From contig JAFZIY010000015.1 in NCBI GenBank assembly GCA_017554105.1, positions 62,001-126,000 of the forward strand: a DNA stretch of 64,000 bases, read 5' to 3'. Below, piece by piece: positions 1 to 64,000 of the stretch; within the stretch, counting starts at the first letter, position 1, and every line of letters starts with the position of its first letter. Source of the stretch: Prevotella sp. GTDB taxonomy: Bacteria; Bacteroidota; Bacteroidia; Bacteroidales; Bacteroidaceae. A program made the position numbers and the translations under genes. The notes below the pieces were generated by a model. The model worked only from the letters and a program-made list of their open reading frames with translations, searched no databases and had not been told where the DNA came from.

Positions 1-1157
1 TGGTAGCCCATCGTTTTCTGTGTAAGCATGTTACGGGCGTTCTTCAAATCGGGAGAAGGCAATGCTTTGAGGGTTAACCAACCTTGTCGTTCTGTAAGGC
101 TCCAATGCTCGTTGTCAGGATTATGGCACCACTGCCATTGCAAACCGAGTTGAGTGTTGCTGAAATCATCTGATGTTTGGGGCAACATTGACTTATTCTC
201 CGTGTGAACATCAGGTTTCTTCCAGACGCTTACAGGTTCTCCTATACCATTGCCGTCAATGTCAACACCCATCAGTGGCCAGTCGTCCTTCCATCGAGCG
301 GGCTGCAGATGTACAACACGGCCTAATGCTGGTGTTGACTGGAAATGATAGAACCACCACTCACCTTCTGGTGTGTCTACAAGCGCTCCCTGATGCGGGC
401 CGTTCACTTGAGTAGACCCTTGTTCTAATACGATGCGCCTCTCGTAAGGACCATATATGTTCCTTGACCGAAGCACCGTCTGCCAACCGTAACCGACACC
501 ACCCTCGGGAATAATCAGATAATAATAACCGTTCCTTTTCAACCATTTCGTTCCCTCTGCCACAGGCCCTTGGTATACCGTAACTCCGTCGTCGAGCAGA
601 GTCTTGCCATCAGCCGACATCTTGTGGACGATGATTGGTCCAGCGCCATGCTGGCTCCGCCCAAGGTATGCCTGTCCGTCATCATCGAACAGAGGACAAG
701 GGTCTTCCCATTTCGGGACGGCTTTCACGCAGTGCAACGGTTCCCATGGTCCATGTGCATCAGTAGCCGATGACATAAACAGCCCTTCCTCGGGGGTGCA
801 GAAATACACATAGAACCTTCCATTATGCCAACGGATGCTGGGTGCCCATGAACCACCACCATAGTGCTTGTTCTCATCCCACCCCGGCAAGTCAAATCGA
901 CTGTATATCTGGCTCACTATCTGCCAGTTTACCATATCATCAGATTCCAGCACCTGCATACCGATGAAATGGAAGTCGCTTGCCACCATATAGTATTTAC
1001 TGCCCACCCGAATTACATCTGGGTCTGAGTAGTCTGCATTCAGTACAGGGTTCTTATATGTGCCGTTGTTTTGGTCGCCCCATTCAAGCAGAGTCTGTCC
1101 TTTGACACTCAACACCCAACACCAAACGGCCAACAGCCAAATAATAGTCTTTCTCAT
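1..1157 (-). CDS. Glycoside hydrolase family 43 protein (3' end beyond window)
   Basis: Exported hydrolase of the five-bladed GH43 type, probably removing xylose or arabinose from plant polysaccharides. The reading frame opens at the ATG at 1157 with a hydrophobic leader ending near VKGQ, then shows NPVLNADYSDPDVIRVGSKY (the DPD holds the likely general base), WEDPCPLFDDDGQAYLG (likely pKa-modulating Asp) and GPVAEGTKWLKRNGYYYL (Glu of VAEGT as probable general acid). About 385 codons are visible and the frame runs off the left edge, so the C-terminal part is missing. Its ATG overlaps the TGA of the upstream GH78-like gene by four bases, which suggests translational coupling and joint action on one glycan. 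Substrate is not predictable from sequence alone. The leader is encoded by repeat-like GT-rich DNA (1106-1141). Confidence 0.85.
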   Translation of the reverse strand, partial: MRKTIIWLLAVWCWVLSVKGQTLLEWGDQNNGTYKNPVLNADYSDPDVIRVGSKYYMVASDFHFIGMQVLESDDMVNWQIVSQIYSRFDLPGWDENKHYGGGSWAPSIRWHNGRFYVYFCTPEEGLFMSSATDAHGPWEPLHCVKAVPKWEDPCPLFDDDGQAYLGRSQHGAGPIIVHKMSADGKTLLDDGVTVYQGPVAEGTKWLKRNGYYYLIIPEGGVGYGWQTVLRSRNIYGPYERRIVLEQGSTQVNGPHQGALVDTPEGEWWFYHFQSTPALGRVVHLQPARWKDDWPLMGVDIDGNGIGEPVSVWKKPDVHTENKSMLPQTSDDFSNTQLGLQWQWCHNPDNEHWSLTERQGWLTLKALPSPDLKNARNMLTQKTMGY

Positions 1158-2791
1158 TTTTGGAAAACATCAGAATACTTGTGAATGAAATAGACTGGCG
1201 TGCAACTCCAAGCATGACAGGCGGAGTTTACGGGGAAGAAAGTGTAGGGGGAGATGAAATCATCCTTCGGGTCATAGGCTTCCCAGAAGGTATCGGCCCC
1301 CTTCTGAACCATACTTCCCCAATAGTCTATAAGGTACTGGCGTGCCTCCTGATTCATGTCGCAGAGCAACATGGCATCAATCAGATAATGGGTGGCGTAT
1401 GGAGTTCCTGGCATCAGCACACCGTCGGTCTGCAATGCCGTGCGGATGGCATGTGCACCTTCCTTCTTCGACAGCACACCTGCCTTGATGAGCCATGTCT
1501 GTGAGAGGATGCTCACCTGCCTGTCAACACCGCTCTCCATTACACCGCGCTTCTGGTTGTACATGTATTTGCGAGCCGCTTGGCTCATTTTCTTTATTAT
1601 TGCAGGATAGTCAGCCACCTCCTTCTCACGTCCTATCATCTTTGCCAGTTCGTATGTCTGCTGGAGAGCGAAGATTGTGGCTCCTTGCATCGGAGTGTTC
1701 ACATCAAGCCCGTCGCGCCAGTCAAAGAACAGCCATACACCTGGGCGACGGCTCTGGTCGAATAGTCCCTCGTCGTTCACGTAGGTCAGCGCATCTTCTG
1801 TCTGACGTTTGGCCACTTTCCAAAGGTCGTTGGCCGTCTCCATGTCATTGGTGTCCTTAAGATACTCCAAGAGGGTTGAATTCCAGAGCAGACAATAGGT
1901 CAGGCAATAGGAACCATACTGCGGATGAGGCTCTGGCTCCTCGAAACAATTGGAGATGAGTATTCCGTCCTCAGCAGCGAGTCCCGCAAAGAGATATAGA
2001 CAATGCTTGGTCAGTTCATTGTTCTTAAACGAATGGCGATTGGCCAGCGATTCGAGATACATGTCGCCAATCCACAGACGACGGTCACGCTTGGGGCCAT
2101 CCTCATATACCGTCTGCATGCACTCACGCAGAGTCTCCACACCAACATTGTTAATATTACGCACGATATCAGGACAAGTGGGCCTCAACGTTGTCAGCAC
2201 TTCACCCGCCGAGGATTGCGCCCTAAACTCCACGTCGTCAATAGCGAAGTCGAAGTCCTGAGAAGAACCCATCAGTTCTATCTTGAGGTATCGCGCCGCC
2301 ATGCGCCGCGGTATTTCTATCCACTGGTCCACCTGAGTCACCGTCACAATCTCATCCTGCATCCATGCCCGGCTCAACCATCCCTTCCAAGGGTCCAAAG
2401 GCGTGTTCAACTCAGCAGGCAACTCACCGAAGAAGAACTTTAATCTGATCGGTGCATCCTGACAGCCACGCAGTGTCTTGGTATGGAACTTGAAATAACC
2501 CACCATGTGGCGACCGAAGTCGAGGGTAATCTCCTCAACGTCCTTGAAGTTCTTACCGTAGAGTTCTGTTTGAGGGTCTCCTGACTGCTCATAACGCCAT
2601 CCCTGAAAGGCATTGTCATCCTTCACCGCTTTCACTGTCAGCAAAGGTTTCAACGTCTGGTACTTCAGCACAGGTCTTGTCGCCTCCGCAATCTTCATCC
2701 ATCGCGCGCGATCATTCTTATAAACGTCATCAGCATAGACGCTGGCGAAAGACAGCGAAAAAACAAACACACATAATAATAGTTGTCTCAT
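1154..2791 (-). CDS. GH78-like alpha-L-rhamnosidase
   Basis: Exported protein of 545 residues with a signal peptide (about residues 1-20), an N-terminal beta-sandwich-like region (about 40-195) and a six-hairpin catalytic region (about 200-545). The segment EDGPKRDRRLWIGD at residues 230-243 matches the conserved D-x-P-x-R-D/E-R...W-x-G-D motif of bacterial GH78 rhamnosidases, which carries catalytic acids. Members release terminal alpha-L-rhamnose, for example from pectic rhamnogalacturonan. It is the first gene of a two-gene unit with the GH43 protein, overlapping it by the ATGA at 1154-1157. The 320 bases upstream hold a 22-base-period repeat array. The protein is shorter than the common multi-domain GH78 enzymes, so the exact subgroup and substrate remain open. 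Confidence 0.75.
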   Translation of the reverse strand: MRQLLLCVFVFSLSFASVYADDVYKNDRARWMKIAEATRPVLKYQTLKPLLTVKAVKDDNAFQGWRYEQSGDPQTELYGKNFKDVEEITLDFGRHMVGYFKFHTKTLRGCQDAPIRLKFFFGELPAELNTPLDPWKGWLSRAWMQDEIVTVTQVDQWIEIPRRMAARYLKIELMGSSQDFDFAIDDVEFRAQSSAGEVLTTLRPTCPDIVRNINNVGVETLRECMQTVYEDGPKRDRRLWIGDMYLESLANRHSFKNNELTKHCLYLFAGLAAEDGILISNCFEEPEPHPQYGSYCLTYCLLWNSTLLEYLKDTNDMETANDLWKVAKRQTEDALTYVNDEGLFDQSRRPGVWLFFDWRDGLDVNTPMQGATIFALQQTYELAKMIGREKEVADYPAIIKKMSQAARKYMYNQKRGVMESGVDRQVSILSQTWLIKAGVLSKKEGAHAIRTALQTDGVLMPGTPYATHYLIDAMLLCDMNQEARQYLIDYWGSMVQKGADTFWEAYDPKDDFISPYTFFPVNSACHAWSCTPVYFIHKYSDVFQK

Positions 2792-2986
2792 AGTTATAAG
2801 CAGTTAAGAAATAGTGTTATATTAAGGTGGATTTCATCCGACCGCAAATATAAGAAAAAAAACAGAAACTACAAAACAAAAAACTTTCTTTTAACACAGA
2901 GTCAAGCTATTTACAGCTCCTATTCTACACCCTCAAAAAGGCCTTTTGTAACCAGTTAGTTTTCAATAGCATACAAAACGCTTAAC

Positions 2987-3052
2987 AATGTTATTAACTT
3001 TGTTCAACAATCTTAATAACTTTGTTCAACAAAGTTAATAACATTGTTCCGT
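2987..3052. repeat. Three tandem 22-base units, partly inverted
   Basis: The units at 2987-3008, 3009-3030 and 3031-3052 follow one another with an exact 22-base step. Each holds a small palindrome around TTAAC/GTTAA, and the junctions form TTTGTTCAACAAA. As a result 2984-3004 and 3028-3048 are perfect 21-base inverted copies. The array lies in the 319-base gap upstream of the GH78-GH43 pair. A single unit of the AAAAGGCCTTTT type seen elsewhere in the window lies at about 2931-2955. Nothing else was recognised in the gap. Function unknown; an operator array or a protein-binding repeat is possible. Confidence 0.75.
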
Positions 3053-3110
3053 CATTTGGCATCAGTTGCAGAATGATTGCTATACAATCGCTCCACTACA
3101 ACATACAAAT

Positions 3111-3347
3111 CTATTGTGGAAGCCACACGTGATGACTCCCCATTAATCTGTATGACGTGTAATATGTTATGTCCTCGATTACCATAACATGTCTTTTGCT
3201 TGATACTTTACCTATACAAAAGATAGAAATAAGCAACTCCTGGATATAATATCCGCATACCTTTACGGAATCTATCGACGGTTTTTGCGCATGCAGAGCT
3301 AGGGAAAACAAAGCGAGCATAGCGATAAATAAGCACTTCCTTTTCAT
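3111..3347 (-). CDS. Small exported protein, unknown
   Basis: A 78-residue frame starting MKRKCLFIAMLALFSLALHA, a good signal peptide with probable cleavage after HAQ or LHA. The mature part is only about 57 residues, holds one Cys pair position (VCGYY, IFCIG) and matches no family I know. A longer start at 3383 would add 12 residues but would hide the signal peptide, so 3347 is preferred. It ends just before the repeat array. It could be a real small secreted protein or the remnant of a longer gene; there is no clear promoter. Confidence 0.45.
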   Translation of the reverse strand: MKRKCLFIAMLALFSLALHAQKPSIDSVKVCGYYIQELLISIFCIGKVSSKRHVMVIEDITYYTSYRLMGSHHVWLPQ

Positions 3348-3444
3348 GAGTTTCTCATTAGATTCAATTCTTGTTTTCGCCACAAAGATATATAATTAAT
3401 ATGGAAATGACAAAGGCGTGAGTGTTTTATTACCACATTTTTTG

Positions 3445-3452
3445 TATCTTTG
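3445..3452 (+). promoter_or_regulatory. Bacteroidota -7 promoter element for coaW
   Basis: TATCTTTG fits TAnnTTTG and lies 22 bases before the ATG at 3474. A TTG-initiated frame at 3450 would begin inside this element, which argues for the ATG at 3474 as the true start. Confidence 0.7.
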
Positions 3453-3473
3453 CATGGTAAAAGGAATATCGCT

Positions 3474-4289
3474 ATGGGAAAAACAACGATTGGCATTGAC
3501 GCAGGCATCAGCACGACAAAGATTGTTGGACTGAAGGACGGCAACGTGATATCACCCGTAAGGACGAAAGTCTCCGACCGTGCATCACTGCAAGCAGCCC
3601 TCGGCAAATACCTTCAAGACAACGGCATCGCGCCTGATGAGGTGGAGAAGGTGATGATGACTGGCGTGGGAAGCCGTCTCGTCAACGATGAGTTATTCGG
3701 ACTACCGGTGCATAAGGTGGAGGAGTTTGTCGCCAATGCCATGGGGGCCCGCTTTATCAGCAACGAAGACCACATGATGGTAGTAAGCATGGGCACGGGT
3801 ACTTCGTTCGTCAGGTGCGATGGCGACGATATCAGTCATGCCGGTGGAATAGGCATGGGTGGCGGTACTTTGCAAGGACTTTCCCAACTGTTGCTCAACA
3901 CCGATGACGTGGCACGTGTGGTGCAGATGGCTGAGACAGGCTCTCTCGGTCAGGTGAACCTCCTGATAGGCGACATCAGCGACAAACCACTACCCGACCT
4001 TCCCATGGATGCAACGGCATCGTTGTTCGGAAACGTGCACGACACTGCGACACCCAACGACATCGCGAGTGGACTGATATGTATGGTGGTGCAGACCATT
4101 GGCTCTGCCACCGTACTTGCAACCCAAGGTTGTGGGTTAGGAAAGGCTGTGATGATAGGCACCCTGACCCGGTTGCCTCAGTGCCGAACCATCTTTAAAG
4201 AGATGGAAAAACTCTATGGCATACGCTTCATAATACCAGAATATGCCGAGTATTGCACTGCTATAGGAGCAGTTGTCAGTAAGGGTTGA
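3474..4289 (+). CDS. coaW: Type II pantothenate kinase
   Basis: Phosphorylates pantothenate with ATP, the first step of coenzyme A synthesis in the cytoplasm. The 271-residue protein has the ASKHA-fold phosphate motif IGIDAGISTTKIVG at its N-terminus, a second glycine-rich motif VVSMGTGTSF (about residue 105) and GGIGMGGGTLQG, in the order typical of type II PanK (the eukaryote/Staphylococcus form, not E. coli CoaA or type III CoaX). The length agrees with bacterial type II enzymes. It has its own promoter and is followed after 67 bases by the fluoride channel gene on the same strand. Confidence 0.88.
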   Translation: MGKTTIGIDAGISTTKIVGLKDGNVISPVRTKVSDRASLQAALGKYLQDNGIAPDEVEKVMMTGVGSRLVNDELFGLPVHKVEEFVANAMGARFISNEDHMMVVSMGTGTSFVRCDGDDISHAGGIGMGGGTLQGLSQLLLNTDDVARVVQMAETGSLGQVNLLIGDISDKPLPDLPMDATASLFGNVHDTATPNDIASGLICMVVQTIGSATVLATQGCGLGKAVMIGTLTRLPQCRTIFKEMEKLYGIRFIIPEYAEYCTAIGAVVSKG

Positions 4290-4356
4290 GCGGTTTCTTC
4301 GTTAGTAATTAGTTGGAAAACTTAGGGTTATCATTTCACTATAACAAAAGGACGAT

Positions 4357-4713
4357 ATGCTTCGGAATATATTATTAGTAGCCCTTGGCGGAGCAATAGG
4401 CTCGGTTTGTCGCTACTTCCTTTCATTTATGAACACCTCGTTTCCATGGGGAACGTTCGTAGTCAACATCCTTGGTTCTCTGCTCATCGGACTGTTGGTC
4501 GGCTTGGTAAGCAAGGGCGCACTTTCATCAGAAATGAAACTGCTGCTGGTAACAGGCTTCTGTGGAGGTTTTACCACCTTCAGCACCTTCGCTAATGAGT
4601 CGTTTGGCATGATGAAAGCAGGTGATGTTCTCCTTATGGCACTATATGTTGGTGCAAGCATCGTGATCGGCATATTGGCGGTATGGCTAGGTATGAATAT
4701 AAGTAATCATTAA
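4357..4713 (+). CDS. crcB: Fluoride ion channel CrcB/FluC
   Basis: A 118-residue protein with four hydrophobic segments, the size of single-domain Fluc channels, which work as antiparallel dimers in the inner membrane and let fluoride out of the cell. Family hallmarks are present: GGAIGSVCRYFLS near the start, WGTFVVNILGSLLIG, and the Phe/Ser/Thr-rich track GFCGGFTTFSTFANE. It sits 67 bases after coaW on the same strand and may be cotranscribed. No fluoride riboswitch was recognised in front of it, so control by fluoride is not evident here. Confidence 0.93.
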   Translation: MLRNILLVALGGAIGSVCRYFLSFMNTSFPWGTFVVNILGSLLIGLLVGLVSKGALSSEMKLLLVTGFCGGFTTFSTFANESFGMMKAGDVLLMALYVGASIVIGILAVWLGMNISNH

Positions 4714-4777
4714 AAGAGGTACAGCACCGCCATCAATACCGTACTATACATGAGAAAAACGTGAGAGATAGAAAAGA

Positions 4778-4847
4778 ATTTCACGAATTATACGAATAAG
4801 TTTTTATTGCTTATCTGCAACATGAGAATTCGTATAATTCGTGAAAT
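4778..4847. terminator. Large inverted repeat between convergent genes
   Basis: The arms 4778-4797 and 4828-4847 are perfect 20-base inverted copies (ATTTCACGAATTATACGAAT), with a smaller stem ATAAG/CTTAT inside the loop. It lies between the ends of crcB (+) and rnc (-), so it probably ends transcription from both sides. The same ACGAATTA-type sequence recurs near 43350, which suggests a dispersed intergenic repeat. Confidence 0.6.
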
Positions 4848-4862
4848 ACGTAGTAATGTATA

Positions 4863-5912
4863 TTAGTTCTCTGCAAACGCGGCAGCCTCAGCGGCTGCGA
4901 TGATTTCCTCGCGCGTCATTTCGGCCTTACTCATCGTGATGTCTGAAAGGTCGAACTCGTCACTGTCTTGCTGCGCTGCCGGCTGCTGGTTTCTGTTGTT
5001 CTTCTTCTCGTTCACAGGAAGCGAGTCCTTATAAGCACTTGCATTGGTGTTCGCGTTTTCACCGTTGTCCTGCGTCGAGACGATGAACTCCTGCTTAGCC
5101 TCCTGCTCTGGCACTCCCACTGGCTGCTCCTCCATCTTTGTTCGCGCCGACTTGGCAGCGAAGATAGCGTCGATGAACCGTGGTTGTTTGCGCAGGCGAC
5201 TCAGTGTCAGGCGGCTTGCCTGCTGCTGACTCTCCTTCTTCGAATATCCTATTGCTGAGTCACCCTCTACTCCCTCGAGCACTATCTTATAGCAGAACGT
5301 AGGGTTTCCGTCCTTGTCAGTATCGCTTTTCACCAACTGGAATTCGAGTTTCACCTTGTTCTTCTGACTCCATTCTATCAGTTTCGACTTGAAGTTGACT
5401 TCCTTATAAGCCACCTTGTCGATATTAATGAGTTGCGCCAATATGCGCTTCTCCATGAAACGCATGCAGGCGTCGTAGCCTCTGTCCAGATAGATAGCGC
5501 CCACAAGAGCCTCGAAAGCATTGCCACCCATATAGTTGTTGTGGCTCGTATTGGTGCGTGAGGACTGTATCAAACGATTGATTCCCATCTCCTCTGCAAG
5601 GCGGTTGAGTGTCTCTCGCTGCACAATCTTGGAGCGGGTATTGGTGAGAAATCCCTCGCGCTTTCCCTTAAAGTGATTGAAAACGATGTGACCCACCACT
5701 GAGTCGAGCACCGCATCGCCGAGAAACTCCAGTCGCTCGTTGTTCACGGGGCGCCCTTTCTCGTTACGGCTGCGCAGGCTCTTGTGCATCAGTGCCGTCT
5801 TATAGTATTCTATGTTGTGAGGATAGAATCCGAAGATGTCATAAAGAGCCGAAAAAAGCTCCTTCTCCTTGCGGAAAGGGAGCTTTATTCTGTCAATCAG
5901 ATTATTCAGCAT
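4863..5912 (-). CDS. rnc: Ribonuclease III with long C-terminal extension
   Basis: Cuts double-stranded RNA during rRNA maturation and RNA turnover. The catalytic signature NNERLEFLGDAVLDSVV, with its metal-binding acids, is followed by a double-stranded RNA-binding domain (about residues 175-245, FKSKLIEWSQKNK...KKESQQQASRLTLSRLR). Beyond this is about 100 residues of low-complexity, acidic and Gln/Asn-rich tail that ordinary RNase III lacks; the whole is about 349 residues against roughly 225 in E. coli. The start MLNNLIDRIK at 5912 was chosen over 5930 because it reduces the overlap with fabF to 11 bases. It is the third gene of acpP-fabF-rnc, an order common in Bacteroidota. Confidence 0.9.
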   Translation of the reverse strand: MLNNLIDRIKLPFRKEKELFSALYDIFGFYPHNIEYYKTALMHKSLRSRNEKGRPVNNERLEFLGDAVLDSVVGHIVFNHFKGKREGFLTNTRSKIVQRETLNRLAEEMGINRLIQSSRTNTSHNNYMGGNAFEALVGAIYLDRGYDACMRFMEKRILAQLINIDKVAYKEVNFKSKLIEWSQKNKVKLEFQLVKSDTDKDGNPTFCYKIVLEGVEGDSAIGYSKKESQQQASRLTLSRLRKQPRFIDAIFAAKSARTKMEEQPVGVPEQEAKQEFIVSTQDNGENANTNASAYKDSLPVNEKKNNRNQQPAAQQDSDEFDLSDITMSKAEMTREEIIAAAEAAAFAEN

Positions 5913-7164
5913 ACTTCTTGAAAACAACACATGCGTTATGACCGCCGAAACCGAAAGTGTTGCTCATTGCGGCACGAACCTCGCGCTTCTGAGCCTTGTT
6001 GAACGTGAAGTTCAGGTTATAGTCGATTTCCTCGTCCTTATCGTCCTCATCATGGTTGATGGTAGGAGGCACGATGTCGTTCTTCACTGAGAGTACTGCC
6101 ACCATTGCTTCCACAGCACCTGCTGCACCGAGGAGGTGACCAGTCATTGACTTTGTGGAACTGATGTTCAGTTTGTATGCTGCTTCGCCGAACACTTCCT
6201 TGATAGCCTTAGCCTCAGAGATGTCGCCCACATGTGTCGATGTGCCGTGCACGTTGATGTAGTCGATGTCCTCTGGCTTGAGGTTAGCGTCCTCGAGTGC
6301 TGCCTCCATAACGAGTTTAGCACCGAGTCCTTCAGGATGTGAGGCAGTGATGTGATAAGCGTCGCCGCTCATTCCCTCGCCTACCATCTCGGCATATATC
6401 TTCGCACCACGAGCCTTGGCATGCTCCAGTTCCTCGAGAATGAGGCATCCTGCGCCCTCAGCCATTATGAAACCGTCGCGACTTGCGCTGAACGGACGGC
6501 TGGCACGCTCTGGTTCGTCGTTGCGTGTTGAAAGTGCATGCATTGCATTGAATCCTCCCACTCCACACTCGCATACAGCAGCCTCGGCACCACCTGCCAC
6601 AATTGCATTAGCCTTGCCCAAACGGATAAGGTTGAAGGCATCGGCAAGAGCATTGCTTGAAGAGGCGCAAGCGCTGGTTGTCGCGTAGTTTGGTCCGTGG
6701 AATCCGAATTTAATAGAAATATGACCTGCTGCAATATCGCTGATCATCTTCGGAATGAAGAATGGGCTGAACTTCGGTCCGTTCTCGATATTCTGTCCGT
6801 AGTAAATCACTTCGTCCTGGAATGTCTTGATACCGCCGATGCCAACACCGAACACCACTCCTATTCTATTCTTATCGACTTTCTCCAAGTCCATGCCGCT
6901 GTCTTCCACTGCCTGGATGGCACTGGCAAGCGCGAACTGCGAGTAACGGTCTATTTTGCGTGCTTCCTTGCGGTCGATATATTGGGTTACATCGAATCCT
7001 TTTACTTCACAAGCAAACTGTGTCTTGAACTTAGAGGGGTCGAAATTCGTGATAGGTGCTGCGCCGCTCTTTCCTGCGAGGAGGTTATTCCATGTCTCCT
7101 CAGGGTTAAGACCAACAGGTGTTACGGCACCCATTCCTGTCACTACTACTCTTTTTAACTCCAT
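5902..7164 (-). CDS. fabF: 3-oxoacyl-ACP synthase II
   Basis: Condenses malonyl-ACP with a growing acyl-ACP, lengthening fatty acids in the cytoplasm. The thiolase-fold protein of 420 residues has the normal family length. The Cys-His-His triad is visible: Cys166 in TTSACASSS, His in NVHGTSTHVGD (about 306) and His in SMTGHLLGAAG (about 343). It follows acpP by 115 bases that contain an imperfect inverted repeat, and its end overlaps rnc. The nearby acpP supplies its carrier substrate. Confidence 0.95.
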   Translation of the reverse strand: MELKRVVVTGMGAVTPVGLNPEETWNNLLAGKSGAAPITNFDPSKFKTQFACEVKGFDVTQYIDRKEARKIDRYSQFALASAIQAVEDSGMDLEKVDKNRIGVVFGVGIGGIKTFQDEVIYYGQNIENGPKFSPFFIPKMISDIAAGHISIKFGFHGPNYATTSACASSSNALADAFNLIRLGKANAIVAGGAEAAVCECGVGGFNAMHALSTRNDEPERASRPFSASRDGFIMAEGAGCLILEELEHAKARGAKIYAEMVGEGMSGDAYHITASHPEGLGAKLVMEAALEDANLKPEDIDYINVHGTSTHVGDISEAKAIKEVFGEAAYKLNISSTKSMTGHLLGAAGAVEAMVAVLSVKNDIVPPTINHDEDDKDEEIDYNLNFTFNKAQKREVRAAMSNTFGFGGHNACVVFKKYAE

Positions 7165-7178
7165 CTATTAAAAAAAAT

Positions 7179-7266
7179 AATTGATAATGAATAATTGACA
7201 ACTGACAATTTCGCTGTCATAAGGACAACAAACGAATCATCAATTGTCAATTATCGATTATCAATT
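7179..7266. repeat. Imperfect inverted repeat between acpP and fabF
   Basis: The arms 7179-7201 and 7244-7266 pair over 23 bases with two mismatches; their sequence is of the AATTGATAAT...ATAATTGACAA kind. The repeat fills the acpP-fabF gap inside one transcription unit. It could lower transcription into fabF or stabilise the upstream acpP message, as acyl carrier protein is needed in excess. This role is inferred. Confidence 0.6.
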
Positions 7267-7279
7267 TGTTTGAAAAATA

Positions 7280-7516
7280 TTATTTCTGATTGTCCTCAAT
7301 GTACTTGATGGCATCGCCTACAGTACCGATTTTCTCTGCCTGATCGTCTGGAATAGAGATATTGAACTCCTTCTCAAACTCCATAATCAACTCTACAGTG
7401 TCCAGAGAGTCTGCACCAAGGTCGTTTGTGAAGCTTGCTTCTGGCTTTACTTCTTCTTCATTAACACCGAGTTTCTCAACGATGATGTCCTTTACTTTAG
7501 ATTCAATTTCTGACAT
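7280..7516 (-). CDS. acpP: Acyl carrier protein
   Basis: Small acidic four-helix protein of 78 residues that carries acyl chains on a phosphopantetheine arm during fatty acid and lipid A synthesis. The attachment site is Ser37 in [18 protein letters not shown], a textbook DSL motif, and length and acidity are normal. It is the first gene of acpP-fabF-rnc. A -7 element lies upstream on the minus strand at 7570-7577. Confidence 0.96.
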
Positions 7517-7569
7517 AATTGTAAAATTTAAAATGTTAATAATATTCTCTAATATCTAAAAATCGGGTG

Positions 7570-7577
7570 CAAAGGAA
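7570..7577 (-). promoter_or_regulatory. Promoter of acpP operon
   Basis: Read on the minus strand, TTCCTTTG followed by CA fits the TAnnTTTG -7 pattern except at the second base, with an AT-rich tract upstream, about 54 bases before the acpP start. Moderate support. Confidence 0.5.
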
Positions 7578-7679
7578 CAAATTTTTATTTAAGTGTGCAA
7601 ATAATTTACTGAAAAAAACACTCTCCGTTGCACAAACCACCCCTAAGTGTGCAATTATTTTATGTTTTTTTCAAAAAAC

Positions 7680-7710
7680 TTTGCCGTTTGAAAATAAATA
7701 TATATATTTG
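7680..7710 (+). promoter_or_regulatory. Promoter of DUF4254-GT9 unit
   Basis: TTTG at 7680-7683 and TATATTTG at 7703-7710 are spaced by 19 bases, the usual -33/-7 arrangement. Transcription from here excludes the upstream TTG-started extension at 7628 and supports the ATG at 7736. Confidence 0.7.
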
Positions 7711-7735
7711 CATCAAATCTAAAAACACATCAAAA

Positions 7736-8347
7736 ATGTCATTTACACTACTCTGTAATAAGATTTTCAACAAGGCAATAAACGATTACCATGTTACCGA
7801 CAATGTTGATACTCCCATCAACAACCCGTTCGACCGCGACTCAATAGAGAACAGACTCTATCTGAAATGCTGGATAGACACCGTGCAGTGGCATTACGAG
7901 GACATCATACGTGACCCGCACATCGACCCGATAGAGGCACTACAACTAAAGAGGCGAATAGACAGGAGCAACCAGGACCGCACCGACCTTGTGGAACAGA
8001 TAGATAGTTTTTTCCGTCAGAAATACTGCGACGTGAGTCCATTACCCGATGCAAGGCTCAATACCGAGAGTCCTGCATGGGCTATCGACAGGCTCAGCAT
8101 TCTCGCACTGAAAATCTATCACATGAAGGAACAGGCGGAACGCAGTGACGCTTCGGAGGAGCACAAGGCACGCTGCGCACAAAAACTGGCAGTATTGGAA
8201 GAGCAGCAGGTGGACCTCTCTACTGCCATTGACCAACTTCTTGATGACATTGAGGCAGGAAAGATTTACATGAAGGTCTATCGCCAGATGAAGATGTATA
8301 ACGATCCCGCCACCAATCCCGTGCTTTACGGAAAGAAAAAAGACTGA
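7736..8347 (+). CDS. DUF4254 family protein
   Basis: A 203-residue, charged, probably helical cytoplasmic protein of a family restricted largely to Bacteroidota. Recognised from MSFTLLCNKIFNKAINDYHV, WIDTVQWHYEDIIRDP, LKRRIDRSNQDRTDLVE and NTESPAWAIDRLSILALKIYHM. No enzymatic motif is visible. Its TGA shares one base with the ATG of the GT9 gene (TGATG at 8345-8349), and this pairing with a heptosyltransferase-type gene is typical as far as I know, so a role in core oligosaccharide assembly is a reasonable inference but unproven. Confidence 0.85.
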   Translation: MSFTLLCNKIFNKAINDYHVTDNVDTPINNPFDRDSIENRLYLKCWIDTVQWHYEDIIRDPHIDPIEALQLKRRIDRSNQDRTDLVEQIDSFFRQKYCDVSPLPDARLNTESPAWAIDRLSILALKIYHMKEQAERSDASEEHKARCAQKLAVLEEQQVDLSTAIDQLLDDIEAGKIYMKVYRQMKMYNDPATNPVLYGKKKD

Positions 8348-9408
8348 TGAAGACGGAACACCTGCTGATAATCCGATTCTCTGCTCTCGGTGATGTGGCA
8401 ATGACCGTGCCTATTGTTAGTTCTCTGGCACGGCAATATCCTGATTTGCGCATCACCGTTCTCAGCCGTTCCTTCATGCGACCGCTTTTTGAGGACATTG
8501 CGCCTAACGTGGGATTCATGGGAGCCGACCTGAAGAAAGAGTATCATGGGATTAGAGGCCTAAATGCACTCTACCGCCGGTTGGTGGCAAAGAACTTCAC
8601 CGCCGTGGCTGACCTTCACAACGTTCTTCGCTCCAGTTATCTGCGCATGAGGTTCAACGTGGCGCGCTATCGGGTGGAACACATCGACAAGAACCGTAAG
8701 GGAAGGCGCACCCTGACCAAGAAAGAAGGAAAACAACTTGTGCGCCAGCAGTCGTCGTTCGAGAAATATGCCGACGTACTGGCACGTCTCGGATACCCCA
8801 TAAAAATGGATTTCGTATCTATATTCCCGCCCGAGGGAGGTCCGATGGGCGAGATAGTGGATGCCATCGGTGAGAAGAAAGGCTTCCAACAGTGGATTGG
8901 TGTGGCTCCCTTTGCAGCACATAATGGCAAGATATACCCACAGGAAAAGACTCTCGAGGTAATTAAGCAACTGCTGGTGAAGCATCCCTCGGCGCGGATA
9001 TTCCTCTTCGGGGGCGGTGACAACGAACTGGCAGTGATGAAGAAATGGGCTGCCGAGGTGACACAATGCACCGTGGTACCAGAGAAATTGAAGGGTTTTC
9101 GCAACGAACTGATACTGATGAGTCACCTGGACGTGATGCTCTCGATGGACAGTGCCAACATGCACCTGGCATCACTCGTGGCTACTCCGGTGGTAAGCAT
9201 CTGGGGCGCGACGCATCCCTTTGCCGGATTCGCTGGATGGAATCAGGCAGAGGAGAACATCATACAGTTGGATATGCCATGCCGCCCATGCAGCATCTAT
9301 GGCAATCGCCCGTGTCTTCGTGGCGACTATGCATGCCTCAACGACATCGCTCCAGAGCGCATAGTTGACCGTATCGAGGAAACGCTGGAGAAAAACCACC
9401 GAGCCTGA
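8347..9408 (+). CDS. Glycosyltransferase family 9 (heptosyltransferase type)
   Basis: Probably transfers a heptose or similar sugar onto the lipopolysaccharide inner core at the cytoplasmic face of the inner membrane. The 353-residue GT-B protein begins LLIIRFSALGDVAMTVPIVS, characteristic of ADP-heptose transferases (acidic catalytic residue in the GDV segment). It ends with SMDSANMHLASLVATPVVSI followed by GATHP, the sugar-nucleotide binding region. A Cys-rich segment near the C-terminus (PCRPCSIYGNRPCLRGDYAC) resembles that of other Bacteroidota GT9 proteins. Coupled to DUF4254 by a one-base overlap. Confidence 0.88.
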   Translation: MKTEHLLIIRFSALGDVAMTVPIVSSLARQYPDLRITVLSRSFMRPLFEDIAPNVGFMGADLKKEYHGIRGLNALYRRLVAKNFTAVADLHNVLRSSYLRMRFNVARYRVEHIDKNRKGRRTLTKKEGKQLVRQQSSFEKYADVLARLGYPIKMDFVSIFPPEGGPMGEIVDAIGEKKGFQQWIGVAPFAAHNGKIYPQEKTLEVIKQLLVKHPSARIFLFGGGDNELAVMKKWAAEVTQCTVVPEKLKGFRNELILMSHLDVMLSMDSANMHLASLVATPVVSIWGATHPFAGFAGWNQAEENIIQLDMPCRPCSIYGNRPCLRGDYACLNDIAPERIVDRIEETLEKNHRA

Positions 9409-9459
9409 GAGGTCTGTTGGACCACAACCAATACAAGCCAGCAAACTCACTAACCAAGA

Positions 9460-10104
9460 ATGACAAGAGACATCTTTTGCAAATGTGTGGAAGACTATGC
9501 CGAAACCATAGAAAAGATTAAGGATTCGGCACATCAGTTGCATGCCAGCGTCAATCAGCATTACGATGGTACGCTGCCTTACGGCTATCATCTTGACATG
9601 GTCGTTGACTCTTTATATAAATATGGTGACGAGGTGTGTGCTTGTCGCGAGGATATCCTGCCACTATTCTTTGGCGCTTATTACCACGATAGCATCGAAG
9701 ACGCACGGCTTACTTACAACGATGTCACCGTCAAGGCACGGCAGTTCATGGACGAGGAACAGGCTTACATGGCTGCTGAGATTGTATATGCGCTGACCAA
9801 CGACAAGGGTCGCACGCGCGCGCAACGCGCGGGCGATAATTATTATAAAGGAATACGCGAGACACCTTACGCACCTTTCGTGAAACTTGCCGACCGACTT
9901 GCCAACATCACCTACTCTTGCAGAGGCAGTAACAACGCGAACAATCACATGAAAGAAGTGTATAGAGAAGAACTGCCACATTTCCTTGAGGCGATTAACC
10001 GGTCGCCTGACACAGACATTTCCGACTCTCGTTTCCTTCTTCCGCAAAGGATGATAGACCGTATAGAAGAAGAGATAAACTGCACTACACGATATGAAGA
10101 ATAA
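9460..10104 (+). CDS. HD-domain hydrolase, small-alarmone-hydrolase-like
   Basis: Predicted cytoplasmic metal-dependent phosphohydrolase of 214 residues. Motifs appear in the order of the SpoT/MESH1 hydrolase domain: His44 (YGYHLDMV), His76-Asp77 and Glu80-Asp81 (HDSIED), a TNDK segment at 113-116 followed by Arg residues, and Asp145 with Asn149 in VKLADRLANI. In that family the His/His-Asp/Asp set binds Mn2+ and the Glu-Asp pair takes part in removing the 3' pyrophosphate of (p)ppGpp. No synthetase or ACT region is present. Substrate is inferred only; a general HD phosphohydrolase is the alternative. The downstream frame starts 11 bases before its end. Confidence 0.72.
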   Translation: MTRDIFCKCVEDYAETIEKIKDSAHQLHASVNQHYDGTLPYGYHLDMVVDSLYKYGDEVCACREDILPLFFGAYYHDSIEDARLTYNDVTVKARQFMDEEQAYMAAEIVYALTNDKGRTRAQRAGDNYYKGIRETPYAPFVKLADRLANITYSCRGSNNANNHMKEVYREELPHFLEAINRSPDTDISDSRFLLPQRMIDRIEEEINCTTRYEE

Positions 10105-11044
10105 GATATTAAGCATTATTTCCGTTCTCTTGTTCGCCCTGCCACTGTCGGCACAGGTGCAGCAAGGCTATGTAAAGACTCTGGGACGCCCGGGCGCGTC
10201 AGGAAAACCTCTGCAAGGCGTGACAATAAGGGTGAGGGGTGTGATGAATGCCCTCATCAGTGATGCCAACGGAAGTTTCAAGATACAGGCTATAGGGAAA
10301 AAAGACGGTGACGCACTGATAATAAACAGTATAAACAAGAACGGATACGAACTGAAAGACAAGGAAATAGTGGGGCGCAGCCTGGTGTTCTCCTCACGCG
10401 TGCCAATACAGTTGGTGATGGTTTCCTCATCGCAACTGGCAGCCGACAAGAAACGCATTGAAGACAATGCCTACAAGGTGGCGGAGAACAATTACAAGAA
10501 AAAGGTGGCTGAACTGGAAAAGCAGAAGAAGCAGAAAGAACTCTCCGCAAAGGACTATGAGACTCAGTTGCAGGAATTGGAGGCACGTTACGAGAACTAT
10601 ATGGCTCTCGTGGGTGACATGGCTGAGCGCTATGCTCTCACCGACTATGACGAACTCGACTCCATAGACATACAAATCAACGAGTGTATTGAAAATGGAG
10701 AACTCGACAAAGCCGACTCGCTGATTCACTCGGTGTTCGACCCTACCACAGTCCTGCAACGCAACCAAGAGGCCAAGGCAGAGATAGCAGAGCGCATGAG
10801 GATAGCCCAGGAGGCGATAGACAAGGCTCTTGCTGACAAGCAACAACTGGAACAGAACCTTGAATATGCCACAAGACTCGCTCAGAACTGCGAGAGTCTG
10901 GCAGCCGACTATCTGCAACAGGGAATGACAGAGAAGGCACGGGAGAACTATACCCATGCCCTTGAACTGATACGGCTGATCAGTGGCGAGGACAGTGACG
11001 ATGCCAAACGCCTGGAGTCTATCATCTCGTCTATTCCGAAATAG
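10094..11044 (+). CDS. Exported coiled-coil protein with carboxypeptidase-regulatory-like domain
   Basis: 316 residues with a signal peptide (cleavage after LSAQ or LSA). Residues 25-115 resemble a carboxypeptidase-regulatory-like beta-sandwich (GKPLQGVTIRVRG...SDANGSFKIQ), the module common at the start of Bacteroidota outer-membrane proteins. Next comes a long charged coiled-coil (about 120-180, KKKVAELEKQKKQKELSAKD) and a helical repeat-like end (DYLQQGMTEKARENYTHALE, TPR-like). There is no beta-barrel, so it is likely periplasmic or surface-exposed. It overlaps the HD gene by 11 bases, hence probably cotranscribed. Function not known. Confidence 0.75.
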   Translation: MKNKILSIISVLLFALPLSAQVQQGYVKTLGRPGASGKPLQGVTIRVRGVMNALISDANGSFKIQAIGKKDGDALIINSINKNGYELKDKEIVGRSLVFSSRVPIQLVMVSSSQLAADKKRIEDNAYKVAENNYKKKVAELEKQKKQKELSAKDYETQLQELEARYENYMALVGDMAERYALTDYDELDSIDIQINECIENGELDKADSLIHSVFDPTTVLQRNQEAKAEIAERMRIAQEAIDKALADKQQLEQNLEYATRLAQNCESLAADYLQQGMTEKARENYTHALELIRLISGEDSDDAKRLESIISSIPK

Positions 11045-11071
11045 TGAGGTCGTCGATGCAACTAAACAACA

Positions 11072-12136
11072 ATGAACAGAAGTATTTTTACCACCCTTGC
11101 CATATTTTCCATTCTCTTTCTTCTTGCATCTTGCGAAAAGAAGAAAGAGGAGGTGACACCTGAGACCTTCACAACAGAAATACTACTGAAAACCACACCG
11201 GTCAAGAACCAGGGCAAGAGTTCACTATGCTGGGCATATGCCATGCTTGCAACGATAGAGACCGAGCATATAATGAGAGGCGACTCGGTGAACCTGAGCG
11301 TCACCTTCCTTGCGCGTCATCTGCTTGAGGACCAACTGGAAAGTACTTACCTGTCCCATCACCCTACATCCAACACCTATCACCCAACGCCCATCACCAC
11401 CCGTGGAATGTCGGGCGACGCCCTATGGCTGATGGAAAACTACGGTGCTATGCCTTATGACACATGGCACGACAATGCCGACTATAACCTGCTTTGTCGC
11501 AAACTGCAAATCATGGTAAACGAGGCGGCGGTGCATAAGACAGGATTGGGGAAACTTATCGACGATGCCGAGCCACTGATGAACCAGCAAATGGGACCAA
11601 AGAAAGGCAGTGTCTATATGCTCGGAGCAGAATATACTCCTCTTGAATTCGCCCACAGTCTCTTCCGACATGGTGAATATGAGGCTCTTACAAGTTTCAC
11701 GCATCATCCTTATAATAAGCGTATGATTCTTGAAGTACCCGACAACCGCTATGGCAATGCAATGCTCAACGTGCCACTTGATACTCTTCAGGCTCGCATC
11801 GTCAACGCACTGCGACAAGGACATCCCGTATGCTGGGAGGGAGACACCAGCAATCCAGGCTTCTCATTCAGCAAAGGAACTGCTGTTTGCGACAACTCTT
11901 CAGCAAAGGTGGATGCCGAAACGCGCCAGAAGGCATTCGAGACACGACGCACCACCGACAATCACTGCATGGCCATCGTGGGACTGGCACGCGACAAGAA
12001 TGGTTCGCTCTATTTCATCTGTAAGAACTCATGGGGCACGTCTAACCCATATCATGGTTTCATGTATATGAGTGAAGACTATCTTCGAATGAACACTTTA
12101 GCCGTTTGGTTCTCTCTCCAAGAACCAAATTTATAG
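11072..12136 (+). CDS. Papain-like (C1 family) cysteine peptidase lipoprotein
   Basis: Lipoprotein of 354 residues: lipobox LASC puts lipidated Cys at 21. The peptidase fold is shown by PVKNQGKSSLCWAYAMLATIE (oxyanion Gln47, nucleophile Cys53), DNHCMAIVGL (His298) and ICKNSWGTS (Asn319), the complete Cys-His-Asn set, with spacing closer to the bleomycin-hydrolase/C1B branch than to short papain. It probably degrades peptides at the cell surface or in the periplasm. The stretch at 11354-11401 (HHPTSNTYHPTPITT) looks like intergenic repeat DNA carried in frame and lies away from the catalytic residues. It follows the coiled-coil gene by 27 bases. Confidence 0.82.
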   Translation: MNRSIFTTLAIFSILFLLASCEKKKEEVTPETFTTEILLKTTPVKNQGKSSLCWAYAMLATIETEHIMRGDSVNLSVTFLARHLLEDQLESTYLSHHPTSNTYHPTPITTRGMSGDALWLMENYGAMPYDTWHDNADYNLLCRKLQIMVNEAAVHKTGLGKLIDDAEPLMNQQMGPKKGSVYMLGAEYTPLEFAHSLFRHGEYEALTSFTHHPYNKRMILEVPDNRYGNAMLNVPLDTLQARIVNALRQGHPVCWEGDTSNPGFSFSKGTAVCDNSSAKVDAETRQKAFETRRTTDNHCMAIVGLARDKNGSLYFICKNSWGTSNPYHGFMYMSEDYLRMNTLAVWFSLQEPNL

Positions 12137-12161
12137 GCAATTACGTACTTTTTCTTGTTGT

Positions 12162-12280
12162 TTGCGACAATTATTGAGAGCATTTCTCTATTTTGTCGCA
12201 AATAATGTCGTTTGTCGCAACAAACACAACAGAAATAAATCACTTTTTTAGGAACATGAGTATAAACACTATTACCTTTG
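12162..12280 (+). promoter_or_regulatory. Three-site operator and promoter of peptide gene A
   Basis: TTGCGACA at 12162-12169 (inverted) and TGTCGCAA at 12194-12201 and 12213-12220 (direct) precede GGAACA at 12251-12256 and a -7 element TACCTTTG at 12273-12280. Start-to-start distances are 32, 19, 38 and 22 bases. The same elements with nearly identical spacing recur before the second peptide gene (12739-12856), so one DNA-binding regulator probably controls both. Confidence 0.75.
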
Positions 12281-12320
12281 CATCAGAAACAAAAAAAACA
12301 ACATAACAATAAAACGGAAA

Positions 12321-12509
12321 ATGAAAAAGATAATAGTTGCATTTGTCATGATTCTTCAAGTTGCAGTATCACTCGACTTGCTGACAGCAGACTTCGCAAA
12401 GGACAACGAGTCTAACGATGCAGAGATCGCTGCTTCGTCATGCAACACAAACAACTATATCGAAGTTTCCGACATGAACGAACTCGAGACATACATGTTT
12501 ACAGAATAG
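12321..12509 (+). CDS. Small exported peptide A, 62 residues
   Basis: The peptide starts MKKIIVAFVMILQVAVSLDL, a hydrophobic leader that could be a signal peptide or a membrane segment, followed by an acidic part with a single Cys (AASSCNTNNY) and the end ETYMFTE. Cleavage and final form are not predictable. The gene has a well-formed promoter with a 41-base leader between the -7 element and the ATG, an A-rich region before the start typical of Bacteroidota, and regulatory sites duplicated at the next small gene; this makes it more than a chance frame. No family recognised. A signal peptide, bacteriocin-like or stress peptide are all possible. Confidence 0.65.
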   Translation: MKKIIVAFVMILQVAVSLDLLTADFAKDNESNDAEIAASSCNTNNYIEVSDMNELETYMFTE

Positions 12510-12664
12510 ATATATATAATCTATACTATGATTACACGTAAAGGTTAATATTTATAGGGTTATTAGTTACAAAAAGGTCATTATTACGAGTAGTAGAAAG
12601 ACTAAATGCTTAGTATTTCTGACACAGAGGTCGGTTTAACCTGAGTTAAGGCACAACGACCGAG

Positions 12665-12701
12665 TCGCCGAGACTTCCAGTTTTTTAGGAAGTCTCGGCG
12701 A
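12665..12701 (+). terminator. Strong hairpin after peptide gene A
   Basis: Arms 12665-12678 and 12688-12701 form a perfect 14-base stem (TCGCCGAGACTTCC) with a 9-base loop AGTTTTTTA. Only a weak T run follows (CTGTTTTA), so it may act as terminator, attenuator or mRNA 3' end protector for the peptide A transcript. The 391 bases between the two peptide genes hold only this hairpin, a weaker GGTCG/CGACC stem upstream, and the second promoter. Confidence 0.65.
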
Positions 12702-12738
12702 ACTGTTTTACCATATTATATCTCTGGGAATACCGTCG

Positions 12739-12856
12739 CTGCGACAGATATAAACCCTTTTTGTCCGTTTTGTCGCGATAGGCAACGGATGTCGCAACAA
12801 GTATTGTCAAAAGGACGGAGAAAAGTTGGAACACCTCCGGAATCGTCATATATTTG
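12739..12856 (+). promoter_or_regulatory. Three-site operator and promoter of peptide gene B
   Basis: CTGCGACA at 12739-12746 (inverted), TGTCGCGA at 12771-12778 and TGTCGCAA at 12790-12797, then GGAACA at 12828-12833 and the -7 element TATATTTG at 12849-12856. Distances are 32, 19, 38 and 21 bases, matching the first promoter within one base although the sequences between the sites differ. Confidence 0.75.
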
Positions 12857-12900
12857 CAGATGTAGAAACGGAATAATAACAATTTAAAAACAACAACATT

Positions 12901-13032
12901 ATGAAAACAACAGAGAGTATATCATTCGTGAAGAGAATCAGTAACATGATGAAAAAAATCGGTGAGTGTTACGACGTCATCGGAAAGTACACCAACCAGT
13001 CATTGTATGTCGATAGGTTCTTCTTCTTTTAG
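12901..13032 (+). CDS. Small peptide B, 43 residues
   Basis: Frame from ATG at 12901 to TAG, encoding a basic, possibly amphipathic N-terminal part (MKTTESISFVKRISNMMKKI), one Cys (GECYDVIGKY) and a striking C-terminal FFFF. There is no signal peptide. It has its own promoter (-7 at 12849-12856, 44-base leader rich in A) that copies the layout of the peptide A promoter, so it is likely a genuine gene controlled with peptide A. It is too short for ordinary gene calling. No family or function recognised. Confidence 0.6.
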   Translation: MKTTESISFVKRISNMMKKIGECYDVIGKYTNQSLYVDRFFFF

Positions 13033-13094
13033 GGAAAGAACGTAACTTACTGATTTTTTCAGTTTTACCTTGTGGTTTTATCGAATAAAATGTC

Positions 13095-13102
13095 TATCTT
13101 TG
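13095..13102 (+). promoter_or_regulatory. -7 element for the AsmA-like gene
   Basis: TATCTTTG, 40 bases before the ATG at 13143, fits TAnnTTTG. It separates this gene from the peptide genes upstream. Confidence 0.6.
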
Positions 13103-13142
13103 GAGGCGAATCATTACTATCTTTAATTCTTTCGACTGGATT

Positions 13143-15008
13143 ATGAGTAAAATGCTTAAACGTACCCTGAAGTGGACAGCGGGAGTCCTTATCACCTTAG
13201 TGGCGATTGTCGGCATTGGCACGTTGCTGCTCAATACCAATTATGTGCAGCAACGGCTGCTTAAACGCGCAACGGCGATTCTTTCTGAGCGTCTCGGCAC
13301 CAATGTCAAGGCAGACAGTGTGAGCGTCAATCTCTTTGTTCCCTCAGTGTCACTCTACGGACTGAGCATCGATGACCAAGAAGGACGTCCGATGCTTAAG
13401 ATGGGAGAGGCTGATGCCCGACTGACAATAAACAGTCTGTGGGCAAGGGATATCACCGTGGAACGACTGGAGGCTAACAGACTGGAGGCATTGCTCATCA
13501 AGGCGCACAGCGACTCGGCAGCAAACTATCAGTTTCTCCTCGACTCACTGGCAAAGAAACCTAACGAAGGGAAGAATAAAAAAAAGAAATCGAAGAAACT
13601 ATCCGTCGACCTTCAACACTTTATAGTGGACCATGCCCAAATCATTTACCAGTTAGAAGAAAAGAAGACCTCCGGCTCTGTTGCTCTCCTCGACGTGGAA
13701 CAGGAGGGCGAAGGCTATGCGGTAAAGATAGACTCTCTCCACTTTACAACCAATAACAACCTTCCACGGAAGAATGCCAACAGACCGAATAAAGGGTGGT
13801 TTGACGCAGGACATCTGGACATTACGGCATCGCTTCGATGCACAATAAACATTGCGAAGTCTGACACCCTTGCCTTCTCGGTCACCAAAGCCACCATTAG
13901 CGACCGCAAGACAGGAATCGATATCAAGGACTTGCGTCTCAAGGCAACATCCAACATGAAGAAGTTCTGGTTTAAGGATATCGCTCTGACACAGGGTTCC
14001 ACCACTTTGAACATCCCTTACGCTACCTTCATCAAACAACCTTCACCAAATAATAAATTCTATTTTGAGACAGGCGTTGTCAGGGGAAGCGTCATATTGC
14101 GAGACATAGCACGTCCCTTTGCACCGGTATTACAGAACTTCACGCTGCCACTCATGCTGAATGTACAGGTCAGTGGTACTCAGGACATGCTGAAGTTCAG
14201 CAATGTTAGGGTAAACACTGCCGACAAACATCTCACCATCGCAGCAAACGGACAAATAAACCACCTACGTGAGAAGGGTAACCTGACGGTGTCGTTCGAC
14301 GTGAACAGCATGAAGATAAAACCAGGAACAGCAGAAAAAATCATCAAGTTGTTCCCCGTGAAGCGCCTTATGATGAAACAGTTGAACCTCCTGGGCGACA
14401 TTACATATAAAGGTCATTTCGACGTGGTAGGTCACAGCGAGTCGTTCCGTGGACTACTCTCCACAAACTGCGGACCGCTGAACTTCAACTTTACCATTGA
14501 CAACAGCAACCAGTGGATTAATGGAACCTTGGGAAGCAAGGCTTTCCGCTTGGGACACGTCATGGAATTAAAAGACCTGGGTGATGTCAGTTGTCATGCC
14601 GACTTCAAGGTAGATATCTCGAAACCACGAACGGCAAAGATGAGACAGGAGAAAGGCGGCAAACTGCCCATCGGTACCGTCACCGCCACCATTGACGACT
14701 GCAGTTACAAGAAGACTCACGTGCGCAACCTCGATGCCTCCATCCAGTGTGACGGTGCGGTGGCAGAGGGTGATATAACACAACGTGGCAAGCGACGCGA
14801 CCTCTACTGTCACTTTGCCTACACTGAGACACAGGACGCAAGCAAACTGAAGATTTCTGATCCAGGAATACGTTTCCACAAGAAAAATGACTCTTTAGAT
14901 ACAAAGAATTCGTCAAAGAACACCAAACAAGACGAAACAGACGGGACAAAACAAAAGAAGGACAAAAACTTGCTCAAGAGATTGTTCAAGAAGAAAGACA
15001 AGGAATAA
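13143..15008 (+). CDS. AsmA-like envelope protein
   Basis: 621 residues: one N-terminal membrane segment (about 13-32), then a long periplasmic region of beta-rich repeats starting with NTNYVQQRLLKRATAILSERLGTNVKADSVSVNLF, the classic opening of AsmA/YhdP-type proteins. Such proteins are thought to bridge the envelope and carry lipids to, or control assembly of, the outer membrane. The C-terminus is a Lys-rich tail (LLKRLFKKKDKE) without a second membrane segment, and a Lys-rich insert lies near residues 140-155. It is followed after 6 bases by the dipeptidase gene. The family is clear; the precise role is not. Confidence 0.8.
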   Translation: MSKMLKRTLKWTAGVLITLVAIVGIGTLLLNTNYVQQRLLKRATAILSERLGTNVKADSVSVNLFVPSVSLYGLSIDDQEGRPMLKMGEADARLTINSLWARDITVERLEANRLEALLIKAHSDSAANYQFLLDSLAKKPNEGKNKKKKSKKLSVDLQHFIVDHAQIIYQLEEKKTSGSVALLDVEQEGEGYAVKIDSLHFTTNNNLPRKNANRPNKGWFDAGHLDITASLRCTINIAKSDTLAFSVTKATISDRKTGIDIKDLRLKATSNMKKFWFKDIALTQGSTTLNIPYATFIKQPSPNNKFYFETGVVRGSVILRDIARPFAPVLQNFTLPLMLNVQVSGTQDMLKFSNVRVNTADKHLTIAANGQINHLREKGNLTVSFDVNSMKIKPGTAEKIIKLFPVKRLMMKQLNLLGDITYKGHFDVVGHSESFRGLLSTNCGPLNFNFTIDNSNQWINGTLGSKAFRLGHVMELKDLGDVSCHADFKVDISKPRTAKMRQEKGGKLPIGTVTATIDDCSYKKTHVRNLDASIQCDGAVAEGDITQRGKRRDLYCHFAYTETQDASKLKISDPGIRFHKKNDSLDTKNSSKNTKQDETDGTKQKKDKNLLKRLFKKKDKE

Positions 15009-15014
15009 AACTAT

Positions 15015-15782
15015 ATGACAATGAAAGATTATTGGAAAATAGTTGCTATCAGCATAATGTGTGGGGCATGTGCCACAACACGACAACCGGGCAACAGCAA
15101 AACCGATGATACAAGCCAGTTCGTGAACATCACAGACGTCGTGCCCGATGCAATACTTGAGATAAGATACCACGGTACTTACAACTTCGTGGGACAGCGC
15201 ATCGACGGTTATCAGCAACCGACGGCTTTGCTCACCAAGCAGGCAGCAAAAGCATTGAAGGCAGTAAGCGACGACGTTAAGGAGCAGGGCTACAGACTGA
15301 AGATTTATGATGCATACCGTCCTCAGAAAGGTGTCGACCACTTCGTGCGCTGGTCGAAAGACATCCCCGACACTCTGATGAAGACATATTTCTATCCCGA
15401 TCTTGACAAGAGTGTGCTCTTCGCCCAAGAATACATCATGGAGAAAAGCGGCCACACACGAGGCTCAACCGTTGACCTTACCCTATTCGACATGAAAACA
15501 GAGAAAGAACTGGACATGGGAGGCACCTTCGACTGGTTCGGACCGGAGAGCCATCCAGACTTCTGTGGAAATCCCGAAACAGGCGAATACACTGGCGACA
15601 ACCACAAAAGTCCTACTGGACGTAGCATAACAGCAGAGCAGTTCCGCAACCGCATGATACTCAGAGCTGCTATGTTGCGCCATGGTTTCAAGCCTCTCGA
15701 CTCAGAGTGGTGGCACTTCACTCTGCGCGAAGAACCGTTCCCCGACACTTATTTCACTTTCCCCGTGAAGCAACTGAAATAG
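15015..15782 (+). CDS. VanX-type D-Ala-D-Ala dipeptidase lipoprotein (M15)
   Basis: Zinc peptidase of 255 residues that in this family cuts D-alanyl-D-alanine or similar cell-wall dipeptides. Zinc and catalytic motifs are complete: KIYDAYRP (Arg of the active site), SGHTRGSTVDLTLF (SxHxxGxxxD, two zinc ligands) and EWWHFT (catalytic Glu and third ligand His). The N-terminus is a lipoprotein signal (IMCGAC, lipidated Cys), so it acts in the periplasm or at the outer membrane. Normal recycling or salvage is more likely than vancomycin resistance, since no vanH/vanA neighbours exist. A second ATG six bases in (15021) is an equally plausible start. Confidence 0.88.
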   Translation: MTMKDYWKIVAISIMCGACATTRQPGNSKTDDTSQFVNITDVVPDAILEIRYHGTYNFVGQRIDGYQQPTALLTKQAAKALKAVSDDVKEQGYRLKIYDAYRPQKGVDHFVRWSKDIPDTLMKTYFYPDLDKSVLFAQEYIMEKSGHTRGSTVDLTLFDMKTEKELDMGGTFDWFGPESHPDFCGNPETGEYTGDNHKSPTGRSITAEQFRNRMILRAAMLRHGFKPLDSEWWHFTLREEPFPDTYFTFPVKQLK

Positions 15783-15813
15783 TATTGTGAACTGAGAGGA
15801 AAACACTTCAATC

Positions 15814-15846
15814 TTTTGGTTCTAACGGAAAAATAGACTATCTTTG
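15814..15846 (+). promoter_or_regulatory. Promoter of LicD-family gene
   Basis: TTTTGG at 15814-15819 and TATCTTTG at 15839-15846 are 19 bases apart, a good -33/-7 pair, ending 37 bases before the ATG. Confidence 0.7.
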
Positions 15847-15883
15847 CAAACATAATCAGCGTTATCGTATAACAGATCATACA

Positions 15884-16834
15884 ATGGTTGATATCAGTTT
15901 GGAACTTCCAGATGGCTTTCTTGAAGAGGAAGAACGTGAGGGATATGTTGTACCGTCAAAGATGAAAGAGGTGTGGGCTATCCAAATGGATTTGCTCACA
16001 CAACTTATCAATGTATGCCAACAGAACAACATAAAGATGTGGGTAGATGGTGGCACACTCTTGGGGGCCGTTCGCCATCACGGTTATATTCCTTGGGACG
16101 ATGACATTGACGTAATAATGCTGCGCGAGGAGTATGACAAACTGATGGAAATAGGCAAAGATGCTTTCACGGCGCCTTATTTCTTTCAAAGTGCATACAC
16201 TGACTCAGGCTATTCTCTCGGTCATGCACAGTTGCGTAACAGTCAGACAGCAGCAATACGCCCGGCAGACTCTTTCAAGTTATACAACCAAGGCATCTTC
16301 ATTGACATTTTCGTATTAGATGCCGTTCCCGAAGACGAATCACTAAGGCTATCTACTGTCAAGGAAAGCAATCGCATCTGGCGATTCTTGAAGGCCCGGG
16401 ACACTAACATTCTGTACTCTGGAAGACTAACACTTATAGGTAGGAAAGTGAAAGCACGCCATGCAGTGAAGAAATATGGATGGGCGAATCTCTATCGCAA
16501 GGGTGAGGACTTGCTGCGCAACGTCTCAATTGACGACTGCCGCTATGTCGCTTACCGTTCCTATTTCGGCGACCGTTTCTTGTACGACAAGCACATTTTT
16601 GACGATACTATATGGATTGATTTTGAACATATAAAGGTTCCTGTTCCAAAGAGATACCATGAGTTTTTGGTTGTGCATTACGGCAGCGACTATATGACGC
16701 CGCATCACGACTACACCAACCACGGTGAACTCGTTTTTGACACCTCGCGCAGTTATAAGGAGGTTCTTCCTGAGGTGAGAAAAGCATATAAGCAATCTTT
16801 GCTTAAACGCCTGAGGAAAAAAATCTTCAAGTGA
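15884..16834 (+). CDS. LicD-family transferase
   Basis: A 316-residue cytoplasmic nucleotidyltransferase-fold protein. The block DGGTLLGAVRHHGYIPWDDD followed by IDV is the LicD signature, with the metal-binding Asp residues. LicD proteins move phosphocholine or other phospho-substituents from nucleotide donors onto surface glycans. It has its own promoter and faces two glycosyltransferase genes, so it probably decorates the surface polysaccharide or lipopolysaccharide. No choline kinase or transporter is visible in the window, so the transferred group cannot be named. Confidence 0.85.
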   Translation: MVDISLELPDGFLEEEEREGYVVPSKMKEVWAIQMDLLTQLINVCQQNNIKMWVDGGTLLGAVRHHGYIPWDDDIDVIMLREEYDKLMEIGKDAFTAPYFFQSAYTDSGYSLGHAQLRNSQTAAIRPADSFKLYNQGIFIDIFVLDAVPEDESLRLSTVKESNRIWRFLKARDTNILYSGRLTLIGRKVKARHAVKKYGWANLYRKGEDLLRNVSIDDCRYVAYRSYFGDRFLYDKHIFDDTIWIDFEHIKVPVPKRYHEFLVVHYGSDYMTPHHDYTNHGELVFDTSRSYKEVLPEVRKAYKQSLLKRLRKKIFK

Positions 16835-16839
16835 TATAT

Positions 16840-16879
16840 GACGGTATCAATAGCACCCAAGACGCTCATTGATACCGTC
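16840..16879. terminator. Hairpin between convergent licD-like and GT2 genes
   Basis: Arms 16840-16851 and 16868-16879 pair perfectly over 12 bases (GACGGTATCAAT). The convergent genes are only 12 bases apart and the hairpin lies mostly inside the last codons of the GT2 gene, so the stem serves as coding sequence on one strand and probable terminator on the other. Confidence 0.6.
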
Positions 16880-17740
16880 TTTGTATGCTGCCCACAGGTT
16901 GCCGATGTCCTTCCAACCGTAACCTTTTCTACTAATGGTGAGCCATAGGGCGGTGGCAAGATAACCTGCCAGACTGGTTAGCGTACGAATATAACGCACA
17001 CCGAACGTTGTTCCGTAATGATGGTTGAAGTAAGCGGAGTTGCGCACCTGGTAACGCCGCTTCCATTTCTTCTTCTGTTGCTTCTCTGTCCATGTGTCGT
17101 TTGAGAAGAACTTCTCCTTTTGCATTATGGCATCAGGCACATACACCACACGGAAACCTGCCTTCACAGCACGCAGGCTATAGTCGGTGTCATCATAGAA
17201 TATGAACAGGTCCTTATTGGGAAAACCTATGCTTTCTACTACCTTGCGACGGATAAGCGGACCCTCAAATACCATTCCCTCGATATCCAACGGCTCATTC
17301 ACCTCTGGTGTCAACCGCTTCTGGTGCATCGAACTGAATGTATGGGTAGTGTCTATTTCCTGACATTCATTGACAAAGATCTCACCTGCCTGTATTCGTC
17401 TAGGACAGAGAATTCCCACAGACGGGTCTTCCGCTTGCTTTAACAGTTGTGACAAGCATGTCGGTTCTGGAAAAACATCATCGTCCATGCACCATATCCA
17501 GTCGGCCCCCTGCTCATAGGCATACTTGATGCCTGTGTAAAAGCCACCCGAACCACCCACATTGGCCTGGGTAATGGTTTCTATTCCTGTCTGCTCGGTA
17601 AGCCACTGCTCAGTGCCATCAGTAGAGCCATTGTTAACAACTACGATAGATGTCAACATTGGTATTTCTTTCAGGCTCAGAATCACTTTCTTCAGTAGTT
17701 CTTTCCTGTTATAAGTGACGACAACAGCAGTAATCTTCAT
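16847..17740 (-). CDS. Glycosyltransferase family 2, galactofuranosyltransferase-like
   Basis: 297-residue GT-A enzyme. It begins with the donor-binding fold AVVVTYNRKELLKKVILSLK and VNNGSTDGT, then shows the metal-binding DxD as WIWCMDDDVFPEP, and an acidic acceptor region FIFYDDTDYSLR. The sequence order and the C-terminal region (RNSAYFNHHYGTTFGVRYI) are like bacterial GlfT/rhamnosyl-type GT2 proteins. It lies one base after the galactofuranosyltransferase-like gene, so both likely build the same surface glycan at the inner membrane. Sugar specificity is inferred. Confidence 0.82.
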   Translation of the reverse strand: MKITAVVVTYNRKELLKKVILSLKEIPMLTSIVVVNNGSTDGTEQWLTEQTGIETITQANVGGSGGFYTGIKYAYEQGADWIWCMDDDVFPEPTCLSQLLKQAEDPSVGILCPRRIQAGEIFVNECQEIDTTHTFSSMHQKRLTPEVNEPLDIEGMVFEGPLIRRKVVESIGFPNKDLFIFYDDTDYSLRAVKAGFRVVYVPDAIMQKEKFFSNDTWTEKQQKKKWKRRYQVRNSAYFNHHYGTTFGVRYIRTLTSLAGYLATALWLTISRKGYGWKDIGNLWAAYKDGINERLGCY

Positions 17741-17741
17741 A

Positions 17742-18785
17742 TTAAATACTTAAGGCCTTGTTTACAGCGTTCTTCAGGAATTCTCCATTCTTGAGTCGCA
17801 TGCTCAGTTCCTGTACGTTATGGCGCATTTGCTCAATGTCCTCCTGCTTCAGCCGTGGCAGTAATTCCTTCAACTGATCGATAGAATCAATACAGATGCC
17901 CACTCCCTCCTTATCTATTATAGGAGCCACGGCAGCCTGTCTCCATATTATAATGGGCAAACCGGCACGCAGGTAGAACGACACCTTATGAGGAGAATTA
18001 AAGCGCAGATATTCCCCGAAGTTTCCGGTGCAACTGTCTGTGCTGTCTCCATCCCACACGAGTCCGAAGTCAGCATCCACACCACGAATGAACTCATCGG
18101 CAGGCATGAAGTCATGGTAGGTTATCTGCGGGTTATCTTGTATCTGGGGCAGTCCGCTACGGTTGCCATAGACATGGAACTCATAGGGCAGTGTGGATTC
18201 TGCCATCTTCAACATAAACGAGTTCTTGCGCATCGACAAAGCTCCGGCATACACGATTCTAGGAGATTGGGGGATTGGGCGTTTGGTCGTTTGGGAGGCA
18301 GGGAGGGGGCTTTGGGTGGCGGAACGATAGTCGAAGAGACCCAGCGCACCCATCGGATTCTCGTAACCATGGTCTGCAAGCCACTGCTGCATCACCTCAT
18401 TGGAAGCGATGACATAGTCGGCATTCATCAGTCGTTTTATCTCTTTCTTTACGGTCAGTTTCTTGCGACGAAAAGAACCAAGGTCGTGAATAAGCGCAAT
18501 CGTCTTTGCCTTACGCCAACGTGCTACATGACATATAAAAGAGAAGTATTTCTTGTGAGGATACTGTAAGACGATGCGGTCTCCCTTGCGAACAGAAAAC
18601 ATATACTTTACGATTCCTGCCAAATCGACGAAAAAGGCAATCACCTTATTGTGATGATAAGTACGCTTGTTGGCAAGATTCACTGCACCCATTAGCGACA
18701 GGGTATCCTCATTGTCGGTCTTGGCCTTGTTTCCAGAACCGTCAGTATTAGGATAATTCTTCGAAAGATAACAAAGTCTGCTCAT
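17742..18785 (-). CDS. Beta-1,6-galactofuranosyltransferase-like protein
   Basis: 347-residue GT-B type transferase of the WbbI-like group. Visible: SKNYPNTDGSGNKAKTDNE at the start, DRIVLQYPHKKY, TIALIHDLGSFRRKK, IVYAGALSMRKNSF and PHKVSFYLRAGLPIII, which match the family that adds galactofuranose to O-antigen from UDP-Galf. The donor-making enzyme UDP-galactopyranose mutase is not in the window. Residues around 150-175 (SPLPASQTTKRPIPQSP) come from repeat-like DNA at 18257-18316 and form a Pro-rich linker between the two domains. First gene of a unit with the GT2 gene. Confidence 0.78.
   Translation of the reverse strand: MSRLCYLSKNYPNTDGSGNKAKTDNEDTLSLMGAVNLANKRTYHHNKVIAFFVDLAGIVKYMFSVRKGDRIVLQYPHKKYFSFICHVARWRKAKTIALIHDLGSFRRKKLTVKKEIKRLMNADYVIASNEVMQQWLADHGYENPMGALGLFDYRSATQSPLPASQTTKRPIPQSPRIVYAGALSMRKNSFMLKMAESTLPYEFHVYGNRSGLPQIQDNPQITYHDFMPADEFIRGVDADFGLVWDGDSTDSCTGNFGEYLRFNSPHKVSFYLRAGLPIIIWRQAAVAPIIDKEGVGICIDSIDQLKELLPRLKQEDIEQMRHNVQELSMRLKNGEFLKNAVNKALSI
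18257..18316 (-). repeat. Repeat-like segment inside a glycosyltransferase gene
   Basis: On the minus strand this stretch reads CCCAAACGACCAAACGCCCA and on, close to the intergenic sequence near 20437-20474 (CCCCAAACGACCAACCCCAA). It stays in frame and encodes a Pro/Gln-rich linker. It is probably dispersed repeat DNA that was absorbed into the gene. Confidence 0.5.
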
Positions 18786-18869
18786 TATTTCTTGTTTACG
18801 GCTTACAGTTTACGGCTTATTGTCTTCTTTTACAATCCCTCCCCTACGGGTGGAGGATAGGAGGGGGCT

Positions 18870-19628
18870 TTACTCCTCTATCTTGAACGGCAGTCCCTCC
18901 TTGTCCTTATAGTGTCGCCAGAAATTGCGGCGCAGTCGCATTACCACCTCTTCACAAGTGTTCTCGTCGAACCCACGCGCACAGGCATAACTTCGCACCA
19001 GAATACTGATTAACTCACGCGAGCCCCACATCTTCTTTATGTTCTCGCAACCTTTCAGCATATCCACCTCACCGAAATGCATACGGTTGATGTCAACAAG
19101 ACTGAAGTGATAGTTGCCTTGGGAGTCCTGTTTCCACAGTATATTGCCAGGAGTATAGTCGAGATGAAGTATTTTTGCATCATGGAGACGGGCGGTATAT
19201 AGTCCTAATGCCTCCATCAACGGTGCATAATCCTCTGTCTTTCCATTTGCCACCTCATACATTGTATGCCCGTATTGACACTGAAGACTGACAAAGAACG
19301 AGTAACCTATAATCCCGCAACTGCGTTGCTCGATATATGCCACTGGCTCGGGTGTTTCAAATCCTGCTTCCAGCAACTTCTCTGGATATTCGAACGCCCG
19401 CTTGCCCTTTGGCTGTCGTATGCCGAGAGAATATACAAACGAGTTGGGGAAACGTGGTTTATGATAGCGCTTCACGTTGAGCAACAGACCATCGGGAGCA
19501 TCCATCACCTTGATGAGGTTACGCAGATGGTAAATCTCCTTCCCTTCTCTTTCAAACCTCTCTGGCAACGTCTCAAGCCATGGTCGCAACTTTTCGTACT
19601 TTTGGTTTACGCGCATCGTTGTTTTCAT
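18870..19628 (-). CDS. Lipopolysaccharide kinase (Kdo/WaaP) family protein
   Basis: Protein-kinase-fold enzyme of 252 residues predicted to phosphorylate core sugars of lipopolysaccharide with ATP on the cytoplasmic side. The catalytic loop is ILHLDYTPGNILW (HxD..xxN) and the metal-binding Asp is in FSLVDINRM. A longer frame reaching 19682 is unlikely because a -7 element lies at 19634-19641, immediately before MKTTMRVNQKYEK; the start may be 19628 (nearly leaderless) or MRVNQ at 19616. The 3' end and the 85 bases after it hold a CCCCTACGGG-type repeat (18830-18872). It belongs to the same envelope-sugar region as LicD and the two transferases. Confidence 0.8.
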   Translation of the reverse strand: MKTTMRVNQKYEKLRPWLETLPERFEREGKEIYHLRNLIKVMDAPDGLLLNVKRYHKPRFPNSFVYSLGIRQPKGKRAFEYPEKLLEAGFETPEPVAYIEQRSCGIIGYSFFVSLQCQYGHTMYEVANGKTEDYAPLMEALGLYTARLHDAKILHLDYTPGNILWKQDSQGNYHFSLVDINRMHFGEVDMLKGCENIKKMWGSRELISILVRSYACARGFDENTCEEVVMRLRRNFWRHYKDKEGLPFKIEE

Positions 19629-19633
19629 GGTTG

Positions 19634-19641
19634 CAAAAGTA
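19634..19641 (-). promoter_or_regulatory. -7 element of the LPS-kinase-like gene
   Basis: On the minus strand TACTTTTG lies 5 bases before the ATG at 19628, so the message would have almost no leader. This placement decides against the longer upstream start. Confidence 0.55.
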
Positions 19642-19693
19642 CAAAAAATAATTGATAATGTAGAAAGGAGAGTGTAAAACACTCTCCATTATT

Positions 19694-20278
19694 TTAAATT
19701 TTTCCTTCTTTCTGCAGTTCAGAGAGTGCGCGCGATATAGAGGGACGCGCCACACCCATATGTTGTGCCAGTTCCGTCTGATTGGTAATGGGACCATACG
19801 TCTCGATATACTGCAGCAACCGCTCCTTGAGAGTCATCGTTGAGAAATTATGCAGTCGGTTGGTGAGGAACACGAAACGATCTGAAATCTCACGTATAAT
19901 ATTAAATATCAGTCGATTATTCTTACGTCCGTATCTTACCAGTCGGTCACGACTGATAAGCACCACCTCGCAGTCAACCGCGGCTTTGACGGTGATAGGG
20001 AAGCGTGGGTCTGATGCGAAGACAAAGGCAGGCAGTAGGAACGTAGGTGCATGAAGCGTCTTAACAATGATTTTTTTCTTTCCTTCCTTACCCAGTATGT
20101 TGTTCACAATGCCCTCGGTAAGTATCAGCAAACCCTTCATCTCATCACCCCGTTTAGCGATTATCTCACCCTTCTTGTATTGTTTGATATTATTTGGATT
20201 GGCATAGAGCATCTCCATTAGTTCATCTTCTTCGACTCCTTCAAAGAGGCCTGTCTCTAACATTTTTTGAATATCCAT
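19694..20278 (-). CDS. Crp/Fnr-family transcription regulator
   Basis: 194 residues: an N-terminal cyclic-nucleotide-binding-type beta-barrel (about 10-115, with QYKKGEIIAKRGDEMKGLLI) and a C-terminal winged helix (about 140-194, TNQTELAQHMGVARPSISRA). There is no Cys cluster for an iron-sulphur centre, so oxygen sensing of the Fnr kind is unlikely, and the effector is unknown. It is transcribed away from the small RNA upstream. Short for the family (usually 210-230), ending soon after the recognition helix (ELQKEGKI). Confidence 0.88.
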   Translation of the reverse strand: MDIQKMLETGLFEGVEEDELMEMLYANPNNIKQYKKGEIIAKRGDEMKGLLILTEGIVNNILGKEGKKKIIVKTLHAPTFLLPAFVFASDPRFPITVKAAVDCEVVLISRDRLVRYGRKNNRLIFNIIREISDRFVFLTNRLHNFSTMTLKERLLQYIETYGPITNQTELAQHMGVARPSISRALSELQKEGKI

Positions 20279-20569
20279 ATCTCGATTATGTTATTTTTGT
20301 GATGTATATATGATTAACCTTTTTGTATAATGTTATTTGGGATTTCCAATATGCAAAATTAATAAATTAATGAATAATATGCAACAAAAACGGATAATTT
20401 TTATCCTCCCTTCCCTTTAGGGAGAACGTAAAATATCCCAAACAACCAATCCCCAAACGACCAACCCCAATCCGTATCATCTGTTACACCTTAAATAAAA
20501 AAAAAGTTAAAACAATTTGTTTCTTTTCCGTTTTTTGAATGCCATTTTAAATGACACTCATTTTTTTTC

Positions 20570-20577
20570 TAACTTTG
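20570..20577 (+). promoter_or_regulatory. -7 element of the structured RNA
   Basis: TAACTTTG after a run of T, about 8-14 bases before the predicted 5' end of the RNA. The -33 region is only weakly matched. Confidence 0.6.
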
Positions 20578-20584
20578 CCACTAC

Positions 20585-20704
20585 GCAATAGGAACGGGGA
20601 GGGCATCTTTCTCGAGGCACACACGAAGCGATTTGTGCCGTGCTTCTATTGTTTCCGGTTCTGTTGTAGCACATGCTACATCGCTTCCTCCCCGCTCCTT
20701 TTTT
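20585..20704 (+). ncRNA. Probable structured small RNA, about 120 nt, family unknown
   Basis: A promoter, a rod-shaped fold and a terminator-like end coincide in an otherwise empty 640-base gap. The outer helix pairs 20591-20602 (GGAACGGGGAGG) with 20687-20698 (CCTCCCCGCTCC), 11 of 12 pairs, followed at once by six T (20699-20704). Inside, after a 23-base one-sided bulge, AAGCGAT at 20626-20632 pairs with ATCGCTT at 20680-20686, then GTGCT at 20640-20644 with AGCAC at 20668-20672. A competing hairpin TGTAGCA/TGCTACA covers 20665-20680. The closed rod with a large bubble recalls 6S RNA but is shorter than known examples; it fits neither SRP RNA nor tmRNA. A 64-residue frame over this stretch is judged chance. 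The rest of the gap shows no gene. Confidence 0.6.
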
Positions 20705-20840
20705 CCTTATTTCACTACCTGTTTTGGCAATGGTTCAACAAATAATTGTTCTCCACAAATTAACGCTAATGAAACGATAATTTATAATTTGTGTATGATT
20801 TGCGGCAATTAGTGGAAAATGAATTACTATTCATAGATAC

Positions 20841-20872
20841 AAAAAAGGGCACCGTCGTAACGACTGGTGCCC
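20841..20872 (-). terminator. Terminator of the exported-protein operon
   Basis: GGGCACC at 20847-20853 and GGTGCCC at 20866-20872 form the stem, with GTCGT/ACGAC pairing inside; on the minus strand six T follow (20846-20841). It lies 47 bases beyond the end of the last operon gene at 20919. Confidence 0.85.
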
Positions 20873-20918
20873 CCTTATTATTTGTGGAATGCCTATGGCT
20901 GTCCACGTCTTTTAACCA

Positions 20919-21455
20919 CTAAAACTTGAGCGTGAGATTCTCAAGGATGGTCTTCAGGTTTTCATTTATGGCAGTCTTCTTCTCGTCCTGCTCCATCATG
21001 GAACTACCTGTCTGGAGTTTCACATGGAAAGAGCCGCCTCCCCATGCTGTGGCGGCAGTAAGGAATAAACGTCCATCACTGTCCTCCATCTCCATAACGA
21101 TGAACTCATGGTCATTCACCTCCACGTTCTCCAACGAAGTGTAGCCATCGTCTTCCCTTGAAGTTTTATACTCAGCAAGGCTTTGGTAAGACACTGCGCC
21201 GAAACTTGCGGTGGTGTAAGGTGACTCGTTCAAACCCATCACACATGTGTTGCTCACCATGCGGCTGCGAGCAGTCCATCCCTCAGGTACCTTGATGGTA
21301 TATACATCGCCGGAGATTTCCTTCTGTTCGGCGATAGGCACATCATCATTCACAGCCTCCACAGCATTGGAGCATGGTACACAAGTGTTGAACCCCGCTG
21401 CCATAGCGGTGGTTGTCAATGCCATCATGGCGAGAGACATAAATACTTTCTTCAT
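20919..21455 (-). CDS. Exported protein, unknown
   Basis: 178 residues with a signal peptide ending near AMAAG, then a small globular part without a known motif. Two Cys (NTCVPC) near the mature N-terminus form a CxxC-like pair and one more Cys follows (NTCVMG). The body (DVYTIKVPEGWTARSRM...) resembles proteins with the beta-sheet-rich PsbP/DUF-type fold that bind or protect membrane components, but this is only a likeness. It is the last gene of the operon starting at the TlpA-like gene and is followed by a terminator. Export and a possible thiol role agree with its neighbours. Confidence 0.7.
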   Translation of the reverse strand: MKKVFMSLAMMALTTTAMAAGFNTCVPCSNAVEAVNDDVPIAEQKEISGDVYTIKVPEGWTARSRMVSNTCVMGLNESPYTTASFGAVSYQSLAEYKTSREDDGYTSLENVEVNDHEFIVMEMEDSDGRLFLTAATAWGGGSFHVKLQTGSSMMEQDEKKTAINENLKTILENLTLKF

Positions 21456-21476
21456 AATTATTTTTATATTTGTTAC

Positions 21477-23414
21477 TTACTTAATCACTACCTTGCGGGT
21501 TGAACCGTCTGAACACTTCACGATGTTGACACCCTTGACAGGAGCATCGATGCGCTTACTGTCGATGGTGTAGTAACGGGTGTCAGATGATGACTGCTGG
21601 TTGACGGTGGTGATGCCTGTGGCATTGGGGTCAACGGCAACGCGCTCGCAGTTGTTAACCGTCATGTGGTAGATATCACCAGGACGAGGAGCCACAAAAG
21701 CCGTGATGCTGAGATTCTCGACAACATAACTTGAGGGAACGGTATAAGAAGTAGTGTAGGTGAAGTTATCGCCATCCCATGTGATGTCATCGCCCATTAC
21801 ATTGGTGAGGACAGCACGCAGGGTGTTGTTATGTTCGTAATTGTTCTGCCATGTTCCATTACTATATTGACGGCCCTTCAAACCTTCTTCAGTAATGTAA
21901 ACATTTATCTTATAATCACTGAGCAGCTGAGCAGCTGCTTCAACACCAGTACCACTGACGGTAATGTCGAGCTTGCGGCTGGCTGCATCATAAGACTGAC
22001 CGATAGCAATTGTAACGAACGAAGGATTGCTTTTGGCTGATTCTTCCATAAAACCACGCAGATAGGGAACCACCTGATTAATGTAGGAGGCGTTGTAGCC
22101 CAAGCCGTATGCCAGCGTAGATTCACCCTCAGCCAACTCACTGATGAAAGCACGGTTGAAAGCCGCACTGGGGAAACCGCTTACATTGAGGAAGGACATA
22201 ATTTGGTCACAGGTAGCGAAGTAATAGGGGTCTGTTTGCGATGACTGGTTGCCATGAACTGCTACCCATGCAATGTCATTGTAGTCAGACTCCATTTTGC
22301 GCAATACGTTGTAGCCAAGGTAGCAATAGGTGCAAGTCCAAGAAGTGATGTGCTCGATGAGGTGTTTCTGACGTGCAACAGAAGCAGTATAGACAGAGAA
22401 GGAAGTTGTCTTGTCATTACCTTCTACCTGACTAGTGGGAGCTGCACCGTTAACACCGGTGGTTACCATCTTCAGGGTATGTTTACCAACGGAAAGAGAA
22501 GTAGAAATGGGAAGTGTTGATGTTGCATCAGCCGAAGCAGTAGGAGCAATGTTTAAGGAGACATTGTAGTTACCAGTGAGGGTTCCGTCGATGTAAGCAT
22601 CGAACTGCAAAGAGGTAATGGGAGTATTACCCATGTTGGTGACAGCCAAATGCCAAGGGAGATTATCTCCATTCTTGAAAAAAGAGCCGTCGGTGGTGAG
22701 GGCGCCAATAATGACACGCTGATCGGGGAGTTCGCCTTCGACAATCAGCTGAACGGAAAGCGTACCAGTTCCCACAGTGTACCAACCCAATCCGCTACCG
22801 CCGTAAGACGCAGGAATATTGCCATACCAATAAATGTAGTCATAGTTAGGCTGGTCATCCAGAATAGACATGGGGTAGGAATCATTGGAGGAAGTATTTT
22901 TCTGCAGATAGTCGAAACCGACAAGATACTCCGTACCATCAGCAGGAAGTTCGAACTGCTCGCTGGTATCGAACATTACCGTGTTCCATCCAGCAGCGCC
23001 TTGACCTACTGTCTTTGAAACCTTTTCGACAAAAGAGTTTCCAGAAACAGTACTGACAAAGACACCAAAGTCCTGAACGTCGCACCAAAGTGCCACTCGC
23101 ATTCCTACAACCTTGAAACCTGTAAAATCACCATAGGTGTCGCTGCCGAAAATCTGAGCAGCCTTACTTGCGCCAGAATAGTAGTTACCCATTCCTGAAC
23201 CGTATTGGGCTATTTCGTCGGTAGTATAGAAACCACAATAATACTGGTTGTCACCTAAAGCCTTGGACGGGGCTTTCTTTACTGAAGACATCTGACCGGC
23301 TGCCTTGGGCGACTTCATGGCCTTAACAGCATCGGAGTTGGTTGATACCAACACTTGGGCACTAACACCCAACGTGAGCAGACATGCTGCTGCAAAAAGA
23401 AATACTTTCTTCAT
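21477..23414 (-). CDS. Omp28-related protein with type IX secretion tail
   Basis: 645 residues. Signal peptide to about GVSAQ; N-terminal beta-sandwich (about 60-215); immunoglobulin-like segment (about 230-335); Omp28 thioredoxin-fold region beginning HITSWTCTYCYLGYNVL with a CTYC pair; and a C-terminal tail ending KGVNIVKCSDGSTRKVVIK, of the kind recognised by the type IX secretion system. So it probably crosses the outer membrane and is held on the cell surface. Function of Omp28 proteins is poorly known; the Cys pair hints at redox or binding of a partner. Lies 21 bases upstream of the 178-residue gene. Confidence 0.82.
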   Translation of the reverse strand: MKKVFLFAAACLLTLGVSAQVLVSTNSDAVKAMKSPKAAGQMSSVKKAPSKALGDNQYYCGFYTTDEIAQYGSGMGNYYSGASKAAQIFGSDTYGDFTGFKVVGMRVALWCDVQDFGVFVSTVSGNSFVEKVSKTVGQGAAGWNTVMFDTSEQFELPADGTEYLVGFDYLQKNTSSNDSYPMSILDDQPNYDYIYWYGNIPASYGGSGLGWYTVGTGTLSVQLIVEGELPDQRVIIGALTTDGSFFKNGDNLPWHLAVTNMGNTPITSLQFDAYIDGTLTGNYNVSLNIAPTASADATSTLPISTSLSVGKHTLKMVTTGVNGAAPTSQVEGNDKTTSFSVYTASVARQKHLIEHITSWTCTYCYLGYNVLRKMESDYNDIAWVAVHGNQSSQTDPYYFATCDQIMSFLNVSGFPSAAFNRAFISELAEGESTLAYGLGYNASYINQVVPYLRGFMEESAKSNPSFVTIAIGQSYDAASRKLDITVSGTGVEAAAQLLSDYKINVYITEEGLKGRQYSNGTWQNNYEHNNTLRAVLTNVMGDDITWDGDNFTYTTSYTVPSSYVVENLSITAFVAPRPGDIYHMTVNNCERVAVDPNATGITTVNQQSSSDTRYYTIDSKRIDAPVKGVNIVKCSDGSTRKVVIK

Positions 23415-23452
23415 AAAGAATACTGTTTTTATTATTTGTAAATAATAATTCG

Positions 23453-24103
23453 TTATTTCATATAAATCTTAACAAAACGACCATCGCTCATGTGAACAAT
23501 GTTAAGTCCATGCTGTGGTGTGACAAGCTGGCGACCGTCGGCACTATAAACAGCAAAAACTTCTGCCTGACTCTCCGTATGGGATGTGTTAATGCCTGCT
23601 GGATCTGCATATTCGTAAACGACGGTCACCTGAGGTCCCATTTCCTGCGGTTCAAACTGGGGAGGAAAACCTGGTAGCTGATTCATCAACTCAATCTGAT
23701 AGGTGACTATACACTTGCCGTAAGTCTGAGGCGTCCATTCTGTCTGAAGGTCACGCTGCTCACTGGCAGTCATGAGGTCACTGCCTGTTTCGAATACACC
23801 CGTTTCAGATTTGGTAATGCAGGCTATAGGGAAACATATCTGGAACAACCCGTTATCTAGTGTCTGCACATTGAAGTGGACTCTCACACCAGCATTGCCA
23901 GCAGTAAGGTTCTTCACGTAAAGCCCAGAGTGGAGCACCATTTCTCCAAAGTCGTTCTCTTCAGCAGTGTTGACGATAATGGTGGAACCATCAGCAAACT
24001 GATGACCATCCTTATCAACGAAAACAATAGTGCTGAGGTTTTGTGCATTCAGCGAACACACGCATAATATGAACAAAAAAAGAGTGATGTAAAAATACTT
24101 CAT
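23453..24103 (-). CDS. Exported protein with type IX secretion tail
   Basis: 216 residues beginning MKYFYITLFLFILCVCSLNA (signal peptide); a start two codons upstream (24109) is also possible. The middle is a beta-sandwich-like domain (STIVFVDKDGHQFADGSTI...), without known motif. The end, HGLNIVHMSDGRFVKIYMK, resembles that of the Omp28 protein next to it and marks it for type IX secretion and surface anchoring. In the same operon as the two Omp28 genes. Confidence 0.75.
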   Translation of the reverse strand: MKYFYITLFLFILCVCSLNAQNLSTIVFVDKDGHQFADGSTIIVNTAEENDFGEMVLHSGLYVKNLTAGNAGVRVHFNVQTLDNGLFQICFPIACITKSETGVFETGSDLMTASEQRDLQTEWTPQTYGKCIVTYQIELMNQLPGFPPQFEPQEMGPQVTVVYEYADPAGINTSHTESQAEVFAVYSADGRQLVTPQHGLNIVHMSDGRFVKIYMK

Positions 24104-24118
24104 AAGCATTTGATTTTT

Positions 24119-24904
24119 TTATAACTTTATTCTTCTCACCTGCTGCACACCCTTGTCGTCATAGACGAAGGCGATGACTGAGAGATTGTCAATGTTCCAG
24201 TCGTCGGGTATAGTTATGTCCTGATGGGAACGTATTACTGTCTCACCCTCACCGATGCTGACGTCCTCACCCCACGTGCCATTGACGGCAGTACGGAAAA
24301 CATGCTGGTGAAGATAATCATCCTGACGTGAGCCGTCGGGCATCATCTGGAATGCAGTGATATTGTCCTCCACGAGCCACAGTTGCAGTTTGCCCACGAA
24401 ACTCTCCTCTATTCCCATGAGTGATGTCTCGATGCTGAGTGTACGGCCAGCAAGTTGCGACGTCACGTTGATGTCGACAGGAGCCGTCTTCTGCAGTTCC
24501 TCACGTATCTTACCATTCCACGAAGTATAGTCAAGCAGACCCGTGCGGTTTACCTGTCCTATAGGCTGGTACTCCACCTTCCAGTAGTCGTAGTACTCGT
24601 CACCTGTCTCGGTACGCAGTCCGAGGAAACGGTTGTTGGTATAGAATGCCAAGGGACCGCAATGGATGGCAACGGATATCACCGCGTCATCACCATACTG
24701 CTCCTGCAGACGATGTATCTCGTCATTGGCATTGGGACAGTTTATGCAACGCTGGCCAGTGTAGTCCTCGATGAGCACACAACGGCTTACCTCAGCCGGC
24801 TTGACGTAGATGAGTCGCTCGTCTTCGCTGATGTCGCTGCAAGAAAAGAACAAAGGAATAAGAGCAAAAAGGTAAAAAGGCAAAAACCATTTCACCCTTC
24901 TCAT
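24119..24904 (-). CDS. Omp28-related lipoprotein
   Basis: 261 residues from MRRVKWFLPFYLFALIPLFF to RRIKL; the lipobox LFFSC makes it a lipoprotein, and the start at 24904 is chosen because it leaves a normal-length signal, while 24937 adds eleven charged residues. The Omp28 domain shows VLIEDYTGQRCINCPNAND with the redox-like CINC pair and a thioredoxin-like core, then an immunoglobulin-like end. It lacks the type IX tail of its larger relative (21477-23414), so the two are probably anchored differently. Followed by the exported-protein genes; sits between DUF6029 and them. Confidence 0.8.
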   Translation of the reverse strand: MRRVKWFLPFYLFALIPLFFSCSDISEDERLIYVKPAEVSRCVLIEDYTGQRCINCPNANDEIHRLQEQYGDDAVISVAIHCGPLAFYTNNRFLGLRTETGDEYYDYWKVEYQPIGQVNRTGLLDYTSWNGKIREELQKTAPVDINVTSQLAGRTLSIETSLMGIEESFVGKLQLWLVEDNITAFQMMPDGSRQDDYLHQHVFRTAVNGTWGEDVSIGEGETVIRSHQDITIPDDWNIDNLSVIAFVYDDKGVQQVRRIKL

Positions 24905-24952
24905 TTCCTTTACCTTATTATATATATCGTTTCTCATTCTTCTATCTTTTGT

Positions 24953-26611
24953 CTAAAAATTGTAGTTATATGACAGGGTAAAACCCTTGCTGGCCGGTAC
25001 ATAGCGACAAACACCACCCGAACAGTTATAGCCCTCCTGCACGCGACCGTAACCTAATTGAATCATATGGGCACCTGTGGTAAAGGTCACCTGACCCAGA
25101 TAGTAGTGTATGTGACTTTGGTTCACATTAAACTGGTCGCTGATAGTAATCATCCAATGAGGCACCAGCGACAGTTCCAACAGTCCGAATGCCCAGTCGC
25201 CTTCATCACCTTTTGTGGTCATATATTGCATTTCACCACGCAGCGTCACCTTGGGCGAGAACTGGTATTTGCCGTCTGCCACGAAGATGTTGGAGCGAAC
25301 CATTCCGCCATGTCCCTCAATCTTCAGCATGTTGTAACGCTGATTCATATACATCAGGAAGAGTTTGAAGTCCTTGGTCAGTTTGCGCGACAACTGGATG
25401 TTCAGATCCTGATAGTATGTATCATCACCCCACTTGAAGAACGAAGACTTGTAACCATCGGTACCGCCATACGTTAAGGTACCGGCGAGATTATTGAGCG
25501 ACACGTCTCCTAAGAATCTACGGTCAATAGCCCTGACATAACTGTAGTTCACCTTGACATTCATTCCGTACTTACCGCCCAACGGTGTGTTACGCTTGAA
25601 GTTGTAGCCCACCTCGGCCTGATATGCCCATTCGCCATCGGCTATCTGGGTTGCATAGGGATAGTAGGCTGGCAAGGTGTAGGTATGCTCCTGTGTAAAG
25701 GCCAACAGGTGACCGATAGACGATGATATACCCATCGCCTTGTTGGCGTTGCCCGTACTCTTGAACGACATGTTCTCGCTACGCTTTGCCTGCAGGAGTA
25801 CGCTAAGTCCCTTCTTCGAGTAGGAGCCGGACAACATGGCTACGTTTCCCTTGCGGAAGATGTAGCCGTTAGCATACGACGGGTCGTTGTCCTTCTGGGC
25901 ATACTCTGCCAACACGCTCCACGGACCGCGGTTCAGGCTTACCCTCACGTCCCATGCGTTGACATATTTGGGGAAGTTTATCTTATGGACAGCATCCACA
26001 AACACCTCCTCCTTGTTATTCTCATAGCGGTTGACCCACGAAGCGCCAACCATCAGATGAGTATCTTTATTTTTCAACGAGGGAATCCACTCGTCCAAAC
26101 TCATCTCCACGTCGGCACCACTTACCAGCGCCTTGTTCCAATTCCAATAGCGGCGCTGTTTGCCGGAGAGCAGTTTTATGTTCAATCCTTCTATGGGTTT
26201 CAGTACCAGACGACCTCCCAAGAGAGAGTTGTCGACTCCCAATGAACGCTCTTCGTATGTGCGAAGGATGAATCCTGAGCCGAACTGCTCGTAGAATGTA
26301 CCGGCGGTAAGTTCTGCCATTCCATAACGTCCCTTGACATAGAAATGAGGAACACCCCATCCCTTGAAGTCCTTCTCATATCCAGGAAGCGGATGGTCCA
26401 GATACTCCAGACGAGCACCGGCATCCACATATTTGCTGGTCATTTGCAGGGTGACATAGGTATTGGTCACTACGTCCTCTGTCTTCTCCGCACCGATGGC
26501 CTCGTCGTTCTCTGGCACCAGCACATCACTCTGTATGCTACCATTCAGTGTTACCTGCGCCGTAGCAGATAAAGGCAAAAGGATGAGGAGACTTATCAGT
26601 AGTTTCTTCAT
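24953..26611 (-). CDS. DUF6029 family outer-membrane beta-barrel
   Basis: 552 residues with a signal peptide (to about SATAQ) and alternating aromatic beta strands ending in YNYNF, as in outer-membrane barrels with a terminal Phe. Recognised as DUF6029 from VTLNGSIQSDVLVPENDEAIG and the pattern GWGVPHFYVKGRYGMAELTA. Function is unknown. Its ATG overlaps the TGA of the TlpA-like gene by four bases, so both are tightly coupled, and the three Omp28/tail-bearing genes follow. Confidence 0.78.
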   Translation of the reverse strand: MKKLLISLLILLPLSATAQVTLNGSIQSDVLVPENDEAIGAEKTEDVVTNTYVTLQMTSKYVDAGARLEYLDHPLPGYEKDFKGWGVPHFYVKGRYGMAELTAGTFYEQFGSGFILRTYEERSLGVDNSLLGGRLVLKPIEGLNIKLLSGKQRRYWNWNKALVSGADVEMSLDEWIPSLKNKDTHLMVGASWVNRYENNKEEVFVDAVHKINFPKYVNAWDVRVSLNRGPWSVLAEYAQKDNDPSYANGYIFRKGNVAMLSGSYSKKGLSVLLQAKRSENMSFKSTGNANKAMGISSSIGHLLAFTQEHTYTLPAYYPYATQIADGEWAYQAEVGYNFKRNTPLGGKYGMNVKVNYSYVRAIDRRFLGDVSLNNLAGTLTYGGTDGYKSSFFKWGDDTYYQDLNIQLSRKLTKDFKLFLMYMNQRYNMLKIEGHGGMVRSNIFVADGKYQFSPKVTLRGEMQYMTTKGDEGDWAFGLLELSLVPHWMITISDQFNVNQSHIHYYLGQVTFTTGAHMIQLGYGRVQEGYNCSGGVCRYVPASKGFTLSYNYNF

Positions 26612-27090
26612 TTCACCAATTCTCTTACTTTATCAATGAGTTCACTCTCGGCCCCGTCGGTATAGCCATAGTGCCGATAAACAATGTTTCCGTCACCGTC
26701 GCAGACCATGACGAAGGGAATCATCTGCGCTCCCAAAGCCTGACGGAAGTCACTGTTGGGGTCGAGCAGCACGTCATATTCCCATCCATGATTATCCACC
26801 AAAGGACGTACCTTGTTGATGTTCTGCGCCTGGTCGATGGAAACGGCAATAATCTTCACGCCGGTTTCCGCCTGCCAGTCGTCATATACCTCGCTGATGG
26901 CATCCAACTCACGGTTGCAGGGCTTGCACGTTGTGGAGAAGAAATCAATGATAAAGGGCTTGCCGCCATTACGCAACGTGTCGGTACAAACCGTCTGACC
27001 ATCAATGGTTTTCAAGGTCACAGCAGGCAGTTGGGCACTTGCGGGAAGCAGCGTCAGCCAGCAAAACAGCAATATAAATACATGTTTCAT
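26608..27090 (-). CDS. TlpA-like thioredoxin-fold protein
   Basis: 160 residues with signal peptide (to about ASAQ) and a thioredoxin fold with the active pair Cys55/Cys58 in FFSTTCKPCNRELD, followed by the cis-Pro loop AQMIPFVMVC. Such proteins reduce or exchange disulphides in the periplasm, supporting maturation of exported proteins. A start at 27153 is excluded by a promoter element there. It is the first gene of a six-gene operon of exported proteins, several with Cys pairs, so it may keep their thiols in the right state. Confidence 0.87.
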   Translation of the reverse strand: MKHVFILLFCWLTLLPASAQLPAVTLKTIDGQTVCTDTLRNGGKPFIIDFFSTTCKPCNRELDAISEVYDDWQAETGVKIIAVSIDQAQNINKVRPLVDNHGWEYDVLLDPNSDFRQALGAQMIPFVMVCDGDGNIVYRHYGYTDGAESELIDKVRELVK

Positions 27091-27150
27091 TTCACACTTG
27101 TTTGGTTTTATTCCATTAAGAATAGGGTTATTAATTGCATATAACGGGCA

Positions 27151-27182
27151 CAAAAATACTACGAAATGAGAAGAAAACCAAA
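27151..27182 (-). promoter_or_regulatory. Promoter of TlpA-Omp28 operon
   Basis: On the minus strand TTTGG (27182-27178) and TATTTTTG (27158-27151) are 19 bases apart, the normal -33/-7 spacing, 60 bases before the ATG. Confidence 0.65.
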
Positions 27183-27264
27183 TATTTCAACGTTTTTCTG
27201 AATATGAGCGGGCTCTGAGATTAGCCGTCAACAGGATTACCATTGCGTATTATGCTGAAGTATT

Positions 27265-27330
27265 TTCGGCGAAATGGCATGAATGGGTGACCTAAACATG
27301 TCCAAATGGGTGGTAAAAGATGGCCTTTTA
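27265..27330. repeat. 22-base-period array between divergent promoters
   Basis: Three degenerate units (about 27265-27286, 27287-27308, 27309-27330), the last reading GGTGGTAAAAGATGGCCTTT and on, related to the units at 54403-54490 and 60583-60648. Placed between the divergent TlpA-operon and msbA-like promoters. Confidence 0.55.
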
Positions 27331-27393
27331 CCTTCTCATTCGACACCTATCGCAGGGCGAAAAGGCATGAATAAACAAACAAAAGATACGTTA

Positions 27394-27427
27394 TTTTTGT
27401 GGGAATGGATATTTTTGCCTAACTTTG
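27394..27427 (+). promoter_or_regulatory. Promoter of the MsbA-like gene
   Basis: TTTTTG at 27394-27399 and TAACTTTG at 27420-27427 are 20 bases apart. Transcription starting here excludes the upstream frame beginning at 27283. Confidence 0.65.
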
Positions 27428-27459
27428 CCATCAATAAACCAGCTGCACATTCACATACG

Positions 27460-29286
27460 ATGAAAGAATTCCTGCGAGTACTGAGGCGCTTTGTGCCGCC
27501 ATACAAGAAATATCTGATAATGACTGTGTTGTTCAACATCCTCTCGGCGGTGCTGAACATCTTCTCATTCATGGCTCTCGTGCCAATACTGCAGATTCTT
27601 TTCCAGACAAAGGAGACACAGGAACATTTCGAGTTCATGGCATGGGGCAGCGGTTCGCTGAAGGACGTGGCAATGAACAACATGAACTATTATGTGCAGG
27701 AGATGATAGGAAACCTCGGTCCCACCACTACCCTACTCATCATCGGACTGTTCCTTGCCGTGATGACAGCGCTGAAAACGGGTTCCTACTTCCTCTCCTC
27801 CGCCACCATCGTTCCTATAAGGACAGGAGTTGTGCGAGACATACGCAACCAACTGTACCGGAAAATCACGTCTCTACCACTGGGATTCTTCAGTGAGGAG
27901 CGCAAGGGTGACATCATTGCACGTATGAGCGGTGATGTGCAGGAGATAGAGAACTCCATCATGGCGAGTCTCGACATGCTGTTCAAGAACCCCATTCTTA
28001 TTATTGCCTATTTCATAACGCTCATCCTGACATCGTGGCAACTGACGTTGTTCGCGGTTATCTTCGTGCCTATCTTCGGATGGTTCATGGGCTTTGTGGG
28101 CAGGAAACTGAAGCAGAAGTCCATCAAGGCACAGTCATTATGGAGCGACACGATGAGCCAGGTGGAGGAGACTCTTGGCGGTCTGCGCATCATCAAGGCA
28201 TTCAACGCAGAGGAGAAGATGAACCGCAGGTTCGACAAGGTGAACTCCGACTACCGCAACAATATAATGCGCGTGAACATACGACAGTCGATGGCGCACC
28301 CGATGAGCGAGTTCCTCGGTACTCTGATGATTGTCATCGTGCTGTGGTTCGGCGGTGTGCTGGTGCTCAACGATATGGCATTGTCGGGTCCGGTGTTCAT
28401 CTACTATATGGTGATTCTCTACTCTATCATCAACCCTCTTAAGGAGTTCTCGAAGGCAAGTTATAACATCCCCAAGGGACTGGCATCGATGGAGCGCGTG
28501 GACAAGATTCTGCTGGCAGAGAACAACATCGTGGAAGCGGAGCATCCGAAGCACATCGACTCCTTCGAGCATGAGATAGAGTTCCGTAACGTGTCGTTCA
28601 GATATGGCGAGCAATGGGTGCTCAGAAACATCAACCTCGTCATTCCGAAGGGAAAGACCATTGCACTCGTGGGACAGAGCGGTGGTGGAAAATCAACGAT
28701 GGTTGACCTCATCCCACGCTACTATGACGTGCAGGAAGGCGAGGTGCTCATCGATGGCATCAACGTCAAGGATCTCGGAATACACGATCTCAGGCAACTC
28801 ATAGGCAATGTGAACCAGGAGGCGATACTCTTCAACGACTCCTTCCGCAACAACATCACTTTCGGTGTGGAGAACGCCACGATGGAGGAGGTAATAAAGG
28901 CGGCGAAGATAGCCAATGCACATGAGTTCATCGAGGCATCAGAGAATGGATATGACACCAATATCGGCGACCGCGGAGGACGACTCTCGGGAGGACAGCG
29001 TCAGCGTGTGAGCATTGCACGAGCCATTCTAAAGAACCCGCCAATACTTATTCTCGACGAGGCGACATCGGCACTCGATACCGAGAGCGAGCGACTGGTA
29101 CAGGATGCGCTGGAGCGACTTATGAAAACGCGCACCACCATTGCCATCGCCCACCGTCTCTCTACCATCAAGAACAGCGACGAGATATGCGTGCTGCACG
29201 AAGGACAGATAGTAGAACGGGGCACGCACGAAGAACTCCTCGAACGCGACGGATACTACAGGAAACTGCACGAGATGCAGAGCTAG
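27460..29286 (+). CDS. MsbA-like ABC exporter
   Basis: 608-residue half transporter: six membrane segments (about 20-330) and a nucleotide-binding domain with Walker A GQSGGGKST (about 405), signature LSGGQRQRV (about 508), Walker B ILILDEATSALD (about 530) and switch His in AIAHRLSTI. In this subfamily dimers flip lipid A-core or other lipids across the inner membrane; MsbA is the closest functional analogue, but peptide or multidrug export is possible. The ATG at 27460 follows a promoter (-7 at 27420-27427). Confidence 0.85.
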   Translation: MKEFLRVLRRFVPPYKKYLIMTVLFNILSAVLNIFSFMALVPILQILFQTKETQEHFEFMAWGSGSLKDVAMNNMNYYVQEMIGNLGPTTTLLIIGLFLAVMTALKTGSYFLSSATIVPIRTGVVRDIRNQLYRKITSLPLGFFSEERKGDIIARMSGDVQEIENSIMASLDMLFKNPILIIAYFITLILTSWQLTLFAVIFVPIFGWFMGFVGRKLKQKSIKAQSLWSDTMSQVEETLGGLRIIKAFNAEEKMNRRFDKVNSDYRNNIMRVNIRQSMAHPMSEFLGTLMIVIVLWFGGVLVLNDMALSGPVFIYYMVILYSIINPLKEFSKASYNIPKGLASMERVDKILLAENNIVEAEHPKHIDSFEHEIEFRNVSFRYGEQWVLRNINLVIPKGKTIALVGQSGGGKSTMVDLIPRYYDVQEGEVLIDGINVKDLGIHDLRQLIGNVNQEAILFNDSFRNNITFGVENATMEEVIKAAKIANAHEFIEASENGYDTNIGDRGGRLSGGQRQRVSIARAILKNPPILILDEATSALDTESERLVQDALERLMKTRTTIAIAHRLSTIKNSDEICVLHEGQIVERGTHEELLERDGYYRKLHEMQS

Positions 29287-29361
29287 GAGAGTTAGGAGTT
29301 AGGAGTTAGAAATTAGGAGTTAAGAGTTAGAATTAAGAATTAAGAAAACAATATAACATCT

Positions 29362-30192
29362 ATGAAAACGAAGAAGACTATTATGAGAAGACTGACAACC
29401 GCTGGCTGGATGCTGGCTGCTGCGGTTTTGTTTATTACCGCTGGCTGCAAGGGAAACATAGGAAAATATGAATCCCAAACAAAGGCTGACGAAAACACAA
29501 CGTGGTACAAGGACACCGCAGCACTGGAAGCACTCTATCAGAAAGCGGTTGACGATGCCAAAGAGCCAACACCGAGCAAGGTGGTTGACACACTGTCAAG
29601 CATCACCAACGCAAAAGACAATCCCGACCAGGAATGGATTAAGGTGGGCGACACCGACATGGTGCTCGTAGCATCGCTGATGAAGGACAAATTCGTGCAG
29701 ATGTACAAGAACGAGAAAGATACTTTCCGTCTTGCATCTAACGAGTCGTGGTTCACCATTCCTGCAGAATGGCAGAAGAAAGCAGGGTGCTTCGCCGGTA
29801 TGGACTCTGTGGAGAGCCGCACCCGACTGCTGCAGATGCTGGGATTACCGCTGAGTACCGTACATACAGAGATTGTTGCGGTGTATGTCGATGCCAAGGC
29901 ATTGTTCCGTCCGTCGCACGATCCAGAGATTACCGACCACACATCGCAGTTGACATATCCATCAGGGGTGTCTCGGAACCATCACGACTGGTTCGAGTAT
30001 AACGTATCATTCTCCTACGAACCAGGCAATGCCTACCCCTGGACACAACTTGGCTACACCTACGACTGGCATAACCCCGATGGTTATCACGTAGGACTCA
30101 GTGAGTTTGTCGCCTTCAAAGGCACACTTGCAAAAGTAAAGGAAATCAAGAGTTGCTGGCAATTCATTCAGGAACTGCAAGGCAAGAAATAA
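29362..30192 (+). CDS. Lipoprotein, unknown
   Basis: 276 residues; the N-terminus MKTKKTIMRRLTTAGWMLAA leads to a lipobox ITAGC (lipid Cys29), so the protein is a lipoprotein; an inner start at MRRL is also possible. The body is rich in Trp, Tyr and acidic residues, with no motif known to me; segments HHDWFEYNVSFSYEPGNAYP and YTYDWHNPDGYHVGLSEFV suggest a compact beta fold. It follows the exporter by 75 bases of TTAGGAGTTA-type repeats and ends at a strong terminator. Confidence 0.68.
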   Translation: MKTKKTIMRRLTTAGWMLAAAVLFITAGCKGNIGKYESQTKADENTTWYKDTAALEALYQKAVDDAKEPTPSKVVDTLSSITNAKDNPDQEWIKVGDTDMVLVASLMKDKFVQMYKNEKDTFRLASNESWFTIPAEWQKKAGCFAGMDSVESRTRLLQMLGLPLSTVHTEIVAVYVDAKALFRPSHDPEITDHTSQLTYPSGVSRNHHDWFEYNVSFSYEPGNAYPWTQLGYTYDWHNPDGYHVGLSEFVAFKGTLAKVKEIKSCWQFIQELQGKK

Positions 30193-30196
30193 AAAC

Positions 30197-30220
30197 AAGG
30201 AGGCTCGTTTGAGCCTCCTT
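30197..30220. terminator. Bidirectional terminator between lipoprotein gene and ispG
   Basis: Arms AAGGAGGCTC (30197-30206) and GAGCCTCCTT (30211-30220) pair perfectly with a four-base loop, then TTACTTTT on the plus strand; on the minus strand the stem is followed by TGTTTTT. It serves the convergent genes on both sides. Confidence 0.88.
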
Positions 30221-30225
30221 TACTT

Positions 30226-31620
30226 TTAATCGACCTTTTTGTCGTTTCTTATAAGTTCTAAGAGACGGTCAACTGCCTCTTCCTCGGGAATGTTCTTGAG
30301 GACGCATTCCTTGTTCTTGTAGAGGCTTATCTTGCCGCGTCCTGCTCCCACATAGCCGTAGTCGGCATCTGCCATCTCACCGGGACCGTTGACGATGCAG
30401 CCCATGATACCTATCTTCAGTCCTGTCATACCGCGCGTTGCCTCCTTGATGCGGGCAATAGTGGTGCGCAGGTCATAGAGCGTTCGTCCGCATCCGGGAC
30501 ATGAGATATACTCTGTCTTCGTGAACTTTATGCGTGCTGCCTGAAGAATTGAGTCCTGAAGATCCACTAAGGCCCCCTTCTTATCCCCTCTGGGGGGGAT
30601 GAATGAGCCAGAACCTTCAATTACAAGGTCGTGGGCTTTCTTGTCAATGAGGATGGCACCTGCAGCCATTGCTGCCTTCAGTTGCAGGTCTTCCCATGTA
30701 TCCGCGGTAAGACTCAGATAAAGGGTGTCGTCTTTTATAACCGCATTCTCACGCGCTGCAGTACATTCGGGGATAAGTTCCACAAGACGACGGGCAACGG
30801 GAATCTCTGCCTCCGGTTCCTCTGAGAGTGACACACGGATAGTGTCTCCTATGCCTTCGGTGAGCAGTGCACCTATACCCACAGCACTCTTTATGCGTCC
30901 GTCCTCGCCTTCTCCTGCCTCCGTCACTCCAAGATGCAACGGGAAGTGCATGTCTTCCTTGTCCATTGTCTCTACAAGAAGACGGACGGTAGTCACCATC
31001 ACCACAGTATTTGATGCCTTGATGGAAATCACAATGTCGTTGAAGTTCTCACGACGGCATATCCTCAGAAACTCCATACAACTCTCCACGATACCCTCTG
31101 GCGTGTCACCATAGCGCGACATGATACGGTCGGAGAGCGAGCCGTGGTTCACTCCTATGCGCACCGCGGTGTGATGTTCCTTGCAGATGTTGAGGAACGG
31201 CACCAGCGTACGCTCTATCTTCTTCAGTTCTTCGGCATATTCCTCATCGGTATATTCCAGATGTTTGAAAGTGCGTCCTGGGTCAACGTAGTTTCCGGGG
31301 TTGATTCTTACCTTCTCACAGTATAGGGCAGCCACATCAGCAGTATGCGCAGTGAAATGCACGTCGGCAACAAGCGGAGTGTCATAACCGTCGGCTTTCA
31401 GCCTGGCACTGATGTTCCTCATGTTCTCTGCCTCGCGTTTTCCCTGCGTGGTGAAACGCACCAGTTCGCCACCTGCATCGATGATGCACTTTGCCTGTGC
31501 CACCGATGCCTCGGTGTCGTTAGTGTCTGTGGTTGCCATCGACTGTATCCTGATGGGGTTGTCGCCACCAATGGCGATGTTACCCACCTTTGTCACTGAT
31601 GTGCTTCTGCGTCTATACAT
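30226..31620 (-). CDS. ispG: 4-hydroxy-3-methylbut-2-enyl diphosphate synthase, shortened insert
   Basis: Iron-sulphur enzyme of the MEP pathway to isoprenoids. Residues 1-260 form the TIM barrel (MYRRRSTSVTKVGNIAIGGD, VADVHFTAHTA, RIGVNHGSLSDRIMSRYGDT); the C-terminal domain has the [4Fe-4S] ligands in ISCPGCGRTLYDL and MGCIVNGPGEMADADYG. With 464 residues it is intermediate: E. coli IspG has 372, and the form I know from Bacteroides is about 600 because of an extra middle domain. Here most of that domain is absent, and a C-rich repeat-like stretch (30570-30600) lies at the break. Both catalytic parts are intact, so it is probably active. First base gap to purE is one base. Confidence 0.92.
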   Translation of the reverse strand: MYRRRSTSVTKVGNIAIGGDNPIRIQSMATTDTNDTEASVAQAKCIIDAGGELVRFTTQGKREAENMRNISARLKADGYDTPLVADVHFTAHTADVAALYCEKVRINPGNYVDPGRTFKHLEYTDEEYAEELKKIERTLVPFLNICKEHHTAVRIGVNHGSLSDRIMSRYGDTPEGIVESCMEFLRICRRENFNDIVISIKASNTVVMVTTVRLLVETMDKEDMHFPLHLGVTEAGEGEDGRIKSAVGIGALLTEGIGDTIRVSLSEEPEAEIPVARRLVELIPECTAARENAVIKDDTLYLSLTADTWEDLQLKAAMAAGAILIDKKAHDLVIEGSGSFIPPRGDKKGALVDLQDSILQAARIKFTKTEYISCPGCGRTLYDLRTTIARIKEATRGMTGLKIGIMGCIVNGPGEMADADYGYVGAGRGKISLYKNKECVLKNIPEEEAVDRLLELIRNDKKVD

Positions 31621-31621
31621 C

Positions 31622-32131
31622 TTAGTTTGTTTTAAAATTATACTTTATCTCTGCGAGGTCGGCATTTGCCTTCTCAATCTTTTTGCCCAGTCCTGCCTTA
31701 TATGCTGCAAACTTCTCTGCCAACTGTTCATCGGCGAGGGCAAGTATCTGCATGGCGAGGATGGCTGCGTTGAGTGCACCATTGATGGCTACCGTGGCCA
31801 CAGGAATGCCTGGAGGCATCTGCAAGATGCTGTAAAGAGCGTCCACGCCGTCGAGCACCGAACCCTTGATAGGTACGCCGATGACCGGCAAAGTGGTCTG
31901 TGCGGCTATCACACCAGGCAGTGCTGCCGCCATGCCGGCACCCGCAATGATTACCTTTATGCCGCGACCTGCTGCCTGTGCCGCAAACTGTTCCACAGCC
32001 TGTGGTGTGCGGTGAGCCGACAGAGCATTCACCTCGAATGGTATCTCCATCTCATCGAGAAACTTCATCGCCTTTTCCATAACGGGCATGTCACTTGTAC
32101 TGCCCATGATAATACTTATTAATGGTGTCAT
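31622..32131 (-). CDS. purE: N5-carboxyaminoimidazole ribonucleotide mutase
   Basis: 169-residue class I PurE, which moves the carboxylate of N5-CAIR to make CAIR in purine synthesis. Signature parts are IIMGSTSDMPVMEKA, NALSAHRTPQAVEQF (catalytic His) and IAGAGMAAALPGVIAAQTTL. Homo-octamer in known cases. It lies one base from ispG and 33 bases after the PAP2-like gene; purK is not in the window. Confidence 0.95.
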   Translation of the reverse strand: MTPLISIIMGSTSDMPVMEKAMKFLDEMEIPFEVNALSAHRTPQAVEQFAAQAAGRGIKVIIAGAGMAAALPGVIAAQTTLPVIGVPIKGSVLDGVDALYSILQMPPGIPVATVAINGALNAAILAMQILALADEQLAEKFAAYKAGLGKKIEKANADLAEIKYNFKTN

Positions 32132-32164
32132 TCTTTTAAGGAGTTTATGAGTTTTCTATCTTGT

Positions 32165-32794
32165 TTAAACAATATTCCTGTAATAAATCACCGAAAGGAA
32201 GGCAACGATGATGCCCGTGATGAAGCCCATACACACCTCCAACAGAGTGTGCTGGCGCAATATCATCCTGCTCGTACCTACCAGTCCTGCCATGAAGAAG
32301 AGCAGGAAGAGCCACCATGTGGGGTTGAAGGTGAAGAGGAATGAGAATGCTATCACGCTGCCTATCACCCCACCTATCGCTGCCGAGTGCGTGGAAATCT
32401 TCCAGCGAAGGTTTATCAGCGCACAAACCACCTGCACAGCGAGTGCCGCCATTATCACCGTTCCAATGAAATGAGGCATGTGCAGCAGGTTTATGATATA
32501 GTAACACATGAAGTAGCACACGATACTTATTACGTACGGCACCATTCGCCTCTCCTTCTGTCCGAGCTGTATCGGTGTCCATCCGTGATAATACTGGTAA
32601 ATTTTGATGAGGTAGGTGGGGATGATGGCCGTGAAGAGATAGACTATCAATAGCACGCGCACCTTTATCCAAGTTTCAAGCATGCCAAGATATGTGAACA
32701 TGAACAGCGCTATCACGCCGAACATGGGCAAATAGAAAGGTGATATGATACTGCTTATCACCCTCGATGCTAATATCAGTCTTTTCTCTTTCAT
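32165..32794 (-). CDS. PAP2-superfamily membrane phosphatase-like protein
   Basis: 209 residues with about five to six membrane helices. Late motifs of the PAP2 acid phosphatase family are visible: KISTHSAAIGG (His of the first catalytic part) and SRMILRQHTLLEVCMGFITG (Arg and nucleophilic-type His). The first motif (KxxxxxxRP) is not clean, only KERRMVPY, so activity is uncertain. PAP2 enzymes dephosphorylate lipid phosphates such as undecaprenyl pyrophosphate or lipid A phosphates. Overlaps rpoN by four bases. Confidence 0.75.
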   Translation of the reverse strand: MKEKRLILASRVISSIISPFYLPMFGVIALFMFTYLGMLETWIKVRVLLIVYLFTAIIPTYLIKIYQYYHGWTPIQLGQKERRMVPYVISIVCYFMCYYIINLLHMPHFIGTVIMAALAVQVVCALINLRWKISTHSAAIGGVIGSVIAFSFLFTFNPTWWLFLLFFMAGLVGTSRMILRQHTLLEVCMGFITGIIVAFLSVIYYRNIV

Positions 32795-34290
32795 TGCTTT
32801 CTCATTCTTGCAATGGGTATTCCCATCTGCTCGCGATATTTCGAGACGGTGCGGCGCGCGATAGGATATCCGCGCCTCTTCATCTCATTGCTCAGAGCCT
32901 CATCGCCCAAAGGCTTTTTCTTGTCCTCTCCATTTATAATGTCCTTCAGCACCGTCTTCAGTTTTCTCGTTGACAGTTCCTCGCCCGTTTCGGTCTTTAT
33001 ACTGTCGCTAAAGAAGTGGCGCAGTCGGAATGTTCCCCATCTTGTCTGGGCATATTTCTGGTTGCAGACTCTCGAAACGGTGCTGATGTCAAGTCCCGTC
33101 CGGTCGGCAATGTCCTTCAATATCATCGGCTTGAGGTCTCCCTCGTCACCTTCCTGGAAATACTTCTTCTGTATGTCTATTATGGCACGCATCGTGACAT
33201 ACAGCGTATGCTGGCGTTGCTTTACGGCATCTATGAATCCCTGTGCGCGGTCTATCTTCTCTTTAGAATACACCAGAGCCTCCTTTTCGCTCCTGTTCAG
33301 GTTTGATGCGTTATTCTGATATCTCCTTACGAGATCTGTGAATGACTCGCTGACATATAGTTCAGGCACCCTTCCCCTCGTTATGGAGAACGTCACGGTG
33401 CCATCGTCGGCGGTATCGACAATGAAGTCGGGCGTTATCTGTTGCAGGTTTCGTCCCACTGCCTCACCTAACGAGGCACCAGGTTTCGGATTCAGTTTCT
33501 TCATTTCCTTCCTCAGTTCTGTCACATCATCCTCACTGAGGTCCATATCCTGCGCTATCTTGTCCCATCGTTTGCTGATGAAGTCGTCATAGTGCTTGTC
33601 TAAAATCTCACGAAGCAGTATTCGGATGGGGGTTCCCTGTTTGCGGTCCAACTGTAACAAGAGACATTCCTTCAGTGAACGGGCACCTATTCCCGCAGGA
33701 TCAAACTCTTGTATCTCCTCCAAAATCTCCGTAACCTCTTTTTCCGTGGTGTTTATGTTATGGTAAATCGCCAGTTCATCAACGATGTCATCAATCTTCT
33801 TATGCAACAAACCATCGTTTTCGAGCGAGCCGATGACATATTCCATTATGTCGCGCTGATGGTCGGTGAGTTCCAGTTCACCCATCTGTTCTTTCAGTTT
33901 ATCGTAGAAAGAAGTCTGGTCGCCGTAAGTTATCTCCTCGCTCTCGGCATTTTGGTTCATCCTTGCATACATCCCACTCGCCACAGGCATCTCGTCGTCG
34001 CTCATCATGTTCTGCAGTACCATGTCGAGTTCGTCGCTTCGCTCCTCTTCCTCACTCCTCTTCTCGAAGTCCTCCTCCTCTTCCTCACTGTCCAATGTAG
34101 AAGGTGCTTCTTCATAACCATCACTATCGTTAGCCACAGGCTCCAGGGCGGGATTGTCGTCAATCTCTGCCTTCACATTCTGCTCGAATTCCGCAAGTGG
34201 CATCTCCAGCAGTCTCACCTGCAACATCTGCTGCTGTGTGAGTCTCTGTCTTTGTTCCTGCTTTTGTTCTTGAGTCTGTACTAAACGCAT
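32791..34290 (-). CDS. rpoN: RNA polymerase sigma-54 factor
   Basis: 499 residues: Gln-rich activator-interaction region I at the start (QTQEQKQEQRQRLTQQQMLQ), acidic region II, core-binding region (about 110-300), and DNA-binding region III with helix-turn-helix (DISTVSRVCNQKY) and the RpoN box ARRTVSKYREQMGIP near the end, which contacts the -24 element. Needs an AAA+ activator to work; none is in the window. Cotranscribed with PAP2, purE and ispG; the downstream overlap is four bases. Confidence 0.95.
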   Translation of the reverse strand: MRLVQTQEQKQEQRQRLTQQQMLQVRLLEMPLAEFEQNVKAEIDDNPALEPVANDSDGYEEAPSTLDSEEEEEDFEKRSEEEERSDELDMVLQNMMSDDEMPVASGMYARMNQNAESEEITYGDQTSFYDKLKEQMGELELTDHQRDIMEYVIGSLENDGLLHKKIDDIVDELAIYHNINTTEKEVTEILEEIQEFDPAGIGARSLKECLLLQLDRKQGTPIRILLREILDKHYDDFISKRWDKIAQDMDLSEDDVTELRKEMKKLNPKPGASLGEAVGRNLQQITPDFIVDTADDGTVTFSITRGRVPELYVSESFTDLVRRYQNNASNLNRSEKEALVYSKEKIDRAQGFIDAVKQRQHTLYVTMRAIIDIQKKYFQEGDEGDLKPMILKDIADRTGLDISTVSRVCNQKYAQTRWGTFRLRHFFSDSIKTETGEELSTRKLKTVLKDIINGEDKKKPLGDEALSNEMKRRGYPIARRTVSKYREQMGIPIARMRKQ

Positions 34291-34323
34291 AATAATATAC
34301 TAACCTTATTTGTCCTTGTGCAA

Positions 34324-34968
34324 TCAAAAATACTCCACCAACTGACCAGCCAATGCTGAAAGTTCCTCTGGGTTTTCGTTTCCAAAGCGCTGCCATACCT
34401 TCTGACATGGAGCAAGAAGACTGCTGAAAATCATCTCCTCACGCTTCAGGTATGGGTCAAATATCTGGTATATGTCCATCACCTCAACCACAACGCTCGG
34501 TTTTATCTTCATTTTTCTCGCCAGTTGCTGTATCTCGGGTGTCTCCTCCACCATAGTAATGGGTGTCAGTTGGAAATAGAGATTAAGTATCATCACCAGC
34601 ATCACTGGCTTCAGTTCTGGCCTTTCGTCTATAGGACGGAAATACTTCTCAAAACTCTCGTTCACCTCCACGCCTTCATAGAATTCATCAGCATTGCTGA
34701 AACCCTTCATCTGACGCAGTTTCTTTATGCCTTTTGAGAGTTTCTGAGGGTTTTGGCCGTAAGTCTTCCATAGTTTCTCTATCCTCGGCTCATCTAAACT
34801 GCGCAACCTGAACATCTTCTCGCGCAGCACCTGCGGCGGTATGTGTAGTTCCAAACTCAGTTCAACGAGTTTTTTACTGTACAGCGGTTTCACTCCTGCC
34901 GGCTTTTTCAGATACAATTGCATCAGTAAAAGCCAGTATTCATCCTGCCATAGATTGTCCTTAGCCAT
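34324..34968 (-). CDS. Conserved protein upstream of rpoN, unknown
   Basis: 214 residues, charged and mostly helical, probably cytoplasmic; no signal peptide or motif. Two helical halves (about 1-90 and 120-214), including PLYSKKLVELSLELHIPPQV and MKIKPSVVVEVMDIYQIFDP, look like distantly repeated helix-turn-helix-type modules, perhaps DNA-binding. I know it only as a gene that often accompanies rpoN in Bacteroidota. A -7 element at 34987-34994 covers the upstream ATG at 34989, so the start MAKDNLW at 34968 is preferred. Heads the operon. Confidence 0.7.
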   Translation of the reverse strand: MAKDNLWQDEYWLLLMQLYLKKPAGVKPLYSKKLVELSLELHIPPQVLREKMFRLRSLDEPRIEKLWKTYGQNPQKLSKGIKKLRQMKGFSNADEFYEGVEVNESFEKYFRPIDERPELKPVMLVMILNLYFQLTPITMVEETPEIQQLARKMKIKPSVVVEVMDIYQIFDPYLKREEMIFSSLLAPCQKVWQRFGNENPEELSALAGQLVEYF

Positions 34969-34986
34969 AACTTTCTCTTTTGAATA

Positions 34987-34994
34987 CAAAGATA
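34987..34994 (-). promoter_or_regulatory. Promoter of the rpoN-ispG operon
   Basis: On the minus strand TATCTTTG, followed by TATTC, lies 18 bases before the chosen start at 34968. It decides the start of the first operon gene. Confidence 0.7.
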
Positions 34995-35084
34995 AGTATA
35001 ATTCTAAAAAAATAAAAATAATAGCCGAAAATTTTTCTAACTATTTTTCTATGCTTTACTTATTGCATTTCATTTAGACGCATA

Positions 35085-36173
35085 TCACCTTCCAAGCATC
35101 ACTGACAATACTCTCGGAGTGAGTCTTTTTATCAACGTATAAATGCCATAGAGAAGTAATATGCTTATAATATAAGACAGAACATCAGTCATTATATACC
35201 CAAAATCGGATGATGGCTTGAGCAATATCATTATTAACTTTATCATCTTACTACATATCAGACCATGCGATAGATAAATGAAGAATGCCACATCAAAATA
35301 CTTTCTTGCAGTATTTATAATACTCCCATGTGAGAGATATTCTAAAAATGAAATGTAGAATACTACTCCTATAACTATGTTAAGTAAGTTAAGGTATGAC
35401 CAATTCTCTATTTCATAGAAGAAAACTATACCTAATATAATGCTTACCAATAAGTAAAGAATAGTAGATAACTTTAAAAACTTACTGAAGATACTTACCA
35501 TATCCTTTCCTTTCACAGAGAAATAGGCACCTAAGGAAAAGAAGAACAATGCTTCTCTGGGAACATACACGCTTGCTGTCTCTATGGAATAGTATATCCA
35601 AAGAATACACATAAGGGAAAGGAATATTATTCCCAGTTTCTTCAATAGCCAGTATATAGCAGGAGACAACAGTACCATTACTATCAAATCCCTTATATAC
35701 CATAACGGCATATTTATAGGAGCGGTAGAAGTAGGGATATTAACACCTGCAAAACCTCCATCGTATATCCAATAGCATGAAAGTAAATTACCTATAGAGA
35801 AATTCACTTCCTCACCATATTTCATCATAGATACGAAAGGAGACAATAACACTATTACAAGCATTATTATGGCAAGGGTATTCCATATAATATACGGAAT
35901 CAACAGACTTTTTATCCTTCTACGAAGTTTTCTATAGTACTCTTCCATAGAAAACCTGCCACTTAGAAAGAACAAGTAACCTGAAATAACAAAATATATA
36001 GGAACACTATTACCCCTGAAAAAACCGCTTAATATACTGGTAAACCAAAACAATGCAGGATTCTTACCACTACTTACATCATCAAAGCATATTGTTCCAC
36101 AGTAATGTACTACAAGAACAACCAGTACAAGAAAGGCTTTCAGAAAGTCAAGGCTCTCTATACGTTTTCTCAT
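35085..36173 (-). CDS. Acyltransferase-3 family membrane protein
   Basis: 362 residues with about ten hydrophobic segments, starting with the family pattern RIESLDFLKAFLVLVVLVVH (conserved His at about 23) and SVPIYFVISGYLFF. Such proteins add acyl groups such as acetyl to surface sugars or peptidoglycan in the inner membrane. The gene is clearly richer in A+T than most of the window, as are its two neighbours to the right, hinting at transfer or a special chromosomal position. Confidence 0.85.
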   Translation of the reverse strand: MRKRIESLDFLKAFLVLVVLVVHYCGTICFDDVSSGKNPALFWFTSILSGFFRGNSVPIYFVISGYLFFLSGRFSMEEYYRKLRRRIKSLLIPYIIWNTLAIIMLVIVLLSPFVSMMKYGEEVNFSIGNLLSCYWIYDGGFAGVNIPTSTAPINMPLWYIRDLIVMVLLSPAIYWLLKKLGIIFLSLMCILWIYYSIETASVYVPREALFFFSLGAYFSVKGKDMVSIFSKFLKLSTILYLLVSIILGIVFFYEIENWSYLNLLNIVIGVVFYISFLEYLSHGSIINTARKYFDVAFFIYLSHGLICSKMIKLIMILLKPSSDFGYIMTDVLSYIISILLLYGIYTLIKRLTPRVLSVMLGR

Positions 36174-36225
36174 ATCTTAACCCACACAACCTTTTAACCT
36201 ATAACCCATAACCTTTAACCTTTAC

Positions 36226-37215
36226 TTAACTCAACTCCAGCATCCTTTCTATTGGTTTAACAGCCTCTTTTCTTATTTTCTCTGGTACCTCTACGTTAGG
36301 CCATTCATACTTAAGTGAATTATATATTTTCTCAAGTGAGTTAAGTTTCATAAAGTTACATTCATTACATGAACATCCTACACTACCCTCACTTATCTCT
36401 GGTGGTACAGGATAGAATTTCTTTCCCTTGCACTTACGCTCTATTTCATGAAGTATTCCGGCCTCTGTTGCTATGATAAACTCTTTCTTATCACTCTCTA
36501 TGCAATACTTCAATATTACCGCAGTACTACCCACTACATCAGCAAGTGCAAGTACCGGACCCTTACATTCCGGATGAGCAAGTACTATAGCATCAGGATG
36601 TGCCTCCTTTAGTTTTACTATCTCATCAACCGAAAAACGCTCATGTACATGACAACCACCATTCCATAACAGCATATTCCTTCCGGTAATACTATTTATA
36701 TATGAACCAAGATTATAGTCAGGACCAAATATTATCTTCTCATCTTTTGGTAAAGTATCCACTATTTTCTTAGCATTACCACTGGTAACTACAATATCAG
36801 TAAGTGCCTTTACCGCTGCAGTAGTATTCACATAACTTATAACCTTGTATCCAGGATGCTCCTTCTTATATTTCTTCAGATCATCTGCTTTGCAAGAATC
36901 AGCAAGAGAACAGCCTGCATTAAGGTCAGGACATAATACTAACTTTTCTGGACATAGTATCTTACATGTCTCTGCCATAAAGTGAACACCACACATTACT
37001 ATTATCTTGGCATCAGTCTTTGCTGCCTGTTGAGCAAGAGCCAATGAGTCACCTATAAAGTCTGCTACCTCTTGTATCTCACCTTTAGTATAGTAATGAG
37101 CAAGAATAATAGCATCCTTTTCTTTTGCCATTCGCCTTATTTCAGCCTTTATATCTATTCCTTCCTTAATAGGTTCATCAATGAAACCTTTCTCCTTCCA
37201 TTCTTTTTTCAACAT
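36226..37215 (-). CDS. nadA: Quinolinate synthase A
   Basis: 329-residue iron-sulphur enzyme that condenses iminoaspartate with dihydroxyacetone phosphate to quinolinate in NAD synthesis. The three Cys ligands of the [4Fe-4S] cluster are those of VMCGVHFMAE, NAGCSLADSC and VGCSCNECNFM; the substrate-binding parts NTTAAVKALTDIVVTSGNA and HPEC are also present. Length is normal. nadB and nadC are not adjacent. Its coding sequence is A+T-rich compared with e.g. fabF or leuS, and it borders the candidate origin. Confidence 0.95.
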   Translation of the reverse strand: MLKKEWKEKGFIDEPIKEGIDIKAEIRRMAKEKDAIILAHYYTKGEIQEVADFIGDSLALAQQAAKTDAKIIVMCGVHFMAETCKILCPEKLVLCPDLNAGCSLADSCKADDLKKYKKEHPGYKVISYVNTTAAVKALTDIVVTSGNAKKIVDTLPKDEKIIFGPDYNLGSYINSITGRNMLLWNGGCHVHERFSVDEIVKLKEAHPDAIVLAHPECKGPVLALADVVGSTAVILKYCIESDKKEFIIATEAGILHEIERKCKGKKFYPVPPEISEGSVGCSCNECNFMKLNSLEKIYNSLKYEWPNVEVPEKIRKEAVKPIERMLELS

Positions 37216-37277
37216 AACATTATCATTTTTTTATTTTAATTTTTTCTTAAAGAAAAAGAAATATAAGGATGATATGG

Positions 37278-37584
37278 TGTTGATAATGTGTAAAACTTTT
37301 CCATAAAAAAAGTTTTTAATAGGTTATCAACAGTTTACTGTACTTATAAACATTTTATAAAGAGGTTTATTGCTTCTTTATTAGATGTTTAGGATACTTT
37401 TCCACAATTTCCTTTTCTGCCTGCAAATATAATAAGTTTATATCTTTTTCTTTTATTTTTTAGTGGAAAAGTTATTGAAAAATAATAAATAAAATGGTTA
37501 TTTTCCACATATACACATGTATGTAATTATTTTCTGTGGATATTAACAAGGTTATAAACATAGTTTTCCACAGGGTTATCAACA
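37278..37584. other. Candidate replication origin: cluster of DnaA-box-like sites
   Basis: A 474-base gap, strongly A+T-rich, between genes that diverge from it. Compared with TTATCCACA, seven sites have one mismatch: TTATCAACA at 37324-37332, 37576-37584 and, reversed, 37278-37286; TTTTCCACA at 37398-37406, 37501-37509 and 37564-37572; reversed ATATCCACA at 37535-37543. Weaker ones (two mismatches) are at 37297-37305, 37344-37352, 37462-37470 and 37552-37560. T/A-rich tracts for unwinding lie between. No dnaA gene is in view. An AT-rich regulatory region is the alternative. Confidence 0.6.
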
Positions 37585-37639
37585 ATAGTAAAATGAAAAT
37601 ATTTTATAGTTTAAGATATATGGAAATACAATATTTTAG

Positions 37640-37647
37640 TATATTTG
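37640..37647 (+). promoter_or_regulatory. -7 element of the membrane glycosyltransferase gene
   Basis: TATATTTG followed by CAT, 42 bases before the ATG at 37690, matches TAnnTTTG. Confidence 0.6.
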
Positions 37648-37689
37648 CATTTATAATATAAGAGCATATATTCTCTGCTATTCCTTATA

Positions 37690-39069
37690 ATGAGGATAAA
37701 AGTATTAATAATAAGCATATTTACCTTTATAATAGCCATTATAGGCTTTAATACAGGTATATTCTGGGACAATACTACATTTGTCTCCGCAATGGGTAAT
37801 GTGCTTTATGAAAATGGAATATTTGCATGGGGAAGTATTCCGGCATCGTCAGATCCTGGTCATCCTCCATTCATTGCCACATTATTATCTGCTGCATGGC
37901 ATATCTTTGGAAAGTCATTATTAATATCCCATATAGTTATTATTCCATTCATCTTTGGTTTATTATGGCAAATATGGAATACTTGTGATTATTTTATAAA
38001 TAATGATAAAGAGAAGATACTTGCCTTCTTGCTTGTATCGGCAGATGCTACCCTACTCTCACAAATGACTCTTGTCACTACAGAGATACCTTTGCTTTTT
38101 TTCTTTTTCCTTGCACTTAACGGACTATTACGTAAAAAGTATTGGTTAAAGGCACTGGGGTTGATGTTACTTGGTATAGTATCACTGCGTGGAATGATGC
38201 TTTGTGGCGGACTTTTCATAGTTGATATAATACTTAATAAGCGTTCCATAAAATGGCAGCCTTATGTGATTGGTGCCTTGCCAGCCGTTGCCTTTATTAT
38301 ATGGCGACTTGCTTTCAAGGGATGGATAATATCCAATCCTGAGAGTAACTGGGGCGAGGCATTCGGTTATGTGTCATTATCAGAATTTCTGAAGAATTTC
38401 ATTTGGAATATAGCAGTCATAGGACAGCGCTTTCTTGACTTCGGTCGTGCCGTTCCATTGCTGTTAATACTCTTTACTATAGTATTGCGAAGAGGATGGA
38501 AAAAAGAGATTTATAAAAAATTATTGATAATAAGCCTCGGTTCTACTTCACTTATTTGGATAATAAGTTTATTTATAATAAATCCCATAGGACACCGTTA
38601 TTTCACGGTAAATTACATATTACTTCTGTTGCTTGCCTTCATGATGTTGCGTGAGTATGCACGCCGTTGGGTAGTATATGGTGTGCTTATAATATCATTA
38701 TTAGCGGGTAATTTAATAGTATATCCCGACAAGATGGCTCAGGGATGGGACTCATCGCTTGCACAACTGCATTACTGGGGTGTGCGCCGTGATATGATAG
38801 ACTATATAGATAAGGAGAAGATAGAAATAAAGAATATAGCCACGTTCTTCCCCAATGGTGGTGAGATAGATAATGTGGACCTTAACAACGACCATCGCAG
38901 ATGGGCGGAATTTACAGGCAACGAACCATACGTGTTCTATTCAAACGTCTTTAATCTTTCCGATGAGGAAATAGACCTTATCCATCGTGACTATCGTCTT
39001 GTACAGTCGTTCTCATCCTTTGGCGTACGCACCGAACTGTATGAGAAAAAAGCGGAGCAAACACCTTAA
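37690..39069 (+). CDS. GT-C-type membrane glycosyltransferase-like protein
   Basis: 459 residues with about ten membrane helices and a large C-terminal soluble part (about 355-459). The first loop reads GIFWDNTTFVSAMGNVLYEN followed by SSDPGHPPFIA, which resembles the acidic first-loop motif and the D..GHPP pattern of GT39/ArnT-type transferases that use polyprenyl-phosphate sugars. Probably transfers a sugar on the periplasmic side of the inner membrane. A+T-rich like nadA. No clear partner. Followed by a terminator hairpin. Confidence 0.65.
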   Translation: MRIKVLIISIFTFIIAIIGFNTGIFWDNTTFVSAMGNVLYENGIFAWGSIPASSDPGHPPFIATLLSAAWHIFGKSLLISHIVIIPFIFGLLWQIWNTCDYFINNDKEKILAFLLVSADATLLSQMTLVTTEIPLLFFFFLALNGLLRKKYWLKALGLMLLGIVSLRGMMLCGGLFIVDIILNKRSIKWQPYVIGALPAVAFIIWRLAFKGWIISNPESNWGEAFGYVSLSEFLKNFIWNIAVIGQRFLDFGRAVPLLLILFTIVLRRGWKKEIYKKLLIISLGSTSLIWIISLFIINPIGHRYFTVNYILLLLLAFMMLREYARRWVVYGVLIISLLAGNLIVYPDKMAQGWDSSLAQLHYWGVRRDMIDYIDKEKIEIKNIATFFPNGGEIDNVDLNNDHRRWAEFTGNEPYVFYSNVFNLSDEEIDLIHRDYRLVQSFSSFGVRTELYEKKAEQTP

Positions 39070-39115
39070 AACAGAAAAACGACAATAGTAAATTATCAAA
39101 TAATGCAAAAACTTT

Positions 39116-39140
39116 ATCGCATATGTTCTTCGTATGCGAT
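39116..39140 (+). terminator. Terminator after the membrane glycosyltransferase gene
   Basis: ATCGCATA (39116-39123) and TATGCGAT (39133-39140) form an eight-base stem with a nine-base loop, followed by TATTTTTG. The T run is also part of the next promoter, so both are fused. Confidence 0.65.
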
Positions 39141-39148
39141 TATTTTTG

Positions 39149-39156
39149 TACTTTTG
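39149..39156 (+). promoter_or_regulatory. -7 element of the carboxylesterase gene
   Basis: TACTTTTG lies 61 bases before the ATG at 39218; the upstream start at 39134 would precede it and is therefore rejected. Confidence 0.6.
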
Positions 39157-39217
39157 CGAAGATTTACCGCAATTTATATTTTTATCTACAACAATAATAA
39201 TCGATTATCTTAACCTT

Positions 39218-40771
39218 ATGAAAAATCTTTTTTTATCGCTTCTGCTTTTTGTAGCAGTATCTGCAAATGCACAAAACCCAGTGTTAACGATTGAAGGTGG
39301 TCAGGTACAGGGTGTGCTGGCCGACGATCACCCCGATGTGTATGTTTATCGTGGCATTCCTTATGCTGCTCCTCCTATCAGGGAGAACCGCTGGAAGGCT
39401 CCTCAGCCCGTCATTCCCTGGAAGGGAGTGAAGATTTGTGACACCTTCGGTCGTCCGAGTTATCAGGCCATCCAGTACACTGGTGGTTATTACACTGAGT
39501 GGGGCTATGGCAAGGAGGCTGCTTTCAGTGAGGACTGTCTGTATCTGAACGTATGGACAAAGGCTCCTGGTCAGGTAAACAAGAAACTCCCCGTTGCCCT
39601 GTGGATTCACGGTGGTGGCTATCGTGAGGGCTTCGGCTCTGAGCCAGAGTTCGACGGACAGGAATGGGGTGCAAAGGACGTGGTGCTCGTAAGCATCAAC
39701 TATCGTCTCGGCATTTTCGGTTTCCTCACTCATCCTGCTTTGGCAGAGGAGAGTCCTAACCACGTCTCAGGCAACTATGGTATCCTCGACCAGATAGAGG
39801 CATTGAAGTGGATAAAGAAGAACATCGCACAATTTGGTGGCGACCCCAATAATGTGACTATCTTCGGACAGAGTGCCGGTGGTGGTAGCGTACGTACGCT
39901 TTGCGAGAGTCCTTTGGCTCGCGGCTTGTTCCACAAGGCAGTCATCATGAGTGCTCAGGGACTCAGCATCCCCAATCCCAACGGCGGTGGTATGATGGGT
40001 GGCCGTTATGGCGGCGGTTCCATCGAGGATGCTATGGCTAACTCCAAGAAGATGTTCGACTGGGCAGGAATGACCGACCTTCAGAAGATGCGTCAGGCAT
40101 CAACAGAGACCGTCTATGCATTGCCTACCATCTATCAGCAGGTAACCAACCCCGCTCCACAGGGTGGTGGCGGCATGCCAATGATGATGTTCAGAGGTAT
40201 GGCATTCATGCCGATGATCGACGGTTATGTAAGTGAGAAGAGTTTCGACGATGCCACACGCGGAGGCACACTGGCCGACGTTCCTTATATGATTGGCTTC
40301 ACCCTCAACGATATGGGTAACATGGCACCGAACATCGCCGAGTTCTGCAAGGTACGTGCAGAGAAGGGCGGCAAGGCATGGGCTTATGAGTTTGCCCGTC
40401 CGTTGCCCGACGATGGCTCTCATCCTGAGGTGACACAGCGCCTGAAGGGTGCCTTCCACTCCAGCGACCTGTGGTTTGTATTCAAGAGTCTGAAGCACTG
40501 CTGGCGTCCTTGGACCAAGGGCGACTGGGATCTCTCTGAGAAGATGCTCACGGCTTGGACAAACTTCGCCAAGTACAGCGATCCTAATGGTCCCAAGGGT
40601 GGTGAATGGAAGCCCTGCACAGGACAGAATCCAAAGTTCATGGTGTTCAAACTCAACGACAAGGATGCTGAGGCATCGTTCTTCGGCGAGCCGGAGATAG
40701 CTCCTCAGCAGGGATTCCCCTTCGGTCCTGCTCCTGGTGGCCCCGGTGCTCCTGGCGCTCCCAGAAGATAA
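39218..40771 (+). CDS. Exported carboxylesterase (type B family)
   Basis: 517 residues, signal peptide to about SANAQ, then an alpha/beta-hydrolase of the cholinesterase/carboxylesterase family. Markers: YRGIPYAAPPIRENRWKAPQ, EDCLYLNVW, oxyanion HGGGYREG, nucleophile Ser in FGQSAGGGSV, and the late His in KGAFHSSDLWFVF. The C-terminus is a Gly/Pro-rich tail (GPAPGGPGAPGAPRR), which is uncommon. It probably removes acyl or aryl esters from plant polymers or small molecules. Its neighbour, a Sde182-like protein, begins ten bases after it. Confidence 0.86.
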   Translation: MKNLFLSLLLFVAVSANAQNPVLTIEGGQVQGVLADDHPDVYVYRGIPYAAPPIRENRWKAPQPVIPWKGVKICDTFGRPSYQAIQYTGGYYTEWGYGKEAAFSEDCLYLNVWTKAPGQVNKKLPVALWIHGGGYREGFGSEPEFDGQEWGAKDVVLVSINYRLGIFGFLTHPALAEESPNHVSGNYGILDQIEALKWIKKNIAQFGGDPNNVTIFGQSAGGGSVRTLCESPLARGLFHKAVIMSAQGLSIPNPNGGGMMGGRYGGGSIEDAMANSKKMFDWAGMTDLQKMRQASTETVYALPTIYQQVTNPAPQGGGGMPMMMFRGMAFMPMIDGYVSEKSFDDATRGGTLADVPYMIGFTLNDMGNMAPNIAEFCKVRAEKGGKAWAYEFARPLPDDGSHPEVTQRLKGAFHSSDLWFVFKSLKHCWRPWTKGDWDLSEKMLTAWTNFAKYSDPNGPKGGEWKPCTGQNPKFMVFKLNDKDAEASFFGEPEIAPQQGFPFGPAPGGPGAPGAPRR

Positions 40772-40781
40772 TGTGTTATAG

Positions 40782-42185
40782 ATGACAACCATACTAAGAA
40801 CGATATTGTCTCTGACGTTGCTGTTGGGTGCAGCGACGACGTGCCATGCACAGAAGGCTCCGCTGAAGCCACGGTTAGTAGTATGTACTGACATAGCCCC
40901 TGCCGACGTGGAGCCCGACGACATGGAGTCGATGGTGCGCCTGATGGCATACGCCGACATGTTCGAGATAGAGGCGCTGATAACGACGGTGGGCTGGAAC
41001 TGCGACCCCTATCCCGGGGAGTGGTCACAGTATATGTACCGCGTGATTGATGCCTATGAGAAGGATCTGCCGCACCTGATGAAACGCTCCGGGCAGAAAG
41101 GCTTTCTCTCGCAGAAGAAGGAAACAGGAAGCCAGAGAATGGGTTACTGGCCTTGTGCTGACTACCTACGCAGCCGTGCCGTGATGGGAAGCATGTATGG
41201 TGGCATCCGCTCCATCGGTGAACGTAACGACTCACCAGGCAGTGAACTGCTGATACGACTGGCCGATGAGGATGATTCGCGCCCTATCTATGTGGCTGCA
41301 TGGGGGGGTGCGAACACATTGGCACAGGCCATCTGGCGGGTAAAGCAGACGCGGACGCCGGAGGAGGTGAAGAAGTTCGTGCGTAAGTTCCGCATATACA
41401 CCATCACCGACCAGGACATGGACTATGCGCACCGCATGGACCGCGCCCGCAGTTCGCACCAGTGGCTGCGCCGGGAGTTCAAGGACGACCTGCAGTTCAT
41501 CTGGGACGAGGGCACGTGGCAGGAACAGTGCGAACTGGGCAAGCAGCACTGGACCCAGCATCAGCAGAACATACAGGGCAAGGGCGCACTGGGCAGGGAA
41601 TACCCAAACTACAAATGGGGCGTCGAGGGCGACACGCCGAGTTTCCTCTATGTGCTTCCCAATGGTCTCAACGACCCTGAGGACCCCTCGCAGGCAGGAT
41701 GGGCAGGATATCATCAGCGAGGCCTGTGCCCTGACTCGCTCACCACGGCGTGGACCTCATGGCAGGAGCCAGTGCGCACCATCAGCGTAGGCTACAAGCA
41801 GCGTTTCTATCCCGATGAGTTGAACGACTTCATGGCCCGTATGGAGTGGGCAGACAAGGGCGAGGGCAATCATAACCCTATTGTGAGAGTCAACGGTCAT
41901 CACGGTCCGTCACCTTTAGTGATTCATGCGAAGGCGGGCAAGACCATTCGTTTGGATGCCTCAAAAACTACCGACCCTGACCGCGATGCCTTCCATCTCC
42001 TTTGGTGGCAGCAGCCCGAGATAGGAACGGCGAAACTGACTATCGATGACACCAGGAATGTAGTTGTCAACGTCAGCATCCCTGCCGATGCCGCGGGCCA
42101 GACGCTACACCTTATATGCGAAGCCAGCGATCACGGTCCGTTCAACTTAAAGTCATATCAAAGAATCATCGTAATCGTTGAATAG
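40782..42185 (+). CDS. Sde182-like protein (DUF1593, nucleoside-hydrolase-like)
   Basis: 467 residues with signal peptide (to about CHAQ). Residues 25-310 form a nucleoside-hydrolase-like fold with an acidic metal-site pattern (VVCTDIAPADVEPDDMESMV) and the region WGVEGDTPSFLYVLPNGLND; residues 370-467 are the Sde182 C-terminal beta domain (NHNPIVRVNGHHGPSPLVIH). First described as a cellulose-binding protein in Saccharophagus, but its activity is not settled. Adjacent to the esterase, ten bases away, so probably one transcript for processing of plant material. Confidence 0.82.
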   Translation: MTTILRTILSLTLLLGAATTCHAQKAPLKPRLVVCTDIAPADVEPDDMESMVRLMAYADMFEIEALITTVGWNCDPYPGEWSQYMYRVIDAYEKDLPHLMKRSGQKGFLSQKKETGSQRMGYWPCADYLRSRAVMGSMYGGIRSIGERNDSPGSELLIRLADEDDSRPIYVAAWGGANTLAQAIWRVKQTRTPEEVKKFVRKFRIYTITDQDMDYAHRMDRARSSHQWLRREFKDDLQFIWDEGTWQEQCELGKQHWTQHQQNIQGKGALGREYPNYKWGVEGDTPSFLYVLPNGLNDPEDPSQAGWAGYHQRGLCPDSLTTAWTSWQEPVRTISVGYKQRFYPDELNDFMARMEWADKGEGNHNPIVRVNGHHGPSPLVIHAKAGKTIRLDASKTTDPDRDAFHLLWWQQPEIGTAKLTIDDTRNVVVNVSIPADAAGQTLHLICEASDHGPFNLKSYQRIIVIVE

Positions 42186-42234
42186 AAAAGAAACCTTCCC
42201 GTTTAAAAGAGAGTATTAAAAATAAACTATAAAT

Positions 42235-43098
42235 ATGACACAGAACAAAACATACAAAACGGTAGTCTATTTGCTTTTTTCATTGGTAGTGTTTTCATGT
42301 GCAGACAATGGGAAAAAAAGCGAAGGAAGTAAAGGTCACAAGATTGAATATCGAGTTGTTGAATCTGCGAGTGGACACATTGATTGTGAAGAGATTTGGG
42401 CAACGAAGGATGGTCAATTTCAGAACACAGGGATTGAAGTCCTTGGCACGGTTTGGATAATTGACCAACGCGACTATGATGGTGATGGATTAGAGGAAGT
42501 TTATGTAGGCCAATCATCGGGAGGTAGTGCTATTTTGCCTCCATTTATCGTTTTTTTTGATAAAGATTCTAATGTTTTTCGGAAGGTCGAGTTTAAGAAT
42601 TTTGACGTGTATCTAAATGATACAGTAGAAGAATGGAACGGGAAGTGGTCTTTCACAGGGGGAAATGATGCTCACTACGAGCGATTCATTTTTGAAAATG
42701 GTCGAATTATAAAAGTCGATAAATACACGCGTCCCAAGCCAGAGGGAGCAGAGACTTTGCTTACACTATCTCCCTCCAAAATGTTTGGTGATGAAACGGA
42801 GGCTGAAGCTGGCGACAAGAAAACTGTAAGTTATGACCTTGATGGTGACGGAAAGAATGAAAAAATTGAATGTGAATATATGCATGGAATTTTGTGGGGT
42901 GACCCAGAGAGAGACCGCAAGCCTACAATGCATATAACAATTTATTGGAGCAAAGGATTCGCATCGGATTTGACAGGCGAAGAATATTGGCTTGAAATGA
43001 ATGTCCTTTCAACCAAGACAAATGGTGTGAACGATTTAAGCAATGGTCAGAAAGGTGTTACTTACAGATGGGATGGCAAACAATATAAACAGCAGTAG
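42235..43098 (+). CDS. Lipoprotein with FG-GAP-like repeats
   Basis: 287 residues; lipobox VVFSC. Two DxDxDG-type segments, QRDYDGDGLEEVYVG (about 82-96) and YDLDGDGKNEKIE, look like calcium-binding loops of the FG-GAP/VCBS kind. The middle is without known motifs. It follows the Sde182-like gene by 49 bases. Surface or periplasmic calcium-dependent binding is plausible. Base composition is more A+T-rich than in the two genes before it. Confidence 0.65.
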   Translation: MTQNKTYKTVVYLLFSLVVFSCADNGKKSEGSKGHKIEYRVVESASGHIDCEEIWATKDGQFQNTGIEVLGTVWIIDQRDYDGDGLEEVYVGQSSGGSAILPPFIVFFDKDSNVFRKVEFKNFDVYLNDTVEEWNGKWSFTGGNDAHYERFIFENGRIIKVDKYTRPKPEGAETLLTLSPSKMFGDETEAEAGDKKTVSYDLDGDGKNEKIECEYMHGILWGDPERDRKPTMHITIYWSKGFASDLTGEEYWLEMNVLSTKTNGVNDLSNGQKGVTYRWDGKQYKQQ

Positions 43099-43235
43099 AT
43101 TTGATTACACATCAGAGTCCGCCTAAGCGGATACTACCAAGTTTGGCTGGACAATCCGTCCCTATGTCCTTATTTTATTGAGGTTTTGGAGATAGTGACT
43201 TTTACCAAAAGTCACATGGTTTTTTGGTAAAGTTG

Positions 43236-43342
43236 TTACCAGTATCTGGTAGTGTCCTTACCAGCCATTGGTAGCGTCCCTACCAGTGCTTGGTAGCATC
43301 CCTACCAGCCATTGGTGACATCGTTACCAGATATCGGTAACA
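43236..43342. repeat. Five tandem 22-base palindromic units
   Basis: Units at 43236-43257, 43258-43279, 43280-43301, 43302-43323 and a last partial unit 43324-43342 each hold TACCAG...TGGTA (or GGTAA), a near-palindrome, at an exact 22-base step. A more degenerate unit precedes at 43214-43235. They lie in the 360-base gap between convergent genes; the rest of the gap holds an ACGAATTA-type repeat (about 43350-43370) and a C/G-rich hairpin. It is not a CRISPR, as there are no unique spacers. Confidence 0.85.
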
Positions 43343-43402
43343 AAAAGACTACGAATTACATGAATTACACGCGCTCGGCTCAGCCGTTTTACTCCGCCCC
43401 TG

Positions 43403-43425
43403 CCCCGCCCCTCAAAGGGGTGGGG
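43403..43425. terminator. GC-rich hairpin between convergent genes
   Basis: CCCCGCCCC (43403-43411) and GGGGTGGGG (43417-43425) pair over nine bases (one G-T pair) with a five-base loop. There is no T run, so termination is possible but not certain; it may be a dispersed repeat like those near 18840 and 30580. Confidence 0.45.
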
Positions 43426-43458
43426 AGACGTTAGGACGGGTGATGGGTATTAGGTGTT

Positions 43459-44178
43459 TTATTTCTTGCTTTCCAGATCCAGCGACTTTATGAAACCTCC
43501 GTTTTCGTCAAACACGGACAAGACGGTATGTCTTCCTCCCACGGGGTCGCCGTCCTTGTCAACAGCGTTATTATACTCGTATGACAGCATGATGGGATAG
43601 CCTTCCTCAAGGGTGAAGCCTACGTTGTCCTGGTTTGTGGGGAGGAGCATCGCACTCTTGTCGTTCAGGTCGACGATGTATGAGAAGACGTTGCGCTGGT
43701 CGAAGCAGCCGCACAGCATCAGTTTCTGGGCAAAGGGGAAAAGACTTGCCTTATAGATGGCGTGTATGTCTGTCAGGGAGCACTTCACCGCGTCCTCGCT
43801 GGTGGGCTTGTACCATCTCATTTCTTCGGGTTCTGTGGTGGTGAGTAGTTTCTCCAGTTTCTTGGTTTTGTTGTCGAAGACATACACTGAGGTGATGTAT
43901 GCTTCCTCGTCGTATTTCGCCTTCTTGTCGTTGTTAAGGAAAACGGACAGGCTGTCGTTGCTGTCAGCAAGTTTGGCGGTACGCGGGAGTCCTGCCTGAT
44001 AGAGCGAGTCTAATGGTAGGGCACTCGTCGTGGAATCTGTTTGCGCGGCACCTTCATCATTAGTGTTCTTGCATGTGTTTCCACAGGCGCACAACATCAC
44101 GAGAAACAACAAAACAACAATGTTCTTTGAGAGCAAGACAACGGTCTTTCCCTTTTCATGATTACTTTTCATCTTCAT
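43459..44178 (-). CDS. Lipoprotein, unknown
   Basis: 239 residues; the N-terminus leads through a hydrophobic stretch to the lipobox VMLCAC, so it is lipidated. The rest has no recognised motif, though blocks of the kind VFDNKTKKLEKLLTTTE and VFDENGGFIKSLDLE look like blades of a small beta-propeller (6-bladed or BF3164-like). It lies 107 bases after the acyltransferase-CotH gene on the same strand. A start two codons later (44172) is possible. Confidence 0.65.
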   Translation of the reverse strand: MKMKSNHEKGKTVVLLSKNIVVLLFLVMLCACGNTCKNTNDEGAAQTDSTTSALPLDSLYQAGLPRTAKLADSNDSLSVFLNNDKKAKYDEEAYITSVYVFDNKTKKLEKLLTTTEPEEMRWYKPTSEDAVKCSLTDIHAIYKASLFPFAQKLMLCGCFDQRNVFSYIVDLNDKSAMLLPTNQDNVGFTLEEGYPIMLSYEYNNAVDKDGDPVGGRHTVLSVFDENGGFIKSLDLESKK

Positions 44179-44285
44179 ATAGGTTTTTTACAAAATAAAA
44201 TTGATAGATAATTTGCGTGCAAAAGTAACAATAATAATTGTCAATAACAAGAAACTTTACACTGAAAAAGCAGAAGTCTTGTGAT

Positions 44286-46682
44286 TTATTTGCAAATATA
44301 CTTCTTTCCGTCCTTTATGTATATGCCTTTATAAAGGTTACTGAGCATCCTGCCCTGGACGTCAAAGCAGGAATGGGAGGTGGCAGGAGTGTCGTAGGAC
44401 GGGCGTGTGACAGCGCTCACGACAGGCATATTGTTGTCCATCCATGTCTTTCTGTTGGCAAACCACTGGCGCAGGGTGGTTATCTCCTCCTCTATGCTCG
44501 GACGACTGAAGTCCCATCGCTCGCAGTCCCACTGCTTTGACTGTTGGAGGTCGGAGGCCAGGGTGGAGGTGGAGAGGGAGTCGAGAAGGTAGTCGATGCG
44601 GTTGAAAATCTCCGGTGACAGTTCGTGATATCGGGTGATGTAGGTGTCCTTGAAAAGCGTGTTACCGCTGCTCAGCAGGTCCTTAAAGAGATACATGTTG
44701 TGTATGGTTGCCCAGTTGCCCTCTTTCTTACAGATGGTGTCGAAGTCCCATAGGTTAGCCATAGTGAACAGCGATGCGGCGGTGTTGTCGTATTTGGTCA
44801 TGAAGATGTTTGAGCCAAGACCATCCTGGGTGCCGAGGATGTCGTGGGCCAGCAGCCAGGAGGCGAACGACGGTACGTCGATATACATGGGATAGGTGCC
44901 GTTTGTGGCCGACTGCTCCATCTGAAGCACGGCATCGCTGATGTAGGAAACACTTTCTTCGGTGAAGTCCTCCACGTCGGGATGCTTGAAGGTGTAGTTC
45001 TCATTATAGCCGCTGGGCACATAGAAATCTTCATTCCACCAGTAGGGGTCGTACTCCAGGATATATCCCGTGAGGTTATCGACGTTGAGACGGCAGTCGG
45101 TATTGCGGCGCACCGACTCGCAAAGGGCGTAGAGACCACGGAAATCGCCATTGATGACGACGTTGACAAACTGAAAGGCAGGAGTCCACGACATCCCCAC
45201 AAGACGGTTTATCTCCGTTCCTGCATAGAGGCTGAGTAGCATATACTCCTCCTTTATGAGCAGCCAGTTGCGGTCCTTGTATTTCTTGTTGCCACGACAG
45301 AGGAGGTCGGCCTTCTTCTCCAACTTTATCTTGAATGGTTTCTTGGGCAGCCAGGAACTCCAGTTGCCGCGAATCTTATACGTCATACCGCTTGCCCCTT
45401 CCTCATATGGTCCGCTGTCGTAGAGTGTCTCATCACCCTTATATATGACAATGGAGCCGGGCACCTTCGTGGCATTGCGTATAGAACCCCCGTTGCAGCC
45501 CTCAGGAGCCACGACATACTCGCCAGTGGGTTCTTCCCCGTCAACGGTGTTTATGACCACCACGGGCATGCTGAGAGCCCTCAGGGCGGCAATATCTGGC
45601 TGCTGCTGTGCGTTCATGCCTTGGGGAAACAACAGGGCAAGCAAAAACAGGAGTGCTGACGTGCCGCTCTTCCGCTTTCCTACGAGGTACGGAAGGTATC
45701 TGAATGTGAGGTATGCGATGATGGTGCAGATGTCATAGGCCAGGATAAGGGCGATGACCACCTGCCAGTAATTGCTGTAGGGGAAGTCTATCTTGTTGAG
45801 GACAAAGGCCACCAGTGCCGGTGCAGCACCGCAGAAGAAATAATAGACGATGGAGTGGGCACCTGTCCAACTAAGCATGAACACTCGTCCGAGCCATTTG
45901 CAGAGTGAGACGAGGAAAAGGGTGCTCACCACGATGTCGGCAAGGAACAGCGGGATATTGGACACCTCGACGCTTCCTATCACCGTTGACTCATCGCCCT
46001 TTATTATCATTATCTTTATTAAAAGTAAAAGGATAGAAAGAAATGATGTAGATAATGGGGTGTGCAAACGGTTGAAAACATGCTCGTAACGACGGTAGAG
46101 ATAACCGCAGATCATTATGCTAAGGGCCATCAGGCCGTCGTTGACGTACCACAGGTTCTGTGCATAGTGCAGTGGAGAAGGGTTGCATTTGTTGCCGATA
46201 ACGAAGGAGGCAGCGAAGGCAAGGAGCATAACAAGTGTTATAAAGATGGTTTTTCCACGTGTTATGAGCAGCGTTATCAACATCAGCAGTTCGGCAACGA
46301 TGAGTGCTGCGATGAACCATGAAGCCTGGCCTTGGATAATCTTATTGAACACCTCACCAGCATCGGCACCCATGACGAATATCTTTATAATGCCGAGAAT
46401 GACCGTGAAGACAAAGTAAGGCAAGAGCAATGACAGGGCAATGGACTTCAGTTTCCGTGTGAAAGAGAATCCCCTGTCTCTCAAGAAGAGATAGCCTGAG
46501 GCGAAGAAGAATGCCGCCAGCGCGTTGTGGACATAGCACTGGTAGGGAGTGATGATGCCGCCGGTATAGTAAACCTCGGTGTGATAGAGAAGAACTGCTA
46601 TCATACTGATACCACGCATGGTGTCTATCCAGTGCAGGCGGGTACCACTGTCACTCTCAGAAGTATTGGAAATGTGTGCCAT
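44286..46682 (-). CDS. Acyltransferase-3 domain fused to CotH kinase-like domain with secretion-type tail
   Basis: 798 residues, unusual fusion. Residues about 12-335 are an acyltransferase-3 membrane domain (WIDTMRGISMIAVLLYHTEV; ten helices). At about 341-362 comes a hydrophobic segment after KRKSG that reads like a leftover signal peptide ending at MNAQ. Residues 375-760 are a CotH kinase-like domain (GMTYKIRGNWSSWLPKKPFK, catalytic-type Lys; later NLWDFDTI metal Asp). The tail GRMLSNLYKGIYIKDGKKYI is like type IX secretion tails. CotH proteins can act as kinases, though their targets in Bacteroidota are unknown. The internal membrane segment should place the CotH part outside the inner membrane. 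It lies directly downstream of porZ. Confidence 0.8.
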   Translation of the reverse strand: MAHISNTSESDSGTRLHWIDTMRGISMIAVLLYHTEVYYTGGIITPYQCYVHNALAAFFFASGYLFLRDRGFSFTRKLKSIALSLLLPYFVFTVILGIIKIFVMGADAGEVFNKIIQGQASWFIAALIVAELLMLITLLITRGKTIFITLVMLLAFAASFVIGNKCNPSPLHYAQNLWYVNDGLMALSIMICGYLYRRYEHVFNRLHTPLSTSFLSILLLLIKIMIIKGDESTVIGSVEVSNIPLFLADIVVSTLFLVSLCKWLGRVFMLSWTGAHSIVYYFFCGAAPALVAFVLNKIDFPYSNYWQVVIALILAYDICTIIAYLTFRYLPYLVGKRKSGTSALLFLLALLFPQGMNAQQQPDIAALRALSMPVVVINTVDGEEPTGEYVVAPEGCNGGSIRNATKVPGSIVIYKGDETLYDSGPYEEGASGMTYKIRGNWSSWLPKKPFKIKLEKKADLLCRGNKKYKDRNWLLIKEEYMLLSLYAGTEINRLVGMSWTPAFQFVNVVINGDFRGLYALCESVRRNTDCRLNVDNLTGYILEYDPYWWNEDFYVPSGYNENYTFKHPDVEDFTEESVSYISDAVLQMEQSATNGTYPMYIDVPSFASWLLAHDILGTQDGLGSNIFMTKYDNTAASLFTMANLWDFDTICKKEGNWATIHNMYLFKDLLSSGNTLFKDTYITRYHELSPEIFNRIDYLLDSLSTSTLASDLQQSKQWDCERWDFSRPSIEEEITTLRQWFANRKTWMDNNMPVVSAVTRPSYDTPATSHSCFDVQGRMLSNLYKGIYIKDGKKYICK

Positions 46683-46699
46683 AGGCTTATCTGATTATG

Positions 46700-48832
46700 T
46701 TACCTCACAACAGCAATCTTGCATACGGTGCCCGCATCGCCGTCGGCAGTGGCGGTCTGTACCATATAGATGCCGGAAGCCACGCGCTTGCCCTTGAGGT
46801 CGCAGCCGTCCCAGGTGTACATTCCACCGTTGCTGCGGCCCTGGTTCACCAGCACGCCATTGCTTGTCGTTATCTTCACGTCAGCGTTGAGGGAGAGTCC
46901 GACAATGGTAATCAGTCCGGTATACTCTGGTCTCACGGGGTTGGGATATGCATAGACGTTGTCGGTTGTCATCTCCTCATTGGACGAGGAGGCATCGCTC
47001 ATGTAGGAGCATAGGCCGCGCCCGGTGCCGAAGAACACCTCACCGGTCTTGTCGTTGATGGCTATCGACTCTATCTCGTTGTCCAGAAGACTGCTGTTCT
47101 CGGTGGTGAAGTGCTGCAGTTCGTTGATGTTGTCGCCGTCGATAAGATAGACACCATCGTCGAAAGTGCCAAACCACTTACGGCCGGCGGCATCCTCTGC
47201 GATGCAGTTGATATTGACTCCACCGAGCAGATAGTCGGCAAGGTTACTGCCGTCGTTACGGGGCACCTTTACCTGCACCAACGACTTGTCGTCGGTTCCG
47301 ATATGCTCGTACGGGAGATATGCCGGGCCTCCGTTGCCGCCTACCCATATATCACCGCTCTTGCTTTGCATGATGCACTCCATGGCGTTGGTGGAATACT
47401 CGGTGCCATCCTGGTTCTTGAACGGCGTATCGTAGGCAACGAGCACGTCGTTGGCGGTGTCGTAGGAATAGAAACTGGGCTTCTGCCAGTAGTCGTTGGT
47501 GAACCACAGCAGTCCTTTGTTGTCGGCAAAGATATGCGAGGGATAGTGGAGCGCTACGTTATTCTCCTGGAGCAGTTCGCTCTTCGGGAATGCCTTCCAT
47601 TGTCCGTTGGCGTCATATCGGAGCAGACAGGCATCGTATGCCATGCCGTTAAGCACCCACAGGTCGCCGTTCTTGTTGTATTTCAGTCCGAAAACAAGCA
47701 CATAGGACTTGGCGCCTACGGTGTATGCCGGTTGCAGGATGGTGTTCTCGTTGTTGTAGAGTTTCACGAACTTACCATCGATAAACTCGTACATTCCCGT
47801 TCTGCCGCCAGCCATGAGACGCACGCCGGAGGTGTATGTGGGGTCGATGTCGAAGTCCATGATGTCGATATAACTTACTCCTGTCTTCTCTGCGAGGTTG
47901 TCCTCGTAGTTTATCCATTCGTTGCCGTCATATACCTGGATGCATCCGGGACGCCGCCTGTCGCCCCATCGTGTGAAACTTCCTCCGCAGGAGTATAGTT
48001 TGTCGCCATAGAAACGCATCGTGGTGAAGTAGTTATACGAGGGACCGTCAGGCATGATACCGCTTGCGGTGATGGTCCTGCCACCGTCTTCCGCCTGTTT
48101 CCACTGCTGCATCTTACCGTCCTTCTGCGTACTCCAGTAGCATTTGTTCTGCTGGTCGTAGGCAATAAGTTCGGTATATCCCTGTGACGTGCTTGTCGTT
48201 ATGGTGTTATCATCGACGTATGTGGGGTTCTCTCCACTCTTCAGTCCTGTCCAGTTGGCGGGGTCGAGGAGGTTGTCGTTCATGTCACCCCTTACGTTTC
48301 CGTCGCTGGTCTTGCAGAAGATAACCCCGTTGCTCACCTGAATCTTCGACACTTTCTTGCCGAAGTTGTAGGTTGCCGTAATCTCGTTCTTCTCCACATT
48401 CATCTTTATCACTCCGAAACCGGTGCCTATGAATGCGTAGTTGCTGCTGATGGTGACGCAGTTCACGGTCTTGTCCTCGGTCATAATCTTAGTGTAGAAA
48501 CTGCTGTTGTTCTGCACCGTGCCATCGTTCTGCAGGAGGTCGATGTTCTGGTTGTTGTATATTATGACGAGTTTCTTCGCCGCCTTGCACCATGCGATGA
48601 AGTCAATGCCCGTGTCAGAGAGTGAGTTTACCTTGTCGTAGGTCTCGACACTCTGGTCGCTTGGATTATAGGAGAAGAGATTGTTGCTTGCAAGCACAAA
48701 CACCTTCTCGCCCGATGGCTCGATGTCTGTTATCGACTTGTAAGCCAAGTATGCGTTCCACTGCCCTATGCTTGCGGCATGCACCGTTGCCGATGCTATC
48801 GTTGCGATAATCAATAATATGTATTTCCTCAT
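46700..48832 (-). CDS. porZ: PorZ-like type IX secretion system protein
   Basis: 710 residues with signal peptide, two seven-bladed-type beta-propellers (about 25-630, opening SIGQWNAYLAYKSITDIEPS and ETYDKVNSLSDTGIDF) and a C-terminal domain ending in YPNPVRPEYTG...KGKRVASGIYMV, of type A secretion tails. This is the PorZ pattern, in which the propellers and tail help the surface attachment complex process cargo of the type IX system and deliver A-LPS to it. Only PorZ is visible here; PorU, PorV and PorQ are elsewhere. The next gene downstream carries a similar tail. Confidence 0.8.
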   Translation of the reverse strand: MRKYILLIIATIASATVHAASIGQWNAYLAYKSITDIEPSGEKVFVLASNNLFSYNPSDQSVETYDKVNSLSDTGIDFIAWCKAAKKLVIIYNNQNIDLLQNDGTVQNNSSFYTKIMTEDKTVNCVTISSNYAFIGTGFGVIKMNVEKNEITATYNFGKKVSKIQVSNGVIFCKTSDGNVRGDMNDNLLDPANWTGLKSGENPTYVDDNTITTSTSQGYTELIAYDQQNKCYWSTQKDGKMQQWKQAEDGGRTITASGIMPDGPSYNYFTTMRFYGDKLYSCGGSFTRWGDRRRPGCIQVYDGNEWINYEDNLAEKTGVSYIDIMDFDIDPTYTSGVRLMAGGRTGMYEFIDGKFVKLYNNENTILQPAYTVGAKSYVLVFGLKYNKNGDLWVLNGMAYDACLLRYDANGQWKAFPKSELLQENNVALHYPSHIFADNKGLLWFTNDYWQKPSFYSYDTANDVLVAYDTPFKNQDGTEYSTNAMECIMQSKSGDIWVGGNGGPAYLPYEHIGTDDKSLVQVKVPRNDGSNLADYLLGGVNINCIAEDAAGRKWFGTFDDGVYLIDGDNINELQHFTTENSSLLDNEIESIAINDKTGEVFFGTGRGLCSYMSDASSSNEEMTTDNVYAYPNPVRPEYTGLITIVGLSLNADVKITTSNGVLVNQGRSNGGMYTWDGCDLKGKRVASGIYMVQTATADGDAGTVCKIAVVR

Positions 48833-48835
48833 ATT

Positions 48836-49723
48836 CTAAGCCTTTTTTCCCAACTCCTCAAAATACAGAAGTTTGTATATATTAAACTTAAAAACGCTCG
48901 GATTATTGCCTTCCAGATTGTGTAAGAGTGATTTATGGAACAAATTATATGTAAGGCGCAGCAGGGGGTTAAGGTGGAACTGACTTATTTTCCGACTGTA
49001 GTCGAGCAGCGAGGAGTAGCCTTGCAGTTCGCTGCTGAACTGTCGTAGTGTGCGCAGTCCTTCCTCCGTCTTTCGCATGAAGAGCTCGTTTGTCTCGAAG
49101 TCGGTGAATGTCAGAGGGTTGTCTATATGCTTAATGGCGATACCGTTGTCGCGAAGCGTCTTGCCCCACAGCACGTCCTCGTAGCCATAATGACGGAAAC
49201 GCTCGTCGAAGGGGAAGCGCATCATCACCTCTCTCGCCACCATGAAGTTGCTGGTGTGGAAGTCCTGGTATGGGTTCTGCTGGCGTACGGCGGCGCTGTG
49301 GTTGCCTTCTGCCTTCAGTTCATAGCGGTAGCGGAGGTTCGTAAGCAGTGACTTGTCGTCGTGAGTGATGTCGTAACCGCCATAGACCACGGCTTCGTCG
49401 TGACGCAGATAGTCGCTGATGAAACCCTCTTTGCGCAGGCTCATGTCGCCGTCAACGAACAACAAACGGTCGTATTGCGCCTCACGGGCGAGTAAGTTCC
49501 TTATCTTTGCACGTCCCGAGTTTGTCTCCCTCTCAATGAGACGCACGTTATTCAGTGTACTGATAGCGCGGTTCTCCTCCTTTGCCTGCTCGTCGTCGGA
49601 TCCGTCGTCGGCAACAACAATTTCCCAACTGACAGGCAGGTCGCTCAACTGCTCATGCAGAGCAACAACGAGGTTGCTGCATCGGCAGTTGAAAACGGGT
49701 ATCAGTACGGAGAGGTTATTCAT
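48836..49723 (-). CDS. Glycosyltransferase family 2
   Basis: 295-residue GT-A enzyme: donor-binding [20 protein letters not shown] and [10 protein letters not shown], metal-binding DxD in [12 protein letters not shown], acceptor region [19 protein letters not shown]. It probably adds a sugar to a cell-envelope glycan on the cytoplasmic side. The ATG overlaps the rdgB end by eight bases and porZ follows after three bases, so it belongs to the leuS-yitT-rdgB-porZ run. Sugar and acceptor unknown. Confidence 0.85.
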
Positions 49724-50327
49724 TCTTCAGGAGATAGTCGGCCAACTTCTTCACCGCCCTTGCACGGTGTGAGATATGATTCTTTATGTCAAGTCCGAGT
49801 TCTGCAAACGTTTTGTCATAGCCTTCGGGCATAAAGATAGGGTCGTAGCCGAAGCCCTCAGAGCCACGCTTCTCATCGATGATGCTGCCCTCCACCTTTC
49901 CTTCGAATATGTGAAGAACAGAGCCCTCTCCTGCCCCATCGCCACTTTCTTGCTTCTGTAGCAGAGCGATGACAGTGCGGAAACGTGCTGTGCGCTGAGT
50001 CTCGTCACCCAGTTTGCGCAGCAGTTTGTCCATATTGGCGTTGCTGTCGTGGTCGGTTCCCTCAGCATATCGTGCGCTATGCACACCCGGTTCGCCGTCG
50101 AGAGCATCCACCTCAAGGCCTGTGTCGTCGGCGAAACAGTCGTAACCATACTTCTCGAAGACATAGCGCGACTTCTGAATGGCGTTGTCGAGCAGCGTGT
50201 CACCCGTCTCAGGGATATCCTCATGACAACCGATGTCGGCAAGCGACATCACCTCGAAACTGCTGCCAAGAATCTCTCGTATTTCCGAAAGTTTGTTCTT
50301 GTTGTTTGTGGCGAATACTATTTTCAT
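49716..50327 (-). CDS. rdgB: Non-canonical purine NTP pyrophosphatase
   Basis: 203-residue HAM1/RdgB-family enzyme, which hydrolyses ITP, dITP and XTP to monophosphates and keeps them out of nucleic acids. It starts [20 protein letters not shown] with SxxK-type triphosphate contacts, then [35 protein letters not shown] (catalytic Asp) and [12 protein letters not shown]. Length is normal. TGATG overlap with yitT, eight-base overlap with the GT2 gene. Confidence 0.95.
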
Positions 50328-51310
50328 CAGTTTTTATCGTTGTTAGTAGTTTCCTGTTCGATTATGATGTTGTTCTTTTCCAAGTCTTTCTTCTTCACTT
50401 TCACCTTTATCTTGTCGAAACCCTCGCCAAAGACACCGATGACAGCACTCTGGCTGACAAATGCCTTGGGGTCAATCATCTTCACGATACGGAAGATGGT
50501 GACGCTCTCTCGTTTCTTTGCAAGAAGCACTATCACCTTGACTTCCTTGCCACTGTACCATCCGTGACCGTCAAGAATGGTCATGGTGTGGTCTGTCTCC
50601 TCGGCAAGTGTCTTTGCTATCTCTTCATATTTCTTTGAGAAAATCATGAACTGCACCGACTGCCGCTGGCGGTTCATGATGTAGTCGAGCATGAAATTCT
50701 CGATAATCATGGTGCAGAAACCGAACACCACCATAGTCATACGCTCGAGGAAGGTGCCAAACTGCGGTATGAAAAGACAGCTGCCGATGATGATGAAGTC
50801 GGCAAAGAGCAGTATCGTTCCTAACGAGAAGTCGTGGAACTTGTTTATCGATGCCGCGATAATGTCGGTGCCTCCCGTGCTGCCGTTGTACCAGAATGTA
50901 AGTCCGAGTGCCGTTCCCGTCATAAGACAGCCTATGAGAAGCGACATGAAGTCTTGTCCCTCGCCCAGAATCTTTATCATGTTCCCTGCCTCGTCGACGG
51001 GTGCTACCTCCTTCATCAGCCACAAAAGGAACGACAGCATCAGTGTGGCAAAGATGGTTTTCATCAGGAATTTCACTCCCAGTATCTTCAATGCCATGAT
51101 AAGCAGTGAGGCATTGATGAGGAAGTAAGTGTATGAGTTGGGGAACGAAGTAGCGTAATAAACAATAGCGGCGATACCTGCCACACCACCCGTTACTATC
51201 TCATAGGGCATAAGAAAGAATGTAAACCCGAAGGCATACAATAGAAGCGCAAAGGTTATTCCGATATAATCCTTCAGCTCGTTTCTTATTATGGTTTTAT
51301 TCACAGTCAT
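50327..51310 (-). CDS. YitT family membrane protein (DUF2179 C-terminus)
   Basis: About 327 residues: five membrane segments (YitT part, with [19 protein letters not shown] and [17 protein letters not shown]) and a soluble DUF2179 domain (about 250-305, [20 protein letters not shown]). Function unknown; it may be a transporter with a regulatory domain. The start is the ATG at 51310; a longer frame would need TTG at 51325. Between leuS and rdgB, an arrangement I know from Bacteroides relatives. The 129-base gap before it has only low-complexity CTCCTGAACTCC-type DNA. Confidence 0.85.
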
Positions 51311-51439
51311 TACAAGGTTTTTCAAAAAAGATTTTTTAAGTAGTTATGGAGTGTAAGAGTGCAGGGGTAAAGACAAGGGTTATGCCTAAACTCCTGAACT
51401 CCTACTCTCCCGGACTCCTCCAAGAAGTATTATCGTGCC

Positions 51440-54289
51440 TTATTTCAGCACCACGTTCACCATTCTCTTAGGAACGATGATGACCTTAACCACCTGCTTG
51501 CCGTCGGTGTATTTCTGTGTGCGTTCATCGCTCATCACAGCCTCTTCCACGGTCTTGTTGTCGGCATCGGCGGCAAACTGCATCTCAAAACGGCGCTTTC
51601 CGTTGAAGGCGACACCCATTGTGACGCTGCTCTCCACAAGATATTGCTCGTCCCATGACGGCCATTGTGCGTCGCAGACACTGCCTTCCTGACCCAGACG
51701 CTCCCAGAGTTCCTCTGCGATATGCGGTGCGAAAGGTGCTATAAGCACAGCGAGTGTCTTCAGTACCTCACGGTCTGTACACTTCTGTTGTGACAGTTCG
51801 TTCACGCAAATCATGAATGCCGAGATGCTGGTGTTGTATGAGAAGAGAGGAATGTCCTGCGATACCTTCTTTATCAGTTTGTGAAGACTCTTCAGAGAGT
51901 CGTTTGAAGCCTTCTCGGAAGTCTCCTTCGAGAGTGCGTTATCAAACAGATTCCAGAACTTCTTCAGGAAACGGTGACATCCGTCGATACCGTTTGTGTC
52001 CCAAGGCTTCGACTGTTCCACCGGTCCGAGGAACATCTCATAGAGTCGGAGGGTGTCGGCGCCATATTTCTCGACAATCATATCGGGATTTACAACGTTG
52101 AACATCGACTTCGACATCTTCTCTATTGCCCAGCCGCATACGTAGCGTCCGTCTTCCAGAACGAACTCTGCATCGTTGTATTCAGGTCTCCAAGCCTTGA
52201 AAGCCTCTATGTCGAGCACATCGTTGCTTACGATATTGACATCTACATGGATAGGAGTCACGTCGGCATACTTGTCCTTCAGACCGAGTGAAACAAACAC
52301 AGGATGACCTTTGGCGTTGCTTCCCTCGTTGTCGCGATACACGAAGTTTGAGCGTCCCTGAATCATTCCCTGGTTCACAAGTTTCTGGAATGGCTCCTCC
52401 TTGCACGACACTCCGAGGTCGAAGAGGAACTTGTTCCAGAAGCGGGAGTATATCAAGTGACCCGTCGCATGCTCCGTTCCACCCACGTAGAGGTCAACAT
52501 TCTGCCAGTAATCGTCGGCCTCCTTGCTTACCAAAGCCTGCTCGTTCTTCGGGTCCATGTAGCGCAGATAGTATGCGCTTGATCCTGCAAAGCCCGGCAT
52601 TGTGTTAAGTTCGAGTGGGAAGATGGTTACGTTATCGATGGCACTACACTCCACGATGGTATTCGTCTTGGTGTCCCAAGCCCAGCGCTTTGCGTGTCCC
52701 AGTGGTGGCTGTCCGTCCTCAGTGGGCTTGTATTTGTCCACCTCAGGCAGTTCCAAAGGCAGGCACTCCTCGGGTACCATGTAAGGCATGTTGTCCTTGT
52801 AATACACGGGGAATGGCTCGCCCCAGTATCTTTGACGTGAGAAGATGGCGTCGCGCAGACGGAAGTTCACCTTCACTCGTCCGAGGTTATGCTCGGCAAC
52901 GTATTTCTTTGTGGCAGCAATCGCCTCCTTGACGGTAAGTCCGTTGAGCGAGAACTTCTTTGACTCGGAGTTGCAGACGATACCTTCCTTCGCGTCATAA
53001 CTCTCCTCCGACACGTCGGCTCCCTCGATAAGCGGGATGATAGGGAGGTTGAAATGACGTGCGAAAGCATAGTCGCGGGAGTCGTGAGCAGGCACAGCCA
53101 TGATGGCGCCTGTACCATAACCGGCAAGCACATACTCGGAAATCCATATTGGAATCTTCTCGTCGGTGAAGGGGTTGATGGCGTATGAGCCGGAGAAAAC
53201 ACCCGTCACCTTCTTGTCTGAGATGCGGTCGCGCTCGGTACGTTTCTTCACGTATGCGATATATTCTTCCACCTCTTTCTTCTGCTCGTCTGTTGTCAGT
53301 TCTGCAACGAGTTCACTCTCTGGTGCAAGAACCATGAATGTCACTCCGAACATGGTGTCGGCGCGGGTGGTGAAGATAGTGAACGACTTGTCGCTGTCAG
53401 CCACCTTGAACTCCACTTCAGCACCTTCGCTTCGTCCTATCCAGTTCTTCTGTGTCTCCTTCAGTGACTCGGTCCAGTCGATGGTGTCAAGACCGTCGAG
53501 CAGACGCTGGGCGTATGCCGAAACACGAAGGCACCACTGGCGCATCTTCTTCTGGACAACGGGATAGCCACCGCGCACGCTTACGCCATCTACAACCTCG
53601 TCGTTGGCAAGCACGGTGCCCAGTCCGGCACACCAGTTCACCATCGTCTCGCCGAGATAGGCGATGCGGTAGTTCATAAGAACTTCCTGCTGGCGCTTCT
53701 CGTCCCATGAGTTCCACTCGTCGGCAGTGAACGTCAGTTCCTCGGAACAAGCCACATCGATGATGCCGCCGTCGTCACCTTGTGTTCCCTTTGTCTGGAA
53801 ACGCTCGATGAGTTTCTCTATAGGCATTGCTTTCTGCTGCTTGTTGCAGTAGAAAGAGTTGAACATCTTCTGGAATGCCCATTGCGTCCACTTATAGTAG
53901 ATGGGCTCACATGTGCGCACCTCGCGGTCCCAGTCGAAGCAGAATCCTATCTTGTCCAACTGCTCGCGATAGCGGTTGATGTTTGCCTCGGTGGTTATTG
54001 CGGGGTGCTGTCCTGTCTGAATGGCATACTGCTCGGCAGGAAGTCCGTAGGCATCATAGCCCATAGGGTTCAGCACGTTATATCCCTGAAGCCTCTTGAA
54101 GCGTGCATAGATGTCGCTGGCGATATATCCTAAAGGGTGACCAACGTGCAATCCTGCCCCTGAGGGGTAAGGAAACATGTTGAGCACATAGTACTTTTTC
54201 TTCTCCTTGTCTTCCACAACGCGATAGGTTTTCTCGTCAACCCACCTCTGATGCCATTTCTTCTCAATGGCTCTGAAATCGTATTCCAT
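51440..54289 (-). CDS. leuS: Leucyl-tRNA synthetase
   Basis: 949-residue class I synthetase. HIGH motif is HVGH at 48-51 in [21 protein letters not shown] occurs at about 720 in [13 protein letters not shown]. The editing domain (about 230-430) has the characteristic ATP-independent proofreading parts (ITTTEAN-type loops, [19 protein letters not shown]). Slightly longer than the E. coli enzyme (860). First gene of leuS-yitT-rdgB-GT2-porZ; a -7 element lies at 54338-54345. Confidence 0.96.
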
Positions 54290-54337
54290 TCTTTCTTAAT
54301 ATGCTTTTAATTCTTGATATTCTGCACTTTTCGCCTG

Positions 54338-54345
54338 CAAAGTTA
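54338..54345 (-). promoter_or_regulatory. -7 element of leuS
   Basis: On the minus strand TAACTTTG lies 48 bases before the leuS ATG. Good match to TAnnTTTG. Confidence 0.65.
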
Positions 54346-54402
54346 GTGCAATTCGAGGATAAAACAAAAGAAATTCATTCTTATTTTACCACCTCACTAC
54401 CC

Positions 54403-54490
54403 TACTCCACACCTTTCACACTCCAAAAGCATACCTTTTATACCCTAAAAGGCCATCTTTCACACCCCAATAGGCCACCTTTCGCATCCT
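54403..54490. repeat. Four tandem 22-base units between divergent genes
   Basis: Units at 54403-54424, 54425-54446, 54447-54468 and 54469-54490, best copy AAAAGGCCATCTTTCACACC and on. On the opposite strand the pattern is GTGTGAAAGATGGCCTTTT, the same as in the arrays at 60583-60648 and 27265-27330. The 22-base step is exact. Lies between leuS (-) and the exported-protein gene (+); the remaining bases to 54695 hold only promoter elements and no gene. Confidence 0.8.
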
Positions 54491-54641
54491 CAAAGATATG
54501 CAATTGGCGGCCAACTGCAAACCCTTGATAATCCATATTATATGAGCAGTCAGGATCCCCGGGGCAAACCACCCTTAAAGAATAGGGAAAATCCCCCTCC
54601 GAATTAGGAACTTTCCTATTGCGGGTATATGAAACTTTATT

Positions 54642-54649
54642 TATCTTTG
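54642..54649 (+). promoter_or_regulatory. -7 element of the low-complexity exported protein gene
   Basis: TATCTTTG followed by CATCAG, 46 bases before the ATG at 54696. Confidence 0.65.
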
Positions 54650-54695
54650 CATCAGAAAAAGGAACCGAATGTATAACATTTTAAAACATACGATT

Positions 54696-55466
54696 ATGAA
54701 GAAGATGTTACTCACGCTGGTTGCAATGATCGGGATGACATTCACAGCACAGGCAATGACATACACTCAGGCAAGGAATGAGGCTCTCTTCCTCACTGAC
54801 AAGATGGCATATGAACTCGCACTCTCAAACGATCAGTATGAGGTGGTGTATGAAATAAACTTCGACTACTTCTATTCTCTCAATGGTCAGACAGACCTTT
54901 TTGGAATAGCATGGCAGCGTCGTGACAGCGATTTGAAATATGTGCTCACCGTGGCTCAGTACGAGCGCATGATTGCAAGAGACTATTTCTATCGTCCAGT
55001 GAACTGGAATTCTGGGTGGAACTTCATCATCTACACCCACTATACCAACCGCTCTCACATGTATTACGCACATCCAGTAGCATACGGAAGCTATCGCGGA
55101 GGCCACAGCTGGCGTCAGAATAACAACCATAGCTACTATCAGACACGTTCGTACTACTACTCTAAGAACATTCGTCATCACTCGGCGACTAAGAACCACT
55201 CTGGTTACATTCCGCCAAAGACGAACAATAAGCCTGCAACACCTGGCAACCACAAGCCAAAGAGCGGGCAGCCAACAACGACAACCCATAACAATAACCA
55301 TCAGGGAAGTGGCTCTACATGGCGCAACACCGGCAGCAACAACCATAACAACGGCAATGCTGGCCAAGGAAATCCACCGCGCAAGCAACCCACAACCTCC
55401 CCACGCGGCACCTCACAGGGCAAGCAGGGTAACTCTGGTGGCGGTCATTTCGGAACTCGCAAATAA
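54696..55466 (+). CDS. Exported protein with low-complexity His/Asn/Gly-rich end
   Basis: 256 residues, starting MKKMLLTLVAMIGMTFTAQA (signal peptide). Residues 20-105 form a compact domain (TYTQARNEALFLTDKMAYEL, DQYEVVYEINFDYFYSLNG) that looks like a small helical domain of unknown family. From about residue 105 on, the protein is rich in Tyr, His, Asn, Ser, Thr and Gly (HSWRQNNNHSYYQTRSYYYS; THNNNHQGSGSTWRNTGSNN), probably disordered; metal binding by the His is possible. The start at 54696 is preferred over 54669 because it directly yields the signal peptide and follows the promoter at normal distance. Confidence 0.7.
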   Translation: MKKMLLTLVAMIGMTFTAQAMTYTQARNEALFLTDKMAYELALSNDQYEVVYEINFDYFYSLNGQTDLFGIAWQRRDSDLKYVLTVAQYERMIARDYFYRPVNWNSGWNFIIYTHYTNRSHMYYAHPVAYGSYRGGHSWRQNNNHSYYQTRSYYYSKNIRHHSATKNHSGYIPPKTNNKPATPGNHKPKSGQPTTTTHNNNHQGSGSTWRNTGSNNHNNGNAGQGNPPRKQPTTSPRGTSQGKQGNSGGGHFGTRK

Positions 55467-55550
55467 AAGACATACCAATATAAGCACAACAAACTAAATG
55501 ATGACTGATGATTGATTATGATTAGGTTAGATTTCTCTTTTGATTCTGAA

Positions 55551-55586
55551 GGCGGCATCGACGGTGGTCGGTGCCGCCGGATTTTT
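55551..55586 (+). terminator. Strong intrinsic terminator
   Basis: GGCGGCATCGAC (55551-55562) and GTCGGTGCCGCC (55567-55578) pair along twelve bases (one G-T pair) with a GGTG loop, then ATTTTTT. It is 84 bases after the exported protein gene. The remaining gap to ychF holds a Prevotella-like repeat (about 55617-55680, ACTTTGACCTTCGGTAAACC) and the ychF promoter. Confidence 0.85.
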
Positions 55587-55683
55587 TGACGTTTTATTTT
55601 GTTTTGTCTTCAGTTTGCACAAACTTTGACCTTCGGTAAACCTCAGGTCGAACTTACTCACGTTCGGAAAAAACCAAATAATA

Positions 55684-55715
55684 TTTGTTTTTTCGCTCAC
55701 TTAATCGTAACTTTG
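55684..55715 (+). promoter_or_regulatory. Promoter of ychF-lgt
   Basis: TTTG at 55684-55687 and TAACTTTG at 55708-55715 are 20 bases apart, 85 bases before ychF. Confidence 0.6.
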
Positions 55716-55800
55716 CAAACGAAAAAGAGAAAAACCTTGCACTTCGGAATGTTGAAAGTGGTATGGGATAAGGTAAAAATTATTAAAGACAATATACAAG

Positions 55801-56904
55801 ATGGCATTGAAATGTGGTATTGTGGGACTGCCTAACGTGGGCAAGTCGACGCTTTTTAACTGTCTGTCGAGTGCCAAGGCACAGGCGGCGAATTTCCCTT
55901 TTTGCACCATTGAGCCTAACGTGGGCGTGATAACGGTGCCTGACGAGCGACTGACAAAACTTGCAGAGATAGTTCATCCGGGACGCATAGTGCCTGCTAC
56001 ATGTGAGATAGTGGATATTGCAGGACTCGTGAAGGGTGCTTCGAAGGGTGAGGGACTGGGCAATAAGTTCCTTGGAAATATCCGCGAGACAGACGCTATA
56101 ATACATGTGCTGCGCTGCTTCGATGACGATAACGTGGTGCGTGAGGGCGGTGCTCCCGTCGATCCTGTAGAAGACAAGGAAATTATAGATACCGAACTTC
56201 AGTTGAAAGACCTCGAGACGATAGAGGGACAGTTGGCAAAGACACAGAAAACGGCTGCTGCCGGCAACAAGGATGCTAAGGTTGCGGTGACCGTTCTGGA
56301 AGCATATAAGGCAGCACTTGAGCAGGGTAAGAATGCCCGTACGGTGACTTTCGAGAGCAAGGAAGAGCAGAAGGTGGCTCACGACCTGTTCCTTCTCACC
56401 GCAAAGCCTGTGCTTTATGTCTGCAATGTGGATGAGGCTTCGGCAAAGGAAGGCAACGAATACAGTCGTAAGATTGAGGAGATTGCCCTTAAAGAAGGTG
56501 CCGAGGCAATGGTGATTGCCGCCAAGACGGAGGAGGATATTGCCTCTTTGGAGACCTACGAGGACAAACAGATGTTCCTTGAGGAACTCGGTCTGGAGGA
56601 AAGTGGTGTCAACCGCCTCATCAAGAAGGCGTATGCGCTGCTCAATCTCGAGACGTTCATCACCGCCGGAGAGATGGAGGTGAAGGCCTGGACATACCAT
56701 AAGGGATGGAAGGCACCGCAGTGTGCGGGTGTCATTCACACCGACTTCGAGAAAGGTTTCATCCGTGCCGAGGTGATAAAGTATGACGACTACATCAAAT
56801 ATGGCTCGGAGGCAGCAGTTCGCGAGGCAGGAAAGATGGGCATCGAGGGCAAGGAATATGTGGTGCAGGACGGTGATATAATGCACTTTAGGTTTAATGT
56901 CTAA
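55801..56904 (+). CDS. ychF: YchF family ATPase
   Basis: 367-residue Obg-related P-loop protein. Walker A is GLPNVGKSTLFN (8-19), the G3 region is VDIAGLVKGASKGEGLG and the nucleotide-base motif is NVDE rather than NKxD, the change that makes YchF/OLA1 prefer ATP. A coiled-coil region and the C-terminal TGS-like domain (FITAGEMEVKAWTYHKGWKA) follow. Binds ribosomes and is linked to stress response in E. coli. Length and order are normal. Followed after 50 bases by lgt. Confidence 0.95.
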   Translation: MALKCGIVGLPNVGKSTLFNCLSSAKAQAANFPFCTIEPNVGVITVPDERLTKLAEIVHPGRIVPATCEIVDIAGLVKGASKGEGLGNKFLGNIRETDAIIHVLRCFDDDNVVREGGAPVDPVEDKEIIDTELQLKDLETIEGQLAKTQKTAAAGNKDAKVAVTVLEAYKAALEQGKNARTVTFESKEEQKVAHDLFLLTAKPVLYVCNVDEASAKEGNEYSRKIEEIALKEGAEAMVIAAKTEEDIASLETYEDKQMFLEELGLEESGVNRLIKKAYALLNLETFITAGEMEVKAWTYHKGWKAPQCAGVIHTDFEKGFIRAEVIKYDDYIKYGSEAAVREAGKMGIEGKEYVVQDGDIMHFRFNV

Positions 56905-56954
56905 GCGTACATATCCCCCAATTCCAAACTTCTAACTCCTAACTTCTAACTAAG

Positions 56955-57809
56955 ATGACAGAGATACTGAGTTACATAACATGGAATCCCGATGCTGAGA
57001 TATTCCGTATCGGAGGTTTCGCCGTGCGCTGGTACTCGATGTGTTGGCTCGTAGGACTGGCTCTCGCATACTTCCTTGTGAGGAAACTGTATAAGGAACA
57101 GAAGGTGAAAGACGGTCTTTTCGACCCTCTCTTCATCTATTGCTTCATCGGAATACTGCTCGGTGCGCGACTCGGACACTGCATTTTCTACGAGCCGGAG
57201 TACTGGCTCAGTTCACCACAGCACGTCTTCGAGATATTCGTTCCCATACGTTTTATGGCCGATGGCAGTTGGAAATTCACGGGATATGAGGGTCTTGCGA
57301 GTCACGGAGGCACCATAGGACTGACCATAGCGCTTATCGTTTACTGGCTCAGAGTGCGCAAGCATGGACTCGGGATATGGCAGATACTCGACAATATAGC
57401 CATCGTAACGCCTATCACGGCTTGCTTTATAAGACTCGGAAACCTCGTCAATTCAGAGATTATAGGTAAGGTTACGGATGTTCCTTGGGCGTTCATTTTC
57501 GAGCGGGTTGATTTGCTTCCGCGTCATCCAGGCCAACTCTATGAGGCTATTGCCTATGCCATCTTCTTCCCTATCGGCTGGTATCTCTATCGCAAACATC
57601 CCGAACGGGTGGGTACGGGCTTCTTCTTCGGATTATGTCTCACGCTCATATTCACGTTCCGTTTCTTCATAGAATACACCAAGGACATACAAGTGGCAAA
57701 GGAAGCAACAATGACATTGAACATCGGTCAGATGCTCAGCATTCCTTTTGTGCTTGTTGGAATCTACTGCATGTGGCGCAGTTTCAAGAAGAAAAGTAGT
57801 ATAAAGTAG
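56955..57809 (+). CDS. lgt: Prolipoprotein diacylglyceryl transferase
   Basis: 284-residue membrane enzyme with seven helices that transfers diacylglycerol from phosphatidylglycerol onto the lipobox Cys of prelipoproteins, the first step in lipoprotein maturation. Family motifs: GARLGHCIFYEP, GLASHGGTIGLTIALI (His-Gly-Gly loop) and IRLGNLVNSEIIGK (usual RxGN..N..E). Many lipoproteins in this window depend on it. It ends ten bases from the convergent mutS gene. Confidence 0.95.
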   Translation: MTEILSYITWNPDAEIFRIGGFAVRWYSMCWLVGLALAYFLVRKLYKEQKVKDGLFDPLFIYCFIGILLGARLGHCIFYEPEYWLSSPQHVFEIFVPIRFMADGSWKFTGYEGLASHGGTIGLTIALIVYWLRVRKHGLGIWQILDNIAIVTPITACFIRLGNLVNSEIIGKVTDVPWAFIFERVDLLPRHPGQLYEAIAYAIFFPIGWYLYRKHPERVGTGFFFGLCLTLIFTFRFFIEYTKDIQVAKEATMTLNIGQMLSIPFVLVGIYCMWRSFKKKSSIK

Positions 57810-57819
57810 TACAGATTTA

Positions 57820-60447
57820 TTATTTTCCTTTTACAATCTTCTTTATCTCGTTGAGCTTATTCAGTGCTTCGAGCGGCGTGAGGTTGTTTACGTCGATGTT
57901 GAGAATCTCGTCGCGCACCTGAGAAAGCACTGGATCGTCGAGTTGGAAGAAAGAGAGTTGGTAGCCGTCGCGCCCCTTGTTCAGTTGTTCTGCCGTGGGT
58001 TTACCTACCGTCCCTACCCCACTATTGTCTGTTTCCAGTTGTTTCAGTATTGAGTTGGCGCGCTTCACGATGCTCTTGGGCATTCCCGCTATTTGCGCCA
58101 CATGGATACCGAAGGAGTGTTCCGAGCCTCCCCGTTGCAGTTTTCTTAGGAAAATCACCTTGTTATCCACCTCTTTCACGCTGACATTGTAGTTCTTTAT
58201 GCGAGTGAAGTTCTTCTCCATCTCGTTCAACTCATGGTAATGCGTGGCGAAGAGCGTGCGCGCCTGTGCCTTCTTATGTTCGTGAAGATACTCCACTATC
58301 GCCCATGCGATGCTGATACCGTCGTAGGTTGAGGTGCCGCGACCAAGTTCATCGAAGAGCACAAGCGAGTGAGGCGTAACGTTGTTGAGTATGTTTGAGG
58401 CCTCCGTCATTTCCACCATGAAGGTCGATTCGCCAAGAGATATATTGTCAGAAGCGCCCACTCGGGTGAATATTTTGTCCACTAAGCCTATTCTCGCGCT
58501 CTCTGCTGGCACGAAACATCCTATCTGCGCCATCAGTACTATGAGTGCTGTTTGACGCAGCAGAGCCGATTTTCCGGCCATGTTTGGTCCGGTAATGATT
58601 ATTATCTGTTGCTTCTCGGTATCGAGATAGATGTCGTTTGGCACGTAACTTTCGCCCAAAGGCAGTTGCGTTTCGATAACGGCGTGGCGACCTTGACGTA
58701 TGTCCAGCACGTCGCTTTGGTCGATAACGGGACGCACATACCGGTGCTCTTCTGCTGCCTTTGCAAATGAAAGGAGGCAGTCAAGACGTGCAACGATATT
58801 GGCATCTATCTGTATTGCGGGGATAAATTCCTGCATCCAGAGCACCAATTCGTTGTAAAGTCGCGTCTCGAGAGACAATATCTTGTCCTCTGCTCCGAGA
58901 ATCTTCTCCTCGTATTCCTTGAGCTCTTGTGTGATATATCGCTCCGCCTGAGCCAGCGTTTGCTTACGTACCCAACTTTGAGGAACCTTGTCCTTGTATG
59001 TGTTTCTTACCTCAAGGTAGTATCCGAAGACATTGTTATAGCCTATCTTCAGTGAGGAAATGCCCGTTAGTTCGGTCTCTCTCTCCTGTATCTTCAGCAG
59101 GTAGTCCTTGCCGCTATATGCTATGTTGCGCAGTTCATCGAGTTCGGCGTTGACACCAGACTTTATCACTCCACCCTTGTTCACGAGCATCGGAGGGTCG
59201 TTCTCCACCTCTTTCTCGATGCGGTTGCGCAGTGTCTCGCAAAGGTTCAGTTGCTCCCCTACCCTACGCAGCGCCTCGTTCGAGGCACTCATGCATGCCT
59301 CCTTGACGGGTTGCAGCGACTGCAAGGCAACCTTTAGTTGAACAATCTCGCGCGGAGAGACGCGTCCCACCGCCACCTTTGATATGATGCGCTCAAGGTC
59401 GCCGACGTGATGGAACTTCTCATCGACAAGCATTCGGAAGTCGGGTTCACGGAAGAAATACTCCACTATGTCAAGACGCTCGTTGATACGGTTCTCCTCT
59501 TTCAGCGGGAACACAGCCCATCTCTTCAGCATTCGGGCACCCATCGGTGACACGGTGCGGTCGATGACGTCCATCAGACTAATCCCATCGTCCTGCATCG
59601 GATGAAGAAGTTCAAGCGAGCGGATGGTGAATTTGTCGAGACGCACAAACCTCTCCTCCTCAATTCTGGTAAGAGAAGTGATATGACCAATCTGCGTGTG
59701 CTGCGTCATTTCAAGGTATTGCAGTATCGCTCCGCTTGCGATGACACCGTTGCGGAGATGATCTACACCGAAGCCTTTCAGGTTTTTCACCTCGAAGTGA
59801 CGGAGAAGTTTCTGCCGTGCAGCCTGCTCCGTGAATACCCAGTCTTCCATTTCGAAGGTGAAATATTTTGTTCCGAAGGCACGTTCGAAGTCGGACCTGC
59901 GTCCCCTTTCATACAAAATCTCCTTTGGTTGGAAGTTTCCCAGCAGTTTCTCGATATGGTCTGCGGGTCCCTCTCCTGTGAGGAACTCACCCGTAGAGAT
60001 GTCGAGGAATGCCACACCGCAGCTCCCTTTGCCGAAATGTACTGCCGCAAGGAAGTTGTTCTCCTTGTAGTTCAGTACGTTGTCGGCCATCGCCACACCT
60101 GGTGTTACCAGTTCGGTGATGCCTCGCTTTACCAGTTTCTTGGTGAGTTTCGGATCTTCCAGTTGGTCGCAAATAGCCACTCTCCTACCCGCCCGGATAA
60201 GTTTCGGCAGGTAGGTGTCAAGGGCGTGGTGTGGGAATCCTGCCATTTCGGCGTTGGTCTTGCCCTGAGCCCCGTTGTTGCGCCTTGTGAGTGTGATGCC
60301 CAGAATCTTGCTTGCGGCAATGGCATCGTCGCAGTAGGTCTCGTAGAAGTCGCCGCAACGGAACAGCAGTAATGCGTCGGGATGCTTTGCTTTCAACGAG
60401 AAGAACTGCTTCATCATAGGCGTCAGCTCTTCCTTTTTAGTGGCCAT
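57820..60447 (-). CDS. mutS: DNA mismatch repair protein MutS
   Basis: 875-residue MutS1. The mismatch-contacting Phe-x-Glu is in [16 protein letters not shown] near residue 34-40; lever and clamp follow; the ATPase has Walker [14 protein letters not shown] (about 620), then [16 protein letters not shown] (Walker B) and FATHYHEL. The clamp and C-terminal parts are full length. Starts repair by binding mismatches and recruiting MutL, whose gene is not in the window. Faces lgt, ends ten bases apart. Confidence 0.96.
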
Positions 60448-60582
60448 AGTTTATGGATTATTGCGAGATGCAAAGATACTTTTTTCCGTTGAGAATGCAA
60501 AATAAAAGGAAAGAAATTTTGATTCCTGACGGAACGAATGGCGGTTAGCGCTCTCATGCATCGCGTTTGATGGTCAATGGGA

Positions 60583-60648
60583 GTGCGAAAGATGTCCTTT
60601 TGGTGTGTGAAAGGTGGCTTTTCATCATGCGAAAGATGACCTTTCGCG
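60583..60648. repeat. Three tandem 22-base units upstream of mutS
   Basis: Units at 60583-60604, 60605-60626 and 60627-60648, of the type GTGCGAAAGATGTCCTTTTG, with an exact 22-base step and the same consensus as the reverse strand of the array at 54403-54490. They fill the gap between mutS and the propeller gene together with an A/T-rich stretch. Confidence 0.8.
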
Positions 60649-60668
60649 ATAAAGATGATGATAAGTGG

Positions 60669-62219
60669 TTATTTCTTCCTGCGTGAACGGAAGAGGAAGA
60701 AAGCACCGGCGAGCACTGCAACGAGTGCTCCTCCGGCGTAGTATAGGGTGTTGGATGATAGGTGTTGGCCGTTGGCGGCAAGGTCATTGCCGCTTGCAGA
60801 GCCAGTAGTATCGTTCATTACGGTCATTCCCTCATACTGAAGTTGGCACTTGGGGCACTGCTTCATGTCTTCGGTGCGTGGTGCTCCACAGGCGGGACAG
60901 AAACGTTTGGTAGGCGGGTTCTTATATTCCACCTCGTAGATATTCACCGCATTGCCTCCCCTATTGCTGCGACCTTGCGAGGTAACAAACACATAACGGC
61001 CGTCGGAAGACAGGTCGAGACCCACTGGATAGCTGTCAACGGGGATGTGGCAGATGGTGGTCATCGTCTCAGTATCAACGACATACACCTGGCTCACGTT
61101 GTTGCAGGCAGCGAAGATGTAGCGTCCGTCGGGCGAGATGCTTATGGTGCGTGCTCCCGTTCCCACCTTGCAGTTCTGCCATCCCGTAGCCTGAGCGGTC
61201 TTCTTGGTTGTTCCGTTCATGGTCTTCGCGATGTTCATGAAGTCCTTCAGCGGCATGCGCTGCACCATTCCGCCACCATTGATGCTCAGATAGAGGTAGC
61301 CGTTGGAGATAACCAGATGTCTCACATTGCTCATCATGCCAAGAACGCGACCAAGATAACGCTGCTCTTGGATATCGATAACAGCGATACCGCCGCCGCC
61401 ACCCATACAACCTACGATGAGATAGCGGTTGTCTGGGGTGAATACAGTGCCGCGAAGGGCGTATCCAGAGCCGTTGTCACGGTCAACAGAGCGGTTGAGA
61501 GGGTAGTTCAGTTCCAGTTCCTTATCCACCACGAGAACCATCTTATGATGCCAGTCTTCGGGTTTATCAGACGATATATCGATAAGACCTACGGTGTTGT
61601 TTCCCCAGTGTGAGATAGCCACTGTCTTGCCGTCGGGCGACGTGCTCACCATCTTGGGCAGCGGACCGGTCTCCATCAACCGCACAATCTTGTCGGTCTT
61701 GGTGTCTATGATGGCAACAGCCGAGGGGTCCTGGGCGTTGATGTCAAAGGTGCGGCGATAGTAGGGCACCCACAGATAGCGACCGTTATGACTGAAGGTG
61801 CTTTCCACCGGCTTTCCTGCAAAGGTGTTCAGGTTCTGGTGGTAGTGGCGCCAAGGGTAGAGACCAGACGGTTTCGACCATAGTGCATCGTCGCGACCAT
61901 CCTTGAACTGATGGCGAATCACAGCCAGTTTCTTATGCGTCTTGAAGTCGTAACTTATTGTAGTACAGCCTTCTAGCGAGTTAACGTAGTACTTGGAGCC
62001 GTCGGGATGGATATTGATGGACTTCGGACTGTTGATGTCGGTGTCACGAGTGTCTGACGTACCGCCATAGTTTTGTTTCTTCGCTATCAGTTTCATGGTA
62101 AGCGAACCGTCAGTAGCCTGGGCGGTGGTGCCTATCTGCGGATGAGACACTGGCGGCACGTCGGCAAACGATAGCATGGAAATGGCAAGCGCAAAGGCTG
62201 CCGATAGGGTTCTTTTCAT
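60669..62219 (-). CDS. Exported YncE-like beta-propeller with zinc ribbon and C-terminal anchor
   Basis: 516 residues. Signal peptide (to about SFADV), a seven-bladed YVTN-type propeller (about 60-425, blades such as SINIHPDGSKYYVNSLEGC and ISISPDGRYIFAACNNVSQV), a zinc ribbon CPACGAPRTEDMKQCPKC (about 442-459), a flexible linker, and a final membrane helix followed by RSRRKK. Export of a zinc ribbon is unusual. The propeller may bind a partner or cofactor; no catalytic motif. The linker (ANGQHLSSNTLYY) is encoded by repeat-like DNA at 60741-60780. Confidence 0.75.
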   Translation of the reverse strand: MKRTLSAAFALAISMLSFADVPPVSHPQIGTTAQATDGSLTMKLIAKKQNYGGTSDTRDTDINSPKSINIHPDGSKYYVNSLEGCTTISYDFKTHKKLAVIRHQFKDGRDDALWSKPSGLYPWRHYHQNLNTFAGKPVESTFSHNGRYLWVPYYRRTFDINAQDPSAVAIIDTKTDKIVRLMETGPLPKMVSTSPDGKTVAISHWGNNTVGLIDISSDKPEDWHHKMVLVVDKELELNYPLNRSVDRDNGSGYALRGTVFTPDNRYLIVGCMGGGGGIAVIDIQEQRYLGRVLGMMSNVRHLVISNGYLYLSINGGGMVQRMPLKDFMNIAKTMNGTTKKTAQATGWQNCKVGTGARTISISPDGRYIFAACNNVSQVYVVDTETMTTICHIPVDSYPVGLDLSSDGRYVFVTSQGRSNRGGNAVNIYEVEYKNPPTKRFCPACGAPRTEDMKQCPKCQLQYEGMTVMNDTTGSASGNDLAANGQHLSSNTLYYAGGALVAVLAGAFFLFRSRRKK

Positions 62220-62410
62220 TGTGGTCAGTATTTGTTTTTTGTTTCTCTATTTCTCTGTATCCTATGTTGCGATGCCGTCGCAACACGTTGAACAACAGTT
62301 GCAAAAGTAAGGCAAAACGTCGAAAGAGCAAAATTTTTCGCATGAAATAATACCAAATACGTTTCTTTTTTGTAATTTTACACCCGCAAATTACATAAAC
62401 ATCAATATTA

Positions 62411-63544
62411 ATGAAGAATTTCTTATTCACCGCAGCACTTGCGGCTATGCTCGCAACGGCAGCGGCGTGTACGTCGAATGCGCAGTCAAAGGGTGGGGCA
62501 GAGACTGTTCCAGAGGAGGATACTGCCGAATATACCCTCTCTATTCTTGTGGCAGGAGACCTCATGCAGCACCAAGGTCAGATAAATGCGGCACGCAACA
62601 GCGACGGCACTTACAGTTATGAGGAGACATTTAAATATATTAAGGAGGAGGTAAGCAGTGCCGATCTCGCCATAGCAAACTTCGAAGTAACGCTCGGAGG
62701 ACAACCATATAAGGGCTATCCTTGTTTCTCTGCACCTGATGAATACCTGCAGGCGACTATCGATGCGGGCTTCGACGTGCTGCTGACAGCCAATAACCAC
62801 TGCCTCGACTCACGGCAAAAGGGACTGGAGCGCACCATCGATATGATGGACAAAGCACACATTCCGCACCTCGGAACATATAAAAACATTGCAGAGAGAA
62901 ACAAGAACTACCCGTTCCTGATAGAGAAAAACGGTTTCCGTGTGGTGATTCTTAACTTCACCTATGGCACCAACGGACTGCAGGTGCAGGCGCCAAACGT
63001 GGTGAACTATATGGACACCACCGAGATAGCACGCGACATAAAGAAGGCGAAGACGATGAAGCCCGATATCATCATTGCCATTCCTCACTGGGGAATAGAG
63101 TATGTTTTGCATCCTAATCAGCAGCAAAAGGACATTGCGGCATGGCTCTTGAAGCAGGGTGTTGACCACGTTATAGGCGGTCATCCGCACGTCTTGCAGC
63201 CTATGGAGCGCCGCAATAAGGAGAAGAACGGCGGCAACGTGGTTGTTTACTCGCTTGGAAACTACGTAAGCAACATGACGAAGGTGAACACCGATGGTGG
63301 TGCAATGATACGTATGGACTTCAAGAAAAAGGGTAGGGTAGTGACCCTTGAGGACTGCGGTTACAGTTTCGTGTGGGTGTCTCGTCCGCAAGTGTCGGGG
63401 CATAAGAACTTCCGCATCTATCCTGTTCACGTGTCCGACAGTCTGCTTAATGCCGCAGAGCGTGCAAAGCGCAACCTCTTCTATACTAATATGAAGAATC
63501 TCTACGACAAATATAACATCGATGTGCCGGAAATAGAGTATTAA
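62411..63544 (+). CDS. CapA family protein
   Basis: 377 residues with a lipoprotein-like leader (ATAAAC, lipid Cys about 20). The calcineurin-like metallophosphoesterase fold of the CapA/PgsA family shows LSILVAGDLMQHQG (metal Asp), LAIANFEVTLGG, LLTANNHCLDS (NNH), PHWGIEYV and VIGGHPHVLQPME (late His pair). In Bacillus CapA takes part in poly-gamma-glutamate synthesis and export; in Bacteroidota the role is unknown and may be in envelope polymer processing. No capB/capC neighbours. Ends before a bidirectional terminator. Confidence 0.87.
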   Translation: MKNFLFTAALAAMLATAAACTSNAQSKGGAETVPEEDTAEYTLSILVAGDLMQHQGQINAARNSDGTYSYEETFKYIKEEVSSADLAIANFEVTLGGQPYKGYPCFSAPDEYLQATIDAGFDVLLTANNHCLDSRQKGLERTIDMMDKAHIPHLGTYKNIAERNKNYPFLIEKNGFRVVILNFTYGTNGLQVQAPNVVNYMDTTEIARDIKKAKTMKPDIIIAIPHWGIEYVLHPNQQQKDIAAWLLKQGVDHVIGGHPHVLQPMERRNKEKNGGNVVVYSLGNYVSNMTKVNTDGGAMIRMDFKKKGRVVTLEDCGYSFVWVSRPQVSGHKNFRIYPVHVSDSLLNAAERAKRNLFYTNMKNLYDKYNIDVPEIEY

Positions 63545-63552
63545 AAGACACG

Positions 63553-63580
63553 AAAAACCTCCCTTGAAAGGGAGGTTTTT
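63553..63580. terminator. Bidirectional terminator between CapA-like gene and polA
   Basis: AAAAACCTCCCTT (63553-63565) and AAGGGAGGTTTTT (63568-63580) are perfect inverted copies; the A and T runs at the outer ends make it work in both directions for the convergent genes. Confidence 0.9.
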
Positions 63581-64000
63581 TAGTGTGCTTCCAGCCAGTT
63601 TTCACCCCATCCGCAGTCGGCTATTAGTGGAACACGGAGTTGATATGCGTTCTGCATCTCCTCGATGACAATTCTCTCTACCGTTTCCTTCTCCTCGGGT
63701 ACGACGTTGAAGTTGAGTTCGTCGTGTACCTGGAGTATCATCTTACTCTTCAGGTCGAGGTCTTTGAAACGCTGGTAGATACGTATCATAGCCACCTTTA
63801 TAATGTCTGCCGCCGACCCTTGTATCGGGGCGTTGATGGCATTGCGCTCGGCGAAATTGCGCACCACGGCATTCTGTGAGTTGATGTCGGGCAGGTAGCG
63901 GCGGCGATGGAATACCGTCTCGGCATAACCGCGCTCACGTGCCATCTGTTTCGACCGTTCCATGTAGTCGTAAACCTGCGGGAATGTCACGAAAAAGCCG
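63580..64000 (-). CDS. polA: DNA polymerase I (C-terminal part)
   Basis: The last 140 or so codons of family A polymerase, cut by the right window edge. Visible are FFVTFPQVYDYMERSKQMAR, the finger helix segment ETVFHRRRYLPDINSQN, the motif NAPIQGSAADIIKVAM and motif C, LQVHDELNFNV, whose Asp and Glu bind the catalytic metals. Fills gaps after Okazaki primer removal and in repair. The upstream exonuclease domains lie outside. Confidence 0.95.
   Translation of the reverse strand, partial: GFFVTFPQVYDYMERSKQMARERGYAETVFHRRRYLPDINSQNAVVRNFAERNAINAPIQGSAADIIKVAMIRIYQRFKDLDLKSKMILQVHDELNFNVVPEEKETVERIVIEEMQNAYQLRVPLIADCGWGENWLEAH

What the first reader, a model, noticed from the sequence alone, without database searches (positions are those of the whole stretch)
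12137..13032. Two tiny peptide genes under duplicated, identically spaced three-site promoters
Before each of two unrelated small frames (62 and 43 residues) lie one inverted and two direct copies of TGTCGCAA (positions 12162, 12194, 12213 and 12739, 12771, 12790), then GGAACA and a TAnnTTTG -7 element. Start-to-start distances are 32/19/38/22 and 32/19/38/21 bases. The DNA between the sites differs, so spacing is conserved beyond simple duplication. This suggests one regulator switching on two peptides together, perhaps a signalling, toxin-like or stress pair. The second peptide ends in FFFF and has a single Cys. The function is unknown.
Basis: seen in the sequence. Interest (0 to 1): 0.85.

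Follow-up and report, generated by a model that had tools for sequence, protein, structure and literature searches.

The report
Three-site promoter regulon with Prevotella peptides
Two tiny bacterial genes share an unusually rigid three-site control region that turns out to serve a whole set of genes in rumen bacteria, probably run by one sensor-regulator module, and one of the two peptides belongs to a peptide family that in some genomes sits right beside that regulator.

Summary
The two promoters are two of eight such sites in this genome (reversed control 0). The pattern occurs in 49 of 200 genus genomes, own included, and in none of 294 other genomes of the order examined. In 126 of 134 distinct sites the -7 element starts 57-60 bases after the start of box 3.

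The likely regulator is an AraC-family protein with a coiled-coil-like N-terminus, often encoded with a SpoIIE/HATPase phosphatase and a STAS protein. It co-occurs with the sites (39 both, 141 neither, 10+10 mismatched, p 7e-23; without the 7 genomes that supplied the profile 32/141/10+10, p 3e-19). Around its gene lie 26 sites in 80 loci, 17 in 72 after dropping loci like the profile's own; 1.2-3.8 expected.

Both peptides look like real coding genes. Peptide 1 has one convincing homologue in 398 genomes. Peptide 2 belongs to a new family of 13 intact members, all with the promoter; seven were found by sequence alone, four lie directly behind the regulator gene. Binding and peptide function are untested.

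The parts
12162..12169 (-). box 1 (inverted), TTGCGACA on the + strand, promoter of peptide 1
   Evidence: read directly; with G028 24/24 box bases agree against 19/35 spacer bases
12194..12201 (+). box 2, TGTCGCAA
12213..12220 (+). box 3, TGTCGCAA
12251..12256 (+). GGAACA in the -33 region; its place matches 'gga' of the consensus TTgga
12273..12280 (+). -7 element TACCTTTG, 60 bases after the start of box 3
12321..12509 (+). peptide 1, 62 aa; signal-peptide-like N-terminus (by eye), acidic remainder with one Cys
   Evidence: G028 homologue 66% identical; dN/dS 0.24; no Pfam or NCBIfam match
12663..12704 (+). strong hairpin between the two genes, terminator-like
   Evidence: -28 kcal/mol, z -5.48 against 200 shuffles; not reported by the terminator scan
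12739..12746 (-). box 1 (inverted), CTGCGACA on the + strand, promoter of peptide 2
   Evidence: with G028 21/24 box bases agree against 12/35 spacer bases
12771..12778 (+). box 2, TGTCGCGA
12790..12797 (+). box 3, TGTCGCAA
12828..12833 (+). GGAACA within TTGGAACA, -33 region
12849..12856 (+). -7 element TATATTTG, 59 bases after the start of box 3
12901..13032 (+). peptide 2, 43 aa, member of a new peptide family with an aromatic C-terminus ('SRFYNPY' in the clearest members)
   Evidence: family of 13 intact members; synonymous change exceeds non-synonymous against G028 (Fisher p 8e-4)

Best explanation
Both peptide genes belong to a genus-restricted regulon. Its promoters are Bacteroidota promoters (-7 TAnnTTTG) made dependent on an activator that binds three copies of TTTGTCGCAA: two direct copies 19 bases apart and one inverted copy 32 bases further out, at a fixed distance from the -7 element. 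The activator is most likely an AraC-type (HTH_18) protein of about 186 residues with a coiled-coil-like N-terminus, often encoded together with a sensor that carries a SpoIIE phosphatase plus an RsbW-like HATPase domain, and with a STAS protein. An outside signal would set the phosphorylation state of the STAS protein and so free or hold the activator, which then switches on T6SS genes, secreted and surface proteins, small peptides and, in some genomes, its own operon. Peptide 2 is one of a family of short basic peptides with a conserved aromatic C-terminus that carry this promoter and in 4 of 13 cases lie directly behind the activator gene; the best guess is a feedback or signal peptide of the module. 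Peptide 1 is probably a secreted, lineage-specific product. Shown by computation: promoter architecture, regulon, co-occurrence and linkage, coding nature, peptide family. Inferred: binding by this protein, the partner switch ending in it, and both peptide functions.
For: Pattern: 8 hits in own genome vs 0 reversed control; 49 of 200 genus genomes, 202 sites, control 0 in all 200; 0 of 294 other order genomes. Geometry: -7 starts at 59 (90), 60 (30), 58 (4), 57 (2), 69 (1), absent there (7) of 134 distinct sites. Regulator: HTH_18 E 9e-16; presence (160 bits or more) vs sites over the same 200 genomes 39/10/10/141, p 7e-23; at 240 bits 36/6/13/145, p 1e-22; 27 of 28 genomes with 3 or more sites have it; without the 7 genomes that supplied the profile 32/10/10/141, p 3e-19. 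Linkage: 26 sites in 20 of 80 loci around the gene, control 0, all with a -7 at 58-60; 17 sites in 13 of 72 loci after dropping 8 loci alike to the profile's own; expected 1.2-3.8. Sites stand before the SpoIIE-STAS-activator operon in G133 and G218 and before a SpoIIE-STAS pair in G182. In the own genome boxes 1 and 3 with a -7 at 59 precede the group MACPF lipoprotein, clostripain, SpoIIE, STAS, activator. Peptide 2 family: 7 of 7 members found by sequence alone have boxes and a -7 at 59/60.
Against: No transcript or binding data. Ten genomes have sites but no activator at 160 bits, ten the reverse; G007 and G049 (94% and 91% complete, 2 sites each) have no such match, and G009 has 10 sites with only distant homologues (about 96 and 85 bits). 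The bit cut-off was chosen after seeing the table. Shared ancestry inflates the co-occurrence; no tree-aware test was run. 60 of 80 activator loci hold no full site, though some hold weaker ones. The own genome has three homologues, so which one binds is open, and the boxes before its module lack box 2 and were not found by the genome search. Peptide 2 has no recognisable export signal. Seven of 134 sites lack the -7.
Confidence: 0.72

Rival explanations
1. The regulon is real but the regulator is another protein, for example a LytTR response regulator, and the AraC-type gene is only a frequent neighbour and target.
For: Two site loci lie near a LytTR response-regulator gene (L046, L083); the own genome has three LytTR proteins.
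Against: The three own LytTR loci (about 3 kb each) hold no site (best 10 mismatches). The AraC-type gene tracks the sites and is linked to them. No such profile was run for LytTR or other regulators, so this is not excluded.
Confidence: 0.13
2. Peptide 2 is an antibacterial peptide, part of a competition arsenal, not a signal.
For: Net charge +3 to +10 in 14 sequences (the unproven L049 included). Co-regulated T6SS genes TssC and TssD and two short double-glycine-like peptides in G020 (L137, L141, by eye).
Against: A conserved C-terminal motif and a place directly behind the activator gene in 4 of 13 cases suggest a specific partner. No immunity gene or exporter is recognisable next to it in the window.
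Confidence: 0.3
3. Peptide 2 acts inside the cell as a small protein that binds the STAS, HATPase or coiled-coil part and tunes the module.
For: No signal peptide or leader by eye; position behind the activator gene in L225, L240, L279, L287; same promoter.
Against: In the other 9 no module gene is near: none in the roughly 3-kb loci of 7 of them, in the 12-kb G028 locus, or on the window's contig, where no activator match lies. No interaction data.
Confidence: 0.27
4. The boxes are a mobile repeat spread with its cargo, not a regulatory site.
For: Tandem copies in some genomes, some with a repeated hairpin (L069, L073, L074).
Against: Spacers are unlike each other (mean identity 0.41 among the 8 own sites, boxes 0.90), the -7 distance is fixed, and the own sites precede different kinds of gene.
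Confidence: 0.03

Closest known systems
AraC/XylS-family activators (for example AraC, SoxS, AdpA)
   Same: HTH_18 domain; PDB relatives AdpA, AraC, SoxS by sequence profile. A 19-base direct repeat and an upstream position suit AraC-type proteins (recalled).
   Different: Coiled-coil-like N-terminus (by eye) instead of a ligand-binding domain; a third, inverted site 32 bases away; no NCBIfam model reached its cut-off.
RsbU/RsbV/RsbW and SiaA-type partner-switching modules
   Same: SpoIIE phosphatase, STAS protein and RsbW-like HATPase.
   Different: Phosphatase and HATPase are in one protein with a PDC/Cache-type region, and the third gene is an AraC-type regulator (outputs of known modules recalled).
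Bacteroidota promoter (-33 / -7 TAnnTTTG)
   Same: -7 element and TTgga in the -33 region (consensus recalled).
   Different: Rigid upstream three-site array.
Peptide quorum-sensing systems such as ComCDE or Rgg/SHP (recalled)
   Same: Small peptide gene next to, and probably controlled by, a sensor-regulator unit.
   Different: No exporter, receptor or activity shown; other sensor type and phylum.
FopS sRNAs (Rfam RF04319)
   Same: U-rich leader plus hairpin behind some three-site promoters looks alike by eye.
   Different: These copies did not reach the Rfam cut-off; the one FopS hit (L136) has no three-site promoter.

Membership tests
AraC/XylS family (proposed regulator) | HTH_18 domain above the curated cut-off | tested here: met
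   PF12833 58.4 bits against 33.6, E 9.1e-16
AraC/XylS family (proposed regulator) | binds the three boxes and activates | not testable with these tools
   only co-occurrence and linkage
Partner-switching module | SpoIIE-type phosphatase, STAS protein and RsbW-like HATPase encoded together | tested here: met
   in L070 PF07228 E 7e-51, PF13581 E 4e-22, PF01740 E 1e-17; SpoIIE and STAS relatives both found in 53 of 80 activator loci, at least one in 68
Partner-switching module | phosphorylation-dependent partner swap of the STAS protein controlling the regulator | not testable with these tools
   inferred
Bacteroidota promoter | TAnnTTTG -7 element | tested here: met
   127 of 134 sites have it 57-69 bases after the start of box 3
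New peptide family (peptide 2) | significant sequence similarity among members | tested here: met
   members not in the profile when found: L279 E 6.6e-5; L287, L291, L293, L294, L295 E 2e-24 to 4e-4; L323 E 9.5e-10. L303 (E 0.02) and L328 (E 1.4e-3) are weak and were accepted partly for their promoter
Peptide pheromone | export, outside activity, cognate receptor | not testable with these tools
   nothing shown
Double-glycine leader bacteriocins | GG leader | tested here: not met
   neither window peptide contains GG. L137 and L141 look so by eye, but the leader pattern flagged none
FopS sRNA (hairpin transcripts of relatives) | Rfam gathering score | tested here: not met
   one hit in nine loci, not at a three-site promoter

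The most novel reading that the evidence does not exclude
A peptide-based cell-cell signalling circuit in Gram-negative Bacteroidota: short SRFYNPY-type peptides are made under control of, and sensed directly or indirectly by, a Cache-type sensor phosphatase whose partner switch ends in an AraC-type activator, which by positive feedback turns on the peptides, a T6SS and other secreted factors.
Probability: 0.2. Interest if true: 0.93.

Novelty: new variant of a known kind. Interest (0 to 1): 0.78.

Why it matters
It gives a candidate regulator, its operator and a testable gene set for a large group of poorly studied rumen bacteria, and ties a new small-peptide family to it. If the partner switch ends in an AraC-type activator, it widens the known outputs of such modules. 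The fixed geometry makes the regulon searchable in any genome of the genus, and the peptides are short enough to synthesise and test.

Tried and rejected
LytTR regulators were tried first as the activator and given up for lack of nearby sites. Peptide 2 alone found no convincing homologue in 100 relatives (best outside match E 0.03); only family profiles did. Peptide 1: in 398 genomes only G028 is convincing; three weak hits (E 9e-4 to 6e-3) match residues 1-39 inside long frames. Alignment A1 held a 39-aa peptide of G019 (L049) whose membership is unproven; it was left out of later profiles and the last profile found nothing in G019. The 542-aa lipoprotein of L071 and the 563-aa one of L070 gave no Pfam match, so MACPF is claimed for one own-genome protein only. 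Eight paper searches showed no account of the motif or of SpoIIE with AraC in Prevotella in an open-access library; only listings and starts of abstracts were seen, no paper was read. They added the circularity controls and a uniform promoter scan, and lowered the count of peptides 'found by sequence alone' from nine to seven.

Full report
Observation. The single word is only mildly enriched in the window, but the full pattern with up to three mismatches has 8 hits in the 3.12-Mb genome and none for the reversed control. In 7 of these 8 the TAnnTTTG element starts 59 or 60 bases after the start of box 3, in the eighth at 69, about one helical turn more.

Spread. The pattern was found in 49 of 200 genomes of the genus (own included), 202 sites, with no reversed-control hit in the 200. 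Of 295 genomes of the order at least 90% complete only the window's own matched; the other 294 include one of the same genus and three of the same family, and the reversed control gave 7 hits in 3 of them. Many genomes of the genus have no site, so the regulon is patchy. A scan of named genomes with the regulator profile found 115 relatives and kept the best 80; their titles say Prevotella, Prevotellaceae, Bacteroidaceae, Bacteroidales or, once, Muribaculaceae, and where an animal or organ is named it is mostly a ruminant one.

Geometry. From the loci fetched up to, 134 distinct sites with enough flank were collected (sites near a locus end were dropped; orthologous sites that differ in sequence count separately). 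The -7 element starts at 59 in 90, 60 in 30, 58 in 4, 57 in 2, 69 in 1, and is absent there in 7; every other offset scanned held at most 2. The consensus shows TTgga in the -33 region and A/T-rich box extensions. Box 3 thus lies some 60-70 bases before the expected start, which suits an activator acting from upstream (recalled).

Regulator. Among genes near sites one set recurs: a SpoIIE/HATPase protein, a STAS protein and a protein first called COIL. COIL is an AraC-family protein (HTH_18, E 9e-16) with a heptad-rich N-terminus (by eye). Over the same 200 genomes its presence (160 bits or more, a cut-off set after seeing the table) and that of sites agree in 39 with both and 141 with neither, against 10 and 10 mismatches (p 7e-23); at 240 bits 36, 145, 6 and 13 (p 1e-22). 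Of 28 genomes with 3 or more sites 27 have it. Because the profile was built from genes found near sites, I repeated the count without the 7 genomes that supplied it: 32, 141, 10, 10, p 3e-19. The exception, G009, has two distant homologues whose N-termini look membrane-bound. The 80 loci around the gene (1,074,894 bases) hold 26 sites in 20 loci, reversed control 0, all with the -7 at 58-60. Dropping 8 loci that share 500 bases or more at 85% identity with the profile's source loci leaves 17 sites in 13 of 72 loci (960,456 bases); 1.2-3.8 are expected from three estimates of genome density. 60 of the 80 loci have no full site; some have weaker ones. Nothing here corrects for shared ancestry.

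Own genome. It has three homologues of the regulator. One ends a gene group of MACPF-domain lipoprotein, clostripain-type protein, SpoIIE, STAS and regulator; before this group boxes 1 and 3 stand at the right distance with a -7 at 59, but box 2 is decayed, so the genome search did not report it. One homologue is without the partner genes, one is a more distant paralogue.

Targets. 116 of the 134 sites have an ORF of 30 aa or more in the expected range; they fall into 64 clusters and singletons, the largest being 15 PepSY-like, 11 lipoprotein-like, 4 plus 3 TssD, and SpoIIE in 3. Pfam was run on one or a few members each. Several singletons are probably not genes.

The two peptides. Peptide 1: G028 has a 66% identical homologue at the same place, dN/dS 0.24; no other convincing one in 398 genomes. 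Peptide 2: the G028 counterpart is 30% identical with the same length; synonymous change exceeds non-synonymous (p 8e-4; peptide 1 p 7e-5, counts rounded). Neither has a Pfam or NCBIfam match.

Peptide 2 family. Peptides behind the regulator gene in L225 and L240, each with its own three-site promoter, resemble peptide 2. A profile of these, peptide 2 and the G028 peptide found as next best of 14,051 small ORFs in the fetched loci a 48-aa peptide behind the regulator in L279 (E 6.6e-5), whose promoter has one extra base between boxes 2 and 3. Profiles of 5 and 11 members were then run on 398 genomes each. All 57 loci returned (30 and 27, some genomes in both) were scanned alike for boxes with up to 6 mismatches and one base of gap play plus a -7 at 57-61: 19 have it, 38 do not. 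The 19 are 12 places: own, G028, G182 (the L279 place), G536 (L287), G628, G526, G210, G694, G673, G690, G652 and a remnant with an in-frame stop in G109 (L292). Counting the intact ones with L225 and L240 gives 13 members. Seven (L279, L287, L291, L293, L294, L295, L323) were found by sequence alone, and all seven have the promoter; L287 is nearly the same peptide as L225. L303 (E 0.02) and L328 (E 1.4e-3) were accepted partly because they have the promoter. L225, L240, L279 and L287 lie directly behind the regulator gene; near the 7 others with 3-kb loci no module gene was seen.

Mechanism and limits. I conclude that an AraC-type activator, probably under a partner switch, controls these promoters (about 0.72). 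Signal, binding and peptide function are inferred. Peptide 2 as signal, as intracellular tuner or as antibacterial agent remain open with comparable odds.

Noticed in passing
L069 5253-8486, L073, L074, L135, L136, L138, L140, L060, L127: In several genomes three-site promoters precede no clear ORF but a repeated U-rich stretch with a conserved hairpin (15 predicted pairs, 6 with a compensatory change, 15 sequences). The profile has 29 hits at E up to 0.01: 19 behind boxes, 10 not, of which 3 are on the opposite strand. It resembles FopS sRNAs but reached no Rfam cut-off.
   Followed up: partly
L136 2339-2403: A FopS sRNA (Rfam RF04319, 68.3 bits) without a three-site promoter.
   Followed up: partly
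L069 1-4369, L073 1-3860: Tandem three-site copies of G127 and G049 lie beside genes that look like DNA methyltransferase and restriction genes (by eye).
   Followed up: no
window 15015-15782: M15 D-Ala-D-Ala dipeptidase-like gene with no three-site promoter here; relatives in G133 and G218 have one.
   Followed up: partly
L077 4761-4838: In G028 two overlapping patterns on opposite strands form a symmetric four-box array between divergent genes; only the - strand one has the -7 at 59, the other has one at 39.
   Followed up: no
L137 (site 573), L141 (site 3677): Two short ORFs in G020 behind three-site promoters look like double-glycine leader peptides by eye.
   Followed up: no
L133 2949-5494, L084 2128-4582: In T6SS loci a relative of the regulator lies between a TssB-like gene (by eye) and TssC, with a three-site promoter right behind it in L133.
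   Followed up: partly
L189 4740-5546, L190 4529-5179: G009, with 10 sites but no close regulator, has AraC-type homologues that seem to start with a membrane segment (by eye).
   Followed up: no
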